This document shows, in pieces, positions 1-64,000 of a DNA stretch of 64,000 nucleotides; position 1 is the stretch's first letter; the number at the start of each line of letters is the position of its first letter. The position numbers and the translations under genes are program-made. The notes under the pieces are model-generated. The model made no database searches and was not told the DNA's origin. It was given only the letters and a program-made list of their open reading frames with translations. Origin of the DNA: Acidobacteriota bacterium (lineage in GTDB: Bacteria > Acidobacteriota > Blastocatellia > Pyrinomonadales > Pyrinomonadaceae); the NCBI GenBank assembly GCA_018269005.1, contig JAFDVK010000012.1, positions 434,001-498,000 on the forward strand. Reading direction: 5' to 3'.

Positions 1-232
1 GGACGCCAATGCCAATCGCCGACACCTCCAATTTGCCTAACTTTCTTCGTCCGATCGCCGGATCAGCGTTAGTCTTTGCATCAGCCTTTCGCTTTCCGGT
101 TTGAGCATCAACCTGCGAAGCCGCAACCGCGAGCGAACCAGCGGCAACGAGCGTTTTAGCGATAAAACCCCGACGACTAACGCCCTCGTTTTCTTGAACC
201 TCGGATTTAATTGCTTCGTTATTTTCTTTCAT
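1..232 (-). CDS. Tat-exported aldo/keto reductase, N-terminal part (cut by window edge)
   Basis: The first 77 codons of a leftward gene, running off the window. The start ATG is at 232. A twin-arginine motif SRRGF lies at residues 19-23, followed by an Ala/Val-rich h-region and a V-D-A cleavage site before Gln. The mature start has the RRKLGKLEVSAIGIG signature of the aldo/keto reductase barrel (strand 1), matching the same position in the reductases at 4336 and 5585. By homology it would be an NADP(H)-dependent carbonyl reductase folded with its cofactor before export. It is the last visible gene of the leftward cluster, 67 bp after the DkgA-like gene. The catalytic residues lie outside the window, so activity cannot be judged. 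Confidence 0.85.
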   Translation of the reverse strand, partial: MKENNEAIKSEVQENEGVSRRGFIAKTLVAAGSLAVAASQVDAQTGKRKADAKTNADPAIGRRKLGKLEVSAIGIGV

Positions 233-299
233 AGTCAGCCTCTTACTTTTCCTGTCATTAATTTCCTTTATGCTCCAGTTAATCGAGCCGACATTGAAC

Positions 300-1800
<1,501 letters not shown>

Positions 1801-1915
1801 AATTTTCTCTCGAAGCTGGAAGTCGAACACTCTGGACCACATGGACGCCAAGCACGAAAGCACTGTTTGCATTCACGAGTCTTTGGCTCAGACAAATTTC
1901 GCCGTTTCCGGCGAT

Positions 1916-1943
1916 GCGGACAAGAGTGTCCGCGTTCCGTCAC
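1916..1943. repeat. Dispersed hairpin repeat (GCGGACA-loop-TGTCCGC family), copy 1
   Basis: A 7-bp perfect stem (1916-1922 with 1927-1933, loop AGAG) followed by GTTCCGT. It lies in the 145-bp gap between the flavodoxin and hydrolase genes. A close relative with the same GTTCCGT tail lies inside a methyltransferase gene at 35421, and a shorter one is at 56049. It may act as an RNA hairpin between genes or as a mobile palindrome. Confidence 0.6.
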
Positions 1944-1945
1944 AA

Positions 1946-4339
1946 TTACTGTCCGAGTTCCTGTTTTTCCCGCCAGGCGAAGTTTGATCTTCTTTTGGCA
2001 ATTAACCAGTTTCCGTTTTGACGGACGTATTCGTCGTTGTAGATTACGCCCATTGTCGTTTTCATTTTCTTGCCGTTTTCGTCTCCGATCAGCGTGACCA
2101 GACAATAAGAAACTCCGGTTGCTTTGTCACCGCTGATAGTTACGGTTTGCTGTCCGTTGATGTGATAGACGGTCTCAAAATTGTTCAGAAAATTCGCAAA
2201 CCCTTCGCCGATCTGCTTTCGTCCCGTCAATGAAGATGTTTGCTTACCATCGGAGTAGCTTTCGACCGTTGCGTCTTCGGTAAAAAGCAGAGTTTGCTTT
2301 TGTATTTCTTTGGTATCAGCCAAATTTGAAAACGTATCAACGAGTTCTTTAAGTGCCAATTTATCTTCGATTTCTTTCATATTTTTATTTTCAGGTTGAT
2401 CGTTAACTAATACGTTTCCCTGATCTACGTTTATCGCTTCCCCCCAGTCCAATGGGATCGTAAAGACATTGTCCTTAGACTTCGGATCCAGAAGGCGACG
2501 TCCGCCTTCGCTCCATGGGGCAGTCAGCAGCCCGGCGCGCACTTCAGGAAAAGTCTTGAATGGCAATTGCGGCAGGTTCAGCGTTGACGGCGTTTCCGCG
2601 CCGTACAGCACTGTATAAACACCGCCGGGCACAGTCTTTTGCTGCGGTCCGGTAAGGCGGCAAGGATCTGTATCGTTGCTTGGCGGAGCTCCGGTCGGCG
2701 GACATAACTCCACCGGCGTCTGTGTCGTGATCTCGAGGCGCACACGGTGACCCGGATTCAATCCCCATTGGCGCGGAGCAAGTGCGAGATCGAAACGGTA
2801 CACCTTCCCAGGTGTCAGATAGTCGTCACGCTCAAACTTGTGCCAGGGCCGAATGATCGTCCCTTTCTCATCCTTCCACGACTTCGACGTGTCGAGTTCC
2901 CGCAGACTTCCGGCCAACGCTCCGCGGCTTAGGAGTTTCGACGTGCCATCAGGAGCTACGTCGAACAGCCGGGCGATCAGCACCATATTCGTGTTGCTCG
3001 ACTTTGCGTAGATCGTCGCGCTGATCGGTCCCGAAAGCGTTGCACCCTCGGCGAAAGGAGGCGTCGTGAAGCTGAGTTTTCCGTCTTCCACATTCGGCTG
3101 GGCAAACTTCAGAGTATCGCTCCCGGATCTTTGCGACGTCGCGTCGAGCGAGCCGCCCGGACCCAAACGCCATTGCGTATCAGTTGCCACTTGCGGAAAT
3201 CCCTTCAAGTTGAGCCATCGCTCCGTTCCTTTCTCGAAAACGTGCATCGGTGTGCTCGTTTTCTGAATGCCCGTGTCCACGCCTTTAAGCCACGTCTCGA
3301 TCCACTGCAGATACAGGCCCAGATCCAAACCCTGAGCGTGTTCCCAACCGCCCATAACGAGCTGGTAACGAGGAGTCGTCCGCTGATTCGGCACCATCGT
3401 GCCGTAAACCGGACGTTTCGCGAAAGCGTTCTGCAGGGCGGTGTATGCGTGGACGGTTCCGGTTTCAACGATGTCGCCCCAACCTGCGTAGAGCAGCACC
3501 GGCACATTGTTCTCGACGATCTTCTCGGCGAAACTGATGCGCCCGCGTTCGCTCCAGTATTTGCGATTGTAAGCCGCGTCGCCGCCTTCCAGGATCGACT
3601 TCGTCAGGCCGCGAAAGAAGCGTTCACCGGCGGCGGAATTGCCGGTAAGTTCCGCACCACGCACGTCGAAGCTCCAAAAGCTCATGGTCGGCATTCCGCC
3701 GCTCATCCACGACTGGCGCGGCATATTCTCGAGACCCGAGCATGCGGCGACTACAGCTTTGAGCGGCGAATTTTTGCCGACGTAAGCGGCGTCCGTGAGC
3801 GCGATCGCGCCGGGCCACGAGCAGCCGATGATGGCGACCCGTCCGTCCGAACCTTCGATTCCCTTCGCGGCCCAATCGACAATGTTCTTGCCGTCCTGTC
3901 CCTCGCGGGGCGAAAGGAACTGGACTTCTCCGCCCGACTTGCCGAGTCCACGCGCTCGAACCAATACGGAGATATAGCCGTGTTCGGCGAAGTAAGTATG
4001 CACGTTCACGGGGGCAGCGAATTGCACATAAGGAATGTGTTCGATCACCACCGGGAACCGACCTGAAGCGCGCTTGCCCGTTTTCAGATCGGTTGGATAA
4101 GCGATGTTAGCGTTCAAGACCACGCCGTCGTCCATCTTGACCGACACATCATTAACGACCTCGACACCATACTTGGCGGGGCCGGGCTCCCATTTGCCGC
4201 CCGGATAAGGCGTGACCTGCTGGCTCCGGCTCGGGGCCGTCTGAGCCTGAGCATCCACGTGGGTCAGGCCGATACACGCGACGGTTAATACACCAAGAAT
4301 CGCCGAAGTTAGTTTGTTATTTATCAACATATTGCTCAC
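1946..4339 (-). CDS. Exported CocE/NonD-type (S15) hydrolase fused to an NTF2/SnoaL-like domain
   Basis: A 797-residue two-part protein. Residues 1-32 form a signal peptide. Residues 60-640 are an S15/CocE alpha/beta hydrolase with Ser174 in GCSWPG, Asp289 in YAGWGDI and His334 in GGWEHAQG, then the jelly-roll C-domain. Residues 654-790 are an NTF2/SnoaL-like cone domain, normally a separate protein of about 140 residues. S15 members cleave acyl esters, amides or X-Pro peptides; the substrate here is unknown. The GTG start overlaps the TGA of the upstream reductase (GTGA), so translation is coupled; an ATG at 4330 is the alternative. The signal and NTF2 parts use AT-richer codons than the hydrolase body, suggesting a composite gene. 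Confidence 0.85.
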   Translation of the reverse strand: MSNMLINNKLTSAILGVLTVACIGLTHVDAQAQTAPSRSQQVTPYPGGKWEPGPAKYGVEVVNDVSVKMDDGVVLNANIAYPTDLKTGKRASGRFPVVIEHIPYVQFAAPVNVHTYFAEHGYISVLVRARGLGKSGGEVQFLSPREGQDGKNIVDWAAKGIEGSDGRVAIIGCSWPGAIALTDAAYVGKNSPLKAVVAACSGLENMPRQSWMSGGMPTMSFWSFDVRGAELTGNSAAGERFFRGLTKSILEGGDAAYNRKYWSERGRISFAEKIVENNVPVLLYAGWGDIVETGTVHAYTALQNAFAKRPVYGTMVPNQRTTPRYQLVMGGWEHAQGLDLGLYLQWIETWLKGVDTGIQKTSTPMHVFEKGTERWLNLKGFPQVATDTQWRLGPGGSLDATSQRSGSDTLKFAQPNVEDGKLSFTTPPFAEGATLSGPISATIYAKSSNTNMVLIARLFDVAPDGTSKLLSRGALAGSLRELDTSKSWKDEKGTIIRPWHKFERDDYLTPGKVYRFDLALAPRQWGLNPGHRVRLEITTQTPVELCPPTGAPPSNDTDPCRLTGPQQKTVPGGVYTVLYGAETPSTLNLPQLPFKTFPEVRAGLLTAPWSEGGRRLLDPKSKDNVFTIPLDWGEAINVDQGNVLVNDQPENKNMKEIEDKLALKELVDTFSNLADTKEIQKQTLLFTEDATVESYSDGKQTSSLTGRKQIGEGFANFLNNFETVYHINGQQTVTISGDKATGVSYCLVTLIGDENGKKMKTTMGVIYNDEYVRQNGNWLIAKRRSNFAWREKQELGQ

Positions 4340-5484
4340 TGATTCTGCAAAACCGATTCGGGCGATCTCACGCCTTGCAGTTTGATCTGTGCCAACGACG
4401 CGCGGATCTCTTTCAGTTCGTCGGCAGTGAATTTAACATCAACCGCACCGAGATTTTCTTTCAGATGATATAGGTTGGTCGTTCCCGGAATCGGGACGAT
4501 AAACGGCTTTTGTGCTAACAACCAGCCGAGCGAAAATTGAACGGGCGTAACATCTTTTCGCAACGCCCACTCGCGGACCAGTGCGATCAGAGGCAAATTC
4601 GCTTTGAAGGCTTCGGGCGTAAAATACGAAACGCTTGCACGACGGTCATCCTGTGCAAAGCGGCTGAACTCGTTAAAACGGTCAGCGAGAAACGCTCTCG
4701 CCGTCGGTCCCCACGGAACGAAGCCGATGCCGAGTTCTTCGCAGACCGGGATCACGCCGTTTTCCAACACTCGTTCCAGCAAAGAATACTCCGACTGCAC
4801 CGCCGTTACCTTTTGAACGGCGTGAGCCTTGCGAATCGTTTCGGGACTCATTTCCGAAAGCCCGAAATGTTTGATCTTTCCGGCTTGGATCAATTCCTTG
4901 ACCGTTCCCGCCACGTCTTCGACGGGAACATTTGGGTCGGCTCGATGCTGGTAATAAAGGTCTATCGCTTCGACTCTGAGCCGTTTGAGTGAACCTTCGA
5001 CGGCTCGTCTGATATTTTCGGGACGGCTGTTTCTGCCGGTTGTTCTGCCGTTTTCAAAATTGAATCCGAACTTGGATGCGATGACGACCTTTCCCTTGAA
5101 AGGTTCGAGAGCTTCGCCGACAACTTCCTCGCTGGTGAAAGGCCCATAGACTTCCGCCGTATCGAAAAATGTTACGCCGCGTTCAACCGCCGTGCGAATC
5201 TGCCGAATCATCTCCGATTTAGGTGGAGCAGGATTATAAAAACCCGCGACCATACTCATACAACCCAACCCGATCGGCGAAACTTCCAGCGAGCCAAGTT
5301 TACGAAAATCTTTGTTCGCCGCATTTATTGGTTTAGAACTTTTTGTTTGAGCGTCCGCCTGATTTTGCATCGTTCCCAAAATCACCGAACTCGCCGCGAT
5401 GCCCGCACCCGCAAGCATCGTCTTGCCGATAAAATTACGGCGGCTTACGCTATCTTTTGATTTGATCTCTTCACTATTTTTCAC
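4336..5484 (-). CDS. Tat-exported aldo/keto reductase (copy 1)
   Basis: An aldo/keto reductase of 382 residues from a GTG start. The frame is open to an ATG at 5517, but GGAGGG at 5497-5492 sits 7 nt before the GTG at 5484, and the resulting N-terminus aligns with the paralogues. The Tat motif SRRNFIGK is near residue 14, followed by an Ala/Gly h-region and an A-D-A cleavage site before Gln. The catalytic Asp and Tyr are in FFDTAEVYGPF, Lys in ASKFGFN and His in YYQHRADP. IPIPGTTNLYHLKENL is the NADP-binding end. It should act in the periplasm, pre-loaded with cofactor. It is 100 bp downstream of copy 2 and coupled to the hydrolase-NTF2 gene. Confidence 0.88.
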   Translation of the reverse strand: MKNSEEIKSKDSVSRRNFIGKTMLAGAGIAASSVILGTMQNQADAQTKSSKPINAANKDFRKLGSLEVSPIGLGCMSMVAGFYNPAPPKSEMIRQIRTAVERGVTFFDTAEVYGPFTSEEVVGEALEPFKGKVVIASKFGFNFENGRTTGRNSRPENIRRAVEGSLKRLRVEAIDLYYQHRADPNVPVEDVAGTVKELIQAGKIKHFGLSEMSPETIRKAHAVQKVTAVQSEYSLLERVLENGVIPVCEELGIGFVPWGPTARAFLADRFNEFSRFAQDDRRASVSYFTPEAFKANLPLIALVREWALRKDVTPVQFSLGWLLAQKPFIVPIPGTTNLYHLKENLGAVDVKFTADELKEIRASLAQIKLQGVRSPESVLQNQ

Positions 5485-5491
5485 CTTTTTT

Positions 5492-5497
5492 CCCTCC
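5492..5497 (-). promoter_or_regulatory. Shine-Dalgarno GGAGGG that sets the GTG start at 5484
   Basis: The minus strand reads GGAGGG followed by a purine-rich 7-nt spacer and GTG. This spacing is ideal, whereas the ATG at 5517 lies upstream of the site. It decides the start of the reductase gene ending at 4336. Confidence 0.7.
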
Positions 5498-5584
5498 AAT
5501 TTGACACGCTCGTTCACACTCGCGGTTATGCCTTTACTGTTTTTGCCCGTAGCGGCGACATTCCGTGTCCACCTTTGCTCTACG

Positions 5585-6763
<1,179 letters not shown>

Positions 6764-6876
6764 TTCTGAAACTCCTCTTTACCGATCTTTCAGATTTCCT
6801 TCTTCGCCAGTCTTTCGTGTGACTTTGATTCTATGGACTCCCGCTTGATATCAGGTATGACAAAAGTGTCGAATCC

Positions 6877-6895
6877 TTGAACAATTCTGCAAAAT
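6877..6895 (+). promoter_or_regulatory. Candidate AraC-regulator operator, copy 1
   Basis: A 19-bp motif, TTGAACAATTCTGCAAAAT, lies between the divergent reductase and araC genes. The same motif with 16 of 19 bases recurs at 7947 before the second araC gene. Such conservation outside coding sequence at two AraC-type genes suggests a shared binding site, possibly for the two paralogous regulators themselves. No direct evidence of binding is available. Confidence 0.45.
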
Positions 6896-6957
6896 GGATC
6901 AATCGGTCTGGTTGCTTTGTGCAACAGAAGGTCTAGAATGGAGACTCAGATGGTGGA

Positions 6958-7908
6958 ATGAACGGAAAGATCGAGAGACTGAAAATACAAGATCGAAACG
7001 AAGAGCTTCTCGCTCGGATGTCGTACCTTTTGCCTCAGGATGCGATCGTCGAATTCTCGCCGGGGTTCTTTCTTTCCCGACTGACGAAGCCTACAGAATC
7101 CACCCAGCCCATATACCAACCTTGTCTATGCTTTGTCGTCCAGGGCAGCAAACGCGCACTCCTGGGCAATGAGGTTTACAACTACGATCCAGGCCATTAT
7201 CTTGTCTTCACCGTCGACCTGCCGGTGGTTTTCCACGTGGACAAAGCGTCAGAGGACGAGCCTTATTTTGGGATTCGGCTGAATCTTGATCCGGCCGTAG
7301 TTGCTGCGGTCTTGCTGGAGTCGGTCCCCGATCCGTCTAAAAGCGAGGCGAATGTGAAGGCGATCGATGTCCAAGCGATCGACGCCGATTTGCTGGACGC
7401 AGTGGTTAGGCTGGTGCGGCTGGCCGACTCTCCGGATGAGCAAAGACTTCTTGCACCCCTTGTAACGCGCGAGATCATATATCGACTTCTTGCGAACGGC
7501 CAGGCATCACGTCTGGGTCATATGATCACTTCTGTGGGGGAGAGCCATCGTATATCAGAGGCCGTTGGGTATCTGCGGGCGCGTTTTAGAGAGCCGCTGA
7601 AGATAGAGGCAATTGCTCGTGAGTTCGGAATGAGCGTTTCCGGATTCCACCATCACTTCAAATCGGTCACCTCATTGAGTCCCTTGCAATTCCAAAAGCA
7701 GATGCGGCTTCAGGAAGCTCGTCGCGTGATGCTCGTCGAAGATATGGATGCAGCAACGGCCGGCTTCAGTGTCGGCTACGAGGACGCGTCGTATTTCAGC
7801 CGGGACTACAAAAGGCTTTTCGGGGCTCCGCCGCAGCACGATATCGCGAACCTTCGAACTACACTCCCGCCGCAATACAGCACCGCTTCGGGAACGGTCG
7901 AATCTTAG
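6958..7908 (+). CDS. AraC-family transcriptional regulator (copy 1)
   Basis: A 316-residue regulator. The N-terminal half (about 20-190) is the AraC_N-type cupin sensor domain (CFVVQGSKRALLG, YDPGHYLVFTVDLPV). The C-terminal half (about 205-300) has two helix-turn-helix units; the first is IEAIAREFGMSVSGFHHHFKSVT and the second ends in VGYEDASYFSRDYKRLFG. YqhC and related aldehyde-responsive regulators share this architecture. It is transcribed away from the Tat reductase genes and is probably their activator. A start at 6894 in another frame was discarded because the protein aligns end to end with its paralogue at 8015 only from 6958. Confidence 0.9.
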   Translation: MNGKIERLKIQDRNEELLARMSYLLPQDAIVEFSPGFFLSRLTKPTESTQPIYQPCLCFVVQGSKRALLGNEVYNYDPGHYLVFTVDLPVVFHVDKASEDEPYFGIRLNLDPAVVAAVLLESVPDPSKSEANVKAIDVQAIDADLLDAVVRLVRLADSPDEQRLLAPLVTREIIYRLLANGQASRLGHMITSVGESHRISEAVGYLRARFREPLKIEAIAREFGMSVSGFHHHFKSVTSLSPLQFQKQMRLQEARRVMLVEDMDAATAGFSVGYEDASYFSRDYKRLFGAPPQHDIANLRTTLPPQYSTASGTVES

Positions 7909-7946
7909 TATTCGATTTCCGTGACTATGAGGATTCTCGAAGAATA

Positions 7947-7965
7947 TTGGACTATACTGCAAAAT
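7947..7965 (+). promoter_or_regulatory. Candidate AraC-regulator operator, copy 2
   Basis: TTGGACTATACTGCAAAAT lies 50 bp before the second araC start, matching the motif at 6877 at 16 of 19 positions. The three differences are evenly spaced (positions 4, 7 and 10), and the CTGCAAAAT half is identical. Confidence 0.45.
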
Positions 7966-8014
7966 CCGAAATAAGGTCTTGATTGCGGCCCCCACGACGG
8001 GCTAAGTTGTGTTC

Positions 8015-8935
8015 ATGGACAGTCAAGCGGTGACATTTGAAAAACAAAGCGCCCCGCTCAGCAAGCAAGAACTTGTCGAACGGATATCTCGGGCGCTTCC
8101 GCAGGACGGCTATGTCGAGGCCTTGCCGGGGCTTGTACTCTTTCGCTCCTCAATTGCCGACAAAACGGTATTCTCGGTGATGGAGCCAGCATTTTGCGTT
8201 ATCGCCCAAGGCAGTAAGGAGATCCAGGTTGGCGGCGAAGTTTTGCGTTATGACCCGGGCCACTATCTGATCACGACTGTCGGTCTGCCTACCGTTGGAC
8301 GGATCGTGGAGGCATCAAAGGATCGACCGTATCTCGGCCTCCGGCTTTACCTCGACCCCACGCTCGTCACGTCCTTTACGCTCGAATCCGGTATCGAAAC
8401 ACGCAAAGGTGATTCGACCGCGAGGGCGATGAATGTCAAACCGATCGAGAACAGTCTATTGGATGCGGTCGTCAGAATGGTCCGTCTGCTCGATCGGCCA
8501 AACGACGTCAAAGCGCTCATGCCTTTGGTCGTCAAAGAGATAATCTTTCGCTTGCTGCTCGAAGGCCAAGGAGCCCGACTGCGCCACCTGGCGGCGGAAC
8601 AAGATCATTCGCGACGGATCTCAAGGGCAATCAAAGAAGTTCGAGAAAATATCAGTCAGCCGCTGAACATAGAAGACATCGCCCGTCGCCTGGGCATGAG
8701 CGTTTCCGGTTTTCATCATCAGTTCAAGAGCGTTACCTCGATGAGTCCTATCCAATTCCAAAAACAGCTGCGTCTGCAGGAGGCCCGTCGACTGATGCTC
8801 GGTGAGGACCTTGACGCTGCCAGCGCCGGCGTGCGAGTGGGATACGATGACCCGTCCTATTTCAACCGCGAATACAAAAAACACTTCGGCTCACCTCCTC
8901 GAAAACACATCGCCAATCTGCGAAGCAATCTTTGA
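8015..8935 (+). CDS. AraC-family transcriptional regulator (copy 2)
   Basis: A 306-residue paralogue of the regulator at 6958 with the same sensor domain (FCVIAQGSKEIQVGG, YDPGHYLITTVGLP) and the same two HTH units (IARRLGMSVSGFHHQFKSVTSMSP; VGYDDPSYFNREYKKHFG). ATG at 8015 is preferred over the in-frame GTG two codons upstream. The gene lies 106 bp after copy 1 and looks like an old tandem duplication that has diverged in the sensor domain, so the two may respond to different inducers. A fragment matching its last six codons reappears at 10099, downstream of the esterase. Confidence 0.9.
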   Translation: MDSQAVTFEKQSAPLSKQELVERISRALPQDGYVEALPGLVLFRSSIADKTVFSVMEPAFCVIAQGSKEIQVGGEVLRYDPGHYLITTVGLPTVGRIVEASKDRPYLGLRLYLDPTLVTSFTLESGIETRKGDSTARAMNVKPIENSLLDAVVRMVRLLDRPNDVKALMPLVVKEIIFRLLLEGQGARLRHLAAEQDHSRRISRAIKEVRENISQPLNIEDIARRLGMSVSGFHHQFKSVTSMSPIQFQKQLRLQEARRLMLGEDLDAASAGVRVGYDDPSYFNREYKKHFGSPPRKHIANLRSNL

Positions 8936-9062
8936 CGTAGAAGCTAGCGAGTTTGGCAGCTTCGACAATGTCTGAGCGCCGGCACGGACGAGTCCCTGAA
9001 CTATGCAGATCCTTTTTGGAAAGCCTTAGGCTCGAGATAGAAATACAGGAAAGGAGTAAATG
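8918..9062 (+). repeat. Direct repeat A: araC 3' end plus leader of the esterase
   Basis: This segment begins in the last codons of the AraC gene (CTGCGAAGCAATCTTTGA) and ends at the ATG of the esterase. It is repeated at 10099-10251, with about 50 of the first 58 bases the same and patchier identity after that. Both copies end in an AGGA-type ribosome site and ATG. Confidence 0.75.
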
Positions 9063-10058
9063 ATCGGAATGAAAAAAGTATTGGTGCTAAGCGTCATGTT
9101 GACGGCGATGATCTCTTGTCAGTCGGGAAACACATCGAATAACAGCACGAACAAGAACACTGCTACGGTGCAACGGGCGGTTTGGGACGATTCGTATGGC
9201 GGTGCCGACAAAGCGTATGACACAGAGCTGCTAAAGATGAGGGAAGCGATCGCTCCTAAATTTCAGACGTTTGAATTCAAGGATGCCGTCACCGGTCGGA
9301 CGATGACATACAACTTGTTTATTCCGAAGGATTATGACAAGAACAAAAGTTATCCTTTAGTTCACTTTATTGCGGATGCAAGTACGGTTGGGAAAGGCGC
9401 CGCTGCGCCGCTAAAGCAAGGATATGGCGGCATCATTTGGGCAACCGATGAAAGCCAGGCGGAAAACCCGAGTTTTGTTTTGGTCCCGTCTTTTGCCGGA
9501 CCGGACTGGGCGGTGAACGATAAATGGGAAACAAGCGAAGAAGTGGATATCGCCTATCGTTTGCTAAACGATGTCGTCGCAAGATACAGCATCGACAAAA
9601 ACAGGCTTTACACCACGGGCCAATCAATGGGCGGTATGATCTCGTTCCATTTCAATGCAACGCACCCAGACCTGTTTGCCGCCTCGGTCTTTGTCGGGAG
9701 CCAATGGGATATCAGTAAATTACAGCCGTTGGCCAACGCAACATTCTTCTACATCGTTTCGGCCGGAGACGAAAAAGCGTCAAGCGGAATGCAGCAGGTC
9801 GGGAGTATGCTCACCGAAAAAGGCATAAAATACGGCTCGACCGAGTTCTCCGCCAAACTGCCGCAGGCCGAACAGGAACAAAAGGTCGAGGATCTGATAA
9901 AGCAGGGACACAAGATCAACTTTGTGCAGTTTACAAAAGGAACCGTCGTCCCCGAAGGCTCCACGCAACAAGGCGCCCCCGAACATATGTATTCATTCGA
10001 CTATGCCTACAAACTGAAAACCGTGCGTGACTGGCTGTTTGAGCAAAAGAAAAACTGA
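9060..10058 (+). CDS. Lipoprotein alpha/beta-hydrolase (prolyl-oligopeptidase/feruloyl-esterase-like)
   Basis: A 332-residue exported hydrolase. A lipoprotein signal ends in AMISC with Cys20 acylated, followed by an Asn/Ser/Thr-rich tether. The alpha/beta-hydrolase core begins near residue 70. Ser189 sits in the nucleophile elbow GQSMGG, and a His in the C-terminal EHMYSFDYAY region probably completes the triad. The best family match by motif is the PHB-depolymerase/feruloyl-esterase-like group (NLFIPKDYDKNKSYPLV), so an ester substrate is likely but not identified. The start follows AGGAAAGGAG. The gene sits between the two copies of a 150-bp direct repeat, as if inserted or duplicated there. 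Confidence 0.82.
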   Translation: MIGMKKVLVLSVMLTAMISCQSGNTSNNSTNKNTATVQRAVWDDSYGGADKAYDTELLKMREAIAPKFQTFEFKDAVTGRTMTYNLFIPKDYDKNKSYPLVHFIADASTVGKGAAAPLKQGYGGIIWATDESQAENPSFVLVPSFAGPDWAVNDKWETSEEVDIAYRLLNDVVARYSIDKNRLYTTGQSMGGMISFHFNATHPDLFAASVFVGSQWDISKLQPLANATFFYIVSAGDEKASSGMQQVGSMLTEKGIKYGSTEFSAKLPQAEQEQKVEDLIKQGHKINFVQFTKGTVVPEGSTQQGAPEHMYSFDYAYKLKTVRDWLFEQKKN

Positions 10059-10098
10059 TCTAAATAAGCAGCTATGAGCAGCGGGGTTTATCTCCAGA

Positions 10099-10251
10099 CT
10101 GCGAAGCAATCTTTGAAGCAGAAGCGACCGAGTTTGGCAGCTTCGACAATGTCTGAGGCGTTATGCGCCGGCACCGACAAGTGCTTGATCGTTGCAGGGT
10201 CTCATTGGAAAGCTTTATGCTCAATGTAGAGAAGTAGTAAAGGAATAAATG
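10099..10251 (+). repeat. Direct repeat B: araC 3' remnant plus leader
   Basis: Second copy of the segment at 8918-9062. It still carries the last six codons and stop of the AraC gene although no araC precedes it here, then a similar leader, a GGAA ribosome-like site and ATG. It marks a duplicated araC-leader junction whose araC body is gone. Confidence 0.75.
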
Positions 10252-10317
10252 AAAAGAACAATTTTAAAAGCCTTTCAAGGAATTCCCGCAATAAAAGATA
10301 GCGAAATAACGTTGTAA
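10249..10317 (+). other. 22-codon remnant ORF after repeat B
   Basis: ATG followed by 21 sense codons and TAA, beginning MKRTILKAF. It uses the start codon supplied by direct repeat B, at the place where repeat A starts the esterase. It has no recognisable product and is best read as the stub of a gene lost from this position. The remaining ~170 bp to 10486 holds no other gene. Confidence 0.35.
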
Positions 10318-10450
10318 GAACCTTCCCGCTCATTCTCTTCAATATACCATTACATGGCGGCCTTCATTCTTCATCCGTGACGGGCCGAGGCCAGACTGCA
10401 AGATCGCCACCGAAGACATCCAATTCCGTGTTGACGGACCGCGGAACGTG

Positions 10451-10478
10451 ATTGCACGTGCTGTGCGCATCATATAAG
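10451..10478 (+). promoter_or_regulatory. Possible promoter and palindrome before the CocE hydrolase
   Basis: TTGCAC at 10452 and TATAAG at 10473-10478 are spaced 15 bp apart, a short spacer. Between them GCACGTGC (10454-10461) is a perfect palindrome inside a longer imperfect inverted repeat ending ATCA. The start codon follows only 8 bp after the -10-like box. Confidence 0.3.
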
Positions 10479-10486
10479 CTAGCGCC

Positions 10487-12412
10487 ATGAAAAAGTCCTT
10501 CGCTCGCTGCTTCCCTTTGATCCTTGCTGTCTTTTCGCTCTGCATTGCACCACTTTTTGCCCAAACTCCAACGCGTGTAACGCCGATGACACCCGACGTC
10601 GTTACAAAGTACGATCAGATCTTTCCGTCGGCGGACTATGTTCGGCGCGAGGTCATGATACCAATGCGGGACGGTGTCAAACTCTTTACGGTCGTGATGA
10701 TGAAGAAGGGTGTGACCAAAGCGCCGATTCTGCTTTCGCGCACGCCTTACAATGCCAGCGCTTCGACGGGCCGCGTGAATAGCCAGCGGCTTGTTGATGT
10801 CCTAGAGGTAATGGATGCCGAGTTCGTCAATGATGGATACATCCGCGTGTATCAGGACATTCGCGGTATGTACAGATCCGAGGGCGAATGGATACTCAAC
10901 CGACCGGTCGGCGGTCCGCTGAACAAGACCGGCATCGACGAATCGACCGATGCCTACGATACGATAGATTGGCTCGTCAAGAACACTCCCGAGGCAAATG
11001 GCAACGTCGGAGTGATCGGTTCGAGCTACTTAGGCTTTACCGCATTGATGACATTGATCGATCCGCACCCGGCCTTGAAAGCGGTGATCGCTCAAAGTCC
11101 GATGGTCGATGGCTGGAAGGGCGACGATTGGTTTCATAACGGTGCTTTTCGCGTGAGTTCGCTCGGCTATCCCCTTAGCCTGGGATTCAATAAGGGTAAT
11201 GGCGGCGGCGAACTGCCGCTCGGCGGCGGCGACGACTATACGCGTTATCTTGAAGCGGGTTCAATGGCGGACTTTGTGAAATCGGTCGGTGCCGAGCACG
11301 TTCCGGGCATTCGAAAGTTCCTCGAAAATCCGGCCTACACGGATTTCTGGTCGTTACAAGCCGTCGATAAATGGCTTGCGGACCGGCCGCATACTGTGCC
11401 GACAATGCTGGTCGTAGGGCAGTGGGATCAGGAAGACAGTTACGGTGCCCCAGCGGTATATCGGGCGCTGGAGCCGAAGGACAAGAACAACGATCGCGTG
11501 TCGTTCGTAATAGGCCCTTGGCGCCACTCCGGTTTTAACCACACGGGCTATGATCTCGGTTCGCTTATTTTCACTGGCGACACGGCTCTCGAATGGCGCG
11601 TTAAGTACGCCAAACCTTTCTTCGATCACTGGCTAAATGGCGGTCCTGACCCGAAAACACCTCCGGTGCTTACGTATGCGACCGGTGTAAACCATTGGGA
11701 GGTGTCAGATCGCTGGCCCCGAGGGACTGCGAAACCGATCTATCTGGCCGGGGACGGTAAAGCAACCTTCGAGAAACCGAACGCGTCCGGTAGCGAGGAA
11801 TACGTCAGTGACCCGGCGAAACCCGTCCCATTCATTCCGCGTCCGGTCGACATGGGCGACCCCTTACAGTGGAAGCCGTGGCTCGTGCACGATCAGCGCT
11901 TCGTAACGGGGCGTCCCGACGTTGTGGTCTGGACGAGTGCTTCGCTCGAGAAGAGTGTGCACATTATGGGAGCACCCGAGGTTCAGCTGTTTGCCTCAAC
12001 GAGCGGTACGGACAGCGACTGGGTAGTCAAACTTATCGACGTCTATCCGAATGATGTGCCGGAACCGGCTTCGCAGGGCGGTAAACCGTCAATGGCTGGC
12101 TTCGAACTGCCGATCGGTATCGAGATCTTTCGCGGCCGCTATCTGAAGAGTTTTGCACAGCCGACCGCTCTCACGCCGGGCAAGATCGAACATTATTCGT
12201 GGGCGTTGCCTAACGTTGACCACGTTTTTCTTCCCGGGCATAAGATCATGGTGCAGGTGCAATCGACGTTGTTCCCGTTGTACGACCTAAATCCACAGAC
12301 CTATGTTGATAACATTATGTACGCAAAGAAAGGCGATTATAAAAAGGCAACGCAGGCGATCTGGTTCGGCGGCGCGAACGCCAGCTCCGTCGTGCTGCCC
12401 GTCGTTCAATAA
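10487..12412 (+). CDS. Exported CocE/NonD-type (S15) hydrolase
   Basis: A 641-residue secreted hydrolase with signal peptide 1-26 (cleavage after LFA). Its catalytic set is Ser180 in GSSYLG, Asp314 in GQWDQED and His347 in GPWRHSG, as in the cocaine-esterase/X-Pro dipeptidyl-peptidase family. The C-terminal third is the family's jelly-roll domain (WTSASLEKSVHIMG, LPGHKIMVQVQS). It probably cleaves acyl esters or dipeptides outside the cytoplasm; the substrate is not evident. It is a distant homologue of the hydrolase half of the gene at 1946 but lacks the NTF2 domain. It is followed after 6 bp by an RsmG-like gene, possibly by chance. Confidence 0.88.
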   Translation: MKKSFARCFPLILAVFSLCIAPLFAQTPTRVTPMTPDVVTKYDQIFPSADYVRREVMIPMRDGVKLFTVVMMKKGVTKAPILLSRTPYNASASTGRVNSQRLVDVLEVMDAEFVNDGYIRVYQDIRGMYRSEGEWILNRPVGGPLNKTGIDESTDAYDTIDWLVKNTPEANGNVGVIGSSYLGFTALMTLIDPHPALKAVIAQSPMVDGWKGDDWFHNGAFRVSSLGYPLSLGFNKGNGGGELPLGGGDDYTRYLEAGSMADFVKSVGAEHVPGIRKFLENPAYTDFWSLQAVDKWLADRPHTVPTMLVVGQWDQEDSYGAPAVYRALEPKDKNNDRVSFVIGPWRHSGFNHTGYDLGSLIFTGDTALEWRVKYAKPFFDHWLNGGPDPKTPPVLTYATGVNHWEVSDRWPRGTAKPIYLAGDGKATFEKPNASGSEEYVSDPAKPVPFIPRPVDMGDPLQWKPWLVHDQRFVTGRPDVVVWTSASLEKSVHIMGAPEVQLFASTSGTDSDWVVKLIDVYPNDVPEPASQGGKPSMAGFELPIGIEIFRGRYLKSFAQPTALTPGKIEHYSWALPNVDHVFLPGHKIMVQVQSTLFPLYDLNPQTYVDNIMYAKKGDYKKATQAIWFGGANASSVVLPVVQ

Positions 12413-12418
12413 CCGCTG

Positions 12419-13084
12419 ATGCGTATGGACTTTGGTACAACGCCTACGTTCGGTCGGTTCGACAGGATTATTGATATCAAGAACGAGTTCAAACAGGTCC
12501 TTGAGGACAAGAAACAGCTCTTCGGCGTAATGATCGAAGACGCGAGCGCGTCGCGGCTTTTTGCACATTATGAGTTAGTTCATTCGGCAAACGCGCTGCT
12601 GCATTTAACTGGGCCTGTCGCGATGGAGGAGTTTATCGAGCGGCACATACTTGAGTCGCTTGCGCTGCTCGAGTTTCTACCGACGAATGCGAGCTTCATT
12701 GACGTTGGCCCGGGCGGCGGATTTCCATCGCTCCCGTGCCTGATCGTGAGGCCTGATCTTACAGCAACGCTAATTGAATCAAAAGAGAAGAAGGCAAAGT
12801 TCCTGTCGGACGCAGCGATCGAACTCGGTATTGCTGACCGCGTTACCGTTATCAATAAGCAGTTTAGTGAAGCCGGCCGTGTGCCGGGTGACATCGTAAC
12901 CTGCCGTGCTCTAGACAAATTCACAGACAAACTTCCGCAGCTGTTTCGGCATTTTCCACGCCGAGAATTCATGCTCTTCGGCGGCCCGTCTCTTAGGGAA
13001 GTTCTTATCGCTGAAGGGCGTGCCTTTCGCGAGATCTTACTGCCCAACAGCGAACGCCGATATCTATTCGTAGTCAAAAAATAG
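12419..13084 (+). CDS. RsmG/GidB-like 16S rRNA methyltransferase
   Basis: A 221-residue class I SAM methyltransferase. FIDVGPGGGFPSLP at about 93-106 is the RsmG-type motif I, followed by LIESKEKKAKFL and a VINKQFSE segment, all characteristic of the enzyme that methylates G527 of 16S rRNA. The N-terminus (LFAHYELVHSANALLHLT) also fits. It lacks the usual mnmG/parA neighbourhood and is shorter and more divergent at the C-terminus than typical RsmG, so it may be a second or specialised copy. ATG at 12425 is an alternative start. The family match is confident, the exact target less so. Confidence 0.8.
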   Translation: MRMDFGTTPTFGRFDRIIDIKNEFKQVLEDKKQLFGVMIEDASASRLFAHYELVHSANALLHLTGPVAMEEFIERHILESLALLEFLPTNASFIDVGPGGGFPSLPCLIVRPDLTATLIESKEKKAKFLSDAAIELGIADRVTVINKQFSEAGRVPGDIVTCRALDKFTDKLPQLFRHFPRREFMLFGGPSLREVLIAEGRAFREILLPNSERRYLFVVKK

Positions 13085-13157
13085 TGCGAACGAGATCGGA
13101 TGTTGACATCACGAGCATCAAAGAGTTATTCTTTAATAGTTAAATAGGTGTTTAGGT

Positions 13158-13847
13158 ATGCAACTGAGTCTAAGAGAAGTTATCCCGGCCGAGGGTGATG
13201 TCCGGAGTTTCGTGTTTGCCTCTGCAGAGCCGATCTCGTGGGTGCCCGGCCAATTTATCCATTACACTTTGCCGCATAAGGATGCCGACCAACGCGGTGA
13301 CGAGCGTTGGTTTACGATCTCAAGCGCGCCGCACGAGGGCGATATTTGGATCACGACGCGCATCAACAACGAATACAGCAGTTCTTTCAAACAGACGTTG
13401 ATGGCGATGAAGCCTGGCGACACCATCGAGGCTGACGTTCCGGAAGGTGATTTTACGGTCGACGAGCTTACGAGGGACTACGTCTTCGTGGTCGGCGGCA
13501 TCGGTATTACGCCGTTCCTTTCGATCCTAAAGCAGTTAGCGCATGACGGAAAAGAGATCCGTGCCGAACTGCTGTATGCGAACCGCGAAGAAGCGTCGAT
13601 CCCATTTAAGAGCGAGCTTGAGGCCTTAAGCCGCCAGCATCCGGGTTTTAAGATCACATATTTCATCGGCGATCATTATATCGATGAGGCCGCGTTGAGA
13701 TCCGCCGGTGCAAAGCTGAATGATCCGATATATTTTGTGTCCGGTCCGGAACCGATGGTCGAGGCTTTTAAGACGAAGCTTGAGGGAATGGGGATCGACG
13801 AAGCTCACTCGAAGTTCGACTATTTCCCGGGCTACGAAGCTGTTTGA
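13158..13847 (+). CDS. FNR-type flavin oxidoreductase
   Basis: A 229-residue ferredoxin-NADP-reductase fold. RWFTISSAP at about 50-58 is the flavin-binding RxxS motif. VVGGIGITPFLSIL at about 111-124 is the NAD(P) pyrophosphate loop, and YFVSGPEPMVEAF is the C-terminal nucleotide motif. No iron-sulfur Cys cluster is present, so it is a stand-alone flavin reductase passing electrons from NAD(P)H to an unknown acceptor. The stop codon overlaps the start of the ArsR gene by one base (TGATG), so the two are translated together and the regulator probably controls this gene. Confidence 0.88.
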   Translation: MQLSLREVIPAEGDVRSFVFASAEPISWVPGQFIHYTLPHKDADQRGDERWFTISSAPHEGDIWITTRINNEYSSSFKQTLMAMKPGDTIEADVPEGDFTVDELTRDYVFVVGGIGITPFLSILKQLAHDGKEIRAELLYANREEASIPFKSELEALSRQHPGFKITYFIGDHYIDEAALRSAGAKLNDPIYFVSGPEPMVEAFKTKLEGMGIDEAHSKFDYFPGYEAV

Positions 13848-14164
13848 TGCTTACACCGAAAGAGCACAAAAAACTCGAAAAATACGTCAAGGGCATGGAC
13901 GTTCGCCGGATGGCGGCGGCGTTCGATGCCCTTGGCGAACCGAATAGATGTCTGATCTTTCGAGCGTTGCTCAAACACGACAACGTGATCGTGAGCCAGA
14001 TCGCTGCCGCTGTCGGCATTTCCGAACCGCTCGCCTCCCAACATCTCAAAGTCCTGCTGAACGCCGATCTCGTAGAGCGTGTAAAGGACGGCAAAAAGGT
14101 GTACTACACTATCAACTACGCCGACCCGCTTGTGAACGCGCTAAAGAACGTCGTCGAAACATAG
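13847..14164 (+). CDS. ArsR-family winged-helix repressor
   Basis: A 105-residue ArsR/SmtB-type regulator. The DNA-reading helix region is SQIAAAVGISEPLASQHLKVL and the wing is LVERVKDGKKVYYTIN. No Cys is found in the protein, so the classic ELCVCDL metal site is absent and it probably senses something other than a thiophilic metal. ATG at 13847 is used rather than the in-frame TTG at 13844. Coupling to the flavin reductase suggests a redox or flavin-linked signal, but that is inference. Confidence 0.88.
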   Translation: MLTPKEHKKLEKYVKGMDVRRMAAAFDALGEPNRCLIFRALLKHDNVIVSQIAAAVGISEPLASQHLKVLLNADLVERVKDGKKVYYTINYADPLVNALKNVVET

Positions 14165-14318
14165 TCTGAGAGTTCTTTCACATCGGCGACCATAACTGAC
14201 GGCGTTCCAGCTTCAAGCAAGACTAACAATTCGCGGTCCGGGCGGAACGATTCGGCGGCGTACTGCATCAAAGCCTGATAGAATCCTAGGAACAATTTTC
14301 CTTTGCCGGAGTAGAAAT

Positions 14319-15524
14319 ATGAAAACCTTAACCCTTCCAGTCATACTCTTGATCGTCGGCATTTCGTTCATCCTGGCGCTGTCGGTGTCGGTTCGTTCGC
14401 AGACTGCCGATGTGAAGCAAATGCGCGAGCGCGCCTTAGCTCTTGCAGCAAGTTCGAACTACATTGATGCGCTTCCGCTGCTTCAAAAGGTTGCGACTGC
14501 TACACCCGGAGATGCTGCTGTACTGCGCGAACTAGGGTTCGCGTTGATCGCAAATTCGGCAATCTCCCTTTCATCGGAGGACGCCAGGTCTCTCAGGATC
14601 CGGGCTCGAAAGGCTTTCGGGGACGCCATCGCCGCCGGCGACAAAAGCGCCCATACTATCGGTATGTTCGATTCGCTTCCTGCAGATGGCGGTGGTTTCG
14701 ATCAGTTCTCAACAAACCCTAAGGCGAATGAGGCGATGAAGAGAGGCGAAACGGCTTTCGTTCTCAACAATATGGACGAGGCCCTCAGCTACTATCAAGA
14801 AGCTCTTGGCTACGACCCGACCAACTATTTTGCGGTCCTATTCATTGGTGATGTTTACAAGGTCAAGAAAGATCATACGAACGCGGAGATCTGGTATAAA
14901 AAGGCGATCGCTCTTAATCCGTATCGCGAGATCGCATATCGATATTCGGCAACACCATTGATGGCCGATAAGAAATTCGATGCGGCCCGCGACCGGTATG
15001 TAGAGGCATGGATCACGGAGCCGTACAATCGACTTGCCCTTAGCGGGATTGTGAGATGGGCCGAGGCGGTCGGTGCAAATCTTGGACATCCCCGGATCGA
15101 CCGTCCAAAGACAACTGTCGGAGCCGATGGCACGGAAAAGACGACGATCACCTTGGACTCGCTGATGAAAGGCGGAAGCCAAATGGCGTGGATAACTTAT
15201 ACGGGTACCCGATCTATTTGGAAGAAGGAAAAATTCGCAAAGGAATTTCCGGATGAGAAGGTATATCGCCATTCGATGAAAGAAGAGGTTGATGCTCTTC
15301 GTTCTGTCGTATCGGCGGCCAAGGATTTCGAAAAGGATCCAAAAAAAGTCGATCCTCAGATCCAAATGATCGCAAGGCTCGATTCGGAGGGCCTGCTCGA
15401 CGCCTTTGTTCTGATGACCGCTTCCGATGAAGGCGTCGCGTCAGATCACCCCAAGTATCTACGAGAACATCGCGATAAGCTTCGCGAGTATGTGAAGAAA
15501 TACGTGATCAGAGAGAAGAACTGA
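14319..15524 (+). CDS. Exported TPR-repeat protein
   Basis: A 401-residue protein with an N-terminal signal or anchor (TLPVILLIVGISFILALSV), then tetratricopeptide repeats at about 30-85 and 145-235 (for example AFVLNNMDEALSYYQEALGYDPTN and AEIWYKKAIALNPYREIAY). The C-terminal 150 residues are not TPR; they contain WITYTGTRSIWKKEKFAKEFPDE and a charged helical end, and I do not recognise this domain. TPRs mediate protein contacts, probably in the periplasm. The start follows a GGAG site. There is no functional link with its neighbours. Confidence 0.8.
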   Translation: MKTLTLPVILLIVGISFILALSVSVRSQTADVKQMRERALALAASSNYIDALPLLQKVATATPGDAAVLRELGFALIANSAISLSSEDARSLRIRARKAFGDAIAAGDKSAHTIGMFDSLPADGGGFDQFSTNPKANEAMKRGETAFVLNNMDEALSYYQEALGYDPTNYFAVLFIGDVYKVKKDHTNAEIWYKKAIALNPYREIAYRYSATPLMADKKFDAARDRYVEAWITEPYNRLALSGIVRWAEAVGANLGHPRIDRPKTTVGADGTEKTTITLDSLMKGGSQMAWITYTGTRSIWKKEKFAKEFPDEKVYRHSMKEEVDALRSVVSAAKDFEKDPKKVDPQIQMIARLDSEGLLDAFVLMTASDEGVASDHPKYLREHRDKLREYVKKYVIREKN

Positions 15525-15532
15525 TCGGCGGC

Positions 15533-16924
15533 TTACCGTGATTCGAGGCCGTATTCGCGAAGGCGGCGGTAGAGTGTCGAGGGCGAGATGCCGAGCAGTT
15601 CGGCGGTCTTTCCGCGATGCCAGCCCGTCTTTTCGAGTGCGCCGATGATCTGCTGACGTTCGACATCGCGAAGGTTCGTCGGAACCGCGTTCTGGAATGT
15701 TGACGCACCGTTCGCACGCGGCGGCTGATAGCTGACGGAGACGGCCGGCCGCGAATCGCGGAATGCGATCTCCGGCGGCAATTCCCGCGGCGTGATGATG
15801 CCGTTATCTGCAAGAAGAACTGCTCGTTCAAGGCAATTGCGAAGCTGCCGCACATTGCCGGACCAATCGAACGAATGAAGCGCATCGACGGCCGCATCGC
15901 TAAGACGCGGTGTATTTGGGCCGGCAAGTTTTCCGAGCAAATAGCGCGAAAGCGGTTCGATGTCCTCGCGGCGTTCGCGCAAGGGTGCGATGTTTATCTC
16001 GAAGCTGTTGATCCTGTACATCAGATCGGCTCGGAACGATCCGTCCGCGATGGCGTCACCTTTATCGCGATTCGTCGCGGCAAGCAGCCGAACGTTGACG
16101 GACACTTTCTTCACGCCGCCGACGCGAAAGAACGATCTCGTTTCAAGAGCCCTCAGCAGCTTTGATTGAAGCGGCATCGGCATCTCCATTATTTCGTCGA
16201 GGAAGAGCGTTCCGCCGTCGGCGATCTCAAAGAGGCCGAGCTTGCGGGAACGTGCGCCAGAGAACGCGCCGGCCTCGTGGCCGAAGAGTTCGCTCTCGAG
16301 AAGCGTATCTTGAAGGGCTGCACAATTAAGGTCAATGAACGGTTTATCTGCGCGATCGCTGAGCCTGTGGATCGCTTGGGCGATCAATTCTTTGCCTACG
16401 CCTGATTCCCCTGTGATCAGGACCGAAGTGTCGCTCGGCGCGACCCTTTGCACGAGCCGGAGCGACTCCTTCATCTGCGGCGAGTCCGCGACGATCTCCG
16501 GCAGCGATCTGTTGGATCGTGCGATCTGCGCCCGAAGGCGTTGATTGTCGAGTTTCAGCTGCTGTTTTTCGGCGGCGGCCTCGACGAGCGCGCCCAGTTC
16601 GGCGATGCGGTAGGGCTTAGTCAGATAGTCATACGCGCCGAGCTTCATTGCCTCGATGGCGGTTTCGACCGTTGCCTGTCCGGTGAGCATTATTACCTCC
16701 GGCGGATACTGACAAAGCTCTCGCGTCCTGCGTAAAAGACTGACCCCGTCAAGGTGAGGCATATTGATGTCGCAAAGAACGACGTCAAAGTCCTCCTCTT
16801 CAATTAGAGTCCACGCAGCTTCGCCGTCCTCGGCGACCTCGACCTCGTGGCCCTGCCGGGTCATCTCTTTTTGTACGACAAGGCGTAAATTCTTTTCGTC
16901 GTCAACGACTAGTAGTTTGGACAT
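15533..16924 (-). CDS. Sigma-54-dependent response regulator, NtrC type
   Basis: A 463-residue regulator. The receiver domain (1-120) has acidic D8/D9, phospho-acceptor D52 and K103. The AAA+ domain (145-380) has Walker A GESGVGKE at 172-179 and Walker B GGTLFLDE at 237-244. The Fis-type HTH (about 430-460) contains [19 protein letters not shown]. The sigma-54 contact loop, normally GAFTGA, reads GAFSGA at 219-224. The start overlaps the kinase gene by 23 bp, so the pair forms one unit with the kinase first. It should activate RpoN-dependent promoters when phosphorylated; no target is evident in the window. Confidence 0.94.
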
Positions 16925-18557
16925 TTGTTATGGGAGCCTGAAGGGGCAGGCTGATAGTAAAGGTAGTGCCTTTACCCGGGGATGATCGGACGCTGATGCG
17001 GCCCGAGTGTTCTGAAACGATTCCATAACAGACTGCGAGGCCGAGACCTGTCCCTTTGCCGACCTCTTTGGTCGTAAAGAAAGGCTCGAATATCCGTGGA
17101 AGGTCTTCGGTTGGAATTCCGATACCCGTATCGGAAACTTCTATGATGATGCGCCGGGGGTCTTGACGCACATAGAACTCTAGTTTGCCGCCATTCGGCA
17201 TAGCGTCGATGGCGTTCGTGGCAAGGGCGATCACGGCTTGCTGTATCTGTCCGCCGTCGCCTCTGACCTTGTCGATCGGTTCGTGCACATCAACGGCAAT
17301 ATCGATCGAGTGGCCGCGATTCTGATGCGAGATGAGGTTAGCGGCCGAGCGGACAACATCCGCAACATCCATATCCTCTCGCTCGCCCGTCCGTACTCGG
17401 CTGAAATCAAGCAATCCTGTTGTGATCGTCTTGCAGCGGAACGTTTCGCTCTTGATCAAGCCAAGATACTCTCTTAGATCGTCGGTTGCCGCTCCGTAGC
17501 CGAAGTCGCCGTCCGCGACCCGCTGTTCGAGCGATTCTGCACAAGCTGCGACGGTCGCGAGCGGGTTGTTTATCTCGTGAACAACGCCGGCGGCAAGACG
17601 GCCGACCGCGGCCAACTTTTCCGCACGGCTGATCGCGTTCATCGCCTCAACGCGAACTGTGATGTCCTCGCCGACCGTAATTACGTGCGTGATCTCGCCG
17701 GATTCGGCATTGCGCATCGGGACCTTGCTAACCATCCAATGCCGCGTTCCGCCGTCATCGTCGAGCGTCTGCTGTTCGATCCGCTCGATCCTTCCTGTAT
17801 TGAAAGCTCGTTCGAACTCGCGTTTGAGTCGGTCTTCCGGATATTTGGCCAAGACAGCGAAGATGTCCCGCCCGACCGCGACATCACGCGGAATGCCTTG
17901 CTCGCCGATCTCTCGATGATGGTTCCACGTAACGATCTTGTAGTCGCGATCGACCACGTAGAGCGAAACGGGAAGTGCATCGAGCACAGCTTCCGTAAAT
18001 TTGCGGTGTTCTTGCCGGGCTTGATCGATCGAGCTGTTTATCGTCGATTCATAATGAGCCGAAAGGTTGACGCTCAGTGCCGCGACCTGCGTGATCGCGT
18101 CGAGCAGACGCATGCGCGTTTCGCTCAGTTCGGCACTATCGGCAAAGGCCGTGACGATCGCGCCGCGTATCTCACCTTCGATCCGAAGCGGCGAAACGTA
18201 TTCGATCTCAGCCGATACACCCGAGAGCATAAACTCGGACGGCCGCTTCTCTGCATATCCGACCTGCGGCGGCAGCAGGGACATCCAGCTTTCGAATCGG
18301 CGGCGGTCAAGCACGGTCGAGCTGTCTGAGGAGCATGCGATCAGGCCAATATTGGGCAACTCTGCTGCAAACACACATCCGGACGCACCCGTCTCGCAGA
18401 TCGCCTCGACGACACGAGAAGCGACCTTCTTTGGGTGCACTGTAAGCAGAAGGCTGCGGCTAAGATCTGCGATAAATCGCAGGTCGCCCGCTTCCTCCGC
18501 GGATAGTGTTGGATTCGCCGGCTTCGAAGTTTTCTTCGGCCGTTGAGCTGCAAGCAT
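16902..18557 (-). CDS. PAS-domain sensor histidine kinase (NtrB-like, soluble)
   Basis: A 551-residue kinase. Residues about 25-170 look like a GAF-type sensor ([18 protein letters not shown]) and 186-305 are a PAS domain with PAC end. The HisKA helix contains H327 in [15 protein letters not shown]. The ATPase domain shows the N box ([10 protein letters not shown]), G1 (DTGIGIP), F (FEPFFTTK) and G2 (GTGLGLAV). No transmembrane helix is seen, so it senses a cytoplasmic cue through GAF/PAS. It is co-transcribed with its regulator at 15533 and diverges from the SurA-N-like gene. Confidence 0.93.
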
Positions 18558-18618
18558 TAGTAAAGTCGGGCGGCTGGCGGGGAAACGTCAGCGGAAATCC
18601 AAGTTGAATAGTGCCTAT

Positions 18619-18636
18619 TTTGGCGGAACCGCCAAA
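18619..18636. promoter_or_regulatory. Perfect 8-bp inverted repeat in the divergent promoter region
   Basis: TTTGGCGG-AA-CCGCCAAA, an 18-bp near-continuous palindrome, lies 62 bp upstream of the kinase start and 109 bp upstream of the gene at 18745. As it sits in a divergent intergenic region with no gene end nearby, an operator is more likely than a terminator. The protein that binds it is unknown. Confidence 0.45.
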
Positions 18637-18744
18637 GAATCAGCACCTTTCTATTAAAAGAGATTTAAACCGTTTTGTCAACCATTTTACGCGAGCCGGA
18701 TTTCCGTTGACACTTACGGGTTTTCAGCCGAAAATATAGGTCAA

Positions 18745-19440
18745 ATGACCTATTTCAAAGCGGTTTTTCGGTCAGTTCTGCAATGCGCGGCCCCACTTGT
18801 GCTCATACTGGCGGCTTTTGGCGGGGCTAGCGGCCAAATTGTTGTGGATAAAACGGTTGCGACCGTCTCGGATGGCGTAAGGACCGAGGTCATCCTCTAT
18901 TCCGAGATCCTGTGGCAGCTCGCCCTGCAGCCGAAGTCGTCGCTCACGGCACCGTCAAGAGAGGATCTGAATTCCGCGCTTGATTCGCTGATCAACCAGC
19001 AACTCTTTGCATTAGAAGCACTTAGGCTTCCACGCACAAAGCCGACCGACGAAGAGATACAGGCTGAGATAAAGGCAATCCTTTCGAGATTCCCGTCCAC
19101 CGCCGCTTTCGAAGAACGGTTGCGTTCCGTGGGCTTTTCGTCCGTCAGGGACGACGATTTCGTCGATCTCATCACAAAACGCGTGGCGATCAACAATTTT
19201 ATCGACTTTCGATTTCGCTCATTTGTGATCGTAAGTGCGGACGAAGTGCAGAAATATTACAACGAGACGTACGTGCCTGAATTTCGCCGGCGTCAGCCCG
19301 GTGTTGTGATCCCGACACTCGAATCCCAACGGGCCTCGATCCACAATTTGCTCGTTGAGGACAAGGTCGCGGCGAGGATCGAGAGCTTTCTTGACGACCG
19401 GAAGCGACAGGCCGAAATTGTGATCCTAAGCGAGCCGTAA
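18745..19440 (+). CDS. SurA-N-like exported protein without a PPIase domain
   Basis: A 231-residue protein with a signal peptide (cleavage near ASG-Q) and a SurA N-terminal-like chaperone domain (VDKTVATVSDGVRTEVILYSEI, LNSALDSLINQQLFALEA). SurA and PpiD carry parvulin domains after this module, but none is present here, so it would be a chaperone-only version or a specialised binder. It is followed after 4 bp by a large exoprotein gene, so it may assist the folding or export of that protein. TTGACA at about 18707 could be a -35 box but the leader would be very short. Confidence 0.75.
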   Translation: MTYFKAVFRSVLQCAAPLVLILAAFGGASGQIVVDKTVATVSDGVRTEVILYSEILWQLALQPKSSLTAPSREDLNSALDSLINQQLFALEALRLPRTKPTDEEIQAEIKAILSRFPSTAAFEERLRSVGFSSVRDDDFVDLITKRVAINNFIDFRFRSFVIVSADEVQKYYNETYVPEFRRRQPGVVIPTLESQRASIHNLLVEDKVAARIESFLDDRKRQAEIVILSEP

Positions 19441-19444
19441 GCCG

Positions 19445-22315
19445 ATGAGAACTGCATCAAAAACCGGCCTCGCTGCTCTACTTCTCGCCCTTTCGGCTGT
19501 CGTGGTCTGGCAGGCCGATGCGCGTCGTGCCAAGGCCGGAAATGAACGTCTTTCTCTCTCAGGACCGATCGTCGGGACAGCCGTCGCGAATGCCGTTTCG
19601 GGCCCGCTCAAGGACCTCAGAATCCAACGGATGCCGCATCCGCTAAAACCTGGGATCCGCGAGGCGGGAGACCCTTCACCGAAACAGCCTGCCGCTCAAA
19701 GATCGACGACGAGTCGGCCCGCGGCCGTAATCGATACGCCGATGCCCTCGCCGCTTCTTTCCTTTGACGGCCTTTCGAACTACGACAACCTCAACGCCTA
19801 CGGACTATTTTTCCTGCCGCCGGATATGAATGGCGATGTAGGACCGCGGCACTACGTGCAGGCGGTCAATTCGCTGCTGCGCGTTTTCGACAAGGCAGGC
19901 ACGCCGCTGACGCCGCCTTTCAAGATCAGCGATCTTTTTGCTTCCTTGAATACGCCGTGTTCGCTAAGGAACGACGGGCTCGCGATCGTGCAGTACGATC
20001 AGCTTGCCGACCGCTGGCTGATCTCGCAATACTGCAACAATTTCCCTCCATTCCGCCAACTCATCGCACTCTCCAAGACCGGCGATCCGACCGGTGAATA
20101 CTATCTTTGGGAGTTCGTGATGCCGAACAACCGGCTCAACGACTTTTCTAAATTCGGTGTCTGGCCGGACGGCTATTATATGTCGGATGAGGAGTTTACG
20201 GGCAGCGACTATAACGGTGCCGGCATTTTCGCGTTCGACCGCGCAAAGATGCTGCGAGGTGAACCGAACGTTCGCTATATCTACTTCAACACGGTTTCGG
20301 ATTCGCCGGAACGCCGTCGGAATATGATCCCGTCGGACCTCGACGGCTTGACGCCGCCGCCCGCCGGAACGCCGAACGTGTTTGTGAGCTACACGGCGGA
20401 CGAATACGGCGACGCGGCCGATGCGATTCGGCTTTTCGATTTTCACGCAAGCTTCGGCAGCCCGTCGCAGTCAACCTTCACCGAGCGGCCGGAAAGCCCG
20501 CTTGCGGTCGCGCCGTTCGACCCGACAAGCCCGCAATTCCGAGCCGATATTCGACAGCCTGCACCGGGCGACTTTCTCGATTCGAACAGCGACCGAGTGA
20601 ACTATCGAGCGGCGTATCGAAACCTAGGCGACCGCCAATCGATCGTGGTGAACCAAACGGTGCGGACTTCCTCGTCCGGTGAATATCGGGCAGGTGTTCG
20701 GGTGCATGAATTGTCAAAGAGCGGAACGGCGTTCACCGTTCGCGATAGCTCGACGATCGGCGATGCGGCAAGCTCGCGTTGGATCGGCGGGGTTGCACAA
20801 GATGGTCAGGGAAATCTGGCGGTCTCATACAACTATGTCCGCGACGACAAGCAGCCTTCGATCTTATATACGGGCAGGCTTGCGAGCGAGCCTGTAGGTG
20901 CATTTCGCACCGAAGCTACGCTTGTCGAAGGCACCGGAGTACAGCGTGCTTTCGGCTATCGCTGGGGCGACTATAACTCGATAAACATTGACCCGAACGA
21001 TGACTGCACGTTTTGGACGACCGGCGAATATTACTCGCTTGCGAGCCAGGAATTTTCAGAGTTCACGTGGCTGACGCGGATCGGGACCTTCCGTTTTCCG
21101 GAGTGCACAACGCCGCCGCGGGGAAACATCAACGGCGTCGTTACAAATGCGGTAACGGGCCAGCCGATAAAAGGTGCGATCGTCTCCTCGGGCGTCTATT
21201 CCCGCGGGACGAACGCGGCGGGTCAATACAGCGATCTTATTCTCCCGCCCGGCTCCTTGACGCTGTCGGCGAGTGCCGCAGGCTATTCGGATGCGATGTT
21301 GGCCGTGACGATCGGCAATGGAGAGAACCGCATCGTTAACTTCGCGTTGGAACCGATCCCGATCGTTGACGCGTCCGCTTTTTCGATCGATGCGGAGAGC
21401 TGCGGGACGAATTCAGTTCCCGATCCGGGCGAGAACCTGACCGTGTCTTTATCCTTGCGAAATACAGGCACCATCGCTACTGGCGATGTTACGGCCACCC
21501 TACAGAACTCAGGCGGCGTAACGAATGCCGGCGGTCCTATTTCGTATGGTGTGTTGACGCCGGGTCAGCCCGCGGTAACTCGGCAATTCACGTTCACCGT
21601 TGATCCGAACCGGCCATGCGGCGGTCTGCTTTCTCTTAATTTTCAAATAACAGATTCGACCGGCACGTTCACCGCGAGCCTCGGCAACATCCTTCGCGTC
21701 GGAACGCCTCGCATCATCTTCGACGAGAATTTTGATCGGACTTCGCTCGCGGGGCTTCCGCAAAGATGGAGCCGCGAATCGGTCGATCTTGGCGGAAGAA
21801 GTTCGATCACGCTTTCCAAGCAATGGTCCGGCAGAAAGAGTGTTTACCTGCCGGATTCGAGCGGGCGGGGCATGACAACTCTTAGTTCGCCGACGTTCTT
21901 TGTGACGGGCTCGAACGCACGGCTGGCTTATCGTCATTACTACAACACCGAGACCACCTTTTTACGCAATCGTCTCTATGACGGCACGGTGCTTGAGATC
22001 AAGATCGGCGACGGCTCGTGGGCGGACTTTCTCGCCGCGGGCGGTTCGTTTCAGAGCGGCGGTTATGACGGGTTGATCGACTCGTGCTGTCAAAATCCGC
22101 TTGCCGGCCGGCTTGGCTGGTCGGGCCGGAGCGGCATCAACGAACAGCCTGAATGGATAACCGTCAACGCTACGCTTCCCGCATCCGCTGCGGGGAACCG
22201 AGTGCAGCTCCGTTGGCAGCTTGGCACGGATATTGGGAACTCGCGGGTTGTCGAGGGCGACTTTATGGACGACCTAAGTGTAAGCGACGGCTACACTTGC
22301 GGCTGCGGACATTAA
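19445..22315 (+). CDS. Large exported protein with a carboxypeptidase-regulatory-like domain
   Basis: A 956-residue secreted protein. Residues 1-30 form a signal peptide and 30-110 a Pro/Ser/Thr-rich spacer. Residues about 110-560 form a beta-rich domain (DMNGDVGPRHYVQAVNS, WLISQYCNNFPPFRQL) of unknown function, common in exoproteins. A carboxypeptidase-regulatory beta-sandwich at about 560-635 starts NINGVVTNAVTGQPIKGA. Then comes a CARDB/DUF11-like repeat (about 640-755) and a C-terminal jelly-roll-like domain ending in a Cys pair (CGCG). It probably works on the cell surface. It is in one operon with the SurA-N-like gene. Its stop overlaps the convergent malQ stop. Confidence 0.8.
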   Translation: MRTASKTGLAALLLALSAVVVWQADARRAKAGNERLSLSGPIVGTAVANAVSGPLKDLRIQRMPHPLKPGIREAGDPSPKQPAAQRSTTSRPAAVIDTPMPSPLLSFDGLSNYDNLNAYGLFFLPPDMNGDVGPRHYVQAVNSLLRVFDKAGTPLTPPFKISDLFASLNTPCSLRNDGLAIVQYDQLADRWLISQYCNNFPPFRQLIALSKTGDPTGEYYLWEFVMPNNRLNDFSKFGVWPDGYYMSDEEFTGSDYNGAGIFAFDRAKMLRGEPNVRYIYFNTVSDSPERRRNMIPSDLDGLTPPPAGTPNVFVSYTADEYGDAADAIRLFDFHASFGSPSQSTFTERPESPLAVAPFDPTSPQFRADIRQPAPGDFLDSNSDRVNYRAAYRNLGDRQSIVVNQTVRTSSSGEYRAGVRVHELSKSGTAFTVRDSSTIGDAASSRWIGGVAQDGQGNLAVSYNYVRDDKQPSILYTGRLASEPVGAFRTEATLVEGTGVQRAFGYRWGDYNSINIDPNDDCTFWTTGEYYSLASQEFSEFTWLTRIGTFRFPECTTPPRGNINGVVTNAVTGQPIKGAIVSSGVYSRGTNAAGQYSDLILPPGSLTLSASAAGYSDAMLAVTIGNGENRIVNFALEPIPIVDASAFSIDAESCGTNSVPDPGENLTVSLSLRNTGTIATGDVTATLQNSGGVTNAGGPISYGVLTPGQPAVTRQFTFTVDPNRPCGGLLSLNFQITDSTGTFTASLGNILRVGTPRIIFDENFDRTSLAGLPQRWSRESVDLGGRSSITLSKQWSGRKSVYLPDSSGRGMTTLSSPTFFVTGSNARLAYRHYYNTETTFLRNRLYDGTVLEIKIGDGSWADFLAAGGSFQSGGYDGLIDSCCQNPLAGRLGWSGRSGINEQPEWITVNATLPASAAGNRVQLRWQLGTDIGNSRVVEGDFMDDLSVSDGYTCGCGH

Positions 22316-23820
22316 CCCGCACGTCCGTAGATATTCGTCATCTCGGCGAGCTGTTCGACGCATTTTTCGGAGAATGCTCCCGCTTTCATTCGCCACGTCC
22401 AGTTCGCACCGACCGTTGCGGGCAGATTCATCCGTGCTTCGTTCCCCAAACCGAGCACGTCCTGCATCGGCGCTATCGCCGTGCCAGCGACTGATGACCA
22501 GACGCCGCGGATCATATCCCAGTTGATTCCGCGAGGCCGTGCATTCAGATACTTGAGTGCAAGTGACGCTTGATCCGCCGTCGTTTTGCGCTTTCGCGTT
22601 GCGTCGAACCAGCCGACAGCCGTGTCGTTATCATGTGTGCCGGTATATGCGACGCAATGGCGTATGTACGAGTGCGGGAGGTGGTCGTCATTCGGATTCC
22701 CGCCAAAGCCGAACTGCAGGACACGCATACCCGGAATTTCGTATTTGTCGCGAAGAGCGGTCACTTCCGGAGTAATGAAACCGAGGTCTTCGGCGATCAT
22801 CGGAATGTGGCCGAGACTTTTCTCGACCGCGGCGAAAAGCTCGTCGCCCGCCGCCTTTACCCACGCGCCTTTTTCGGCGGTCTTATTCTCGCCGGGAACT
22901 TCCCAGCAGGCTTCGAACCCGCGAAAATGATCGATCCGAACGATATCGACCGCTTCGAGCGTCCACGCGATCCTTGCGATCCACCAACTGAATCCGTCCT
23001 TGACCATCGCATCCCAGTCATAGATCGGGTTGCCCCAAAGCTGACCTGTAACGGAGAAAAAATCCGGCGGTACACCCGAAACGACCTTCGGCGAACCGTC
23101 CTCGTTCAATTTGAACTCGCGTTGGTTGCACCAAACGTCGCTGGAATCCAGCGCGACGAAGATCGGGATGTCGCCAATGAACTTTATGTTCTTCCCGGCG
23201 GCATACGCCTTTAGCTCGCTCCACTGGCGAAAGAAGATGAACTGGTAGAACTTTTGGGCAAAGATCTCGTTCTTCAATATCCCGCTTGCGGCGTTCAACG
23301 CATTTTGACGTCGAAGACGGAGGTCTTCGGGCCATTCGTACCAGGCCTTGTCGCCGTGAGCTGTTCGAGATGCACGATAGAGGGCGTAATCGTCGAGCCA
23401 GAAGGCGTTCTCGCGGCAGAACGTGTCGAAGTTTGCACGAAGCCCCTCAAAGGCCTCAGACGTGAATCTCGAAGCCGCATCGGCCAGCACAACGGCCTTC
23501 CATTCTGCGACCGCGCCGTAATCGACCTTCTCACGATCGAACGCCGGCACGCCGTTCAGAACGTCGTCCGATATCAGGCCGTCGTCGCGAAGTTTCTCCG
23601 GCGAGATCAGCAGCGTGTTGCCCGCGAACGCCGAATAACATTGATACGGCGAGTCGCCCCAGCCGGTCGGCCCGAGCGGCAAGATCTGCCAATATCTCTG
23701 GCCCGCGGCGGCCAAGGCATCGACGAATCGATACGCTTCGCTTCCAAGATCACCGATCCCGAAAGGGCCGGCAAGCGACGTCGGATGAAGGAGTATCCCC
23801 GATGCACGGCCAAAGTCCAT
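22312..23820 (-). CDS. malQ: 4-alpha-glucanotransferase (amylomaltase, GH77)
   Basis: A 502-residue enzyme of normal bacterial length. It has the GH77 opening ASGILLHPTSLAGPFGIGDLG and the substrate-binding SPYQCYSAFAGN segment. The nucleophile Asp is in VRIDHFRGF, the acid/base Glu in IAEDLG and the transition-state stabiliser in THDND. It transfers alpha-1,4-glucan segments between maltodextrins in the cytoplasm, in glycogen or maltodextrin turnover. No other glycogen gene is nearby. It ends tail-to-tail with the exoprotein gene, with 4 bp shared. Confidence 0.96.
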   Translation of the reverse strand: MDFGRASGILLHPTSLAGPFGIGDLGSEAYRFVDALAAAGQRYWQILPLGPTGWGDSPYQCYSAFAGNTLLISPEKLRDDGLISDDVLNGVPAFDREKVDYGAVAEWKAVVLADAASRFTSEAFEGLRANFDTFCRENAFWLDDYALYRASRTAHGDKAWYEWPEDLRLRRQNALNAASGILKNEIFAQKFYQFIFFRQWSELKAYAAGKNIKFIGDIPIFVALDSSDVWCNQREFKLNEDGSPKVVSGVPPDFFSVTGQLWGNPIYDWDAMVKDGFSWWIARIAWTLEAVDIVRIDHFRGFEACWEVPGENKTAEKGAWVKAAGDELFAAVEKSLGHIPMIAEDLGFITPEVTALRDKYEIPGMRVLQFGFGGNPNDDHLPHSYIRHCVAYTGTHDNDTAVGWFDATRKRKTTADQASLALKYLNARPRGINWDMIRGVWSSVAGTAIAPMQDVLGLGNEARMNLPATVGANWTWRMKAGAFSEKCVEQLAEMTNIYGRAG

Positions 23821-23848
23821 ATTGATTAAACCTTATCAGACCCAAATG

Positions 23849-23878
23849 CGTTGCAGAAGCCCGCACGTCAGTAAGGGC
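23849..23878 (+). repeat. GTTGCAGAAGCCCGCACG repeat, copy 1
   Basis: A 30-bp unit also found at 23957 (same strand) and, on the opposite strand, at 25963 and 26013. All copies share the core TGCAGAAGCCCGCACG followed by an AGTA-type word. Confidence 0.7.
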
Positions 23879-23926
23879 GTCCAGTGTCAGCCAGATCCGA
23901 GCCCGCGTCGCGGCCGGTCAACGGAA

Positions 23927-23953
23927 GTCAGAACCGTCTGCGTCAGCGGGCGG
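23927..23953 (+). repeat. Variant REP hairpin
   Basis: GTCAGAACCGTCTGCGTCAG followed by CGGGCGG, matching the 30-bp REP next to the RAYT gene (38207) with a few substitutions. It is a remote, diverged member of the same family. Confidence 0.55.
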
Positions 23954-23956
23954 CCA

Positions 23957-23987
23957 GCATTGCAGAAGCCCGCACGTCAGTATGGGC
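23957..23987 (+). repeat. GCAGAAGCCCGCACG repeat, copy 2
   Basis: Second copy of the unit at 23849, directly after the variant REP, ending TCAGTATGGGC. Confidence 0.7.
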
Positions 23988-24092
23988 ATAACATTCAACG
24001 CAGATTCCCGCCGAATTGCCACGGCATTTATGTCGTGGATCAGGGCAGAAGACCAAAGTCTCGGAGGCGGCTCGGCCGCCGACAATGGCCCC

Positions 24093-24138
24093 TATTTGTC
24101 CCAGCCAGACGCTCGTGGGACAGCTCTTGGGACAAATA
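24093..24138. repeat. TATTTGTCCCA inverted repeat
   Basis: Perfect 11-bp arms at 24093-24103 and 24128-24138 (TGGGACAAATA). A further GGGAC lies in the loop and another TTTGTCCCAG at 24168. It could form an RNA or DNA hairpin; no gene is adjacent. Confidence 0.55.
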
Positions 24139-24570
24139 AGTAACGTGTTATCAATAGCTTACGCGATTTGTCCCAGAATTTCGCAAAAAAATATCAAACC
24201 GCATTTTCCATTCTCAATTCTCCGTTCAGGATCGCGGCCTTTGCGTTTTCAAACAAGATCGTAAACGCAAAGAACGCAAAGGCGACGCGAAGTTCGCAAA
24301 GGGAAGAAAGCCGCTGCAAATGCACGAATCATATTCCAAAACTTGAAATACGGCCCTGATTGAGCGAGGTCTGAAATCTCAAATCTCACATTTCAAATTT
24401 CGAATCTTAGATCTAGAAATGTCTTACCTCTGCATCTCTGCGGCCTTTGCGGGGTTTTGCTTCGCGGCCTTTGCGTTTTCTCTTTTGTCGAGCCGCGAAG
24501 GACGCAATTCAGAGCGACGGCGAGAGTAGAAGCCGAAAGAGAACCACCCCGTCAGCCGAGGCGGCTGCCA

Positions 24571-24591
24571 CCCCTCCTTCGTAAGGAGGGG
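24571..24591. repeat. CCCCTCCTT-CGT-AAGGAGGGG hairpin
   Basis: A perfect 9-bp stem with a 3-base loop, followed by GAGCTTTAGCCCC. There is no T-run after it, and no gene ends just before it, so a terminator role is not supported. Confidence 0.55.
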
Positions 24592-24693
24592 AGCTTTAGC
24601 CCCGCCATTCACCATTCGCCATTCACATTTTTTCAAAGACCAACGGCCGGCTCGACCGTGTTGTCATCATAGCGAAACGGCGCGCCTGTTTGA

Positions 24694-24800
24694 AGCACAA
24701 ACCGCACAGAATGTATCAAACCGCACAAAACGACACATTCCGCACAAAACGTATCAAAGTGCACGAAATGCACGATTTGCACGATTTGCACAGAAGCGCA
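24694..24800. repeat. GCACAAA/GCACGAAA word array
   Basis: A stretch of loosely repeated 9-12 base words (GCACAAACC, GTATCAAA, GCACGAAAT, GCACGATTT). A near-copy of its end (AAAGTGCACGAAATGCAC) is found at 47375 in another intergenic gap. Confidence 0.6.
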
Positions 24801-24842
24801 ATTATCGCAGAATTCTAGGCTGTGGATATGATCTGAGGAGTT

Positions 24843-24918
24843 TGGTGGAGACGAGGGGGATCGAACCCCTGACCTCATGAATGCCATTCATGCGCTCTCC
24901 CAGCTGAGCTACGTCCCC
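24843..24918 (-). tRNA. tRNA-Ala (anticodon GGC), CCA encoded
   Basis: The cloverleaf is complete on the minus strand. The acceptor arms GGGGACG and CGTCTCC pair with a G3:U70 wobble, the identity element of tRNA-Ala. The D arm contains AGCTCAGCTGGGAGAGC. The anticodon stem CATGA/TCATG encloses the loop ATGGCAT (anticodon GGC). The T arm contains GGTTCGATCC. The 3' CCA is encoded at 24845-24843. Confidence 0.97.
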
Positions 24919-24923
24919 AAAAA

Positions 24924-25020
24924 TTGGAATTTCAAATCTCAGATCTCAAATTTGAGAACCGCTGATATTTGACACCTTCGATCGCGCATTTCAAATTTCG
25001 AATGTGAGATTTGAAAGCAA
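24924..25020. repeat. AT-rich inverted words (TTTCAAATCTCAGATCTC...)
   Basis: A tract of AAATTTGAGATTTGAAAT-type words in both orientations next to the tRNA gene. The same wording occurs at 24370-24420. It has no coding potential and can fold into imperfect hairpins. Confidence 0.55.
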
Positions 25021-25069
25021 CTAATGACTTTAGCGAAAAGCCGTGGGCTGGTCAAGAAACCCAAGTGCC

Positions 25070-25843
25070 CTAACGGCCTTTGAACTCGGGCTTGCGTTTC
25101 TCCAAAAACGCGGAGACGCCCTCTTTTTTGTCCTCGGTCGAGAAAACGAGTGCGAAAAGATCGACCTCGCGGCGAAGGCCTTCATCGAGGTTCGAGCGCG
25201 AGGCAAATTTCACAGCCTCTTTACAGAGCTGCAGAGCGATCGGTGCCTTTTCGCCGATCTTGTCGGCGAGCTTCATCGTTTCGGCCTCAAGCTCTGAGGA
25301 TGGAAAGACGTGATTTACCAGCCCGTATTTTTCGGCAGTCGCGGCGTCTATCATATCGCCCGTCAAGATCAGCTCCATCGAACGGCCTTCACCGACGAGG
25401 TTCGTGAGCCGTTGGGTTCCGCCGCCGCCGGGAATGATTCCCAGATTGATCTCGGGCTGCGAAAAGCGCGACTTGTCGCTCGCCATGCGGATGTCGCACG
25501 CCATCGCGAGTTCGTTCCCGCCGCCGAGGCAAAAGCCGTCGATCATCGCGATCACAGGTTTTGGGAATTGATCCAAAGAATTAAAGAAGCTGCGTTCATG
25601 GAACGCATCACGCTGTGTGACCGGCGTATGGCCTTCGAATTCCGAGATGTCGGCGCCGGCGATGAACGCCTTTTCGCCCGAGCCTGTTATCACAAGCACG
25701 CGGATCTCGCTGTCCGCCCGTAATTCATCAAGAGCGGCGATGCCTTCTCGGTGAACGGCGGAATTCAGAGCATTCAATTTATCAGGGCGGTTGATTGTAA
25801 GTATCGCGACGCGGCCGCGACGTTCGATGGTGATGGTATCCAT
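25070..25843 (-). CDS. Enoyl-CoA hydratase/isomerase (crotonase)
   Basis: A 257-residue crotonase of standard length. ADISEF with the preceding AFIAG forms the first oxyanion/CoA site, GFCLGGGNELAMACD the second with a catalytic Glu, and PEINLGIIPGGGGTQRL carries the second Glu. These match hydratases of fatty-acid beta-oxidation, which add water to 2-enoyl-CoA; related 3-hydroxybutyryl-CoA dehydratases share the motifs. The gene stands alone between the tRNA gene and a repeat-rich gap, so the pathway cannot be read from context. Confidence 0.93.
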   Translation of the reverse strand: MDTITIERRGRVAILTINRPDKLNALNSAVHREGIAALDELRADSEIRVLVITGSGEKAFIAGADISEFEGHTPVTQRDAFHERSFFNSLDQFPKPVIAMIDGFCLGGGNELAMACDIRMASDKSRFSQPEINLGIIPGGGGTQRLTNLVGEGRSMELILTGDMIDAATAEKYGLVNHVFPSSELEAETMKLADKIGEKAPIALQLCKEAVKFASRSNLDEGLRREVDLFALVFSTEDKKEGVSAFLEKRKPEFKGR

Positions 25844-25855
25844 GGTTAAACTTTT

Positions 25856-26097
25856 AGAGTTACAGAGTTACAGAGTTGCAGAGTTGCAGAGTTCGCATGC
25901 GTTAAAGCTTGAAACGATTCTAGTTTTCCGTTCTCAATTCTCAGTTCTCAGTTCCAGCCGGTGCCCTTACTACGTGCGGGCTTCTGCAACGCTGAGTGCA
26001 ATTCCAAAGCGTGGCCTTACTGCGTGCGGGCTTCTGCAACGCTGAAGACTCTGTAACTCCGCAACTCCGTAACTCCGTAACTCCGTAACTCTGCAAC
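25856..26097. repeat. 8-bp tandem arrays in inverted orientation, enclosing paired 30-bp repeats
   Basis: The left arm (25856-25893) is AGAGTTAC x2 then AGAGTTGC x2 and a partial unit. The right arm (26047-26097) is six copies of the same 8-mer on the other strand with A/G changes. Between them lie TCTCAATTCTCAGTTCTCAG wording and two tandem copies (25963-25992 and 26013-26042) of the GCAGAAGCCCGCACG repeat in reverse. The arms can pair into a long hairpin filling the gap between the hydratase and PilZ genes. Confidence 0.75.
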
Positions 26098-26099
26098 TT

Positions 26100-26477
26100 T
26101 TATTCGCTGTAGCCTTCGACGACGTTGTCGTCTGCGATCCAGGCGACGAAGAGCCGGAGCCAGCTTTCCTTCGGTTCGACAATGGAGACGCCGACGCGCA
26201 AGGCGCCGTAATTTGCGGGTAAGATGCGAACGGCCTCGGCCTTCACCTCGACGGGAACGCCGTCCGGACGATGTGAACGAATGTAGAGGCTTTCGCCCTG
26301 CTCGATCTTTTGGTTGAGTTGAAAGAGAGCACCGAGAGTCGAAATATCGTCCGTCTCCGTCGGTTCGCTCCAAGCGGCACCATCCTCGCTTCGTCCCGAA
26401 ACGACAATAGGCAGACGAAGAGCCATCCGCAGAGCGAATCTCTTCTCTTCAAATTTCGATTGCATTGAAAGTGGCAT
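26100..26477 (-). CDS. PilZ-domain protein
   Basis: A 125-residue protein from ATG 26477 (a frame open to 26624 adds an N-terminus without PilZ features; ATG 26465 is also possible). The c-di-GMP-binding motifs of PilZ are present: RxxxR as RFALR, and D-x-S-x-x-G as DDISTLGA. The middle part (LNQKIEQGESLYIRSH, VKAEAVRILP) is the PilZ beta-barrel. It probably binds c-di-GMP and regulates an envelope or motility process, but no partner is encoded nearby. It is divergent from trxB. Confidence 0.85.
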   Translation of the reverse strand: MPLSMQSKFEEKRFALRMALRLPIVVSGRSEDGAAWSEPTETDDISTLGALFQLNQKIEQGESLYIRSHRPDGVPVEVKAEAVRILPANYGALRVGVSIVEPKESWLRLFVAWIADDNVVEGYSE

Positions 26478-26655
26478 TTTGCCGAGGCCGCAAGTACTGC
26501 CTAGTTTAACATTTATACGGTTGCCGAGGTCAAAGGAACTGCCGCCATGAGCGTCAGGCAACACGCTGTGCGAAAGGATCCTAAAACGCTTCCTTCGCGT
26601 AAAAATACTCTGATCGTTGAGCAAGAACCGAGCGCGAATCGATTCGCAATAGACG

Positions 26656-26679
26656 AACTATCTTAACGATAGTTATACT
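26656..26679 (+). promoter_or_regulatory. Palindrome overlapping a -10-like box before trxB
   Basis: AACTATC-TTAAC-GATAGTT (26656-26674) runs directly into TATACT (26674-26679), a good -10 hexamer 65 bp before the trxB start. No clear -35 box is seen. A palindrome touching the -10 is a usual place for a repressor site. Confidence 0.4.
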
Positions 26680-26744
26680 ATATGAAAAACGAATTGCCAA
26701 CGCTTTTTCGGCACAGCCGCCGTGACGCAGCAGGCAGATATTGA

Positions 26745-27746
26745 ATGAAACAAAGCAAACACAAGGTCGTAATTTTGGGTTCCGGGCCGGCCGGGTTGAC
26801 CGCTGCGATATACGCTTCGCGGGCGCAGCTTGAGCCGATCGTGATCGAAGGGCCACAGCCCGGCGGACAATTGACGATCACGACCGACGTTGAAAATTAT
26901 CCCGGATTTCGGTCGGGGATAATGGGCCCGATCTTGATGGATGAGTTCCGCGAACAGGCCCTTCGTTTCGGAACGCAGATCGTAAACGTGTGGATCGACA
27001 AGGTCGATCTTTCGTCGCGGCCATTCAAGCTCTACGGCAAGGAAAGTGTTGATTCCACAGAGGTTACGAGCGTGATCGAGGCCGATAGCTTGATCATTGC
27101 GACAGGTGCTTCGGCAAAATGGCTTGGCATTCCGGGCGAAGAACCGACGCCTCTTGGGCTTGGCGGCAACGGTGTTTCAGCGTGTGCGACGTGTGACGGC
27201 TTCTTTTTCCGCGAACGGCCGATCGTCGTTGTCGGCGGCGGCGACACCGCAATGGAAGAAGCTCTTTTCCTGACAAAATTCGCGTCGTCGGTAACAATAG
27301 TGCATCGCAGGGATGAATTTCGCGCGTCGAAGATAATGCAGGAGCGCGTGCTTGCCCACGAGAAGATCGATGTGCTTTGGAACACCGAGATAAAAGAGAT
27401 AAAGGGTACGACCGCCGACGGTGTTTCGAGCATCGAGATATATAATTCGGAGACAAAGGAGACGAGCGATCTTCCGACGCAGGGCGTTTTTGTCGCGATA
27501 GGGCACAAGCCGAACACGGATCTTTTCAAGGGTATTCTCGACATGGATGACGTCGGCTACCTAAAGACCGAGGGCCGGACGATGAAGACGAACATTCCCG
27601 GTGTCTTTGCCTGCGGCGATGCGCAGGATGCGTATTATCGCCAGGCGATCTCGGCCGCGGGAACCGGCTGCATGGCCGCCATCGATGCTGAAAGATTCCT
27701 CGCTGAACACGGCGAGGCGGTCGAGAACACCGAGACGAACTATTAA
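26745..27746 (+). CDS. trxB: Thioredoxin reductase
   Basis: A 333-residue low-molecular-weight thioredoxin reductase. The FAD loop is GSGPAGLTAAIYASRA at the N-terminus, the redox-active CATC is in ACATCDGFFF, the NADPH loop is VGGGDTAMEEA with HRRDEFRA, and the C-terminal FAD site is GVFACGDAQD. It reduces thioredoxin with NADPH in the cytoplasm. The stop is 7 bp before an FmdB-type zinc-ribbon gene, giving a probable trxB-fmdB-VWFA operon. Length and motifs are typical. Confidence 0.96.
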   Translation: MKQSKHKVVILGSGPAGLTAAIYASRAQLEPIVIEGPQPGGQLTITTDVENYPGFRSGIMGPILMDEFREQALRFGTQIVNVWIDKVDLSSRPFKLYGKESVDSTEVTSVIEADSLIIATGASAKWLGIPGEEPTPLGLGGNGVSACATCDGFFFRERPIVVVGGGDTAMEEALFLTKFASSVTIVHRRDEFRASKIMQERVLAHEKIDVLWNTEIKEIKGTTADGVSSIEIYNSETKETSDLPTQGVFVAIGHKPNTDLFKGILDMDDVGYLKTEGRTMKTNIPGVFACGDAQDAYYRQAISAAGTGCMAAIDAERFLAEHGEAVENTETNY

Positions 27747-27753
27747 GGGTTGT

Positions 27754-28074
27754 ATGCCGATCTACGAATACAAATGCAAACAATGCGGAAAGGTCTATGA
27801 GAAGCGTCAGAATGTTTCCGACGCTCCGCTGACCACCTGCGAAAAATGTCACGGTGAGCTCGAAAAGCAATGGTCGCTCTCCGGTTTTCAGTTCAAAGGC
27901 GGCGGCTGGTACGTAACGGATTACGCCGGTGGCTCGAAAAAGGCGGAGAAGTCGGAAAAAAGTGCGTCGAGCGAATCAACCTCTTCGGGCGATGCTGCAT
28001 CAAAACCAACATCCGACAGCGGTTCGACCTCTGCCCCGGCAAAGGAAGCGACGCCGGCCAAGACCAAGGAATGA
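27754..28074 (+). CDS. FmdB-type zinc-ribbon protein
   Basis: A 106-residue protein starting MPIYEYKCKQCGKVYE, the signature of the FmdB regulatory zinc ribbon. Cys pairs CKQC and CEKC bind zinc, and residues 45-62 (WSLSGFQFKGGGWYVTDY) complete the family domain. The last 45 residues are a low-complexity Ser/Lys/Ala tail. The frame extends upstream inside trxB, but the family start fits 27754. The role of the family is unclear (once linked to amidase regulation). The stop overlaps the next start (ATGA). Confidence 0.88.
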   Translation: MPIYEYKCKQCGKVYEKRQNVSDAPLTTCEKCHGELEKQWSLSGFQFKGGGWYVTDYAGGSKKAEKSEKSASSESTSSGDAASKPTSDSGSTSAPAKEATPAKTKE

Positions 28075-28976
28075 CCTTTTCAGCGAGAATCTTTCTTCTC
28101 CTCGTGCTCGCCTGTTTCTCGCTCGGCGACAACGTACTCGCACAATCCGGATACAGTAATCGCGGGAACGCAGATGCAGAAGGCTCTGTCATCGCTGTAA
28201 CGGCGGCGCGCGCGAACGGGACCGAGCCGATACGTGCCGACGAACTTTGGCTGTATGAGAACGGAGTCGAACAAAAGATCAAGAACTTTACCTACGACAC
28301 TTCGCCTGCGCGGATCGTTCTACTCGTTGATAATTCGAAGACGCTGCAAACCTCTGTCGATCTGATGCAGAAGGCCGTGATGGAATTCTCATACGAGATC
28401 TTCGACGGCGATCAGCTTTTTGTGATCGCCTACGACGAAAAGCCGGAGATCATACAGGAATGGACCGACGACCCTAAGAAGCTCGAAACGTCGCTCAAAA
28501 CCCTGCGAAAACAGGGAAATCCTTATCTTTTTGATGCGCTGCAGGCGTCAGTTCAGCAAGTACTTTTGCCGCTGATGCCTGGAACGCGAAAGACCGCGGT
28601 CGTCATAATCAGCGATGGTCTTGATCGAGGCAGCAAAACGACGTTCGACAAGGCTTTGGCAGAATTGCAGAATCAGAACGTCGTCGTTTACGCGCTCCAG
28701 ATACCCGATCGGACAGGCGGTGCATATCGCCGAAACGAGCCAAAACCCGAGGCCGTCGTTACAAAGTTTACGGAAGGCACAGGCGGCCGCAGCTTTTCTT
28801 TTGACGATGCGCGGGCTGCCGCAAAGGCCATCTGCGACGAGCTTCGAAAGAACAGATACATTCTTTCCTATCTTCCGACCAACACGTCCGCATACGACAA
28901 TCGACAGCTTTTCCTGATCGGTAACGAGGGCATCACCGTCCGAATGAAGAACGCCCAACCGCCGAACGTCAAGTGA
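28071..28976 (+). CDS. Exported VWFA-domain protein
   Basis: A 301-residue protein with a signal peptide ending LAQ and a von Willebrand A domain (about 80-270) of the VWFA-related type. The MIDAS metal site DNSKT (the D-x-S-x-S/T variant) is in IVLLVDNSKTLQ, followed by GDQLFVIAYDEKPEIIQEWTDD and VVIISDGLDRGSKTTFDKAL. Such domains mediate adhesion or protein contacts in the envelope. The start ATG overlaps the FmdB stop by four bases, so translation is coupled. The longer frame from 27870 is discarded because it overlaps FmdB and hides the signal peptide. Confidence 0.87.
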   Translation: MTFSARIFLLLVLACFSLGDNVLAQSGYSNRGNADAEGSVIAVTAARANGTEPIRADELWLYENGVEQKIKNFTYDTSPARIVLLVDNSKTLQTSVDLMQKAVMEFSYEIFDGDQLFVIAYDEKPEIIQEWTDDPKKLETSLKTLRKQGNPYLFDALQASVQQVLLPLMPGTRKTAVVIISDGLDRGSKTTFDKALAELQNQNVVVYALQIPDRTGGAYRRNEPKPEAVVTKFTEGTGGRSFSFDDARAAAKAICDELRKNRYILSYLPTNTSAYDNRQLFLIGNEGITVRMKNAQPPNVK

Positions 28977-29041
28977 TTCTCTAACTTCTTAGCCTTTGAG
29001 TGTGATAAACTTTGGTGCGCCCGAGGTTTTTTGCGAGAGAA

Positions 29042-30274
29042 GTGAGCGACCCAAAAGACATTCCACCACCGCCGCCGCCGGATGATTTCACAAAAACGAC
29101 GCCGAACATTCCTGTCCGGCGCGACGATATCCCTTCGAACGATTGGGAAAAGACGAATTACAACATCAATATCCAAAAGGCTTCGGCGGATGAATGGGGC
29201 AAGACCGTCGCAAACATTAAGCCGATAGACACGAGCCATCAAAGCTTTGGCGGTTCGAGCGGTGTTCCTTCGACCCCTGAATGGGGAATGACCGAGCCGA
29301 ATATCAATGTCAATGCGGCGGACTTTGGCTCGCAGCCCGAAGATTTCGCCCCGGAACCGGCATATGACAAGACCACGCCGTATTTCCGCCTGCCCGAGGC
29401 GGAACGCGTAAAGTATCAGAAACTGCCGCCCACACCCGCGGAAGCAGCCGCGAAACAGGCGGAGGAAGAGAAGGGTAATCAAGGCATTCCCGGCTGGTTC
29501 TGGTTCGTTGCCGGCGGAATGACGCTCCTTTTCATCACCGTTATCGCGGTCGCGCTTGTCTATATCTTCGTCATCCGCAATTCCAGTTACGAGGTGATCG
29601 TAAAAGATGCTCCCGTCGGGAGCAGCGTAACCGTTGACGGCGCGCCGCTCTCTGTCACCAGCGAGGACGGAACATTCCGCATCCCGAATCTAAAGGCAGG
29701 CTCGCACACGATCGCGGTCGTTCATCCGACGTTCAACTGCGTTAAGCAGACCGTTACAGGCGACGACGGCGAAAAGCTGAAGCCGATCACGGCAGGCTGC
29801 ACGCCGATGAAGGCGGCGGCAACGGATGATTGCGGCAACATTCATTTTGGCGAAGACGACAAGGCCGAACGCTGTTACAACTCAGCTCTCGATGCCTTGC
29901 CCGACCCGTTCACGCCCGAAGATCTGATCAAAGCCCTCAATATCCTGATCATCAACTTCGAGAGCGGAAAATACGACATCCCACCGGTTCGGCTCGCTGC
30001 GGTCAAGAAGGCCGCGGGCTTTATACAAAAGCTCCCTCCGGGCGTTATTCTCGAGGTGGGCGGCCACACCGACGATGTTGGTCAGGCGGCGTCAAATCAG
30101 ACGCTTTCCGAGAATCGTGCGAATGCTGTGCGTGATGCGCTCGTTAAATTCGGCGTGAATCCTGCGGTTCTGCAAACGCGCGGATATGGTTCGACGCGGC
30201 CCCTTGTCCAAGGCACGACCGACGACGCACGCTACCGCAACCGAAGGATCGAATACTCGATCGTCAAGAAATAA
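29042..30274 (+). CDS. OmpA-family protein with a repeat-bearing N-terminus and one transmembrane helix
   Basis: A 410-residue protein. The GTG at 29042 follows a GAGAG site; a TTG at 29012 is the alternative. Residues 1-125 are Pro/Asp-rich and contain five copies of a W/F-x-K-T-x-x-N-I type motif. A single transmembrane helix lies near 155-178 (WFWFVAGGMTLLFITVIAVAL). A small PEGA-like beta domain follows (VKDAPVGSSVTVDGAPLSV). The C-terminal OmpA domain has VGGHTDDVG and RANAVRDALVKFGV, which bind peptidoglycan. It therefore spans from cytoplasm to cell wall. The cytoplasmic repeats are unusual for the family. Confidence 0.85.
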   Translation: MSDPKDIPPPPPPDDFTKTTPNIPVRRDDIPSNDWEKTNYNINIQKASADEWGKTVANIKPIDTSHQSFGGSSGVPSTPEWGMTEPNINVNAADFGSQPEDFAPEPAYDKTTPYFRLPEAERVKYQKLPPTPAEAAAKQAEEEKGNQGIPGWFWFVAGGMTLLFITVIAVALVYIFVIRNSSYEVIVKDAPVGSSVTVDGAPLSVTSEDGTFRIPNLKAGSHTIAVVHPTFNCVKQTVTGDDGEKLKPITAGCTPMKAAATDDCGNIHFGEDDKAERCYNSALDALPDPFTPEDLIKALNILIINFESGKYDIPPVRLAAVKKAAGFIQKLPPGVILEVGGHTDDVGQAASNQTLSENRANAVRDALVKFGVNPAVLQTRGYGSTRPLVQGTTDDARYRNRRIEYSIVKK

Positions 30275-30286
30275 TTTCGTTCCAAT

Positions 30287-31132
30287 TTAGACCGCGACCG
30301 GTGCGGCGATCTTGCCGTGTGAGCTGTAGCCTTCGAGCGCGAGATTCTCGAACGTGAAGTTCAACAGGCCGTCGAGGCCGCGAAGGCCGTCGGCGTTGCG
30401 AAGTTCGAGTTTCGGCAGTTCAAGCGGTTCGCGGGACAGAAGTTCGTTCACCTGTTCGAGATGATTCGAGTAAATGTGCAGGTCGCCGAAGGTGTGGATA
30501 AATTCACCGGCCTCGAGCCCGCAAACGTGTGCAACGAGATGAGTTAGCAGCGCATAGCTCGAGATATTGAACGGCACGCCGAGGAAAGCGTCTGCCGAGC
30601 GTTGGTAAAGCTGGCAATGCAGTGTTCTGCCGCTTTCCACCTTGAATTGGAACAGCGTGTGGCACGGCGGCAAGGCGACATCATCGCAAACTCTAGGATC
30701 CCAGCCCGAAACGATCAGGCGCCGCGAATTCGGATTCGTTTCGATCTCGCGAATAAGCCGCGCGATCTGATCCACACCGTCCAGTTTCGGATAATTTCCG
30801 CCAAAAGACCGCCAAAGATAGCCGTAAACCGGCCCGAGGTCGCCCGTTTCGCGTCCAAAACGTGCAGTTTGCTCCGATGTGGCCCATTCTTCCCAAATAT
30901 CAACGCCGCGGGCACGCAGATCGGCCTCGTCGGTCGAACCGCTTAGGAACCAGAACAATTCCTCCGCGACCCATCGAAATGGCACCTTTTTCGTCGTCAC
31001 GATCGGGAAACCGACCCGCAGGTCGTATCTTGTCTGATGGCCAAAGACCGAGAACGTGCCTGTGCCGGTGCGGTCGTCCGTCGCCGTGCCGTTGTCGAGG
31101 ATGTGGCGTAAAAGGTCGTGATACTGCTTCAT
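30287..31132 (-). CDS. thyA: Thymidylate synthase
   Basis: A 281-residue ThyA. The start [12 protein letters not shown] and the folate- and dUMP-binding DDRTGTGT are typical. The catalytic Cys is in [10 protein letters not shown], the phosphate-binding Arg pair in [12 protein letters not shown], and the [18 protein letters not shown] segment is canonical. It makes dTMP from dUMP with methylene-tetrahydrofolate. It is slightly longer than the 264-residue E. coli enzyme. There is no folA beside it; the RibD/DHFR-like gene at 60102 is far away and of another type. Confidence 0.97.
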
Positions 31133-31140
31133 TCAGGTTG

Positions 31141-31280
31141 ATTGTAAATTGTGAATCGTGAATGGTAAATAGTGAATCGTTAATAGGATGAGCGATCCAT
31201 CACTCATCACTCACCACTCGCCACTCACAATTAACCATTCACGATTCACGATTTACGATTCACGACCAACAATTTACAAT
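31141..31280. repeat. Inverted ATTCACGATTTACGATTC-type word repeat
   Basis: The left arm (31141-31183) carries GTGAATCGTGAATGGTAAAT-type words, and the right arm (31229-31280) the same words on the other strand, ending AATTTACAAT against ATTGTAAATT. The centre is a CACTCATCACTCACCACTCG string. It fills the gap before the gene at 31293 and can fold into one long hairpin. Confidence 0.7.
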
Positions 31281-31292
31281 AAAACTGGTGTT

Positions 31293-31766
31293 ATGAGCAG
31301 CAATCTAGAGGTCAGTTTCAATTCCCCGCAATGCGGTTGGATGTCAGTAGGTTTCAAGAACGGGACGAGCGAGTTCCATACGACGACCGCGCACGCCCCT
31401 CATGCGAATGCGCTCGGCGAACTGCTCGATATATTGACGTCGCTGCTTGACGGCAGTTTGTCCCAAGCGGGACTCGTACTGCATTGGAACCGCGACCCGC
31501 AGGAATACGACCTTCGCTTTTTGCCGGACGCGAGCGGCGTGCATTTTGAGGTTTACGAGTACCCAGACGAAGACCGCGAGGCCGCCGATCGCGAACTCGT
31601 TTTTTCGCATACAGGCGACGCGCGAGATATCTGCAACGCCTTCGCCGAGACATTTGCACGTCTTTATGAAGACCGCAACACGGACGATTTCGAATTCAAT
31701 TGGCACCAGCCATTCCCAGTCTCCGCGTATGAGCGATTCAAGGCAGCGATCGCAAATCGCGCATGA
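31293..31766 (+). CDS. Conserved-looking protein of unknown function
   Basis: A 157-residue soluble protein from ATG 31293; the frame extends upstream to 31188, but that part is the intergenic word repeat and is not protein-like. It starts MSSNLEVSFNSPQCGWMSVG and is acidic, with alternating beta and helix character (ALGELLDILTSLLDGS, EVYEYPDEDREAADRELV). I do not recognise a family. It precedes a methyltransferase gene by 40 bp on the same strand. The codon pattern is normal, so it is probably a real gene. Confidence 0.7.
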   Translation: MSSNLEVSFNSPQCGWMSVGFKNGTSEFHTTTAHAPHANALGELLDILTSLLDGSLSQAGLVLHWNRDPQEYDLRFLPDASGVHFEVYEYPDEDREAADRELVFSHTGDARDICNAFAETFARLYEDRNTDDFEFNWHQPFPVSAYERFKAAIANRA

Positions 31767-31805
31767 ACGTTCGCGACGACTATTTTGTCCATCGATTTTT
31801 TTTGA

Positions 31806-32813
31806 ATGAAAGAAAAACTGCTCGATCTTCTTGCGTGTCCGGTTTGCGGCGGTGATCTGCTGCTTGCGTACGTGTCGCAATATGAAGAGACGGAAATCAT
31901 TGACGGCGTCCTGACGTGCAGGAAATGCGATCGCGAATACAAGATTGTTCGTGGTGTGCCGCGTTTTGCAGACCTTGGAAAGGTCGAGAGCGACAAGGCC
32001 GCGACGGCCGAGAATTTCGGCTGGCAATGGACGAATTTTACTCAAGAGGACGAAAAGTATAACGATCAGTTCCTCGGTTGGCTGCAGCCGGTAAAACCTG
32101 ATTTCTTCGAGGGCAAGATCGTGCTCGAAGGCGGGTGCGGCAAGGGACGGCATACGAAACTTGCGGCCGAATGGGGTGCAAAGGAGATCGTGGGTATCGA
32201 TCTCGGCGCCGGCGTCGAATCTGCCTTTGCGTTGACGCGAAATCTTCCGAACGCACACATCGTCCAATGCGACATCTTTAAGCTTCCTTTAAAGAAAGCC
32301 TTTGATTACGCATTCAGCGTTGGTGTGCTGCATCACACGCCGGATCCGAAAAAGGCCTTTATCTCACTCGCCGGAAAGGTGAAGAAAGGCGGTTCGATCT
32401 CGGCTTGGATCTACGGGGCCGAGAACAACGAATGGATCACGAAGTATGTCGATCCCGTACGCACGAGCTTTACGTCGCAGATCTCTCAGGCCGTTCTCTA
32501 TCAGCTCTCAAAGCTTCCGACGCTTGGTCTTTTCCTAACGACGAAGCTCGTATATCGCCCGATGAATGCGGCGGCAAAGCCTGTCGCGAACCACCTCTTC
32601 TACAACGACTATCTGAATCATTTGGGAAGTTTTGGTTGGCGGGAGCAGCACAATATCGTATTTGATCACTTGGTCGCGCCGACCGCGTTTTACATCTCCA
32701 AAGACGATTTTGCGTCGTGGTGGAAAGAGATCAATGCTGACGAGGTCGAGATCATTTGGCACAATCAAAATAGCTGGTGCGGTTTTGGGAAAATTCGTGC
32801 AGCAGCGTCGTAA
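31806..32813 (+). CDS. SAM methyltransferase with Trm112-like zinc N-domain
   Basis: A 335-residue protein. Residues 1-58 resemble a Trm112/YcaR zinc ribbon: CPVC at 11-14, CRKC near 38-41, and the closing IVRGVPRF. Residues about 90-230 are a class I methyltransferase with motif I as VLEGGCGKGRHT and motif IV as AFSVGVLHHTPD. The C-terminal 100 residues (HLFYNDYLNHLGSFGWREQHN) may position the substrate. Proteins with this layout often modify small molecules or lipids; the substrate here is unknown. The next gene starts 17 bp after the stop. Confidence 0.87.
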   Translation: MKEKLLDLLACPVCGGDLLLAYVSQYEETEIIDGVLTCRKCDREYKIVRGVPRFADLGKVESDKAATAENFGWQWTNFTQEDEKYNDQFLGWLQPVKPDFFEGKIVLEGGCGKGRHTKLAAEWGAKEIVGIDLGAGVESAFALTRNLPNAHIVQCDIFKLPLKKAFDYAFSVGVLHHTPDPKKAFISLAGKVKKGGSISAWIYGAENNEWITKYVDPVRTSFTSQISQAVLYQLSKLPTLGLFLTTKLVYRPMNAAAKPVANHLFYNDYLNHLGSFGWREQHNIVFDHLVAPTAFYISKDDFASWWKEINADEVEIIWHNQNSWCGFGKIRAAAS

Positions 32814-32829
32814 AGAGGTCCTTGTCCTT

Positions 32830-33471
32830 ATGAAGTTTGATGACGGTATCGATAAGAAATATCGCGATTCGGTCAACGCGGCGTTCGACACGATAATGAA
32901 GGTCGGCGATGACGAGCACAAGATGTATATCGGCGAGATACTCGATTCCGAAATGCTTATCCGCGTGCGGCCTGTGAGCGAAGTCAAGGCTTCGGGGATC
33001 ACCGGCCTCATCAGCCCTGTAAAAGCGAACTATGACCTTGCGACGGAGCGCCTTAGTTTGCGCGATGCCCTTGGCCTGATCTACATCGCGATCGCAGAAG
33101 AGACCATCGATACAGGCGGGCAACGCGGATGCGAAGGCACGCTCGTTCACGAAGGCCGTCATGCATATGATTTTGCCGCAATGATCGAAAGCCACTCGAA
33201 CGCGGATATGAATCCGCTCGGCATTCTCGATCCGACGCTTTATGACCTCGAATGGAACGCGCACAAGGCCGCCGGCAACTATATGCTTCGCGTTGGGAAG
33301 ACGGACTATCTCGACGAGGGCGTCGGGTTGATGATCCTCTGCAACGCCGCAGATGGCTCGTGTGTGGTCAGCGACGACGGCATTCGACAACGCCTGAACG
33401 AAAGCTACGGCCTCATCGCCGACACAAAGACCGGCCCGCTCGCAACAAAGATGCTCGGGATCATTGTTTAG
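32830..33471 (+). CDS. Unknown protein with an HExxH zinc-protease-like motif
   Basis: A 213-residue protein from ATG 32830 (the longer frame from 32632 overlaps the methyltransferase). LVHEGRHAYDF at about 98-108 fits the HExxH zinc motif of gluzincin-type metallopeptidases, and a downstream YDLEWNAHKAAG could supply the third ligand Glu. No signal peptide is visible. I do not recognise the family, and a structural rather than proteolytic role is possible. It lies 17 bp after the methyltransferase and 24 bp before an exported TPR gene, so it may be in one operon with both. Confidence 0.7.
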   Translation: MKFDDGIDKKYRDSVNAAFDTIMKVGDDEHKMYIGEILDSEMLIRVRPVSEVKASGITGLISPVKANYDLATERLSLRDALGLIYIAIAEETIDTGGQRGCEGTLVHEGRHAYDFAAMIESHSNADMNPLGILDPTLYDLEWNAHKAAGNYMLRVGKTDYLDEGVGLMILCNAADGSCVVSDDGIRQRLNESYGLIADTKTGPLATKMLGIIV

Positions 33472-33495
33472 GACTCGGGATAAGACGGGGGTAAT

Positions 33496-35250
33496 ATGAA
33501 GTACATTCTCCTATTTGCGATCGTTTTGATCGTGTCGCCGATTCGATCATTAGCTCAAGAGGCAGCACCAAAAACGGCCAAGGAGTTCTTCAACGAAGGT
33601 GTGCGGCTCGGCCTTGCACAACGTCCGGAGGAAGCTCTTGCCGCCTTTCGAGAGAGTCTGCGTTTGGAACCGAACGATCCTACAACACACTCGAACATTG
33701 GTGCCACTCTTATTGGCTTGAATAGACCTGCGGAGGCGGTCGTCGAGTTTCGAGAGGCGGTCAAGCTCAACCCAAAGACAGCACTCTTCCACCTTGGTCT
33801 TTGCGAAGCCCTTGGTCGGATCAAAGAGTACAATGAAGCAGTTTCTGAATGCCAGGAAGGCGTAAAGCTCGATCCCGAGATGGAATTTGGCCGTGTTCAG
33901 CTTCTAAACACTATGCGACGCGCAAGAGCTCCCGAACCCGACCTACGGGCCGCGATCCTGGCTTCGCTTAACGCATTCCGTGCCAGCGAAGCGATCCTCC
34001 TCCAAGCCGCTCAGTTCTATGACGAAACGCGGCAGTACGATTCGGCAGTAGAAAGTTTCAAACGGCTACTGCAGTTCTCGCCTAACAACGCTGGGTATCA
34101 TGCGCGGCTTGCTCTGGTATATCTGATCCTCGCTCGCGATGACGAGGCGATTACCGAAGCAAAAAAAGCGCGGGATATTGACCCTCAAAATGTCTATCTC
34201 CAGTATTTCATGGGACGGATCTTTCTCATCCTTGGTCAGAATAGAGATGCAGCGACGACATTTTCGAAAGTGGTGTCAAGCGATGCCGACCTGCCCGACG
34301 CTCGATTCCTATTGGCGCAGAGCGAGAAAAGGCTTGGCCTAACCGAAAAGGCGATCAATGACCTGCGGATCCAGACGGAGTTTTATCCGGAAGTTGCGGC
34401 ATATCAGTTTGAACTTGGTAACTTATTGAACAACGACGCACGCTACGAGGACGCGATCTCTCCGCTTAGGAAGGCAGTGACGCTCGATCCGGAGAATCTG
34501 AGCTCTGTTACTAGTCTCGGATTAGCTCTATTCGAATCTGCAAAGCTTACCGAAGCCCTAGAGATTCTGAATGAAGCTAATCGAAAGTGGCCGGGCAACG
34601 AAACGATCCTGCAGTTCTTGAAAGTGGCGAACGCCCGCGTTAGGTATTTACCTAGGGTCGATGAGATGAAGGAATTCGCAGAGAAGCATCCAGATGATAT
34701 TGATGTTCGGATCATGCTGTTCGAGGGACTGATCTTCTCTCGCAGACTTTCCGAGATCGAGCCTGTTGTCAAAGAAATCTGGAAGTTAGGCCCAAAAGAC
34801 TTGCGAAGCTACTTGCGTATTGCCGCCGCCTACGGAACCGCCGGTCAACGTGAAAAGGCGATCGATGCATACAAGAGGTCGCTCAGCTTTGAGGCAAACG
34901 CGGCGGCATACTTCGGACTAGGAGCTTACTATGCCAGAATGGGCGATATTGACGCTGCCTCGCAGGCTTATGAAAAGGCCATAGCTATTCGGCCGGAATT
35001 TTCTCCTGCCATCAAACTTTATGCAGATCTGTTACGCGACAACGGAAAGAGGCAAAAGGCGCTTGAGATGTACAAGCTTTATTTGGGAAAGGATTGGACA
35101 AATATCGGAGCCCTTTCTAGCGCTTGCATTCTTGCTGCTCAGCTTGGTGACATGAACACTGCTCGGAACTATCTTGATCTTTTGAAACCTTTAGATCCCG
35201 CAAATGCAAGAGTTCTTGAGCAGTTTCTTAAGCACGCACTCTGGCAATAG
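33496..35250 (+). CDS. Exported TPR-repeat protein
   Basis: A 584-residue protein with a signal peptide (YILLFAIVLIVSPIRSLAQ) and about a dozen tetratricopeptide repeats over residues 25-570, for example RPEEALAAFRESLRLEPNDP, RYEDAISPLRKAVTLDPENL and DIDAASQAYEKAIAIRPEFS. No other domain is seen. It should be a periplasmic scaffold. It follows a metalloprotease-like gene and precedes a methyltransferase gene by 11 bp. Its third-codon positions look AT-richer than those of its neighbours, which may reflect a separate origin. Confidence 0.85.
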   Translation: MKYILLFAIVLIVSPIRSLAQEAAPKTAKEFFNEGVRLGLAQRPEEALAAFRESLRLEPNDPTTHSNIGATLIGLNRPAEAVVEFREAVKLNPKTALFHLGLCEALGRIKEYNEAVSECQEGVKLDPEMEFGRVQLLNTMRRARAPEPDLRAAILASLNAFRASEAILLQAAQFYDETRQYDSAVESFKRLLQFSPNNAGYHARLALVYLILARDDEAITEAKKARDIDPQNVYLQYFMGRIFLILGQNRDAATTFSKVVSSDADLPDARFLLAQSEKRLGLTEKAINDLRIQTEFYPEVAAYQFELGNLLNNDARYEDAISPLRKAVTLDPENLSSVTSLGLALFESAKLTEALEILNEANRKWPGNETILQFLKVANARVRYLPRVDEMKEFAEKHPDDIDVRIMLFEGLIFSRRLSEIEPVVKEIWKLGPKDLRSYLRIAAAYGTAGQREKAIDAYKRSLSFEANAAAYFGLGAYYARMGDIDAASQAYEKAIAIRPEFSPAIKLYADLLRDNGKRQKALEMYKLYLGKDWTNIGALSSACILAAQLGDMNTARNYLDLLKPLDPANARVLEQFLKHALWQ

Positions 35251-35261
35251 ATCGACATCCT

Positions 35262-36056
35262 ATGAACACATCTCTACCAAGAGAAATGCAGCAGCACACG
35301 TATGCCATTATGGATGGCGTCGAGGATACGCATTGGTGGTTCGTCGGGCGGCGTGCGATCCTTGAGAGCTTTTTGAAGAGGATCGTTGTAGGCCTTTCAA
35401 ATTCGGCAGGCTCAAGGACTGCGGACGAGGGCGTCCGCGTTCCGTTACGCATTCTCGATGTCGGCTGCGGTACGGGTGCGAACATCAGGATGCTCTCGCA
35501 ATTCGGCGAGGCGGAAGGCGTTGATGTTTCGGACGACGCGCTCGAATTCTGCCTCAAGAAAGGCCTGAAGGTCGAGAAAGGAACTGCGGAGGAACTGCCC
35601 TTCGCAGACGAAAGCTTTGATCTCACGACCGCTCTTGATGTCATTGAACACCTTGACGACGACGCTGCCGGCCTAAAGGAAATGTTCCGCGTCACACGAA
35701 AGGGCGGCTATTCGCTCATCTTCGTGCCGGCTTTTATGTGGCTCTGGGGTGTGCAGGATGACATCTCGCATCACCGAATTCGCTACACGCGGCGGCAGAT
35801 CGTCGAAAGGCTGAAGGTCGCCGGCTACGAGATCGAGCGTGCTACATACGCAAATTTCACCTTCTTTGCTCCTATTCTCGGAGGCCGAACGATAATGAAA
35901 CTCACAGGCGTAAAACCCGAATCCGAGAACAACATCAACATCTCCGCTTTGAACGGCCTTTTCGGCAAGATATTTTCGGCCGAAAGCCTTTGGCTAAAGA
36001 ATCTTAACTTTCCATTCGGCGTTTCGATCGTGGTCGTGGCAAAAAAGTCGGTGTAA
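35262..36056 (+). CDS. Class I SAM methyltransferase with a palindromic repeat inside
   Basis: A 264-residue methyltransferase of the Methyltransf_11 type. Motif I is ILDVGCGTGANI at about 66-77, the acidic loop is GVDVSDDAL, motif IV is LTTALDVIEHLDDD, and post-motif residues are GGYSLIFVPAFMWLWG. The YTRRQIVERLKVAGYEIE segment is common in lipid or quinone-type methyltransferases near glycosyltransferases. Residues about 50-60 are encoded by a dispersed hairpin repeat (35421-35448), inserted in frame just before motif I without breaking the enzyme. Confidence 0.87.
   Translation: MNTSLPREMQQHTYAIMDGVEDTHWWFVGRRAILESFLKRIVVGLSNSAGSRTADEGVRVPLRILDVGCGTGANIRMLSQFGEAEGVDVSDDALEFCLKKGLKVEKGTAEELPFADESFDLTTALDVIEHLDDDAAGLKEMFRVTRKGGYSLIFVPAFMWLWGVQDDISHHRIRYTRRQIVERLKVAGYEIERATYANFTFFAPILGGRTIMKLTGVKPESENNINISALNGLFGKIFSAESLWLKNLNFPFGVSIVVVAKKSV
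35421..35448. repeat. Dispersed hairpin repeat inside a coding gene, copy 2
   Basis: GCGGACG-AGGG-CGTCCGC followed by GTTCCGTTAC, the same pattern and tail as the intergenic copy at 1916-1943. Here it encodes ADEGVRVPLR in frame within the methyltransferase gene. Confidence 0.65.
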
Positions 36057-36070
36057 AACTCGATGACGGC

Positions 36071-37096
36071 TCAAAACCACGACTCTGACTGAAAGACCTT
36101 ACCGTCCGGGTATTTCGCACTCGTCACTGTATAGGAAAATCCCTTTTGGATCGCAAAAGCCGCGATCTCGCCGGTTCGCGACAATGCGACGAAGCCGACC
36201 TGCATCTCTTTTGCTTTCTTCGGGTCTCTTTTTACGACGCGGCGAACCGCCTCGCGGCACGCTGCCTCAGGCGAACGGCCAAGACGCATCTGTTCGACGA
36301 CAGTGTGCGTGCCGCAGGTGCGTATCACTTCTTCACCTACGCCGCTCGATGTCGCGGCGCCGACCTCGTCATCGACGAACAGACCGGCACCGATGATCGG
36401 CGAATCGCCGACGCGCCCGCGGATCTTGAACGCCATCCCGCTCGTCGTTACCATTCCGGCCAAGTGTCCTTTTGCGTCCAATGCGATCGTGCCCATAGTG
36501 TCGTGATTGAACGATCCGTCGTCAAAAATGTATGGCGGCGGAAGAAGCCGCGATGTGCCTTTGCGGTTTTCGATGTTGATGATCGGTTGATATTTCGATT
36601 TTTCGAGCCATTTCTTCCACTCCTTTTCTGCATCAGGCGAAAGCTTGCCCGATTCGAGCGGAAAGCCCTGCGAGACGGCGAATTCCTGAGCTCCGATGCC
36701 GGAAAGCAGTACGTGAGGCGTATTCTCCATCACTTTCCTTGCGACCGAGACAGGATGCTTTATCCTTTCGAGAAAAGATACTGCGCCGCAGTCGCCATTG
36801 CCCTTCATAATGCTCGAATCGAGAGTTACCAGGCCGTCGCGGTCCGGCCAGGCCTGCAAACCGACGCAGCAGCTCGGCTCGTCCTCGCTTGCGCGCCCGC
36901 CTGCTTCAACGGCGTCGAGTGACGCACCGCCTTTCGCAAGGATCGGCCAAGCGGCAGCGTTCGCAGTGCGGCCGCTGTCCCACGTCGAAACAACGACGGC
37001 CTCTTTCGCCACCTTTGGGGATTCGCCAAGTGCCCGGCTCGCGGCGAGCAGAGGAAGGCCAAGAACGGGAGTTTCAAGAAAACGTCTTCGATCCAT
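36071..37096 (-). CDS. Exported glycosylasparaginase (Ntn hydrolase)
   Basis: A 341-residue N4-(beta-N-acetylglucosaminyl)-L-asparaginase/isoaspartyl-peptidase homologue. A Tat-like leader opens the protein (DRRRFLETP then a hydrophobic stretch to LAASRALG). The self-cleavage site is between D199 and T200 in FNHDTMGTIAL; Thr200 becomes the catalytic nucleophile. Substrate-binding RVGDSPIIGAGLFVDDEVGA follows. It cleaves the GlcNAc-Asn link of glycoasparagine, probably for periplasmic scavenging. It runs opposite to its neighbours. The length is normal for the precursor. Confidence 0.93.
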   Translation of the reverse strand: MDRRRFLETPVLGLPLLAASRALGESPKVAKEAVVVSTWDSGRTANAAAWPILAKGGASLDAVEAGGRASEDEPSCCVGLQAWPDRDGLVTLDSSIMKGNGDCGAVSFLERIKHPVSVARKVMENTPHVLLSGIGAQEFAVSQGFPLESGKLSPDAEKEWKKWLEKSKYQPIINIENRKGTSRLLPPPYIFDDGSFNHDTMGTIALDAKGHLAGMVTTSGMAFKIRGRVGDSPIIGAGLFVDDEVGAATSSGVGEEVIRTCGTHTVVEQMRLGRSPEAACREAVRRVVKRDPKKAKEMQVGFVALSRTGEIAAFAIQKGFSYTVTSAKYPDGKVFQSESWF

Positions 37097-37192
37097 AGAA
37101 GCACCTCGCAGAAAAAGGGCGTTTCGCCTTACGCTGTTGAATTGTGGTTTACTCTATCTCAGGTTTACAGTATCTAGTTTGCTGTATTTTTG

Positions 37193-38173
37193 ATGATGGA
37201 TACAAGACAGACTGTCGATAAAACAAAAGAGCCGGAGATATCGCTCTTTCTGCCGGTTCTCGACGAAGAAGAGAATTTGGTGCCGATGCACGCAAAGATC
37301 GCCGCTGCGCTCGCCGAACTCGATCGCAAGGCGGAGATCATCTTTGTTGACGACGGCTCGACCGACCGCTCGCTCGCGATACTGAAGGAGATCGCTGAAA
37401 AGGACGATCGTGTCCGCGTCATCAGCTTGCGGCGAAATTACGGTCAAACGGCCGCGATGGCCGCCGGGATCGACGCCGCAAAAGGCGAGATCCTGATCCC
37501 GATGGATGCCGATCTGCAGAATGATCCGGCCGACATAAAACGCCTGCTTGAAAAGCTCGACGAAGGCTTCGACGTTGTCTCAGGCTGGCGAAAGAACCGT
37601 CAGGACAAGCTCATCTCGCGAAAGATCCCGTCTCAGATCGCGAACCGTATCATCTCTTGGATCGGCGGCGTCCACCTGCATGATTACGGCTGCAGCTTGA
37701 AGGCATACCGCCGCGACGTGCTGCAGGACGTGCGGCTCTACGGCGAAATGCACCGCTTCATTCCGATCTATGCGAGCTGGGCCGGAGCACGCGTAACCGA
37801 AATCCCCGTCGATCACCACGCACGCACGATGGGTAAGTCTAAATACGGCATTTCGCGAACCGTAAAGGTGATCTTCGACCTGATGACGATCAAATTCATG
37901 GCGTCGTACCAGACAAAGCCGATCTATGTTTTCGGCACGTTCGGGATGCTCGCATTTTTGCTCGCTGTCATTGCCGGCATCTGGGCGATCGTCTTGAAGA
38001 TCGAGGGAACATCGTTCATCCTGACGCCTCTGCCCGTCATAACCGTCGTAATGCTCGCGATCTCCGTGCAGTTCTTCCTGATGGGCCTGCTCGCCGAACT
38101 CCTCGTGCGCACTTACCACGAATCACAGGACAAGGCGATTTATGCCGTGAGGGAGAAGATAGGGTTTGAATGA
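37193..38173 (+). CDS. GT2 glycosyltransferase (ArnC/DPM-like) with two C-terminal membrane helices
   Basis: A 326-residue enzyme from ATG 37193. The GT-A core has the nucleotide site EIIFVDDGSTDRS, the metal motif DADLQNDP (DxD equivalent) and the acceptor region HDYGCSLKAYRRD. Two transmembrane helices near 235-260 and 270-300 anchor it. Relatives transfer a sugar to undecaprenyl or dolichyl phosphate (ArnC, GtrB, dolichol-phosphate mannose synthase), so it probably makes a lipid-linked sugar for envelope polymers. The next feature downstream is the left REP of the transposase element. Confidence 0.92.
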   Translation: MMDTRQTVDKTKEPEISLFLPVLDEEENLVPMHAKIAAALAELDRKAEIIFVDDGSTDRSLAILKEIAEKDDRVRVISLRRNYGQTAAMAAGIDAAKGEILIPMDADLQNDPADIKRLLEKLDEGFDVVSGWRKNRQDKLISRKIPSQIANRIISWIGGVHLHDYGCSLKAYRRDVLQDVRLYGEMHRFIPIYASWAGARVTEIPVDHHARTMGKSKYGISRTVKVIFDLMTIKFMASYQTKPIYVFGTFGMLAFLLAVIAGIWAIVLKIEGTSFILTPLPVITVVMLAISVQFFLMGLLAELLVRTYHESQDKAIYAVREKIGFE

Positions 38174-38236
38174 GTCAGTACTGACTTACGTGAGCGACAA
38201 GGTCGTGTCAGTACCGTCTGCGTAAGCGGACGGGTC
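38173..38236 (+). repeat. Left boundary of the RAYT element: palindrome and REP hairpin
   Basis: AGTCAGTACTGACT (38173-38186) is a perfect 14-bp palindrome. The 30-bp REP at 38207-38236 begins GTCAGTA and contains CCGTCTGC-GTAA-GCGGACGG, an 8-bp stem (one G:T pair) closed by a GTAA tetraloop. The identical 30 bp occur in reverse at 38775 and 38869. Confidence 0.8.
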
Positions 38237-38255
38237 TATAATAACAACCTCGACT

Positions 38256-38768
38256 ATGTGGAACGATACCGACGAACCTATCGCCTATATGATCACATTC
38301 CGCACCTACGGAACATGGCTTCACGGCGATGAACGCGGTTCAACCGACCGCAGGAACAACCAATATGGCGAACCGTTCATTCCAAAGAACGAACGCTGGT
38401 TTGAGCACAATAGGAATTTGCTCAGGTCGGAGCCGTTCAAACTCGACATCAGGTGTCGGAGAGTTGTGGCCACAGCAATTCGGGAAGTATGCGACCACTA
38501 TTTTTGGCAGTTAGCCGCAATGGATGTCCGCACGAATCATGCCCATTCGGTGATCCAGTGTCCTGAGCATTCTTCAAGGAAGGCATTGCGGCAGTTCAAG
38601 GCATTTTCGACCAGACGGTTAAGGGAGGCATGCCTTTGGGCGCATGATCACAGCCCTTGGGCGGAAAAAGGAAGCCGCCGGTTGATCTGGAATGAGGCAG
38701 GATTTGCCGCCGCGGTGAATTACGTAAAAAATAGACAGGGCGGGCCGCTGCCGGATCTCGGCAGTTGA
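38256..38768 (+). CDS. REP-associated tyrosine transposase (RAYT, IS200-like HUH)
   Basis: A 170-residue Y1-type HUH protein. The opening ITFRTYGTWLHGDERGS is typical of the RAYT group. The HUH pair reads NHAHSVIQ at about 107-114, and the catalytic Tyr is probably the one in AAVNYVKNRQ near 156. RAYTs nick and move REP palindromes as single strands. Identical REP hairpins flank this gene in inverted orientation, which makes it a complete REP-RAYT unit. It appears intact and sits between a glycosyltransferase and asnB. No second transposase is present in the window. Confidence 0.9.
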   Translation: MWNDTDEPIAYMITFRTYGTWLHGDERGSTDRRNNQYGEPFIPKNERWFEHNRNLLRSEPFKLDIRCRRVVATAIREVCDHYFWQLAAMDVRTNHAHSVIQCPEHSSRKALRQFKAFSTRRLREACLWAHDHSPWAEKGSRRLIWNEAGFAAAVNYVKNRQGGPLPDLGS

Positions 38769-38898
38769 CGAAGCGACCCGTCCGCTTACGCAGACGGTAC
38801 TGACCGCGGTGGATTACACGAAAAATAGACAGGGCGGGCCGCTGCCTGATCTCGGCAGTTGACGAAGCGACCCGTCCGCTTACGCAGACGGTACTGAC
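38711..38898 (+). repeat. 94-bp tandem duplication of the RAYT 3' end plus REP
   Basis: Unit A (38711-38804) holds the last RAYT codons, the stop and the right REP (38775-38804). Unit B (38805-38898) repeats all of it, including a second REP (38869-38898), with about five base changes. The second unit would encode AVDYTKNRQGG instead of AVNYVKNRQGG, hinting that it came from another RAYT relative. Confidence 0.85.
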
Positions 38899-38906
38899 CT
38901 TTATTT

Positions 38907-40808
38907 ATGTGCGGAATTACCGGTTGGATCAACCTAGACACAACGAGACCTGACCTCAGCGACGTTGAGGGCGTGCTGCACTCGATGTGTGAGCGGATCG
39001 TGCATCGCGGACCTGATTCAGAAGGCATTTGGTGGGACGAGACGGTCGCGTTGGGAATGCGTCGGTTGTCTGTCATTGACCTCAAGACCGGCGAGCAGCC
39101 GGTTTTTAGCGAAGACGGCACGGTCGTCGTGATGATGAACGGCGAACTCTACAACTATCGCGAAGTGCGGGCCGAGCTCAAAAAGGACCGCATCATGTTC
39201 GTCACCGAGACGGACACGGAGATCCTGCCGCATCTTTACAAGAAATACGGCGACGCATTCATCGATCACGTCAACGGAATGTATGCCTTTTCGCTTTGGG
39301 ATCTGGCGAAAAGACGATTGATCCTTGCCCGCGATCGTTTCGGCGAGAAGCCGCTGTATTACGGCATCTTTGACGGCAAGCTCATCTGGGCGTCCGAATT
39401 AAAAGCTCTCATCGCTCACCCGTCGGTTACGACCGAGCTCGATCTGAACGCACTGCGTCATTATCTCTCGTTCGATTATGTGCCGGCACCGCTCTCGATC
39501 TTCAAGGGCATTTACAAGCTGCCAGCGGCCCATATGCTCATCGTCGAGAAAGGCGAGATCGAGAGGCGACGTTATTGGGATGTTGCTGCGGATCCGCAAG
39601 CTAGGTCGAAAGAAGCAACGCTTGAAAAGCGTGCGGAAGAACTTCGCGAACTGCTTTCGGAATCGGTCAGGATGCGGCTCGTTTCAGATGTTCCGCTCGG
39701 TATTTTGCTTTCGGGCGGGATCGATTCATCGACCATTGCGGCATTCGCAGTTCAGCATGCGACCGAACGCGTAAAGACGTTCTCGATCGGCTTCGAAGAG
39801 GACTCTTTTGACGAATCAAAGTTCGCGCGCTCGGTCGCAAAACATCTTGATACGGAGCATTACGAGGATAAGCTCTCGGCGACGACGGCCGGCGAACTTA
39901 TTGAGGACATCGGCGAATGGCTCGACGAACCGCTTTCTGACGGCTCGCTGATACCTACGTTCCTGCTTGCGCGTTTTGTGCGAAAGTATGTCACCGTAGC
40001 GCTTGGCGGCGATGGCGGCGACGAGCTTTTCGCGGGTTATCCGATGTATCGCGCTCATAGGATCGCCTCGATGTATCGCCTCGTTCCTAGCTTTGTTCGA
40101 AACGGCCTCGTGCGTCCCGCGGTCGAGAGGCTGCCCGTCTCGCATAAGAATCTTTCGTTCGATTACAAAGCGAAACGCTTCGTCCGAGCTGCCGAACTTG
40201 ATCCGGTAGAGCGTCATCATTCATGGTTCGGCTCATTTGCACTCGACGATCAAGACGGCCTGCTCTCGCGAGAGGTCCGTGAACGGACAAGTGCCGACAT
40301 CTATGCTGCGGCCCGCGAGGTTTTCGAGAATGGCCCGATAAGAGATGATCTTGCGCGTATGCAGTACTTGGACGTGAACTTTTATCTCGCGGAAGACATC
40401 TTGACGAAGGTCGATCGTTCGGCGATGCAGGTGAGTCTCGAAACACGCGCACCGTTCCTTGATCCACGGATCGCTGATTATGCGTTCTCTCTGCCGATGA
40501 AGTACAAGCTTCGCGGCTCGAACGGCAAGGTGATACTAAAGAAGGCTGTCGAACCGCTTCTGCCGAAAGCGACCCTCAATCGACCGAAGAAAGGCTTCGG
40601 CATCCCGATCGCCGCTTGGCTGCGCGGCCGCTTGAGGTATTTGCTTCACGATCTTCTGTCGCCCGAGAGACTCAAAGAACAAGGGATCTTCGAACCGGCG
40701 TACGTCGATCGTCTGGTCTCCGAACACGAACAAGGCATCGCCTCCCACCACAAGGAACTTTGGACACTGCTCGTTTTCCAGCTTTGGAGCAGGCAATTTC
40801 TTAAATAA
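38907..40808 (+). CDS. asnB: Asparagine synthase (glutamine-hydrolysing)
   Basis: A 633-residue class B asparagine synthetase. The glutaminase half starts MCGITGWIN with Cys2 as nucleophile, followed by RRLSVIDLKTGEQP and NGELYNYREVRAEL. The synthetase half has the ATP pyrophosphate loop LSGGIDSS and GDGGDELFAGYPMY. The C-terminal RPKKGFGIPIAAWLRG is typical of the exosortase- or polysaccharide-linked AsnB group, so it may amidate a surface-polymer precursor rather than serve asparagine supply. It starts 9 bp after the tandem REP, so its promoter may lie inside the mobile element. Confidence 0.94.
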   Translation: MCGITGWINLDTTRPDLSDVEGVLHSMCERIVHRGPDSEGIWWDETVALGMRRLSVIDLKTGEQPVFSEDGTVVVMMNGELYNYREVRAELKKDRIMFVTETDTEILPHLYKKYGDAFIDHVNGMYAFSLWDLAKRRLILARDRFGEKPLYYGIFDGKLIWASELKALIAHPSVTTELDLNALRHYLSFDYVPAPLSIFKGIYKLPAAHMLIVEKGEIERRRYWDVAADPQARSKEATLEKRAEELRELLSESVRMRLVSDVPLGILLSGGIDSSTIAAFAVQHATERVKTFSIGFEEDSFDESKFARSVAKHLDTEHYEDKLSATTAGELIEDIGEWLDEPLSDGSLIPTFLLARFVRKYVTVALGGDGGDELFAGYPMYRAHRIASMYRLVPSFVRNGLVRPAVERLPVSHKNLSFDYKAKRFVRAAELDPVERHHSWFGSFALDDQDGLLSREVRERTSADIYAAAREVFENGPIRDDLARMQYLDVNFYLAEDILTKVDRSAMQVSLETRAPFLDPRIADYAFSLPMKYKLRGSNGKVILKKAVEPLLPKATLNRPKKGFGIPIAAWLRGRLRYLLHDLLSPERLKEQGIFEPAYVDRLVSEHEQGIASHHKELWTLLVFQLWSRQFLK

Positions 40809-40880
40809 AGTCGTAAATTTCTACCGCTTGGACGCCAGAGCAATCGCGTAGAAACAAACAAAGGCGTATTATTGAGCTAT

Positions 40881-41849
40881 ATGGCTACTCTTTATCCTGA
40901 AATTGAACCCTTCGATTCGGGAATGCTTCCCGTTTCAGATATTCACACCATTTATTACGAACGCGTCGGCAACCCGGACGGCATACCGGTCGTTTTTCTG
41001 CACGGCGGGCCCGGCGGCGGATTGCTCCCGATGTATCGGCAGTATTTTGATCCGAAGGCATATCACGTGATCCTTTTCGATCAGCGTGGTTCGGGACGCT
41101 CGACGCCGCACGCGGACCTGCGCGAGAACACGACGTGGGACCTCATCAAGGATATGGAGGTTTTGCGTGAGAAGTTTGGCGTCGAGAAATGGCATGTTTT
41201 TGGCGGATCGTGGGGCAGCACGCTTAGCCTTGCATACGGAGTTACACACCCTGATAGATGCTTGGGGCTGATACTTCGCGGGATCTTTTTGACCCGCAGG
41301 AAGGAGCTGACCTGGTTCTATCAATACGGTGCGTCAGAGATCTTTCCCGATTTTTATGAACGCTATCGTGACGAGATCCCCGAGGAAGAGCGCGGAGATA
41401 TGATGGCCGCCTATCACAAACGGCTTACAAGCGATGACGAAGGAGTACGCCTTTCGGCCGCCCGCGCATGGAGCGTTTGGGAAGGTTCGACCTCAAAGCT
41501 CTATCCGAGTAAGGACCTTATGGAGCATTGGGAAGGCGCTCACGAGGCGCTGGCGCTTGCGCGTATCGAATGCCATTACTTTATGAATGACCTTTTCTTC
41601 CCGACGGAGAATTATCTGCTCGAAAATGTCGATAAGATCCGCAATATTCCGACCGTGATCGTACAGGGAAGATACGATGTCGTTTGCCCGATGGCGTCGG
41701 CCTGGGACCTTCATAAGGCCTTGCCGGAAGCTGACCTGACGGTCGTGCCGGATGCGGGGCATTCCGTCTCGGAACCGGGCATCACGTCCGCTTTGGTCGA
41801 GGCTATGGATCGATTCAAGATGGCGGCGAATTCAAGTGTAGCAAGCTAG
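40881..41849 (+). CDS. pip: Proline iminopeptidase (S33)
   Basis: A 322-residue S33 peptidase from ATG 40881. It shows the oxyanion HGGPGGG, nucleophile Ser in GGSWGSTLSLAYG, Asp in VQGRYDVVCPM and His in PDAGHSVSEPG. The cap segment SWGSTLSLAYGVTHPD and FDQRGSGRSTPH are characteristic. It removes N-terminal proline from peptides in the cytoplasm. The length is normal. There is no Shine-Dalgarno of note, and it stands alone. Confidence 0.94.
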   Translation: MATLYPEIEPFDSGMLPVSDIHTIYYERVGNPDGIPVVFLHGGPGGGLLPMYRQYFDPKAYHVILFDQRGSGRSTPHADLRENTTWDLIKDMEVLREKFGVEKWHVFGGSWGSTLSLAYGVTHPDRCLGLILRGIFLTRRKELTWFYQYGASEIFPDFYERYRDEIPEEERGDMMAAYHKRLTSDDEGVRLSAARAWSVWEGSTSKLYPSKDLMEHWEGAHEALALARIECHYFMNDLFFPTENYLLENVDKIRNIPTVIVQGRYDVVCPMASAWDLHKALPEADLTVVPDAGHSVSEPGITSALVEAMDRFKMAANSSVAS

Positions 41850-41924
41850 AGGCGAAAGGTTTATCATAAAAACCTGAACCTTTTACGGGCTCGAACGTCT
41901 AAAGAATAGGACGGCTTTTGTTGT

Positions 41925-42185
41925 ATGAATTTTGGTGGCTGGGAAATATTTTTAGTTGTCGTTGTTTTGTTTCTGCTTTTCGGCGCTTCGCGTCTGCCGC
42001 AGCTTGCAAAGTCGCTCGGTCAATCGCGCAAGGCTTTCAAAGAAGGGATGCGTGAGGCCGAAGAGGACGATCTTGCCGCTCAGCAGCTTCGCGGATCGTC
42101 GAAAGATCGGCCTATCGCGAACCTTACCGACGCCGAATTGAAGGCGGAGATGGAGCGTCGCGAAGAAGCTCGAGCGGAGCATTAG
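41925..42185 (+). CDS. tatA: Sec-independent translocase subunit TatA/E
   Basis: An 86-residue protein. A single membrane helix (WEIFLVVVVLFLLFGASRLP) with the conserved Phe-Gly hinge is followed by the amphipathic helix QLAKSLGQSRKAFKEGMREAE and an acidic, charged tail. TatA oligomers form the pore that exports folded proteins. This matters here because at least three reductases and a glycosylasparaginase in the window carry twin-arginine leaders. tatB and tatC are not adjacent. TatA and TatE cannot be told apart from sequence alone. Confidence 0.93.
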   Translation: MNFGGWEIFLVVVVLFLLFGASRLPQLAKSLGQSRKAFKEGMREAEEDDLAAQQLRGSSKDRPIANLTDAELKAEMERREEARAEH

Positions 42186-42206
42186 AAAACTGCCCGTCGG
42201 ACCGTA

Positions 42207-42998
42207 CTAACCTTTCTCGCCGGCGACCAGCGTTGCCTTTACAGAAAAGCGAAACGACAAAGTCCCGTCCTCATCGTCTATCAGCTTGGATAGCGCTTTT
42301 GTCACACGCTCAACGCCGCCCTCATCGAGCGAGCGGAGCCAACGCGGCAGCAGAAAGTTCTCAACAAGCGGCGAGGTTATAAATGCCTCGCCGTTCTCGT
42401 ATTCAAAGGTCTCATTGACGACCTCACGCTGAATATTCACCATTCCGAGCGACTTCGCAAGAGTTTCGAGCTCGGCGGCCGTTGGAAGTTCAGTGATCAG
42501 CTCTTCTACATTCGGCGCGTCCGGCCCAGTGTCTTCCGCCGCGACAACTTCCCACAAAAGCGAAAAGACCTCGCCAAAGCTTCCTGACGACGGAAGAAAG
42601 AACGCAACGTCCGCGCCGACGCGTGCTATGCGGATCGCTTCCTCGATCAGGTCTGCGGCATCATCTGCCGTTTCAAAGCTCGCGTCGGCGAGAACCGCAT
42701 CGAACGAGTCGTCCTCGAACTTTATCTGCGAAAAATCCACGCTCGAACGCAACGCGACGGCCTTGTCCATCGCGATCTGAAGAACTTCGGCATTTTCACA
42801 AGATGCAAAAACAGCTGTTTTCTCACCGTACTTTTCCCCAAGCTGCATCGCGTGGTTTCCGGTTCCGGCCTTAAGATAGGCAAGGTTTTCGCTGTCTGCG
42901 AGATCAATGTGCTTATCTACAAGCTCGGTAAATCGCCGCGTCCATTCATCGTGGATCAGGTCTGTTATAAATGCGAGCTCTTTTTCGGTCTTCGGCAT
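42207..42998 (-). CDS. Methyltransferase-like protein of unknown target
   Basis: A 263-residue protein from ATG 42998 (MPKTEKELAF; the frame is open to 43034). Residues 45-150 resemble a SAM methyltransferase: LKAGTGNHAMQLG as a weakened motif I, FEDDSFDAVLADASF as motif IV. The usual D/ExGxGxG is degenerate, so SAM binding is uncertain. The C-terminal 100 residues (VERVTKALSKLIDDEDGTLSFRFSV) are not recognised. It is divergent from the nickel transporter gene. I regard it as a methyltransferase-fold protein that may not be an active enzyme. Confidence 0.6.
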   Translation of the reverse strand: MPKTEKELAFITDLIHDEWTRRFTELVDKHIDLADSENLAYLKAGTGNHAMQLGEKYGEKTAVFASCENAEVLQIAMDKAVALRSSVDFSQIKFEDDSFDAVLADASFETADDAADLIEEAIRIARVGADVAFFLPSSGSFGEVFSLLWEVVAAEDTGPDAPNVEELITELPTAAELETLAKSLGMVNIQREVVNETFEYENGEAFITSPLVENFLLPRWLRSLDEGGVERVTKALSKLIDDEDGTLSFRFSVKATLVAGEKG

Positions 42999-43111
42999 AT
43001 ATTGATTAAACCGTAATGGAGGAACCTGCCGCAAATGACGATTCGCGCTTCCGACGTGCTATTCTAGCGGTTCAAGGCCGACCATGTTCGGCGTGCCGCA
43101 AAAAACACCTG

Positions 43112-43816
43112 ATGGAATTTTCAACGGAATTGACTACAACCTCGGTCTTGGCATTGGGTTTTGTCCTCGGCCTAAGGCATGCGACAGAGGCGGATCATCT
43201 TGCCGCGGTCTCTGCGATCGTAAGCGAGAAGAAGAATATCTTTACGGCCTCGATCGTCGGCGGCCTTTGGGGCATCGGGCATACGATCTCACTTTTTCTC
43301 GTCGGGCTGATCGTTATTTTTCTAAAACTCCAGATCTCCGAGAGCGTCGAATCCAAGCTCGAGGGTATTGTCGGCATCATGCTCGTCCTGCTCGGGCTGA
43401 ACGCGATATATAAATTGGCAAAGAGCGATACCGCCCACTCACACGCTCATTCTCATGGCGATGTTACGCATACGCACCCGCACACGCACGATGAGGCCGA
43501 GGCCGAGGAACCGCACCATCGTTTGAGTCCGCGTTCCGTTCTTGTCGGTATGGTACACGGGCTTGCGGGCAGTGCCGCGTTGATGCTGATGATCGTGCCG
43601 CTCATCCCTTCGGCATTTGTTGCGTTGTTGTATATCGTCATCTTCGGTGTCGGGTCGATCGCCGGAATGATGGCAATGAGCCTCTTGATCGGGCTGCCGT
43701 TCCACTTTACGGCCTCGCGTTTCCGGTTTCTGAATTCGGGCATTCGGGTCGCCGCCGGACTTTTCAGCCTGATCCTCGGCTTCTCGATCATTTACGAACA
43801 CTTCATCGCTGCGTAA
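43112..43816 (+). CDS. Nickel/cobalt transporter-like membrane protein (NicO/UreH type)
   Basis: A 234-residue membrane protein from ATG 43112, with about six transmembrane helices. LRHATEADHLAAVSAI in helix 1 fits the HxxxxDH metal signature of NiCoT/NicO transporters. The central cytoplasmic loop is very His-rich (HSHAHSHGDVTHTHPH), a usual nickel buffer. It probably moves Ni2+ or Co2+ across the inner membrane; direction cannot be read from the sequence. No urease or hydrogenase genes are nearby. The longer frame from 43016 is not membrane-like at its start. Confidence 0.88.
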   Translation: MEFSTELTTTSVLALGFVLGLRHATEADHLAAVSAIVSEKKNIFTASIVGGLWGIGHTISLFLVGLIVIFLKLQISESVESKLEGIVGIMLVLLGLNAIYKLAKSDTAHSHAHSHGDVTHTHPHTHDEAEAEEPHHRLSPRSVLVGMVHGLAGSAALMLMIVPLIPSAFVALLYIVIFGVGSIAGMMAMSLLIGLPFHFTASRFRFLNSGIRVAAGLFSLILGFSIIYEHFIAA

Positions 43817-43821
43817 ACTTG

Positions 43822-44472
43822 TTACTCAAATCTGATCTCGCCGAACGCGTCAGGCACGTGAAACGCAGGTGTCTCGGTCATTGTCGGCCTCCATGCAAGA
43901 TATCCTCGCGTCGCCCCCGAACCAACGCATCGAAAAATATTCCCGAGCCAAATGTCGCCCTGTTTAGGTGAAGCGCCGAACGCTGCGAATGGAACTTTGA
44001 TCGCCATCGTTACTTGCGTCCGCTCGATGGCTGCCGCTGCTTCCATCCGGGAGCAGAAGTCCCAGTCCGTGTTGCGACCTTCGCCCGTGATCTCGATCGC
44101 TAGGTCGATCCATTCGCCCGTCGGTGCGACCTCAAATTCAAGATACCGATTCGGTCGCTTCTTGTCGGGAGCGATAAAGATCTCGCAGACATCTCGCTCC
44201 CAAAGGCCATTGGTCTTCCGCGTGGTATCGGGCGTCGGATTCACGACGAGATCCTCGGCTTGGCGTGCTGTGAACTTCACATACAGATGCGTGTCCGACC
44301 ACAAAAGCCGAGCCTCTAAATGTCTTCCTTCCGGTGCCGTTTCTCCTGACCAATATCTCGTTATGGCGACGGCTCGGGCTTGCTGCCACGCCGCGTTCTC
44401 AAGGTCGCTGATGTCGAAGTCGTTCGCGATGAACGCGACGCTTGCGGTGAGTTGGTTCATCTGAGAATTCAC
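43822..44472 (-). CDS. CBM9/DOMON-like carbohydrate-binding protein
   Basis: A 216-residue beta-sandwich protein. ARLLWSDTHLYVKFTARQAEDLVV and WERDVCEIFIAPDKKRPNRYLEFEVAPTGEWID match the carbohydrate-binding family 9-like domain, and IWLGNIFRCVGSGATRGYLAWRPTMTETPAFHVPDAFGEIRF is its usual end. No signal peptide is seen, which is unusual for a sugar-binding module. The start overlaps the stop of the DUF2156 gene (ATGA), so it is translated with it. The ligand is unknown. Confidence 0.85.
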   Translation of the reverse strand: MNSQMNQLTASVAFIANDFDISDLENAAWQQARAVAITRYWSGETAPEGRHLEARLLWSDTHLYVKFTARQAEDLVVNPTPDTTRKTNGLWERDVCEIFIAPDKKRPNRYLEFEVAPTGEWIDLAIEITGEGRNTDWDFCSRMEAAAAIERTQVTMAIKVPFAAFGASPKQGDIWLGNIFRCVGSGATRGYLAWRPTMTETPAFHVPDAFGEIRFE

Positions 44473-45554
44473 TTTCTTTCTTTTCGTCTTGACGGTTTTA
44501 TCAACGCCCGAAATCGCTTGATCTCCGTTGCAGCAGCCTTTGCCAAAGCACCTGAGACCAATGCGACCGGTGCATTACCGCTGAACGCGTCTAGTATCGC
44601 AAAGAGCGTTCGGACACGCACTTTTGGTTCGCTGACCAGAACATAAACAGGCTCCCAACGCGTGGGCCGCAGCTTGGCTTTGAAGGCATCGAGCCCATCA
44701 AAATTGTAAAATCTCCGCCCGTGCCGACGAAGCCAAACGAGCATGATTCGAAGCCAGAGCGGCGGACTCTCTTCGGGCAAAGCAGCTCGCGTCGAGAGCG
44801 GCGAAATGCCGAGCGTTACATAATCTGCACCATCGGCGGCCAGCGTCCGCATCGCTGTGTCGATCATCAATTCGACGGTACCGTTCGCGGCACCGGGACG
44901 ATGCGGGAACTGCTCGAACAACCAGCCGTTGCGATTCGGCACGGGTGAAAGAATGACAAAGCCGACGATCTCATCCTTCATCTTCGCGACAAAAATGCGT
45001 CGATGTTCGAGCCGAGCGAGCGTATCGGTCTCGACCATGAAATGCAGCGGCGGGAGCCCCTTGGATTCAAGCCACGCCGCAAGCAGGTCCTCTAACTGAG
45101 CGTTGTTCGCGGCCTGTTCGACCGTCCATTCTTCGACCGTGACGCCTTTGTTGCGGGCGCGATTTACCTGTGCGCGGAGCGAACGATTCTTTGCGACGAT
45201 ATCGGACCATTCCCGCGGATGCCAAACCGGTTGGGCTCCGATCAGGAATTCTGAATGTCTTCCATCGTGAGCGACCGCATCTTCAAGCCGAGCTTCGGCT
45301 CCGAAATAGCACGTCGTAAGGCCTGCCGCTTTTGCATCGGCCTCGAACGCACGCGAAACCGCCGCAAGCCTCTCTTTCGTGCAAACCGGAGCACCGACCA
45401 CGATCCTCATCCGCGGAGCTCGAACAAACCCGACCACCGCGTCGCCGTCCTCAGAGAACCAGCGTTTAATGCCCGGATTTACGATCTGAAAAGACGTCGA
45501 ATTCCAACCGTGAGTGAGAACAAGCTGGCGTGCTTTGGGAACATCGGGATTCAC
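44469..45554 (-). CDS. DUF2156 / phosphatidylglycerol lysyltransferase C-domain protein
   Basis: A 361-residue protein of the LPG_synthase_C (DUF2156) family, which has a double GNAT fold. The core shows RSLRAQVNRARNKGVTVEEW, FVAKMKDEIVGFVILSPV and GTVELMIDTAMRTLAADGADYVTLGISPL, then FYNFDGLDAFKAKLRPTRWEPVY. In MprF this domain transfers lysine or alanine from tRNA to phosphatidylglycerol; without the MprF membrane flippase the substrate is open. It lies between a UbiB-like kinase and a carbohydrate-binding gene on the same strand, with overlap to the latter. The role is probably in the envelope. Confidence 0.85.
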   Translation of the reverse strand: MNPDVPKARQLVLTHGWNSTSFQIVNPGIKRWFSEDGDAVVGFVRAPRMRIVVGAPVCTKERLAAVSRAFEADAKAAGLTTCYFGAEARLEDAVAHDGRHSEFLIGAQPVWHPREWSDIVAKNRSLRAQVNRARNKGVTVEEWTVEQAANNAQLEDLLAAWLESKGLPPLHFMVETDTLARLEHRRIFVAKMKDEIVGFVILSPVPNRNGWLFEQFPHRPGAANGTVELMIDTAMRTLAADGADYVTLGISPLSTRAALPEESPPLWLRIMLVWLRRHGRRFYNFDGLDAFKAKLRPTRWEPVYVLVSEPKVRVRTLFAILDAFSGNAPVALVSGALAKAAATEIKRFRALIKPSRRKERK

Positions 45555-45579
45555 AGCTATCGATTCTACCTGATGCCGC

Positions 45580-47265
45580 TTAGGTATTCAGAACCGTCTT
45601 GAACGCCATTTTTGCGAGTTTCCAGGTGCGGTTCCAGTCGATCTTGCCGCCTTCGTCGCGTCCCATCAGTTTATCGACGAATAGTTTGCGGAAGTCGCGG
45701 CCTTCGCGTTTGAGCATGAATTCTTTCGCGTAAGGCTTTGCCGTTTCGAAGAAATTGAACTCGGGGTCCGTTATGATGCCGATGCCTTCGAGGGTCATCA
45801 ACGCACGCATAATGTACGTAAAGTTCGACGGCAAGCGGAACGGGTAATCGTACATCACATCCGCAAGGTCGTAGGTCAGTTCCTTGAAATTCACGTCCTT
45901 GAGCTTCAGGTTGAAATGGAACTCGAACATTCGCTCGACGACCGGCTTTACGACCGAATGCGGCGTTCCGGGCTTTAGGAAATCCAGATTGATGAGGTCC
46001 TGCGCGATGCCCGCCGGATCCTTGCTGACGACGTGAAAGAACGCATCGATCATCTTCGACTGCAGTTCGGAATCGATCCGCCCGACCATCCCGAAATCAA
46101 AGAACGTAAGCCGTCCGTCATCCTGAACGAGGAGATTGCCGGGATGCGGATCGGCGTGAAAGAAACCATCTTCCAAGAGCTGTTTCAGGTAGGTCTTTAT
46201 GAGCAGGCGATTTACCTTCGACGGGGAAATGTTCTTGCGTTCCTGTCCTTCAAGATCCGTGACCTTTGTGCCGCGGATGAAATCCATTGTGAGGACCTTG
46301 TTCGTCGTTGCGTGCCAATAGATCTCGGGCACACGGATATTCGCCCAGTTCTTGAAATTCTCGCGAAAGCGGTCTGCGTTGCGTCCTTCGGCGACGTAAT
46401 CCATCTCTTCGTGGATCGTCTGATCGAACTCGCGAAGCATACCGGCCCAATCGGCGTTCTCGTTCAGCTGCTCAAAACCCTCGGCGAAGGCGGCAACGCG
46501 TTTGAGGATGAAGATATCATCCTTGATCGTCGCTTCGAGATTCGGCCGCTGGACCTTTACAGCCACTTCTTCGCCGGACAGCAAGCGAGCTCGATAGACC
46601 TGTCCGAGCGATGCTGCTGCGACCGGCTCAGGATCGAACTCCGAATAGACCTCAGGGATCTTGCGCCCGAGTTCGCGTTCGATGATCCGATGGGCGACGT
46701 CGTTCGGAAAAGGCGGAACCTGATCGACGAGCGTACCCAACTCTTTTACGAACGGCAGCGGCAGAAGATCCGCTCGCGTGCCCATCGATTGCCCGATCTT
46801 GATGAAGGTCGGGCCAAGCTTGATGAGCTTGTTCTTCAACCAGATAGCTTGCCGCTCCTGGTGTTCGAGCTTCGTTGCCGCGCCGCCGACAACGAACTTT
46901 CGCAAGACGCGCAGAAAGGCATCAAGAACGCCAAATCTCATGCGATGCAGCCATTCGCCAAAGACCGCGGCACGCGTCAGCGTATAGGCTGTGGCACGGC
47001 GTGCCTGCAGACGCTTTTTCTGATGCTTGAGATGAACGTCGTATTGATCGAGATAAAGATAAAGCGAGAGCGTCGCGATCACTCGCGAAATGCCCGCAAG
47101 CCGCAGATATCCGGCGAGCCCAAGCCGCTGATCCTTGTCGGCCGCTTGAAGTGGTGCAGGTTCGTTGCGAGCCGGAACATTGCCGTGCGGTTTTACAAGG
47201 GCAAGATTCGGCCTTGCCGGCACACCTTTTTTGTCTTCAAGCTCTTTTAATGCTATATCGCTCAT
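45580..47265 (-). CDS. ABC1/AarF/UbiB-family atypical kinase
   Basis: A 561-residue UbiB-like protein. Characteristic motifs are KLGPTFIKIGQSMGTRADLLP (KxGQ), the Ala-rich nucleotide loop AAASLGQVYRA, the ATP-site Lys in VAVKVQRPNL, DGFFHADPHPGNLLV and FFDFGMVGRID. Members support ubiquinone or menaquinone biosynthesis by ATP-driven lipid extraction. The usual C-terminal membrane helices are not obvious. It is the first gene of a leftward group with DUF2156 and the carbohydrate-binding gene. A 382-bp gap separates it from ribF. Confidence 0.92.
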   Translation of the reverse strand: MSDIALKELEDKKGVPARPNLALVKPHGNVPARNEPAPLQAADKDQRLGLAGYLRLAGISRVIATLSLYLYLDQYDVHLKHQKKRLQARRATAYTLTRAAVFGEWLHRMRFGVLDAFLRVLRKFVVGGAATKLEHQERQAIWLKNKLIKLGPTFIKIGQSMGTRADLLPLPFVKELGTLVDQVPPFPNDVAHRIIERELGRKIPEVYSEFDPEPVAAASLGQVYRARLLSGEEVAVKVQRPNLEATIKDDIFILKRVAAFAEGFEQLNENADWAGMLREFDQTIHEEMDYVAEGRNADRFRENFKNWANIRVPEIYWHATTNKVLTMDFIRGTKVTDLEGQERKNISPSKVNRLLIKTYLKQLLEDGFFHADPHPGNLLVQDDGRLTFFDFGMVGRIDSELQSKMIDAFFHVVSKDPAGIAQDLINLDFLKPGTPHSVVKPVVERMFEFHFNLKLKDVNFKELTYDLADVMYDYPFRLPSNFTYIMRALMTLEGIGIITDPEFNFFETAKPYAKEFMLKREGRDFRKLFVDKLMGRDEGGKIDWNRTWKLAKMAFKTVLNT

Positions 47266-47647
47266 CCCAAATGTCGTTCGGCCTTGATGACCAAACAGCT
47301 AAACTGCCTATTGCGGAGAACTTTGTCACCCGCAACTCTAAGTCTATCGAACGCCTTCGTGATCTGACAGCACAAAGTGCACGAAATGCACAATTTGCAC
47401 GAAATGCACGATTTGCACAAAATCTCCGTGCATATTCTTTACGCCGTGCCCTGCGGATTAGTTCCTATCGGCCCGCTGAGCAAATGGTGTAAGTTTTTCG
47501 CGAGTGGTTTTTGTGGTGGTTGAGTTGTTGTAGGGCAATATTTCAAAGACAGTGAATCGGGCGAAAGGCACGGAAATGACGTCGATCGACCGCGAGGTGC
47601 TTAGTGCTATACGATCGCTCGGCCATCGCGACGATCCTAACTCGCCC
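47266..47647. other. Intergenic gap with a GCACGAAAT word array
   Basis: 382 bp between the UbiB-like gene and ribF. At 47369-47422 there are GCACAAAGTGCACGAAAT-type words repeated five to six times, a near copy of the array at 24760-24800. The rest shows a short rightward frame with no recognisable product. I see no gene here. Confidence 0.6.
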
Positions 47648-48601
47648 TCAAAGCAGATCCAGCATATTTTGAACACCTGCATGGCGGAAATAGTCGGTTG
47701 CCAGCCCAACATCTTTATAGATTTGAGCCTTTAACTCGTCTATTCCGCTAAACTTACGCTCATCGCGGATGCGGTGCAGGAACCTGACGCGTAGGGCGGT
47801 GCCGTAGAGATCGCCATCGAAGTCGAGCACAAAGGTTTCGACGGACGACTCATTCTCGCCCCCGAAAGTCGGACGCACGCCGATATTCGTAACGCTTCGG
47901 CGCCAAACACCGTCGATGAGCGTCGCGGTCGCATAAACACCATATTTCGGGGTGACGCGGTTGTGAGCCTGAAGGTTTGCGGTCGGGAAGCCGATCGTAT
48001 GGCCGCGTCGATCTCCGCGGACGACAACGCCTTCGACGCCGTAAGGCCGACCGAGCATTCGGCGGGCGATGTTGACTCGGCCGGCGAGCAATTCTTCGCG
48101 TATGCGTGATGAGCTTATACGCTGTCCGCGAAGTTTCACTTCGGCGACCTCGTCCGCATAAAAGCCAAGCTCTTCGGACAGCTTCTTAAGGAGCTCAATG
48201 TTCCCGCTGCGGCCTTTGCCGAACGCAAAACCTTGCCCGAGGTAGATCTCCTTTGCGCGAAGTCGGTCATGGATCGTGTCCCGAATGAACTCTTCTGCGG
48301 ACTGTGAGGCGAAATCACGCGAAAAGTTGATGACGATCGCCTGCTCGATGCCGAGGAATTCGAGGTACGAGAGCCGCTGATCGAGAGTCTGCAGAAGCGG
48401 CGGCGCCGACTCCGGATGCAGAACCGCACGCGGATGCGGATCGAACGTGATCGCCGTCGGAACAGCACCGATGTGTTTCGCACGATCGACAACGGTGCGT
48501 ACGATCTGCTGATGCCCGAGATGAAGCCCGTCAAAGACACCAAGCGTCAAAACGCAAGGCGTGGCGATATTCGCATTCTCAGTGCCGTGAAATATCTTCA
48601 T
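47648..48601 (-). CDS. ribF: Bifunctional riboflavin kinase/FAD synthetase
   Basis: A 317-residue RibF from ATG 48601 (MKIFHGTEN; the frame is open to 48685). The FAD-synthetase half has LGVFDGLHLGHQ (nucleotidyl-transferase HxGH) and SSSRIREELLAG. The kinase half has GVVVRGDRRGHTIGFPTANL, SVTNIGVRPTFGG and SVETFVLDFDGDLYG. It makes FMN and FAD, and so supplies the cofactors of the flavodoxin and flavin reductases in the window. Length and motif order are normal. Confidence 0.95.
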   Translation of the reverse strand: MKIFHGTENANIATPCVLTLGVFDGLHLGHQQIVRTVVDRAKHIGAVPTAITFDPHPRAVLHPESAPPLLQTLDQRLSYLEFLGIEQAIVINFSRDFASQSAEEFIRDTIHDRLRAKEIYLGQGFAFGKGRSGNIELLKKLSEELGFYADEVAEVKLRGQRISSSRIREELLAGRVNIARRMLGRPYGVEGVVVRGDRRGHTIGFPTANLQAHNRVTPKYGVYATATLIDGVWRRSVTNIGVRPTFGGENESSVETFVLDFDGDLYGTALRVRFLHRIRDERKFSGIDELKAQIYKDVGLATDYFRHAGVQNMLDLL

Positions 48602-48780
48602 CTTATGACGATCTTTATAGCAATGCTGCTTCAGGAAATCTCTGCGGTTCCCACTTCCCGCGCATCCTGCGGAACAGGAAGGCACCCTGTGTTCGATGAC
48701 TCAAAGTGTCGCCGCGGTGGCACCGACCTTACGTGATCCCGCAATTCCTTGCTTTCTGATAGTTTTCTCGAAAGTTGTTC

Positions 48781-48786
48781 TATAAT
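48781..48786 (+). promoter_or_regulatory. Consensus -10 box (TATAAT) upstream of the globin cassette
   Basis: A perfect TATAAT, with only a weak TGATAG at -35 distance (18-bp spacer). It would give a leader of about 155 nt before the globin ATG. A gene-cassette promoter of its own would be notable, because most cassettes lack one. Confidence 0.35.
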
Positions 48787-48875
48787 CCAATATACAGTTC
48801 AGGGCTTATTCCTGATAGTACAGCCGATATCAACATTATCAAGCGACGATCGCGATAATTGTCGTTTTTGAGGAT

Positions 48876-48896
48876 TATGCCGAACCATTCGGCATA
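48876..48896. repeat. TATGCCGAA-CCA-TTCGGCATA hairpin before the globin gene
   Basis: A perfect 9-bp stem with a 3-base loop, 54 bp before the globin ATG. It could be an RNA hairpin in the leader or an operator. It is not part of the attC. Confidence 0.5.
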
Positions 48897-48949
48897 GTCA
48901 TTAGTGGGTCGCACACATCATGTCGTCCCGTTTCGACCAGGAGCAAGCC

Positions 48950-49402
48950 ATGTCAGATTCGACTTTGTACGATGCAATGGGGGGTGGAGAAGGCATCCTT
49001 CGTCTTGCTCACGCTTGGCATCAGCGAGTCATGGAAGATGAAATCGTAGCTCACGCATTCAGCCATGGCTACCATCCGCAGCATACCGAGCGCTTGGCTG
49101 CGTATTGGGGAGAGGCATGGGGCGGACCAACAGCCTATAGCCAACGATATGGCAGCGAGTCTTCGGTAGTTCGAATGCACAGCGGCAATGGGCCACACGA
49201 GGAGATGGACAGCCGTGCTATCGAGTGTTTCGACCGCGCTCTCGACGATGTGGGAGTTACCGATCCTGTACTTCGCGGAGCGCTCCACGGATACTTCGCT
49301 TGGGCCACGACAAATTCAATGGCTTCTTATCCGGAAAGCGCGGACGATGTTCCAAGTAATCTACCCATACCTCACTGGTCTTGGAAAGGCCTGCAACGGT
49401 GA
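48950..49402 (+). CDS. Truncated hemoglobin (group 2-like), apparent integron gene cassette
   Basis: A 150-residue globin. ATG 48950 is chosen because AGGAG lies 6 nt before it; the ATG at 48920 has no such site. The 2-on-2 globin pattern shows in LYDAMGGGEGILRLAHAWHQRVMED, the F-helix and heme region (MHSGNGPHEEMDSRAIECF) and GVTDPVLRGALHGYFAWATTNSM. It probably binds O2 or NO. It is a solitary gene with an attC site starting 28 bp after the stop, the layout of an integron cassette. Flanking genes belong to unrelated core functions. Confidence 0.85.
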   Translation: MSDSTLYDAMGGGEGILRLAHAWHQRVMEDEIVAHAFSHGYHPQHTERLAAYWGEAWGGPTAYSQRYGSESSVVRMHSGNGPHEEMDSRAIECFDRALDDVGVTDPVLRGALHGYFAWATTNSMASYPESADDVPSNLPIPHWSWKGLQR

Positions 49403-49429
49403 GCGCTGTGAGCATGTGCAAGTGCGGCT

Positions 49430-49491
49430 CCCTAACAATTCATTCAAGCCGACCTTGTCTCCACTAAGCAAGTCGGCTTAACTCAGGCGTT
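49430..49491 (+). other. Integron attC recombination site (single)
   Basis: R''-L'' reads CCCTAACAATTCATTCAAGC then CGAC, and L'-R' reads GTCGGCTTAACTCAGGCGTT. The L boxes AAGCCGAC (49446-49453) and GTCGGCTT (49472-49479) pair perfectly over 8 bp. The outer AAC (49434-49436) and GTT (49489-49491) pair as required, with extrahelical bases between, and CTTG/CAAG closes a small terminal stem. This matches the familiar attC consensus closely. The R' reads GTTCCTA rather than GTTRRRY, so the junction downstream is not standard. Confidence 0.88.
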
Positions 49492-49536
49492 CCTAAATCG
49501 AAACTAAGTTTGGTTCACGTGAGACGATTGCGTCGG

Positions 49537-50538
49537 TCAATCGCCAAGGTGTCGGCGTGGTAGAAGATAATTCTGAACGTAGTCGGCGACGGCAGTATCA
49601 AGCGGAGTAGTTTCTGCATCGTATCCCGCTGTACGTAATCGCGTGAGATCGGCCTGCGTGTGGTATTGGTATCGGTCGCGAAGGTGTTCGGGCATGTCGA
49701 TGAACTCAACATTTCGCGGCCGGTCGAGTGCTTTGAAGATTGCGTCGGCCAAACTGTTCCAGGTATTCATTCGGCCTGATCCGATGTTGAAAAGTCCACC
49801 GGTGTTGTCAGAACCCGAAGCGGTAGCGAGGGGTTCCATAAAATGCAATGTCATCTCGACCGCGTCCTTCACATAGACGAAATCGCGGCCGAATTCACCG
49901 TCTTTGTATTGCGGATCAGCGCTCTTGAACAATTGAAGCTTGCCCGTTTCGTTAATCTGATCGAACGCCTTATTCACAAGCGAGCGCATATCGCCCTTGT
50001 GGTTCTCGTTCGGGCCGAAAACGTTGAAATATTTCAACCCGACGATCGAGTCGAACATCCCGTTGCGCGCGGCGTACTGATCGAAAAGATGCTTTGAATA
50101 ACCGTAAACATTTAGCGGACGCAGTTTGTCGAGACCGTCGATGCCATCCGCCATTCCGTTCGAACCGTCACCGTAGGTCGCCGCCGACGATGCGTAGATA
50201 AAACGAATGTCGTTCGACAAAGCAAAGTCCGCCAAGTCCTTTGTGTATTGGAAGTTATTGCGGAGCATATAGTCCGCATCGCGTTCGGTCGTCGAGGAAC
50301 ACGCCCCGAGATGGAAGATCGCTTCCGTATCCTTAAAGTCACCGATGTCGTCGATGAAGTCATCTGCGTCGATGTAATCCGCGAACTTCAACGGCGCAAG
50401 ATTCTTCCATTTGTCGGTCTCGTCCATCCGATCGACGATCAAGATGTCGTCGCGGCCCATCTCATTCAGCCGCCAAACGACCGCACTCCCGATAAACCCC
50501 GCCCCACCGGTAACAATGATCTTTTCACTAGTCGCCAT
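49537..50538 (-). CDS. hldD: ADP-glyceromanno-heptose 6-epimerase
   Basis: A 333-residue SDR epimerase from ATG 50538 (MATSEKIIVTGGAGFIG). The NAD loop is TGGAGFIGS, the SDR residues are in YASSAATYGDG and YGYSKHLFD (YxxxK), and the family hallmark AIFHLGACSSTTERDADY identifies HldD/RfaD. It converts ADP-D-glycero- to ADP-L-glycero-D-manno-heptose for LPS core, supporting a diderm envelope. No other LPS gene is next to it; the cassette lies directly downstream. Confidence 0.93.
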   Translation of the reverse strand: MATSEKIIVTGGAGFIGSAVVWRLNEMGRDDILIVDRMDETDKWKNLAPLKFADYIDADDFIDDIGDFKDTEAIFHLGACSSTTERDADYMLRNNFQYTKDLADFALSNDIRFIYASSAATYGDGSNGMADGIDGLDKLRPLNVYGYSKHLFDQYAARNGMFDSIVGLKYFNVFGPNENHKGDMRSLVNKAFDQINETGKLQLFKSADPQYKDGEFGRDFVYVKDAVEMTLHFMEPLATASGSDNTGGLFNIGSGRMNTWNSLADAIFKALDRPRNVEFIDMPEHLRDRYQYHTQADLTRLRTAGYDAETTPLDTAVADYVQNYLLPRRHLGD

Positions 50539-50581
50539 CAGGTTAATGATACAACAACCGCATGGTTGGTACATGCGGTCG

Positions 50582-51358
50582 CTAGCGGTCAACTCGATCC
50601 CAATCGATGTTAATCTGTCCGGAGAGTTTTCCTTTAGCTGGAAAGTTGATTGTTTCTAAGTGGTATACAGGTGGCTTTCCGTCTTTGCCGATCTGTTGTC
50701 CACTCATTGACCGCGCCGCATATTGACTAAACTCAATGTCCGACAGATTTATAAACCACTGCCAATCTCGAACTGCTATGAAGGCTCCGACGAAGCAATC
50801 GGTTTTCGGATGACGCATGGTTTGAATTCTTACACTCTCCTCGTTTGTCACAAGTTCACCAACCGAAGTCGCAAAATAGAGACCCATCGGAGACACTAAC
50901 GGACACTTTCCAAACAATGCGTTGATGACCTCTTTGGGAGGATCAATGGCTGCCGTGTTCGTACCAGCCCATCTAAGATCTTTTTCGTGTTGTGCAATAC
51001 CAATCGCAATCTTTATGAAGATCCTTTCAATGGTAGTTCCGTCAAAGTCTGCCCTATCAACTTGCCAAAGAGAGCTTCTCGGACGGTCTCTACGTTCAAG
51101 CTGATTCACATGGAAAGTCCTTACTGTGTTAAAAAGCCGTTGACATTCGGCGTCTAGATAGGAGAGGTCAGAGTTGTGCGTCGTACAGAGAATGTTCGAT
51201 GCGAGTCTTTCTACTGGGAGTGGTTCAGCATTTTCGCTCGTCCAGGAAAATCCCTCAACATTGACTTTTGGGACGCTCCAAATAGCCTTCGGAATGTAAT
51301 GCTCCCTTGACTGCGCATCTGAGCAATTTCCCAGCGATGCCGCGTAGCATTTCACCAT
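50582..51358 (-). CDS. Protein of unknown function with an HNH-like N-terminus
   Basis: A 258-residue soluble protein. The N-terminal third has SREHYIPKAIW and LCTTHNSDLSYLDAEC, reminiscent of the HNH-type zinc ribbon fold seen in many mobile or defence proteins (REHxxP ... C..HN). However the usual second Cys pair is not evident. The rest has no recognisable motif. It lies 44 bp upstream of hldD on the same strand and 16 bp downstream of a toxin gene. Its AT-richer codon use fits an acquired gene. I cannot assign a function. Confidence 0.55.
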   Translation of the reverse strand: MVKCYAASLGNCSDAQSREHYIPKAIWSVPKVNVEGFSWTSENAEPLPVERLASNILCTTHNSDLSYLDAECQRLFNTVRTFHVNQLERRDRPRSSLWQVDRADFDGTTIERIFIKIAIGIAQHEKDLRWAGTNTAAIDPPKEVINALFGKCPLVSPMGLYFATSVGELVTNEESVRIQTMRHPKTDCFVGAFIAVRDWQWFINLSDIEFSQYAARSMSGQQIGKDGKPPVYHLETINFPAKGKLSGQINIDWDRVDR

Positions 51359-51373
51359 TTTGATGACATCAAT

Positions 51374-51673
51374 CTATTCCTTTCTCAACTCATTCTCTAT
51401 CCAATTTGGGTCGCGACGGTCATCGAGGACAGCAACGACGCTTACTTCTTCGCCATCTTTATGGTAGTAGATCGAGAACGGAAACTTCGAGCAAACCATA
51501 CGGTGGTATGAGTCGTAATGCTTCTGGTGAACCCCTGCGTAAATAGTGAGAGATCGAAGATCAGACATGATCGAATTCAAAAAATAGGCGCCGAGGCCAA
51601 GCTGCTGACTTTCGTAGAATCTGATCCCATCGGCGACTGTTCGTCGTGCGGAAACAAGGATCCGAACTCTCAT
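51374..51673 (-). CDS. RelE/ParE-family toxin
   Basis: A 99-residue ParE-like protein. VRILVSARRTVADGIRFYESQQLGLGAYFLNSI is the helical hairpin and HRMVCSKFPFSIYYHKDGEEVSVVAVLDDRRDP the beta-sheet end of the family. ParE/RelE toxins block gyrase or cut mRNA on the ribosome; which applies here is not clear. The start overlaps the stop of the antitoxin gene by four bases (ATGA), the classic toxin-antitoxin coupling. Confidence 0.88.
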   Translation of the reverse strand: MRVRILVSARRTVADGIRFYESQQLGLGAYFLNSIMSDLRSLTIYAGVHQKHYDSYHRMVCSKFPFSIYYHKDGEEVSVVAVLDDRRDPNWIENELRKE

Positions 51674-51894
51674 CGCAACTCGGCACGCAACCCGTTTTCG
51701 AATTCATCGAGGCTTTCGAATGGATCGTTTCCTGCGGCTATCTCTTTTTCCCGGTCCTGAAGAAACGAAAGGTGCCAAGCGGGAGGCTCACTATTGACGT
51801 TGCGTGCACTCATACTCTTCCAGAGAGCTTCCATCAATTCGACCTGCTGTTCGCCGGTCATCTCATCAATATCAGGAATCGTTTGCACGGTCAT
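51670..51894 (-). CDS. Addiction-module antitoxin
   Basis: A 74-residue acidic protein from ATG 51894 (MTVQTIPDIDEMTGEQQVELMEALWKSM is the start of the addiction-module component family). PPAWHLSFLQDRE and the DPFESLDEFENGLRAELR tail match small antitoxins that pair with RelE/ParE toxins. The long frame up to 52101 is not supported. TATACT at 51906-51901 ends 6 nt before the ATG, so the transcript would be nearly leaderless. It heads the two-gene operon and probably represses it together with the toxin. Confidence 0.85.
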   Translation of the reverse strand: MTVQTIPDIDEMTGEQQVELMEALWKSMSARNVNSEPPAWHLSFLQDREKEIAAGNDPFESLDEFENGLRAELR

Positions 51895-51900
51895 AGGCGA

Positions 51901-51906
51901 AGTATA
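51901..51906 (-). promoter_or_regulatory. -10 box of the toxin-antitoxin operon
   Basis: TATACT on the minus strand, 6 nt before the antitoxin ATG. Transcription would start at or very near the start codon. No clear -35 box is visible. Confidence 0.4.
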
Positions 51907-51973
51907 ACACAAGAATTCTGCTCCAGAACCCGATTCGTTCCATACCTTTATGCGTGACTCCTTGTTCCAGAGT

Positions 51974-53305
51974 CTATTTTCCGGCTTTGCGGTCGGCGGC
52001 CTGGATCTCGCGGGCGACCTTCTGAACCTCGTCGAGTACACGTAGAAGGTTGCCGCTCCAGAGTTTTTCGATCTGCTTTTTCGTGTAGCCGCGGCGGACA
52101 AGTTCGAGCGTTACGTTGAAGGTCTCAGCCGCACTATCCCAGCCTTCGACACCGCCGCCGCCGTCAAAATCCGATGAAATCCCGACATGGTCGATACCGA
52201 TCTTCTTGACGAGATAATCGATGTGGTTGACGAAATCCTGCACGTTCACATCCGGAGCAACGTCCTTGAGACGTTCGCGGATGATCGGAGCATTCTTTGC
52301 GCGGAAGGCTTGGTATTTCGTGAAATATGCCTCACGCTCAGCTTCAGGAAGTTTAAAAATATCTGCCCGCGAGAGCATCTTGAAGCCTTCTTTTGCGGCA
52401 AGCTCGGCCATCAAAGCATTCATTTTCTCCGACCGCAGAGCACTCTTTTCCTTGCTTACGTAGCTGCGGAACGCAACTGCCTGCACGACGCCGCCGTTCT
52501 TGCGGATGGCTTCGAGCTGTTCGTCATCGAGATTGCGGCTGTGATCGCAAAGCGCCCGAGCTCCCGAATGCGACGCGATCACCGGCGCCTTGCTGAGAGC
52601 AATGGCCTGAAGGTTCGATTGCTTCGAGGGATGCGAGAGATCGACCATGATGCCCCATTTGTTCAACTCGGCGATCGCCTTCTTGCCGAGGTCGCTCAGG
52701 CCGTTGTTGAGCCAAACGCCGTCGGCCTCGCCTGTGTTCGAATCCGCAAGCTGGCTGTGGCCGTTGTGCGCAAGCGACATATAACGCGCTCCGCGATCGG
52801 CAAACTCCTTTATACGGTTCAGGTCCGTTCCGATCGGATATCCATTCTCCACGCCGATCATCGCCACGAGCTTGCCTTCTTTTGAGAGGCGTCGGACATC
52901 GTTCGACGTCAATGCAAGGCCGATCTCATTCGGTGCATACTTTTCGACGAGGCGATGGATCGCATCGAACTTATCGATGGCGTTCTTGTACGCGGCCGTA
53001 TAGCCATCTTCCGTAAGCGGTCCTTGTCCGGTATAGACGACCATCCACGAGACATCGAGTCCGCCCTTCCGCATCTTTGGAATGTTCACCTGCGTGTCGA
53101 GGTCCTGCGTGTAATTGCGAGTATCGGTAAAATTACTCGTGCTAATGTCGTTGTGCGTGTCGAGTGTGATCACGGACTTGTGGATCTTCAACGCCTTTGC
53201 ACGAAGCTTGGCCTCGGCCTTGTCGTTCGTTTGTCCGAATACCACGGCCGAAGGCAGCGATACGAGAATCGAAAAAAGTGCGAGTGTCGTCAGAAATTGT
53301 TTCAT
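51974..53305 (-). CDS. Exported membrane dipeptidase (peptidase M19)
   Basis: A 443-residue M19 metallopeptidase from ATG 53305, preceded by a GGGGGAAC site; the frame continues to 53602 but that part is not protein-like. A signal peptide ends VVFGQ. The two-zinc site shows in LDTHNDIS, Glu in GVENGYP, His pairs in MVDLSHPS and IASHSGAR, and the C-terminal HVGISSDFDGGGG supplies the last Asp. It hydrolyses dipeptides, including those with D-residues, in the periplasm. It is divergent from the small Cys-rich gene at 53430. Confidence 0.93.
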   Translation of the reverse strand: MKQFLTTLALFSILVSLPSAVVFGQTNDKAEAKLRAKALKIHKSVITLDTHNDISTSNFTDTRNYTQDLDTQVNIPKMRKGGLDVSWMVVYTGQGPLTEDGYTAAYKNAIDKFDAIHRLVEKYAPNEIGLALTSNDVRRLSKEGKLVAMIGVENGYPIGTDLNRIKEFADRGARYMSLAHNGHSQLADSNTGEADGVWLNNGLSDLGKKAIAELNKWGIMVDLSHPSKQSNLQAIALSKAPVIASHSGARALCDHSRNLDDEQLEAIRKNGGVVQAVAFRSYVSKEKSALRSEKMNALMAELAAKEGFKMLSRADIFKLPEAEREAYFTKYQAFRAKNAPIIRERLKDVAPDVNVQDFVNHIDYLVKKIGIDHVGISSDFDGGGGVEGWDSAAETFNVTLELVRRGYTKKQIEKLWSGNLLRVLDEVQKVAREIQAADRKAGK

Positions 53306-53429
53306 CTGTTCCCCCGGGAAATGATCTTGAGTAAAAGGCAAGCTTACTAAGGTTAGGTCGAGGCGGGCAAATGGATGCACGCCTTTTCTGCTGTAGAGTT
53401 GGCCGGAGCGGTGTGCTAGGCTATTTTTC

Positions 53430-53765
53430 GTGATACGCGGGATCGCATTATTCGTGTTGCTTATGACCGTCGGCCTGTCGCTTGCGCCCTGCGATGACGC
53501 ATTCGCGTTTTCGGCCGACAAGGGAACGATTGCCAGCGTCGCCAATTCGGACGAACCGCCGTCTTCGGAAGAAGATTCGGACGATTGTTCGCCGTTTTGC
53601 ATCTGCGCGTGCTGTGTTCACACGGTCGCATCGTGCGATGCGACGATGACCGTCACGGCCGCACATCTTGCGGCCACGATCGCAGGAACTCCCTTTCAGC
53701 ATCGCCCGACTCGCATAAATGCCCACCTTTCAGCGGTCTGGCAGCCTCCAAAAAGCCTCATTTAA
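53430..53765 (+). CDS. Small exported Cys-rich protein (DUF6660-like) before a TonB receptor
   Basis: A 111-residue protein with a GTG start, a signal peptide (IALFVLLMTVGLSLAPCDDAFA), a Ser/Glu/Asp-rich middle and a cluster CSPFCICACC, then a His-containing tail. The C-x-P-F-C-x-C-x-C-C pattern resembles the DUF6660 type of small proteins found just upstream of metal-linked TonB receptors. It may bind a metal ion in the periplasm and pass it to or from the receptor encoded 104 bp downstream. The match is by pattern only. Confidence 0.6.
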   Translation: MIRGIALFVLLMTVGLSLAPCDDAFAFSADKGTIASVANSDEPPSSEEDSDDCSPFCICACCVHTVASCDATMTVTAAHLAATIAGTPFQHRPTRINAHLSAVWQPPKSLI

Positions 53766-53868
53766 GAAGCAATAAGCAGTACTGTCTAATTTTTTCGTTC
53801 CGTGTCTTGTGAATATTCCGGATGCGAAAGGATACGTCTATTTTTTAACTGAACTTTTGGAGAAAGAT

Positions 53869-56037
53869 ATGCACAGAGCATTTTTCTTTGCCGTCATTTT
53901 ACTTGCTGCGACATTAACGGTGTTCACGCAGGACGGCAATACATTGAAACTACACATTAAGAACAACGAAACACAGAAAGGCGTTGCCGCCGCGACCGTC
54001 TCCGTTCTCGGGACCGATCTGCAGGCGACCGCCGATCAGAACGGCAAGGCCGAGATCAAGGGAATTCCCAACGGCGAACAGGTGATCGAGATAGTTTCGC
54101 ACGGATACGAGAGGATCGAGCTAAAACTCAGTTTCCCTCTCGCGGATATGAGCGAACGGACGGTCTCAATGAAGATCACTTACGAAGCCGGCGAGGTTAC
54201 GGTCAGTTCGACTCGAACGGGCCGCGAGATCGAGGCCGAACCGACACGCGTCGAGGCGATCGACGAGGAAGAGGTCGACGAGAAGATCAACATGCGGCCC
54301 GCAAACGTATCGATGGTCCTGCACGAAAGCACAGGCATTCAGGTACAGCAAACCTCTGCAACGACGAATACGCAGAGCGTCCGGATCCAAGGCCTTGACG
54401 GCCGCTATACCCAGATCCTGAAGGACGGATTTCCGGCATACGGCGGATTTTCCGGCAGCCTCAGCGTGCTTGAGATCCCGCCGCTTGATCTCAAACAGGT
54501 CGAGGTCATCAAAGGACCGTCTGCAACGCTCTTCGGTGGAGACGCGATCGCCGGTGTCGTCAACTTCATCAGCAAAGTGCCGGAAGAAAGACCCGTAACG
54601 TCGTTGATCCTGAATCAGACGTCGGCACTTGGAACGGATTTTTCGATATTCAATTCAAGGAAGTTCGAAAAATTCGGCTACACGCTTCTTGGCTCGGTGA
54701 ATTATCAGCGTCCTTTCGATGTCGATAGGGATGACTTCACCGAACTGCCGTCGACAAAGGCGGTCAGCTTCAATCCGAAACTATTCTTTTATTTCGACAG
54801 CCGAACGACCTTGGCGATCGGAAATTCGACATCGTATCAAACACGTAAAGGCGGCGATATTTTTGTGCTGAAGGGGCAGTCCGACAGCTATCATCAATAC
54901 TTCGAACGGAACGGGTCCTTTCGCAACATTACGACAGTGAATTTCGATCACGTCTTCGGTGACGGCTCGCGTCTGAACGCAAAGCAGAGCCTTGCATTCT
55001 TCAGCCGCGATCTTACGACGCCGAACTACGCGTTCGGCGGGCGGCAATTCAACTTATTCACGGATGTGAGTTATTGGAAGGTGTTCGGCAAACACGCTTT
55101 GATCTTCGGCGGGAGCGCCGTCTATGACAGTTTTCGAGAACGTACGCCGGGGCTGTCCCGAAATGAGACGCGTTCGGCATTCGGCGCGTTCGTCCAGGAT
55201 ACTGTCGATCTTAACGAGCGAGTCTCGCTCGAGGCGGGCTTGCGTATCGAGAAGACGAAGGATTACGGGACGTTCGCGCTTCCGCGCGTGTCATTCTTGT
55301 TTCGGTTGACTGACAAACTCACTTCACGTGTCGGATTTGGAATGGGTTACAAAACGCCGACAATGTTCACTGAAGAAGCCGAACTGCTGCTTTTCCGCAA
55401 CGTGCTTCCAGTCGGTACCAACCTGAACGCCGAAAAGAGCAAAGGCGGCACGTTTGACCTGAACTATCGCGGCTCGATCAGCGAAAGGGTCTCGTATTCC
55501 GTCAACCAAATGTTCTTTTACACGGAGATCACTGACCCGATAATCCTACGGCCGAATGGCGCCGCAAGCTACGCTTTCAGCAATGCAGCGTCGCGGATCG
55601 TGAGCAAGGGTTTTGAGACGAATGCGAGATTCGAATACGGCATCGCAAAACTCTTTCTCGGCTATACCTTTACTGACGGCAAGGCAGGCTATCTGCCGGG
55701 TACACGCAAACTCACGCTCTTGCCGACGCATCGAGTGAATTCGTCGCTCGTCCTTGAGAAACACGAAAATTTTAAGGCGGGAGCCGAGCTATATTACGGC
55801 AGCCGGCAGACGCTCGATAACCGCAGCCTCACGCGAAACCTCGTCGAAGTCGGGCTCTTCGGCGAAAAGACTTTCGGCAAATTCAGCCTGTTTATCAACG
55901 CCGAGAATATCTTCGACCAACGCCAAGGCCGCTACGGCCAGGTCGTCTTTCCGCCGCACCAAAACCCGACATTTGCCGAGATCTACTCCCACACCGAAGG
56001 CCGCGTATTTAATGGAGGAATAAAGATCAGGCTGTAA
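53869..56037 (+). CDS. TonB-dependent outer-membrane receptor with N-terminal carboxypeptidase-regulatory domain
   Basis: A 722-residue receptor from ATG 53869 (GGAG 6 nt upstream; the 5' extension to 53809 is discarded). Signal peptide, then a carboxypeptidase-D regulatory-like beta domain (30-110), a plug domain with VQQTSATTNTQSVRIQGLDGRYTQ, VEVIKGPSATLFGGDAIAGVVNFI, and a 22-strand barrel ending in an aromatic-rich strand. It resembles receptors for siderophores, cobalamin or metal chelates. Its small neighbour has metal-binding Cys, which favours a metal ligand. The TonB box region is not obvious. Confidence 0.9.
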   Translation: MHRAFFFAVILLAATLTVFTQDGNTLKLHIKNNETQKGVAAATVSVLGTDLQATADQNGKAEIKGIPNGEQVIEIVSHGYERIELKLSFPLADMSERTVSMKITYEAGEVTVSSTRTGREIEAEPTRVEAIDEEEVDEKINMRPANVSMVLHESTGIQVQQTSATTNTQSVRIQGLDGRYTQILKDGFPAYGGFSGSLSVLEIPPLDLKQVEVIKGPSATLFGGDAIAGVVNFISKVPEERPVTSLILNQTSALGTDFSIFNSRKFEKFGYTLLGSVNYQRPFDVDRDDFTELPSTKAVSFNPKLFFYFDSRTTLAIGNSTSYQTRKGGDIFVLKGQSDSYHQYFERNGSFRNITTVNFDHVFGDGSRLNAKQSLAFFSRDLTTPNYAFGGRQFNLFTDVSYWKVFGKHALIFGGSAVYDSFRERTPGLSRNETRSAFGAFVQDTVDLNERVSLEAGLRIEKTKDYGTFALPRVSFLFRLTDKLTSRVGFGMGYKTPTMFTEEAELLLFRNVLPVGTNLNAEKSKGGTFDLNYRGSISERVSYSVNQMFFYTEITDPIILRPNGAASYAFSNAASRIVSKGFETNARFEYGIAKLFLGYTFTDGKAGYLPGTRKLTLLPTHRVNSSLVLEKHENFKAGAELYYGSRQTLDNRSLTRNLVEVGLFGEKTFGKFSLFINAENIFDQRQGRYGQVVFPPHQNPTFAEIYSHTEGRVFNGGIKIRL

Positions 56038-56048
56038 GCGGACGGAGC

Positions 56049-56065
56049 GCGGACAGTGCGTCCGC
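56049..56065. repeat. Dispersed hairpin repeat, copy 3 (short)
   Basis: GCGGAC-AGTGC-GTCCGC, 12 bp after the receptor stop. It matches the stem of the repeats at 1916 and 35421 but lacks the GTTCCGT tail. It could also act in termination, though there is no T-run. Confidence 0.5.
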
Positions 56066-56090
56066 CCTACTTTCAAAGGCCATGGGGAAA

Positions 56091-56318
56091 ATTAACCACA
56101 GATAAACGCAGATTCACACAGATCAAGACAACTCCACCTCAGATACTCTTATCTGCGTGAATCTGTGTTCATCCGCGGGTGAAACCTGCTTCTGCCATCC
56201 TTCGTTTCAGGGCGCAAATGAAATTAACCACAGATGAACACAAAATAGACACAGATACTAAAAAGACTTCCGGAAAATCTCTCATATGTGTTCATCTGTG
56301 TTCATCTGTGGTTGAAAC
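56091..56318. repeat. Two tandem long hairpins of CACAGATGAACAC-type words
   Basis: Element 1 (56091-56185) opens ATTAACCACAGATAAACGCA and closes ATCTGTGTTCATCCGCGGGT then GAAACC. Element 2 (56223-56318) opens ATTAACCACAGATGAACACA and closes TTCATCTGTGGTTGAAACC. The two halves of each are complementary word by word. They fill the whole 284-bp gap between the receptor gene and the convergent deoxyhypusine-synthase-like gene and may terminate transcription in both directions. Confidence 0.75.
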
Positions 56319-56321
56319 CGT

Positions 56322-57299
56322 TCACCAACCCAAGATATAAGCAAACATCAGCGGGGCGACGATGGAGGCATCGGATTCGACGATGTATTTGGGTGTGTCG
56401 GCGGCGAGTTTGCCCCAGGTGATCTTTTCATTGGGGACTGCGCCGGAGTATGAGCCATAGGACGTCGTCGAATCCGAGACCTGGCAAAAGTAGCCCCAAA
56501 CCGGCACGTTCTCACGCTGAAGGTCCTGATGCAGCATCGGGACGACGCATATCGGAAAATCGCCCGCGATGCCGCCGCCAATTTGATAAAAACCGATCGT
56601 AGAATCGTCCTTTGCGTTGTCGGTGTACCAATCGGCAAGGAACGTCATATATTCGATACCGGTGCGCACGGTGTGGACGTTTTTGATGTCGCCCGTTATG
56701 ACGTGGCCCGCAAACATATTGCCCATCGTCGAATCTTCCCAGCCCGGCACGACCATCGGCAAATTCTTTTCCATCGCCGCGTACATCCAACTGTCTTTCA
56801 GGTCGATCTGATAAAACTCTTCGAGCGAGCCATTGCTCAAGACCTGATACATAAACTCGTGCGGGAAGTATCGCTCGCCTTTCGCGTCGGCCTGCGTCCA
56901 GACATCGACCATCGCCTTTTCAAGCCGCCGCATTGCTTCCATCTCGGGGATGCACGTATCGGTCACGCGATTCATATGGCGGTCGAGCAGGGTTTGTTCG
57001 TCCTGCGGCGTCAGGTCGCGATAATGCGGCACGCGTTCGTAAAAATCGTGTGCGACGAGGTTGAAAAGGTCTTCCTCCAGATTCGCACCCGTGCACGAAA
57101 TGATCTGCACCTTGTCCTGCCGTATCATCTCTGCAAGGCTTAGGCCTAATTCCGCCGTGCTCATTGCCCCCGCAAGCGTGATCATCATCTTTCCGCCGCC
57201 CGCGAGATGCTTGGTATAACCCTCAGCCGCGTCAATCAACGCCGCCGAATTAAAATGCCGATAGTGATGCTTGAGGAACTCCGTTATATGTTTGCTCAT
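56322..57299 (-). CDS. Deoxyhypusine-synthase family protein
   Basis: A 325-residue DHS-like protein from ATG 57299. Family segments are GGGKMMITLAGAMSTAELG, CTGANLEEDLFNLVAHDFYERVP, PGWEDSTMGNMF, and DSTTSYGSYSGAVPNEKITWGK with the Lys expected to form the imine with the butylamine moiety. In eukaryotes and archaea DHS modifies eIF5A; most bacteria lack that protein, and homologues have been linked to homospermidine or related polyamine synthesis. Here a polyamine product is the better guess. A decayed second copy of its 5' end lies at 58750. Confidence 0.88.
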   Translation of the reverse strand: MSKHITEFLKHHYRHFNSAALIDAAEGYTKHLAGGGKMMITLAGAMSTAELGLSLAEMIRQDKVQIISCTGANLEEDLFNLVAHDFYERVPHYRDLTPQDEQTLLDRHMNRVTDTCIPEMEAMRRLEKAMVDVWTQADAKGERYFPHEFMYQVLSNGSLEEFYQIDLKDSWMYAAMEKNLPMVVPGWEDSTMGNMFAGHVITGDIKNVHTVRTGIEYMTFLADWYTDNAKDDSTIGFYQIGGGIAGDFPICVVPMLHQDLQRENVPVWGYFCQVSDSTTSYGSYSGAVPNEKITWGKLAADTPKYIVESDASIVAPLMFAYILGW

Positions 57300-57380
57300 T
57301 GTATCCAATGATATGACACGGATGCCGGAAACGCGACCGGTTAAGACAATGCATCCGTCGAACTCCGAAGCACCGATCTT

Positions 57381-58082
57381 TTAGCTCGTTCTCTTAGAAA
57401 TCGATCGGTCTGCAGGCCAGACGGCGTATCTTGCTAGAAAGGTTTCGACTCCGTCTCGAGCGCAGGCAACAATCTCTTTCTTAGGTGGGACCGTGCCAGT
57501 AAGGATCGCCCGATCAAGGTGCTCCCCTGCGATGAGATAGGCGAATTGTGCAGCTGCTCGTTTCGGCTGGCTGATACGCAGCAGTTCTATTCTCGCAAGC
57601 CGCTCAAACCCCTTGGAAAGAGCCGCTATCACTTGGCCTGGTGCGGCATCAAAATACTCGCTTGCCATAGCAGGAAACGTCCGTATCTCCCCGATCAAAA
57701 GGCGTCTAATCGCCACGACCTCGATCCGAATAATGCTTAACGCAAGCTCGTCGGCAAGGTCGTAGAAGGTCCGCTCAAGCAGATCGCAGGAAGTCACGAC
57801 GCTGAACCTATCTTCCAGCCCACGAGCGAAGTTGCCCGCGAATTTCATAATGTCATGGACAGCGTGCTTAAAGATCGTTTCCTTGTCCGGATAATTGTTA
57901 TATAGAGTTCGCTTTGTAAGCCCGGCGGCGGCTGCGATTTCATCCATGGTCGTTCCCGCATAACCTTGATCAAGGAAAAGGCTTCGGGCTGCGTCGAGCG
58001 TAGCCTCTCTCGAACGTACAACGCGCGGATCACGATCACGACGCGTTTCATCAGGAAATCCTTTAGAAGATATTGCACTCAT
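57381..58082 (-). CDS. TetR-family repressor
   Basis: A 233-residue regulator from ATG 58082 (MSAISSKGF). The HTH (about 30-75) reads ATLDAARSLFLDQGYAGTTMDEIAAAAGLTKRTLYNNYPDKETIF, with the C-terminal ligand and dimer part following (TetR_C type, LIGEIRTFPAMASEYF). It is divergent from DUF998 with only 28 bp between starts, so it very likely represses both that gene and itself. The ligand is unknown. Confidence 0.9.
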   Translation of the reverse strand: MSAISSKGFPDETRRDRDPRVVRSREATLDAARSLFLDQGYAGTTMDEIAAAAGLTKRTLYNNYPDKETIFKHAVHDIMKFAGNFARGLEDRFSVVTSCDLLERTFYDLADELALSIIRIEVVAIRRLLIGEIRTFPAMASEYFDAAPGQVIAALSKGFERLARIELLRISQPKRAAAQFAYLIAGEHLDRAILTGTVPPKKEIVACARDGVETFLARYAVWPADRSISKRTS

Positions 58083-58110
58083 TAGTATAATAATATAGCA
58101 TTGTGGGACT
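58083..58110. promoter_or_regulatory. 28-bp shared promoter of tetR and DUF998
   Basis: The strip ATTAGTATAATAATATAGC holds TATAAT-type boxes on both strands (TATAAT rightward; TATTAT and TATACT leftward). With so little room, both transcripts must begin close to or at their start codons and the -35 boxes lie inside the opposite genes. Confidence 0.5.
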
Positions 58111-58755
58111 ATGAACAAATTCGCTGCCGTAACCCGCTCCTTGTTAGGCTGGGGAATCGTCGTTGGGCCATTCTATTTGATATTGGGAGTTGCCCAAGGC
58201 TTGCTTCGTGACGGATTCGATTTCTCTCGACACGCATTGAGCCACCTTGCCAATGGACCATGGGGGTTAGTTCAGACAGTGAATTTTATACTTTCCGGGT
58301 TAATGGTGATCGCGGCCGCGATCGGCATCGCTCGCGTCGTCGGTAAGAAATGCGTAATGGCCTGGTTCCTTGTCGTCTTCGGAGCGGGAATGCTCTTAGC
58401 CGCATTTTTTCCAGCTGATCCCGTTGATGGCTTTCCGCCCGGGACTCCCGTCGGGACGCCAACGTCGATCAGCACGACGGGACTACTACATTTTGCCGTC
58501 GCCGGAATCGGGTTCATCGCTCTTATGGTGAGCTGCTTCGTCTCGTCCGTTACGTTCAAACGTCTGGGAGAGCGGTACCTTTCATGGCTGTCACTTGGTG
58601 CCGGGACCGTCATTGTTCTCGGTTTCTTCGGAGGGCCGGCACTTGGCGGGTCGGGTATTGTCGGGATCTGGGTGGCCGTGGTTACGGGCTGGATCTGGCT
58701 GGGCGTTGTATCCTGGCGCACGTACCAAATATCGCCGGATCCGAATTGCGAATGA
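58111..58755 (+). CDS. DUF998-family membrane protein
   Basis: A 214-residue protein with about six transmembrane helices (for example GIVVGPFYLILGVAQGLL, FILSGLMVIAAAIGIARVV, MAWFLVVFGAGMLLAAFFP). RHALSHLANGPWGLVQ and FPADPVDGFPPGTP are typical DUF998 motifs. Its function is unknown. It shares a 28-bp promoter strip with tetR, so it is probably inducible by the TetR ligand. Its stop codon abuts the deoxyhypusine-synthase pseudogene, suggesting that tetR and DUF998 came in with, or landed between, the duplicated copies. Confidence 0.88.
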   Translation: MNKFAAVTRSLLGWGIVVGPFYLILGVAQGLLRDGFDFSRHALSHLANGPWGLVQTVNFILSGLMVIAAAIGIARVVGKKCVMAWFLVVFGAGMLLAAFFPADPVDGFPPGTPVGTPTSISTTGLLHFAVAGIGFIALMVSCFVSSVTFKRLGERYLSWLSLGAGTVIVLGFFGGPALGGSGIVGIWVAVVTGWIWLGVVSWRTYQISPDPNCE

Positions 58756-58948
58756 TTTGATCATATCCTGACTCATCATCTACGCATGACTTAAGCCAAG
58801 CTCCGCCGTGCTCATTGCCCCTGCAAGCGTGATCATCAACTTCCCGCCGCAGTGAGATGCTTGGTATAACCCTCAGCCGCGTCTATCAACGCCGCCGAAT
58901 TTAAATGCCGATAGTGGTGCTTGATGAATTCTGTGATCTGTCCGTTCA
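58750..58948 (-). pseudogene. Decayed 5' fragment of a second deoxyhypusine-synthase-like gene
   Basis: Reading leftward from 58948 it gives ITEFIKHHYRHLNSAALIDA and onward, like the intact gene, with GYTKHL conserved. A one-base loss then causes a frameshift to TGA at the GGGK segment. Homology continues weakly in another frame (GCAATGAGCACGGCGGAG is preserved) to about 58750, where the DUF998 stop begins. DNA identity over the first 120 bp is high, so the duplication is not ancient. Confidence 0.85.
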
Positions 58949-59006
58949 TTACTGACAATAATAATGTCTTGCTGAAAAAATGCGAAGGGGTTAAAGTTAC
59001 CAACTA

Positions 59007-59231
59007 ATGAAATGTGCAGTTTGCAGCAGCGGCGATCTGACTCCGCCATACGATTACGCCTCGTTTGAAAATCATGTCCGCATCAAAGGCGCTGGTTCCG
59101 GCGGATGGCTCGGAAAAAAAGACATTGTCATTAAGCCCACAAAAGCGAGGATCTGCCGCAGCTGCGGCCATGTGATGCTTTTTGTCGTTCTTGGGGACCT
59201 GCGGCAGCTAAGAAATCCTGGTGACGGATGA
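59007..59231 (+). CDS. Small zinc-ribbon-like protein
   Basis: A 74-residue protein with two Cys pairs, CAVC near the N-terminus and CRSC at about 50-53, spaced like a zinc ribbon. Between them are GAGSGGWLGKKDIVIKPTKA, and the C-terminus is hydrophobic (HVMLFVVLGDL). I do not recognise a specific family. It lies alone, 59 bp past the pseudogene and 114 bp before a membrane protein gene on the same strand. Confidence 0.6.
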   Translation: MKCAVCSSGDLTPPYDYASFENHVRIKGAGSGGWLGKKDIVIKPTKARICRSCGHVMLFVVLGDLRQLRNPGDG

Positions 59232-59344
59232 GTTCCATTGGCCGTCTTGCCCACTTCGCGAAAAAGCCATAAGCTCGTCGACATTCGCACCTACTGCTTC
59301 ACGGCAAGGCAGGGTTTTATCGTTGAACCGCACCGCTGCTGACC

Positions 59345-59800
59345 ATGTACTTTTTCGTTGTCATTACATTCATGCTCGTTCTGCCGGTCGGCTCGATCGG
59401 GTTGAGCGCTGCTAGTGGCGATGTTTTGTCTTTCGCACTTGTGGCAAAGTGGTTCGTTATTTGGTCCGTTGGCGCGCGGCTGTCGCTGGCGGGCATCAGG
59501 CAGATCGTCCAACCCCGCTACACGGCAGAGGTCATACTTTCCCTCAAACATGAAGAGTCACAAGTGCTCGTCAGGGAGATTGGGTTTGGCAACCTTGCGA
59601 TCGGAATTGCGGGCCTTGCCAGCTGGCTGTTTCCCGCTTGGGTGATGGCCGCGGCTCTTGCCGGTGCGATCTTCTACTGCCTTGCCGGTTTCAATCACCT
59701 GCTTCAGCCGCACCGCGGCAAGTTGGAGAACGTAGCAATGATCTCTGATCTCTTTGTCGGTTTCGTTCTGGCAACGGCATATGCCGGCGCTATAGGATGA
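59345..59800 (+). CDS. DUF6790-like small membrane protein
   Basis: A 151-residue protein with four predicted transmembrane helices (YFFVVITFMLVLPVGSIGL, WFVIWSVGARLSLAGI, LAIGIAGLASWLFPAWVMAA, ISDLFVGFVLATAYAGAIG). SLKHEESQVLVREIGFGNLAIG and FNHLLQPHRGKLENVAMISD fit the DUF6790 family. Function unknown. It is followed by a decayed vapB on the other strand. Confidence 0.75.
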   Translation: MYFFVVITFMLVLPVGSIGLSAASGDVLSFALVAKWFVIWSVGARLSLAGIRQIVQPRYTAEVILSLKHEESQVLVREIGFGNLAIGIAGLASWLFPAWVMAAALAGAIFYCLAGFNHLLQPHRGKLENVAMISDLFVGFVLATAYAGAIG

Positions 59801-59816
59801 CCGGCGGAGTTCAGAT

Positions 59817-59981
59817 CCGGGCTAAGGCCGCCGCCGCGGAGGCTCTTCGCAAGCCGTTCCTGCCGTTTTCGACGCAGAAGCGTTTCCAGGCCGAGTTCCA
59901 CGACCTCGCGTTTTGTTTTCAGCCCGGTGGCTTTGAGCGTCTTTAATCAGCCTTTTCGTCTATATCGATATTTGTACGCAA
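59817..59981 (-). pseudogene. Decayed vapB antitoxin gene
   Basis: The leftward reading starts TTG with RTNIDIDEK, the usual VapB opening, then breaks: one extra base after the Lys codon, and two bases lost after the following LIKD. The C-terminal part is in another frame and reads LKATGLKTKREVVELGLETL then LRRKRQERLAKSLRGGGL, the unmistakable VapB end. It runs on past the normal stop without a vapC after it. The toxin gene is missing. Confidence 0.8.
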
Positions 59982-60010
59982 TGTGTATAAACTGCCTCTG
60001 TTATACACAT
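59981..60010. promoter_or_regulatory. Perfect inverted repeat, candidate VapBC operator
   Basis: ATGTGTATAA (59981-59990) and TTATACACAT (60001-60010) are exact reverse complements with a 10-bp spacer, one helical turn apart centre to centre. It begins at the start codon of the dead vapB and includes TATAA-type -10 sequence, as VapB operators do. It remains intact although the gene has decayed. Confidence 0.6.
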
Positions 60011-60101
60011 CGTGTTTGCACTCGTCGCACGTGTCAAAGATAGGTCCGATTGTTCCTTTTCAGACGAACCGTGAGAATATTACTCACTTGGGGGGACGGT
60101 C

Positions 60102-60644
60102 ATGATAAAGTGTTCGGTATTTTGCGGAGCGAGTGTTGATGGGTTCATCGCGGGTGAGGGCGGGGACATAGAGTGGCTGCACCGCCCTGAGTACGAGACG
60201 AGTGAGGCTTTCGGCCTTACGTACGACGGATTCATCGCCTCGGTGGACACTGTCGTCATCGGTCGGCACACTTTCGAAAAGGTGTTGAGTTTCGGGAGTT
60301 GGCTTTACAAAATACCGGTCGTCGTACTTTCTTCGACGCTCCGTCAACTGCCCGAGAACCTTAAGGGTAAAGCCAGGCTCTTGTCCGCATCGCCCAAAGA
60401 GATCGTCGAGCAGCTCTCCGCCGAAGGCAAGCGGCATTTGTACGTTGACGGCGGCATTACGATCCAGAGGTTCTTAAAAGCCGGGCTTATCGATGAGATC
60501 ACGATCACCCTGCTACCGACTGTCCTCGGGACGGGAATTCCGCTCTTCGGCTCCGTCGGCGTCGAACGCCGCTTGAAACTGATCGAGACAGCCTCAGCAA
60601 ATAACGGCTTCGTCCAGGTAAGGTATTCCGTTGAGAAGGCGTAG
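60102..60644 (+). CDS. RibD C-terminal/dihydrofolate-reductase-family protein
   Basis: A 180-residue stand-alone RibD_C/DHFR-fold protein. The opening CSVFCGASVDGFIAGEGGDIEWL, VVIGRHTFEKVLSFG and the NADPH loop LYVDGGITIQRFL are typical, as is DEITITLLPTVLGTGIPLF. These YyaP/YwjB-like proteins reduce pteridine- or pyrimidine-type compounds; the exact substrate is unknown. A strong GGGGGGAC site lies 5 nt before the ATG. It is the first of a row of small rightward genes (methyltransferase, unknown, NTF2-like, VOC) that may be independently expressed. Confidence 0.88.
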   Translation: MIKCSVFCGASVDGFIAGEGGDIEWLHRPEYETSEAFGLTYDGFIASVDTVVIGRHTFEKVLSFGSWLYKIPVVVLSSTLRQLPENLKGKARLLSASPKEIVEQLSAEGKRHLYVDGGITIQRFLKAGLIDEITITLLPTVLGTGIPLFGSVGVERRLKLIETASANNGFVQVRYSVEKA

Positions 60645-60689
60645 AGTTTTATGTCGGGTAACTTTGGCTAATCGTAGAAGGACCTAACG

Positions 60690-61493
60690 ATGGACCGCGA
60701 GCATATTTCTGATAGTTGGGAACGCGGCAGCCCGTATGAGCAGTACGTCGGCCGCTGGAGTCGTCAGATCGCACCGCTTTTTCTCTCATGGCTGAACATC
60801 CCGAATGGACGGCGATGGCTTGACGTTGGATGCGGCACTGGGGCACTTTGTGCGTCGATAGTGGACCATTGTTCTCCGACTGAAGTGACAGGCATAGAAC
60901 CGTCGGATGGATTCCTGAGGTTGGCGCGAGAGAATCTCGCGGACCGGGTAGTGCTTCACCAAGGCAATGCTGCATCGATCCCTCTTAGTGACGCATCGGT
61001 CGATGCCGTGGTCTGCGGACTGGTACTGAACTTCGTTCCGGATCAACTCGGCGCACTTCGCGAATTCGTGCGCGTGACGTGCGAGAGCGGAACGATCGCG
61101 GCCTATGTCTGGGATTACGCGGGAAAGATGGAGCTGATGCGATATTTTTGGGATTCAGCGGTCGAACTCGACCCAAACGCTCGAGCACTAGACGAGGGCG
61201 AGCGATTCCCTCTCTGCCATCCGGAGGCACTCGAATCTCTTTTTGTCGGCGGCGGGCTTGCGAGTGTTGAGGTCAAGCCGATCGACATTGCGACGCCTTT
61301 CGCAAATTTCGATGAATACTGGCAGCCGTTCCTAGGCGGCCAAGGGCCGGCGCCAGCCTACGCCATGTCCCTCGATGAGAGAGCCAGGGAGCGTTTGCGG
61401 GATCGCACAAGAGAGACCCTTCCGATCGCTGCTGACGGCACGATCTTGCTGACTGCTCGCTCGTGGGCGGCTCGTGGTACGGTTGCACTGTAA
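60690..61493 (+). CDS. Class I SAM methyltransferase
   Basis: A 267-residue methyltransferase. Motif I is WLDVGCGTGALC, the acidic loop VTGIEPSDGFL, motif IV AVVCGLVLNFVPD, with FVRVTCESGTIAAYVWDYAGKMELMRYFWD after it. The segment resembles ubiE/Coq5-type or small-molecule methyltransferases (Methyltransf_25). The start has a weak ribosome site. It lies 45 bp after the RibD-like gene on the same strand. The substrate is not known. Confidence 0.88.
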   Translation: MDREHISDSWERGSPYEQYVGRWSRQIAPLFLSWLNIPNGRRWLDVGCGTGALCASIVDHCSPTEVTGIEPSDGFLRLARENLADRVVLHQGNAASIPLSDASVDAVVCGLVLNFVPDQLGALREFVRVTCESGTIAAYVWDYAGKMELMRYFWDSAVELDPNARALDEGERFPLCHPEALESLFVGGGLASVEVKPIDIATPFANFDEYWQPFLGGQGPAPAYAMSLDERARERLRDRTRETLPIAADGTILLTARSWAARGTVAL

Positions 61494-61573
61494 GACGACG
61501 TTGGGCTTTGCCGCCACGTGCGATGATAGGCTAACCAGATAGAACGTGAGAATATAACCCGCGAGGTGACAAA

Positions 61574-62044
61574 ATGAACGAAAATGGATCGACCCCACCG
61601 GAACTGAGCTTGGAAGAACAATTCATGCTTGAACCAAAAAGCGAGGGATCGCTGTCTCTCTTTGTTGCGAATGAAGACGGCAACCGCTATATCGGTTGGG
61701 ACCTAAACCCGGAAGACATTGAGGCGCTCTATTTCGAGGGCATTGGCGTGCCGCGTTGGGAGAGCCTCACAGCCGAAACCGTGGAAGAACAGACCGCGAT
61801 CTACTGGGAGCGCTTCAACGAACGCATGGATAAGTTTCCGCTTCTGGGGCGCACACGTGATACTGACGTGGACGTTGATTATACTTCCGCCGAGGTGCCG
61901 CCGCTTATGGCAGAATGTGAAAGCATTGCAGCCGCAACGTCGAACGCAAAAGCTCTCCGTGCCCTTCAAAAGTTACTGCTCGCCGCCGGGCGTGTGGCCA
62001 CATTGGATGCCGGACTCAACTTAAAGCCGAGTCATTCGAGGTAA
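61574..62044 (+). CDS. Protein of unknown function
   Basis: A 156-residue acidic soluble protein (MNENGSTPPELSLEEQFMLEPK). The first 90 residues are beta and loop (LFVANEDGNRYIGWDLNPEDIEALYFEGIG) and the last third is helical (LMAECESIAAATSNAKALRALQKLLLAAG). No known family comes to mind. A GAGGTG site lies before the ATG. Coding character is normal, and it sits in a rightward series of small genes. Confidence 0.65.
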   Translation: MNENGSTPPELSLEEQFMLEPKSEGSLSLFVANEDGNRYIGWDLNPEDIEALYFEGIGVPRWESLTAETVEEQTAIYWERFNERMDKFPLLGRTRDTDVDVDYTSAEVPPLMAECESIAAATSNAKALRALQKLLLAAGRVATLDAGLNLKPSHSR

Positions 62045-62077
62045 CCGGATCGCCTTGATCGGTAATACTTTTTCCAA

Positions 62078-62434
62078 ATGACAAGGAACCAAAACACCGT
62101 GACCGCGTATTTGGACGGTTTTGGTCGGATGGATCGCGAGTTGATCCTTTCTTGCCTGACAGACGATGTCGAATGGGTGATCCCGGGGATGTTTCACACG
62201 TTCGGCAAGGATGCGTTTAGCGGCCACATTGTCGATGACGGCTTTAGCGAGGAGACGGCCCCGAAGATCACTGTCCACCGATTGATCGAGACCGACAACA
62301 CCGTAGTCGTGGAAGGCTCCGTCGCGGCGCCGAAAGACGATGGCTCGTTCTTGGATCTTGTGTTTTGCGACGTGTTCGATCTGCGCGACGGAAAGATCAA
62401 GAAACTCGTAAGCTATCTTGTTGAGATAAAATAG
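62078..62434 (+). CDS. SnoaL/NTF2-like protein
   Basis: A 118-residue cone-fold protein. TVTAYLDGFGRMDRELILSCLTDDVEWVIPGMFHTFGKDAF and IETDNTVVVEGSVAAPKDDGSF, VFCDVFDLRDGKIKKLVSYLVEI are standard NTF2-like/SnoaL features. Members range from isomerases to ligand-binding proteins. It is not closely similar to the NTF2 domain fused to the hydrolase at 1946. It precedes a VOC gene by 42 bp. Confidence 0.87.
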   Translation: MTRNQNTVTAYLDGFGRMDRELILSCLTDDVEWVIPGMFHTFGKDAFSGHIVDDGFSEETAPKITVHRLIETDNTVVVEGSVAAPKDDGSFLDLVFCDVFDLRDGKIKKLVSYLVEIK

Positions 62435-62475
62435 TTGGCCACTAGTATTTGGTCCAACCGAGGAGGATCCGCACA

Positions 62476-62835
62476 ATGATCACAGGTGCACATACCGTCA
62501 TCTACAGTACCGACCCCGAAGCGGATCGGGCATTCTTGCGGGACACGCTGCGTTTTCCGTATGTCGATGCCGGTCATGGCTGGCTCATTTTTGGTCTGCC
62601 GCCGTCGGAGGTCGCGGTTCACCCTTCGGAAAAGAACGACGTACACGAGTTCTTCCTGATGTGCGATGACGTGGTGAAGTTTGCGGCCGAGATGGAGCGG
62701 CAGGGCGTTGAGATAGGTTCTGTCCAAGATCAGCCGTGGGGAAAACTTACTCAAGTCACCTTACCGGGCGGCGGAAAGTTGGGTGTTTACGAGCCGCGGC
62801 ATCACCGGCCGGAATCGACCGGAATCAAAAGCTAG
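62476..62835 (+). CDS. VOC-family (glyoxalase-like) protein
   Basis: A 119-residue single VOC unit from ATG 62476, preceded by GAGGAGG (the frame is open from 62449 but the ribosome site decides). The beta-alpha-beta-beta-beta halves are ITGAHTVIYSTDPEADRAFLRDTL and FFLMCDDVVKFAAEMERQGVEIG, with GKLTQVTLPGGGKLGVYEPRH supplying the last metal ligand. Such proteins are glyoxalases, dioxygenases or antibiotic-binding proteins. The role here cannot be narrowed. Confidence 0.85.
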   Translation: MITGAHTVIYSTDPEADRAFLRDTLRFPYVDAGHGWLIFGLPPSEVAVHPSEKNDVHEFFLMCDDVVKFAAEMERQGVEIGSVQDQPWGKLTQVTLPGGGKLGVYEPRHHRPESTGIKS

Positions 62836-62905
62836 ACTCCTTTCAAACGGGTTCGGTGAGCCCATTGTGACAATACCGCGGACCACCGACGGGAGTTAGG
62901 TAGAA

Positions 62906-62974
62906 ATGCTGACTAACGAAGAATTGATAGTGCGGTTGGCGTTGGCGGCACCGCGCGCCGAAAGTTGGTGTTAG
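62906..62974 (+). other. Possible 22-residue leader ORF before mgtE
   Basis: ATG with AGG 5 nt upstream opens MLTNEELIVRLALAAPRAES and ends 50 bp before mgtE. It could be a translated leader of the magnesium transporter or a chance frame. The gap between the VOC gene and mgtE (62836-63023) shows no other feature except the inverted repeat at its end. Confidence 0.2.
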
Positions 62975-62990
62975 CTGCGGCTGAGGCATA

Positions 62991-63027
62991 TCATTACGTG
63001 TTGCTTTTAGAAACCTTCACGTAATGA
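62991..63027 (+). promoter_or_regulatory. Perfect 10-bp inverted repeat covering the mgtE start codon
   Basis: TCATTACGTG (62991-63000) and CACGTAATGA (63018-63027) pair exactly around a 17-nt loop. The mgtE ATG (63024-63026) lies in the 3' arm, and there is no Shine-Dalgarno. As RNA the hairpin would bury the start codon; as DNA it could be an operator. Confidence 0.55.
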
Positions 63028-64000
63028 CAACGCAAGAAAGATCAGAGAATGCCATCGCCACGCGGAATTTTGCGGAATTGCGTAACTCGCTCGAACACCT
63101 TCCGGCCTTTGAGATCGGTGCGATAATGTGTGAAATGCCGGCGCAAAATCGTGTGCTCGCCTTTCGGGTTCTTCCACGCGAACTTGCGGCCGATGCGTTC
63201 GAGTACCTTCCATTCGACATTCAGCAGGAACTCTTGAGATCTCTCGGCCAAGAAGAGGTCGCCGCGATTCTTGACGAAATGGCGCCCGACGACCGAACCG
63301 TTCTTTTGGACGAATTGCCCGGAACGGTCACCAACCAACTGCTGAATCTGCTCAACCCCCAAGAACGCAGGATCGCCGTTCAGCTCTTAGGTTACGAAGA
63401 AGACACGATCGGACGCCTTATGACGCCCGACTACGTGCGGCTTAGGTCTGAATGGACGGTTCAGCGAGCTCTTGAACACATCCGACGGTATGGGCATGAT
63501 AGCGAAACTCTAAATCTCGTTTATGTCGTTGACGACAATGAAAAGCTGATCGACGATATTCGCATCCGCAAGCTCTTGCTTGCACAACCCACGACGATGG
63601 TCGCAGATCTCCTGGAGGATACGGCCATCTCGCTCAAAGCGACCGACGACCAGGAGACCGCGGTCGAAGCGATGCGCCGCAGTGATCTTACCGCACTTCC
63701 CGTTACGGATTCCGACGGTGTACTGATCGGCATCGTAACGATTGACGACATCTTGGATGTCGCACAGGCCGAGGCCACCGAAGACATACAGAAGTTCGGC
63801 GGTATGGAGGCTCTTGACGAACCATATCTGAAGATCGCCTTTTTCCGAATGGTAAGGAAGCGGGCCGGTTGGCTCGTCGTTCTTTTTCTTGGCGAGATGC
63901 TGACGGCGACGGCGATGGGCTTTTTTGAAAAAGAGATCGAAAAGGCGGTCGTCCTTGCCCTATTCGTTCCGCTCATCATCTCATCGGGCGGCAATTCCGG
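63024..64000 (+). CDS. mgtE: Magnesium transporter MgtE, N-terminal part (cut by window edge)
   Basis: At least 325 residues of MgtE, open at the right end. Residues 15-135 are the MgtE N domain (LPAFEIGAIMCEMP, LLRSLGQEEVAAILDEMAPDDRTVLLDELP). Residues about 135-260 are the CBS pair (IGRLMTPDYVRL, ALPVTDSDGVLIGIVTIDDILD). The first transmembrane helix begins near 285 (KRAGWLVVLFLGEMLTATAMG). MgtE is a Mg2+ channel gated by Mg2+ binding to the N and CBS domains. The start ATG sits in a hairpin, suggesting regulation at translation. Confidence 0.93.
   Translation, partial: MTTQERSENAIATRNFAELRNSLEHLPAFEIGAIMCEMPAQNRVLAFRVLPRELAADAFEYLPFDIQQELLRSLGQEEVAAILDEMAPDDRTVLLDELPGTVTNQLLNLLNPQERRIAVQLLGYEEDTIGRLMTPDYVRLRSEWTVQRALEHIRRYGHDSETLNLVYVVDDNEKLIDDIRIRKLLLAQPTTMVADLLEDTAISLKATDDQETAVEAMRRSDLTALPVTDSDGVLIGIVTIDDILDVAQAEATEDIQKFGGMEALDEPYLKIAFFRMVRKRAGWLVVLFLGEMLTATAMGFFEKEIEKAVVLALFVPLIISSGGNS

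Follow-up and report, generated by a model that had tools for sequence, protein, structure and literature searches.

Integron cassettes have reportedly been inserted at attG sites, that is, genomic sites of the G|TT type, in the work of Loot et al. 2024. More generally, stray cassettes are already known as a kind: by the published definition, a single attC site lacking an integron-integrase is a SALIN (PMC12690207), and the single-attC CALIN has likewise been described (PMC9024848). Such cassettes are of wider importance in that integrons have been proposed to seed chromosomes with genes by this route. Where the types of attC site are concerned, 99.4% of Xanthomonadales-like sites are found in Xanthomonadales, the taxonomic and environmental groupings of this class not being distinguishable from each other (PMC8352920).

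The locus described here, in an Acidobacteriota genome of the family Pyrinomonadaceae, is clearly a further example of a stray cassette. Within the window, by which is meant the whole stretch of 64,000 nucleotides that was analysed, a single globin gene is followed by an attC site, both in the same orientation, as in an integron gene cassette and as a preliminary description of the sequence had proposed (Table 1). This attC is the sole match of the covariance model described below in the 3.55-Mb genome (99.35% complete), and no second attC was found near the cassette, either in the window with filters off or in the whole genome; a candidate at 55020 (E 0.04) was rejected, as it lies inside a TonB-receptor ORF. 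Moreover, the genome-wide intI search called for in the preliminary description gave no protein over the integron-integrase family cut-off, with a small chance of one remaining at this completeness. The weak integrase matches which do occur are of the same kind as those in 14 control genomes, and a search of the 64-kb window with the genus's own integrases returned no intI fragments. The earlier statements that the 64 kb hold no second attC or integrase, and that this might be a single attC without an integrase, are both confirmed, the latter for the whole genome. With no integrase over the cut-off anywhere and only one attC, the globin cassette is by definition a SALIN; it shares with that class one attC, one gene and a genome without integrase, and shows no difference in kind, its host lineage and globin cargo being unusual as far as our searches show.

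Table 1. Features of the globin cassette and its surroundings (window coordinates).
Feature	Position	Strand	Remarks
ribF, left neighbour	47648..48602	-	Pfam FAD_syn and Flavokinase
Left flank	48606..48900		No significant match in genus; TATAAT at 48781-48786; 12-bp inverted repeat at 48873-48899
Best left-edge candidate, A|TTAGTGGGTC (unproven)	48900..48901	+	Top R'' partner among 351 positions
Truncated-haemoglobin-family gene	48953..49402	+	149 aa, intact; ORF, Pfam Bac_globin, start backed by homologues
attC site	49430..49495	+	Covariance model match at 49434-49491
attC R'' box	49430-49436		CCCTAAC
attC L'' box	49446-49453		AAGCCGA(C); separated from R'' by spacer
attC L' box	49472-49479		(G)TCGGCTT; preceded by short variable part
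attC R' box	49489-49495		GTT (49489-49491) alone retained; preceded by spacer
Right junction, G|TT	49489..49490	+	Cassette ends at 49489, chromosome from 49490
hldD (ADP-glyceromanno-heptose 6-epimerase), right neighbour	49537..50541	-	TIGR02197 over cut-off
Deoxyhypusine-synthase-like gene (name presumed)	56325..57299	-	Usual neighbour of genus integron; 6.8 kb from attC

The attC site is real. Indeed, all of the elements previously noted from the sequence, namely the R''/L'' and L'/R' boxes, the 8-bp stem and the AAC/GTT pair, are present at 49430-49491. The stem allows two readings, one of 8 bp (AAGCCGAC/GTCGGCTT) and one of 7 bp with a bulged C plus CTTG/CAAG, the second placing an extrahelical base where other attC sites have one. 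A covariance model was made for this analysis from 33 attC sites, mostly from Lysobacterales arrays with two from one sister species, the window site being left out. It gives the window attC 49.6 bits (E 8.7e-11 in 64 kb, a rough value since the model is not IntegronFinder's own), as against 16.7 bits for the runner-up with filters off, within the TonB-receptor ORF; the training loci were seeded with the window's own left arm, which introduces some circularity into that part of the score. The covariance check advised in the preliminary description has thus been made, and the below-threshold outcome that it allowed for did not occur. The right arm, which had no part in the seeding, agrees with the Lysobacterales consensus at 17/18 positions and the left arm at 23/23. 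Exact copies of the 22-base left arm, often in tandem groups of several, occur in at least 119 stretches of other genomes, for the most part Lysobacterales. These matches are difficult to reconcile with the hairpin being a terminator or a chance palindrome, a reading which would suit its place just 3' of the stop codon; a terminator scan called none there, and the score and the two-arm match together already refute it, leaving it a negligible probability. As advised earlier, the bottom strand was folded: as ssDNA it is predicted to fold at -11 kcal/mol (z -3.3; top strand -10.2), but without pairing of the outer AAC/GTT.

The ends of the site are informative as to the edges of the cassette. 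Positions 5-56 of the covariance model align to the window attC, as against 1-60 for other attC sites of the genus among the matches listed. Because the outer R''/R' pairs are missing, the right junction is with ordinary chromosome; their loss is what would be expected of a cassette that borders on chromosome. On the left, the best candidate for the edge falls 52 bases 5' of the start codon, ca 0.12 such matches being expected by chance. It reads A|TTAGTGGG, with an A before the TT where a G is expected, the 5' edge of a cassette being TTRRRY after G. If one cassette was inserted, the empty allele would join ...GTC(A/G) to TTCCTAAATCG. Were the candidate edge correct, the upstream TATAAT would be outside the cassette, and a promoter scan paired no -35 with it; the earlier claim that the globin cassette has its own consensus -10 is therefore not upheld. 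The left flank in which this TATAAT lies was also considered as a remnant of something known, and this was rejected in view of the lack of any significant match in the genus.

The globin locus is not fixed chromosome across the genus, contrary to the finding which the preliminary description had held would count against a cassette. Any such globin is found in only three of the 41 genus genomes, being absent from the other 38, and it stands between ribF and hldD in this genome alone (1/41). The conserved parts of these two genes are separated by ca 8 to 137 bp in G017, G013, G021 and G022, as against 963 bp here, while other members of the genus carry different genes in the interval, almost all of them oriented like the operon. 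Comparison with relatives, as had been proposed, therefore did yield globin-free loci, but not the exact edges of the insertion: G017 and G013, with flanking genes ca 87% and 83% identical to those of this genome, have intergenic DNA too diverged for the exact empty site to be recovered. The suggestion of a cassette at a secondary site is nevertheless well supported by the chromosomal right junction, by the absence of the globin there in relatives and by the lack of any attC or intI in each ribF-hldD interval that was examined in relatives.

Several other features of this neighbourhood may be recorded. At 49806-49836, hldD contains in frame a GC-rich repeat, CCCGAAGCGGTAGCGAGGG, which encodes EPLATASGSD; ca 30-bp matches to it (91-97%) are scattered across many genus genomes and the peptide is missing from G022 and G016, such that the repeat has the appearance of a REP-like insertion within the coding frame. 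Further along, at 51374-51894 on the minus strand, is a probable toxin-antitoxin pair, made up of a 99-aa protein that is RelE-like by eye and a 74-aa protein of the Pfam family Unstab_antitox. It adjoins a 258-aa protein that belongs to no known family, in a stretch common to G013, and no attC lies near it. Finally, the deoxyhypusine-synthase-like gene is separated from a partial copy of itself (58691-58949, a truncated second start, 84% identical) by two genes, for a TetR-type regulator and for a small membrane protein; this insertion (57381-58949) is missing from G017.

Integrons occur in the genus and are frequently in decay. A full-length integrase over the cut-off is present in 4/41 genomes, with broken or partial ones in two more, and 16/41 have matches to the attC model with E values of at most 0.05, of which the weakest may have arisen by chance. 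Taken together, the genus forms a natural series. In G052 the integron is intact, with intI directly adjoining a deoxyhypusine-synthase-like gene and followed by attC cassettes; in G045 all that is left of intI is an N-terminal stub, with this gene on one side and two attC sites on the other; in G021, G022 and G002 intI is gone and the gene is followed by cassettes; and the present genome has one stray cassette and no integron. The integrase has gone from this genome and persists in some sister species only. The window has its own orthologue of the neighbouring gene, which is presumed to be deoxyhypusine-synthase-like, and neither attC nor intI lies beside it.

Given the frequency of decayed integrons in the genus and the unexplained left flank, it could be argued that the cassette is the last remnant of an integron at ribF-hldD which lost intI, attI and all of its other cassettes. 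This is unlikely, however, since the genus integron adjoins another gene, and the ribF-hldD intervals examined in relatives, which are short or occupied by other genes, are free of attC and intI. A related proposal is that the cassette once stood in the integron by the deoxyhypusine-synthase-like gene and was moved the 6.8 kb by ordinary rearrangement, not by an integrase. The distance is indeed short and the truncated second gene start at 58691-58949 is a sign of rearrangement there, but the right break coincides exactly with the point of the attC at which recombination takes place (G|TT), and the genes from hldD to the deoxyhypusine-synthase-like gene are collinear with those of relatives, all of which makes such a transfer quite improbable.

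The best explanation, and one which we consider probable, is instead that a single cassette of globin gene and attC was integrated at ribF-hldD, outside attI, by an integrase since lost. In such an event IntI would have bound the folded bottom strand of the attC, and the cassette would have been joined to an attG-like genomic site of the G|TT type. The integrase would probably have come from the chromosomal integron that the genus itself carries next to the deoxyhypusine-synthase-like gene, an integron lost later in this lineage. The globin would stay as an ordinary chromosomal gene in the orientation opposite to its neighbours, and, as no integrase can excise the cassette, it would be fixed in place. 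Insertion is supported by the different states of intI (intact, broken or lost) next to one and the same gene and by the resemblance of the window attC, in its arms and inner segment, to genus sites; against it are the A, not G, of the left-edge candidate, the intergenic divergence which hides the empty site and the lack of a cassette copy of the globin elsewhere. The features in common with the attG insertions of Loot et al. 2024 are a cassette outside attI, a G|TT right junction and a gene followed by its attC, the differences being that the present case is natural and theirs experimental, and that the left edge here is a candidate only.

The resemblance between the window attC and known attC types extends beyond the genus. 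Its arms are identical to the Lysobacterales consensus at 40/41 positions, as they are at 38/41 in G022 and G024, 37/41 in G002 and 36/41 in G021. This is the likeness to the Xanthomonadales-like clade (PMC8352920), the assignment being by arm identity, not by the clade's own model, and it differs from the clade in its distant host and in a terminal part that is longer and different. In this regard, no 16S gene was found in the assembly and RpoA was therefore chosen for comparison of the host; it is 37-38% identical to Lysobacterales and 50-52% identical to Myxococcota and Desulfuromonas. Gene content, for its part, suggests Acidobacteriota. In its inner segment, TTGTCTCCACTAAGC, the window attC is similar to the long sites of G024 and G002, and from its sequence the site appears as if it were a genus attC after the loss of part of its terminal structure. 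Arm matches of 36-40/41 in a host far from Lysobacterales bear on the question of taxon versus environment (PMC8352920). It is possible, if rather less than an even prospect, that we have here a natural attG-like insertion by the host lineage's own, later lost, integron, with a supposedly Xanthomonadales-restricted attC class being native to a distant lineage. If so, the Xanthomonadales-like class would represent a pool of exchange or habitat and not a taxonomic marker.

Other integron remains in the genus are as follows. A second place for integrons is known from G047 (C10), where G006 keeps a single attC; this SALIN (G006 C3) was rejected as a clean ectopic insertion because the same genes flank intI in G047, and it looks like a decayed integron. 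A further contig of G047 (C33; L226, 3941-4253) holds an intI relic, in which the first ca 100 codons are joined to the last ca 17 by internal deletion, adjoining a single attC, while the same genome has a full intI elsewhere. In G022, the two cassettes that adjoin the deoxyhypusine-synthase-like gene and have no intI (L222, reverse complement 9990-11468) are by eye NAD(P)H-oxidoreductase-like and nucleotidyltransferase-like, the second with a degenerate attC.

As for the cargo, the globin gene has a ribosome-binding-like AGGAG directly 5' of its start codon, and it is presumably expressed and functional. Its product matches Pfam Bac_globin (PF01152, E 1.3e-13), has no NCBIfam match at E 0.01 and can be aligned over most of its length with the truncated haemoglobin of Thermobifida fusca (PDB 4uzv). 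It has this family match in common with truncated haemoglobins, and differs in that its close homologues have an invariant H-S-G-N-G-x-H-E-E-M-D stretch. His76 is invariant in five close homologues and falls one residue off the known proximal His in the 4uzv alignment. A structure predicted from the single sequence was of poor quality (mean pLDDT 54.5); the best PDB matches of this model are truncated haemoglobins, none at E 0.001 or better. A literature search for a globin cassette gave nothing relevant, a viral search gave no relative and a plasmid search gave relatives at 25-34% identity only. No other cassette copies of the globin from which to map the left edge were found. Homologues at 65-72% identity are present in G053, a member of the genus, in a second genus of the family (two genomes, G130 and G118) and in Pseudoxanthomonas sangjuensis; these were rejected as cassettes, there being no attC near any of them. 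Two of these homologues are parts of longer reading frames: that of G053 (L182, 4750-5652, minus) is in one frame with a C-terminal domain that is SnoaL-like by eye, and that of Pseudoxanthomonas sangjuensis (L244, reverse complement 4369-5271) is in one frame with an N-terminal TsaE-like domain.
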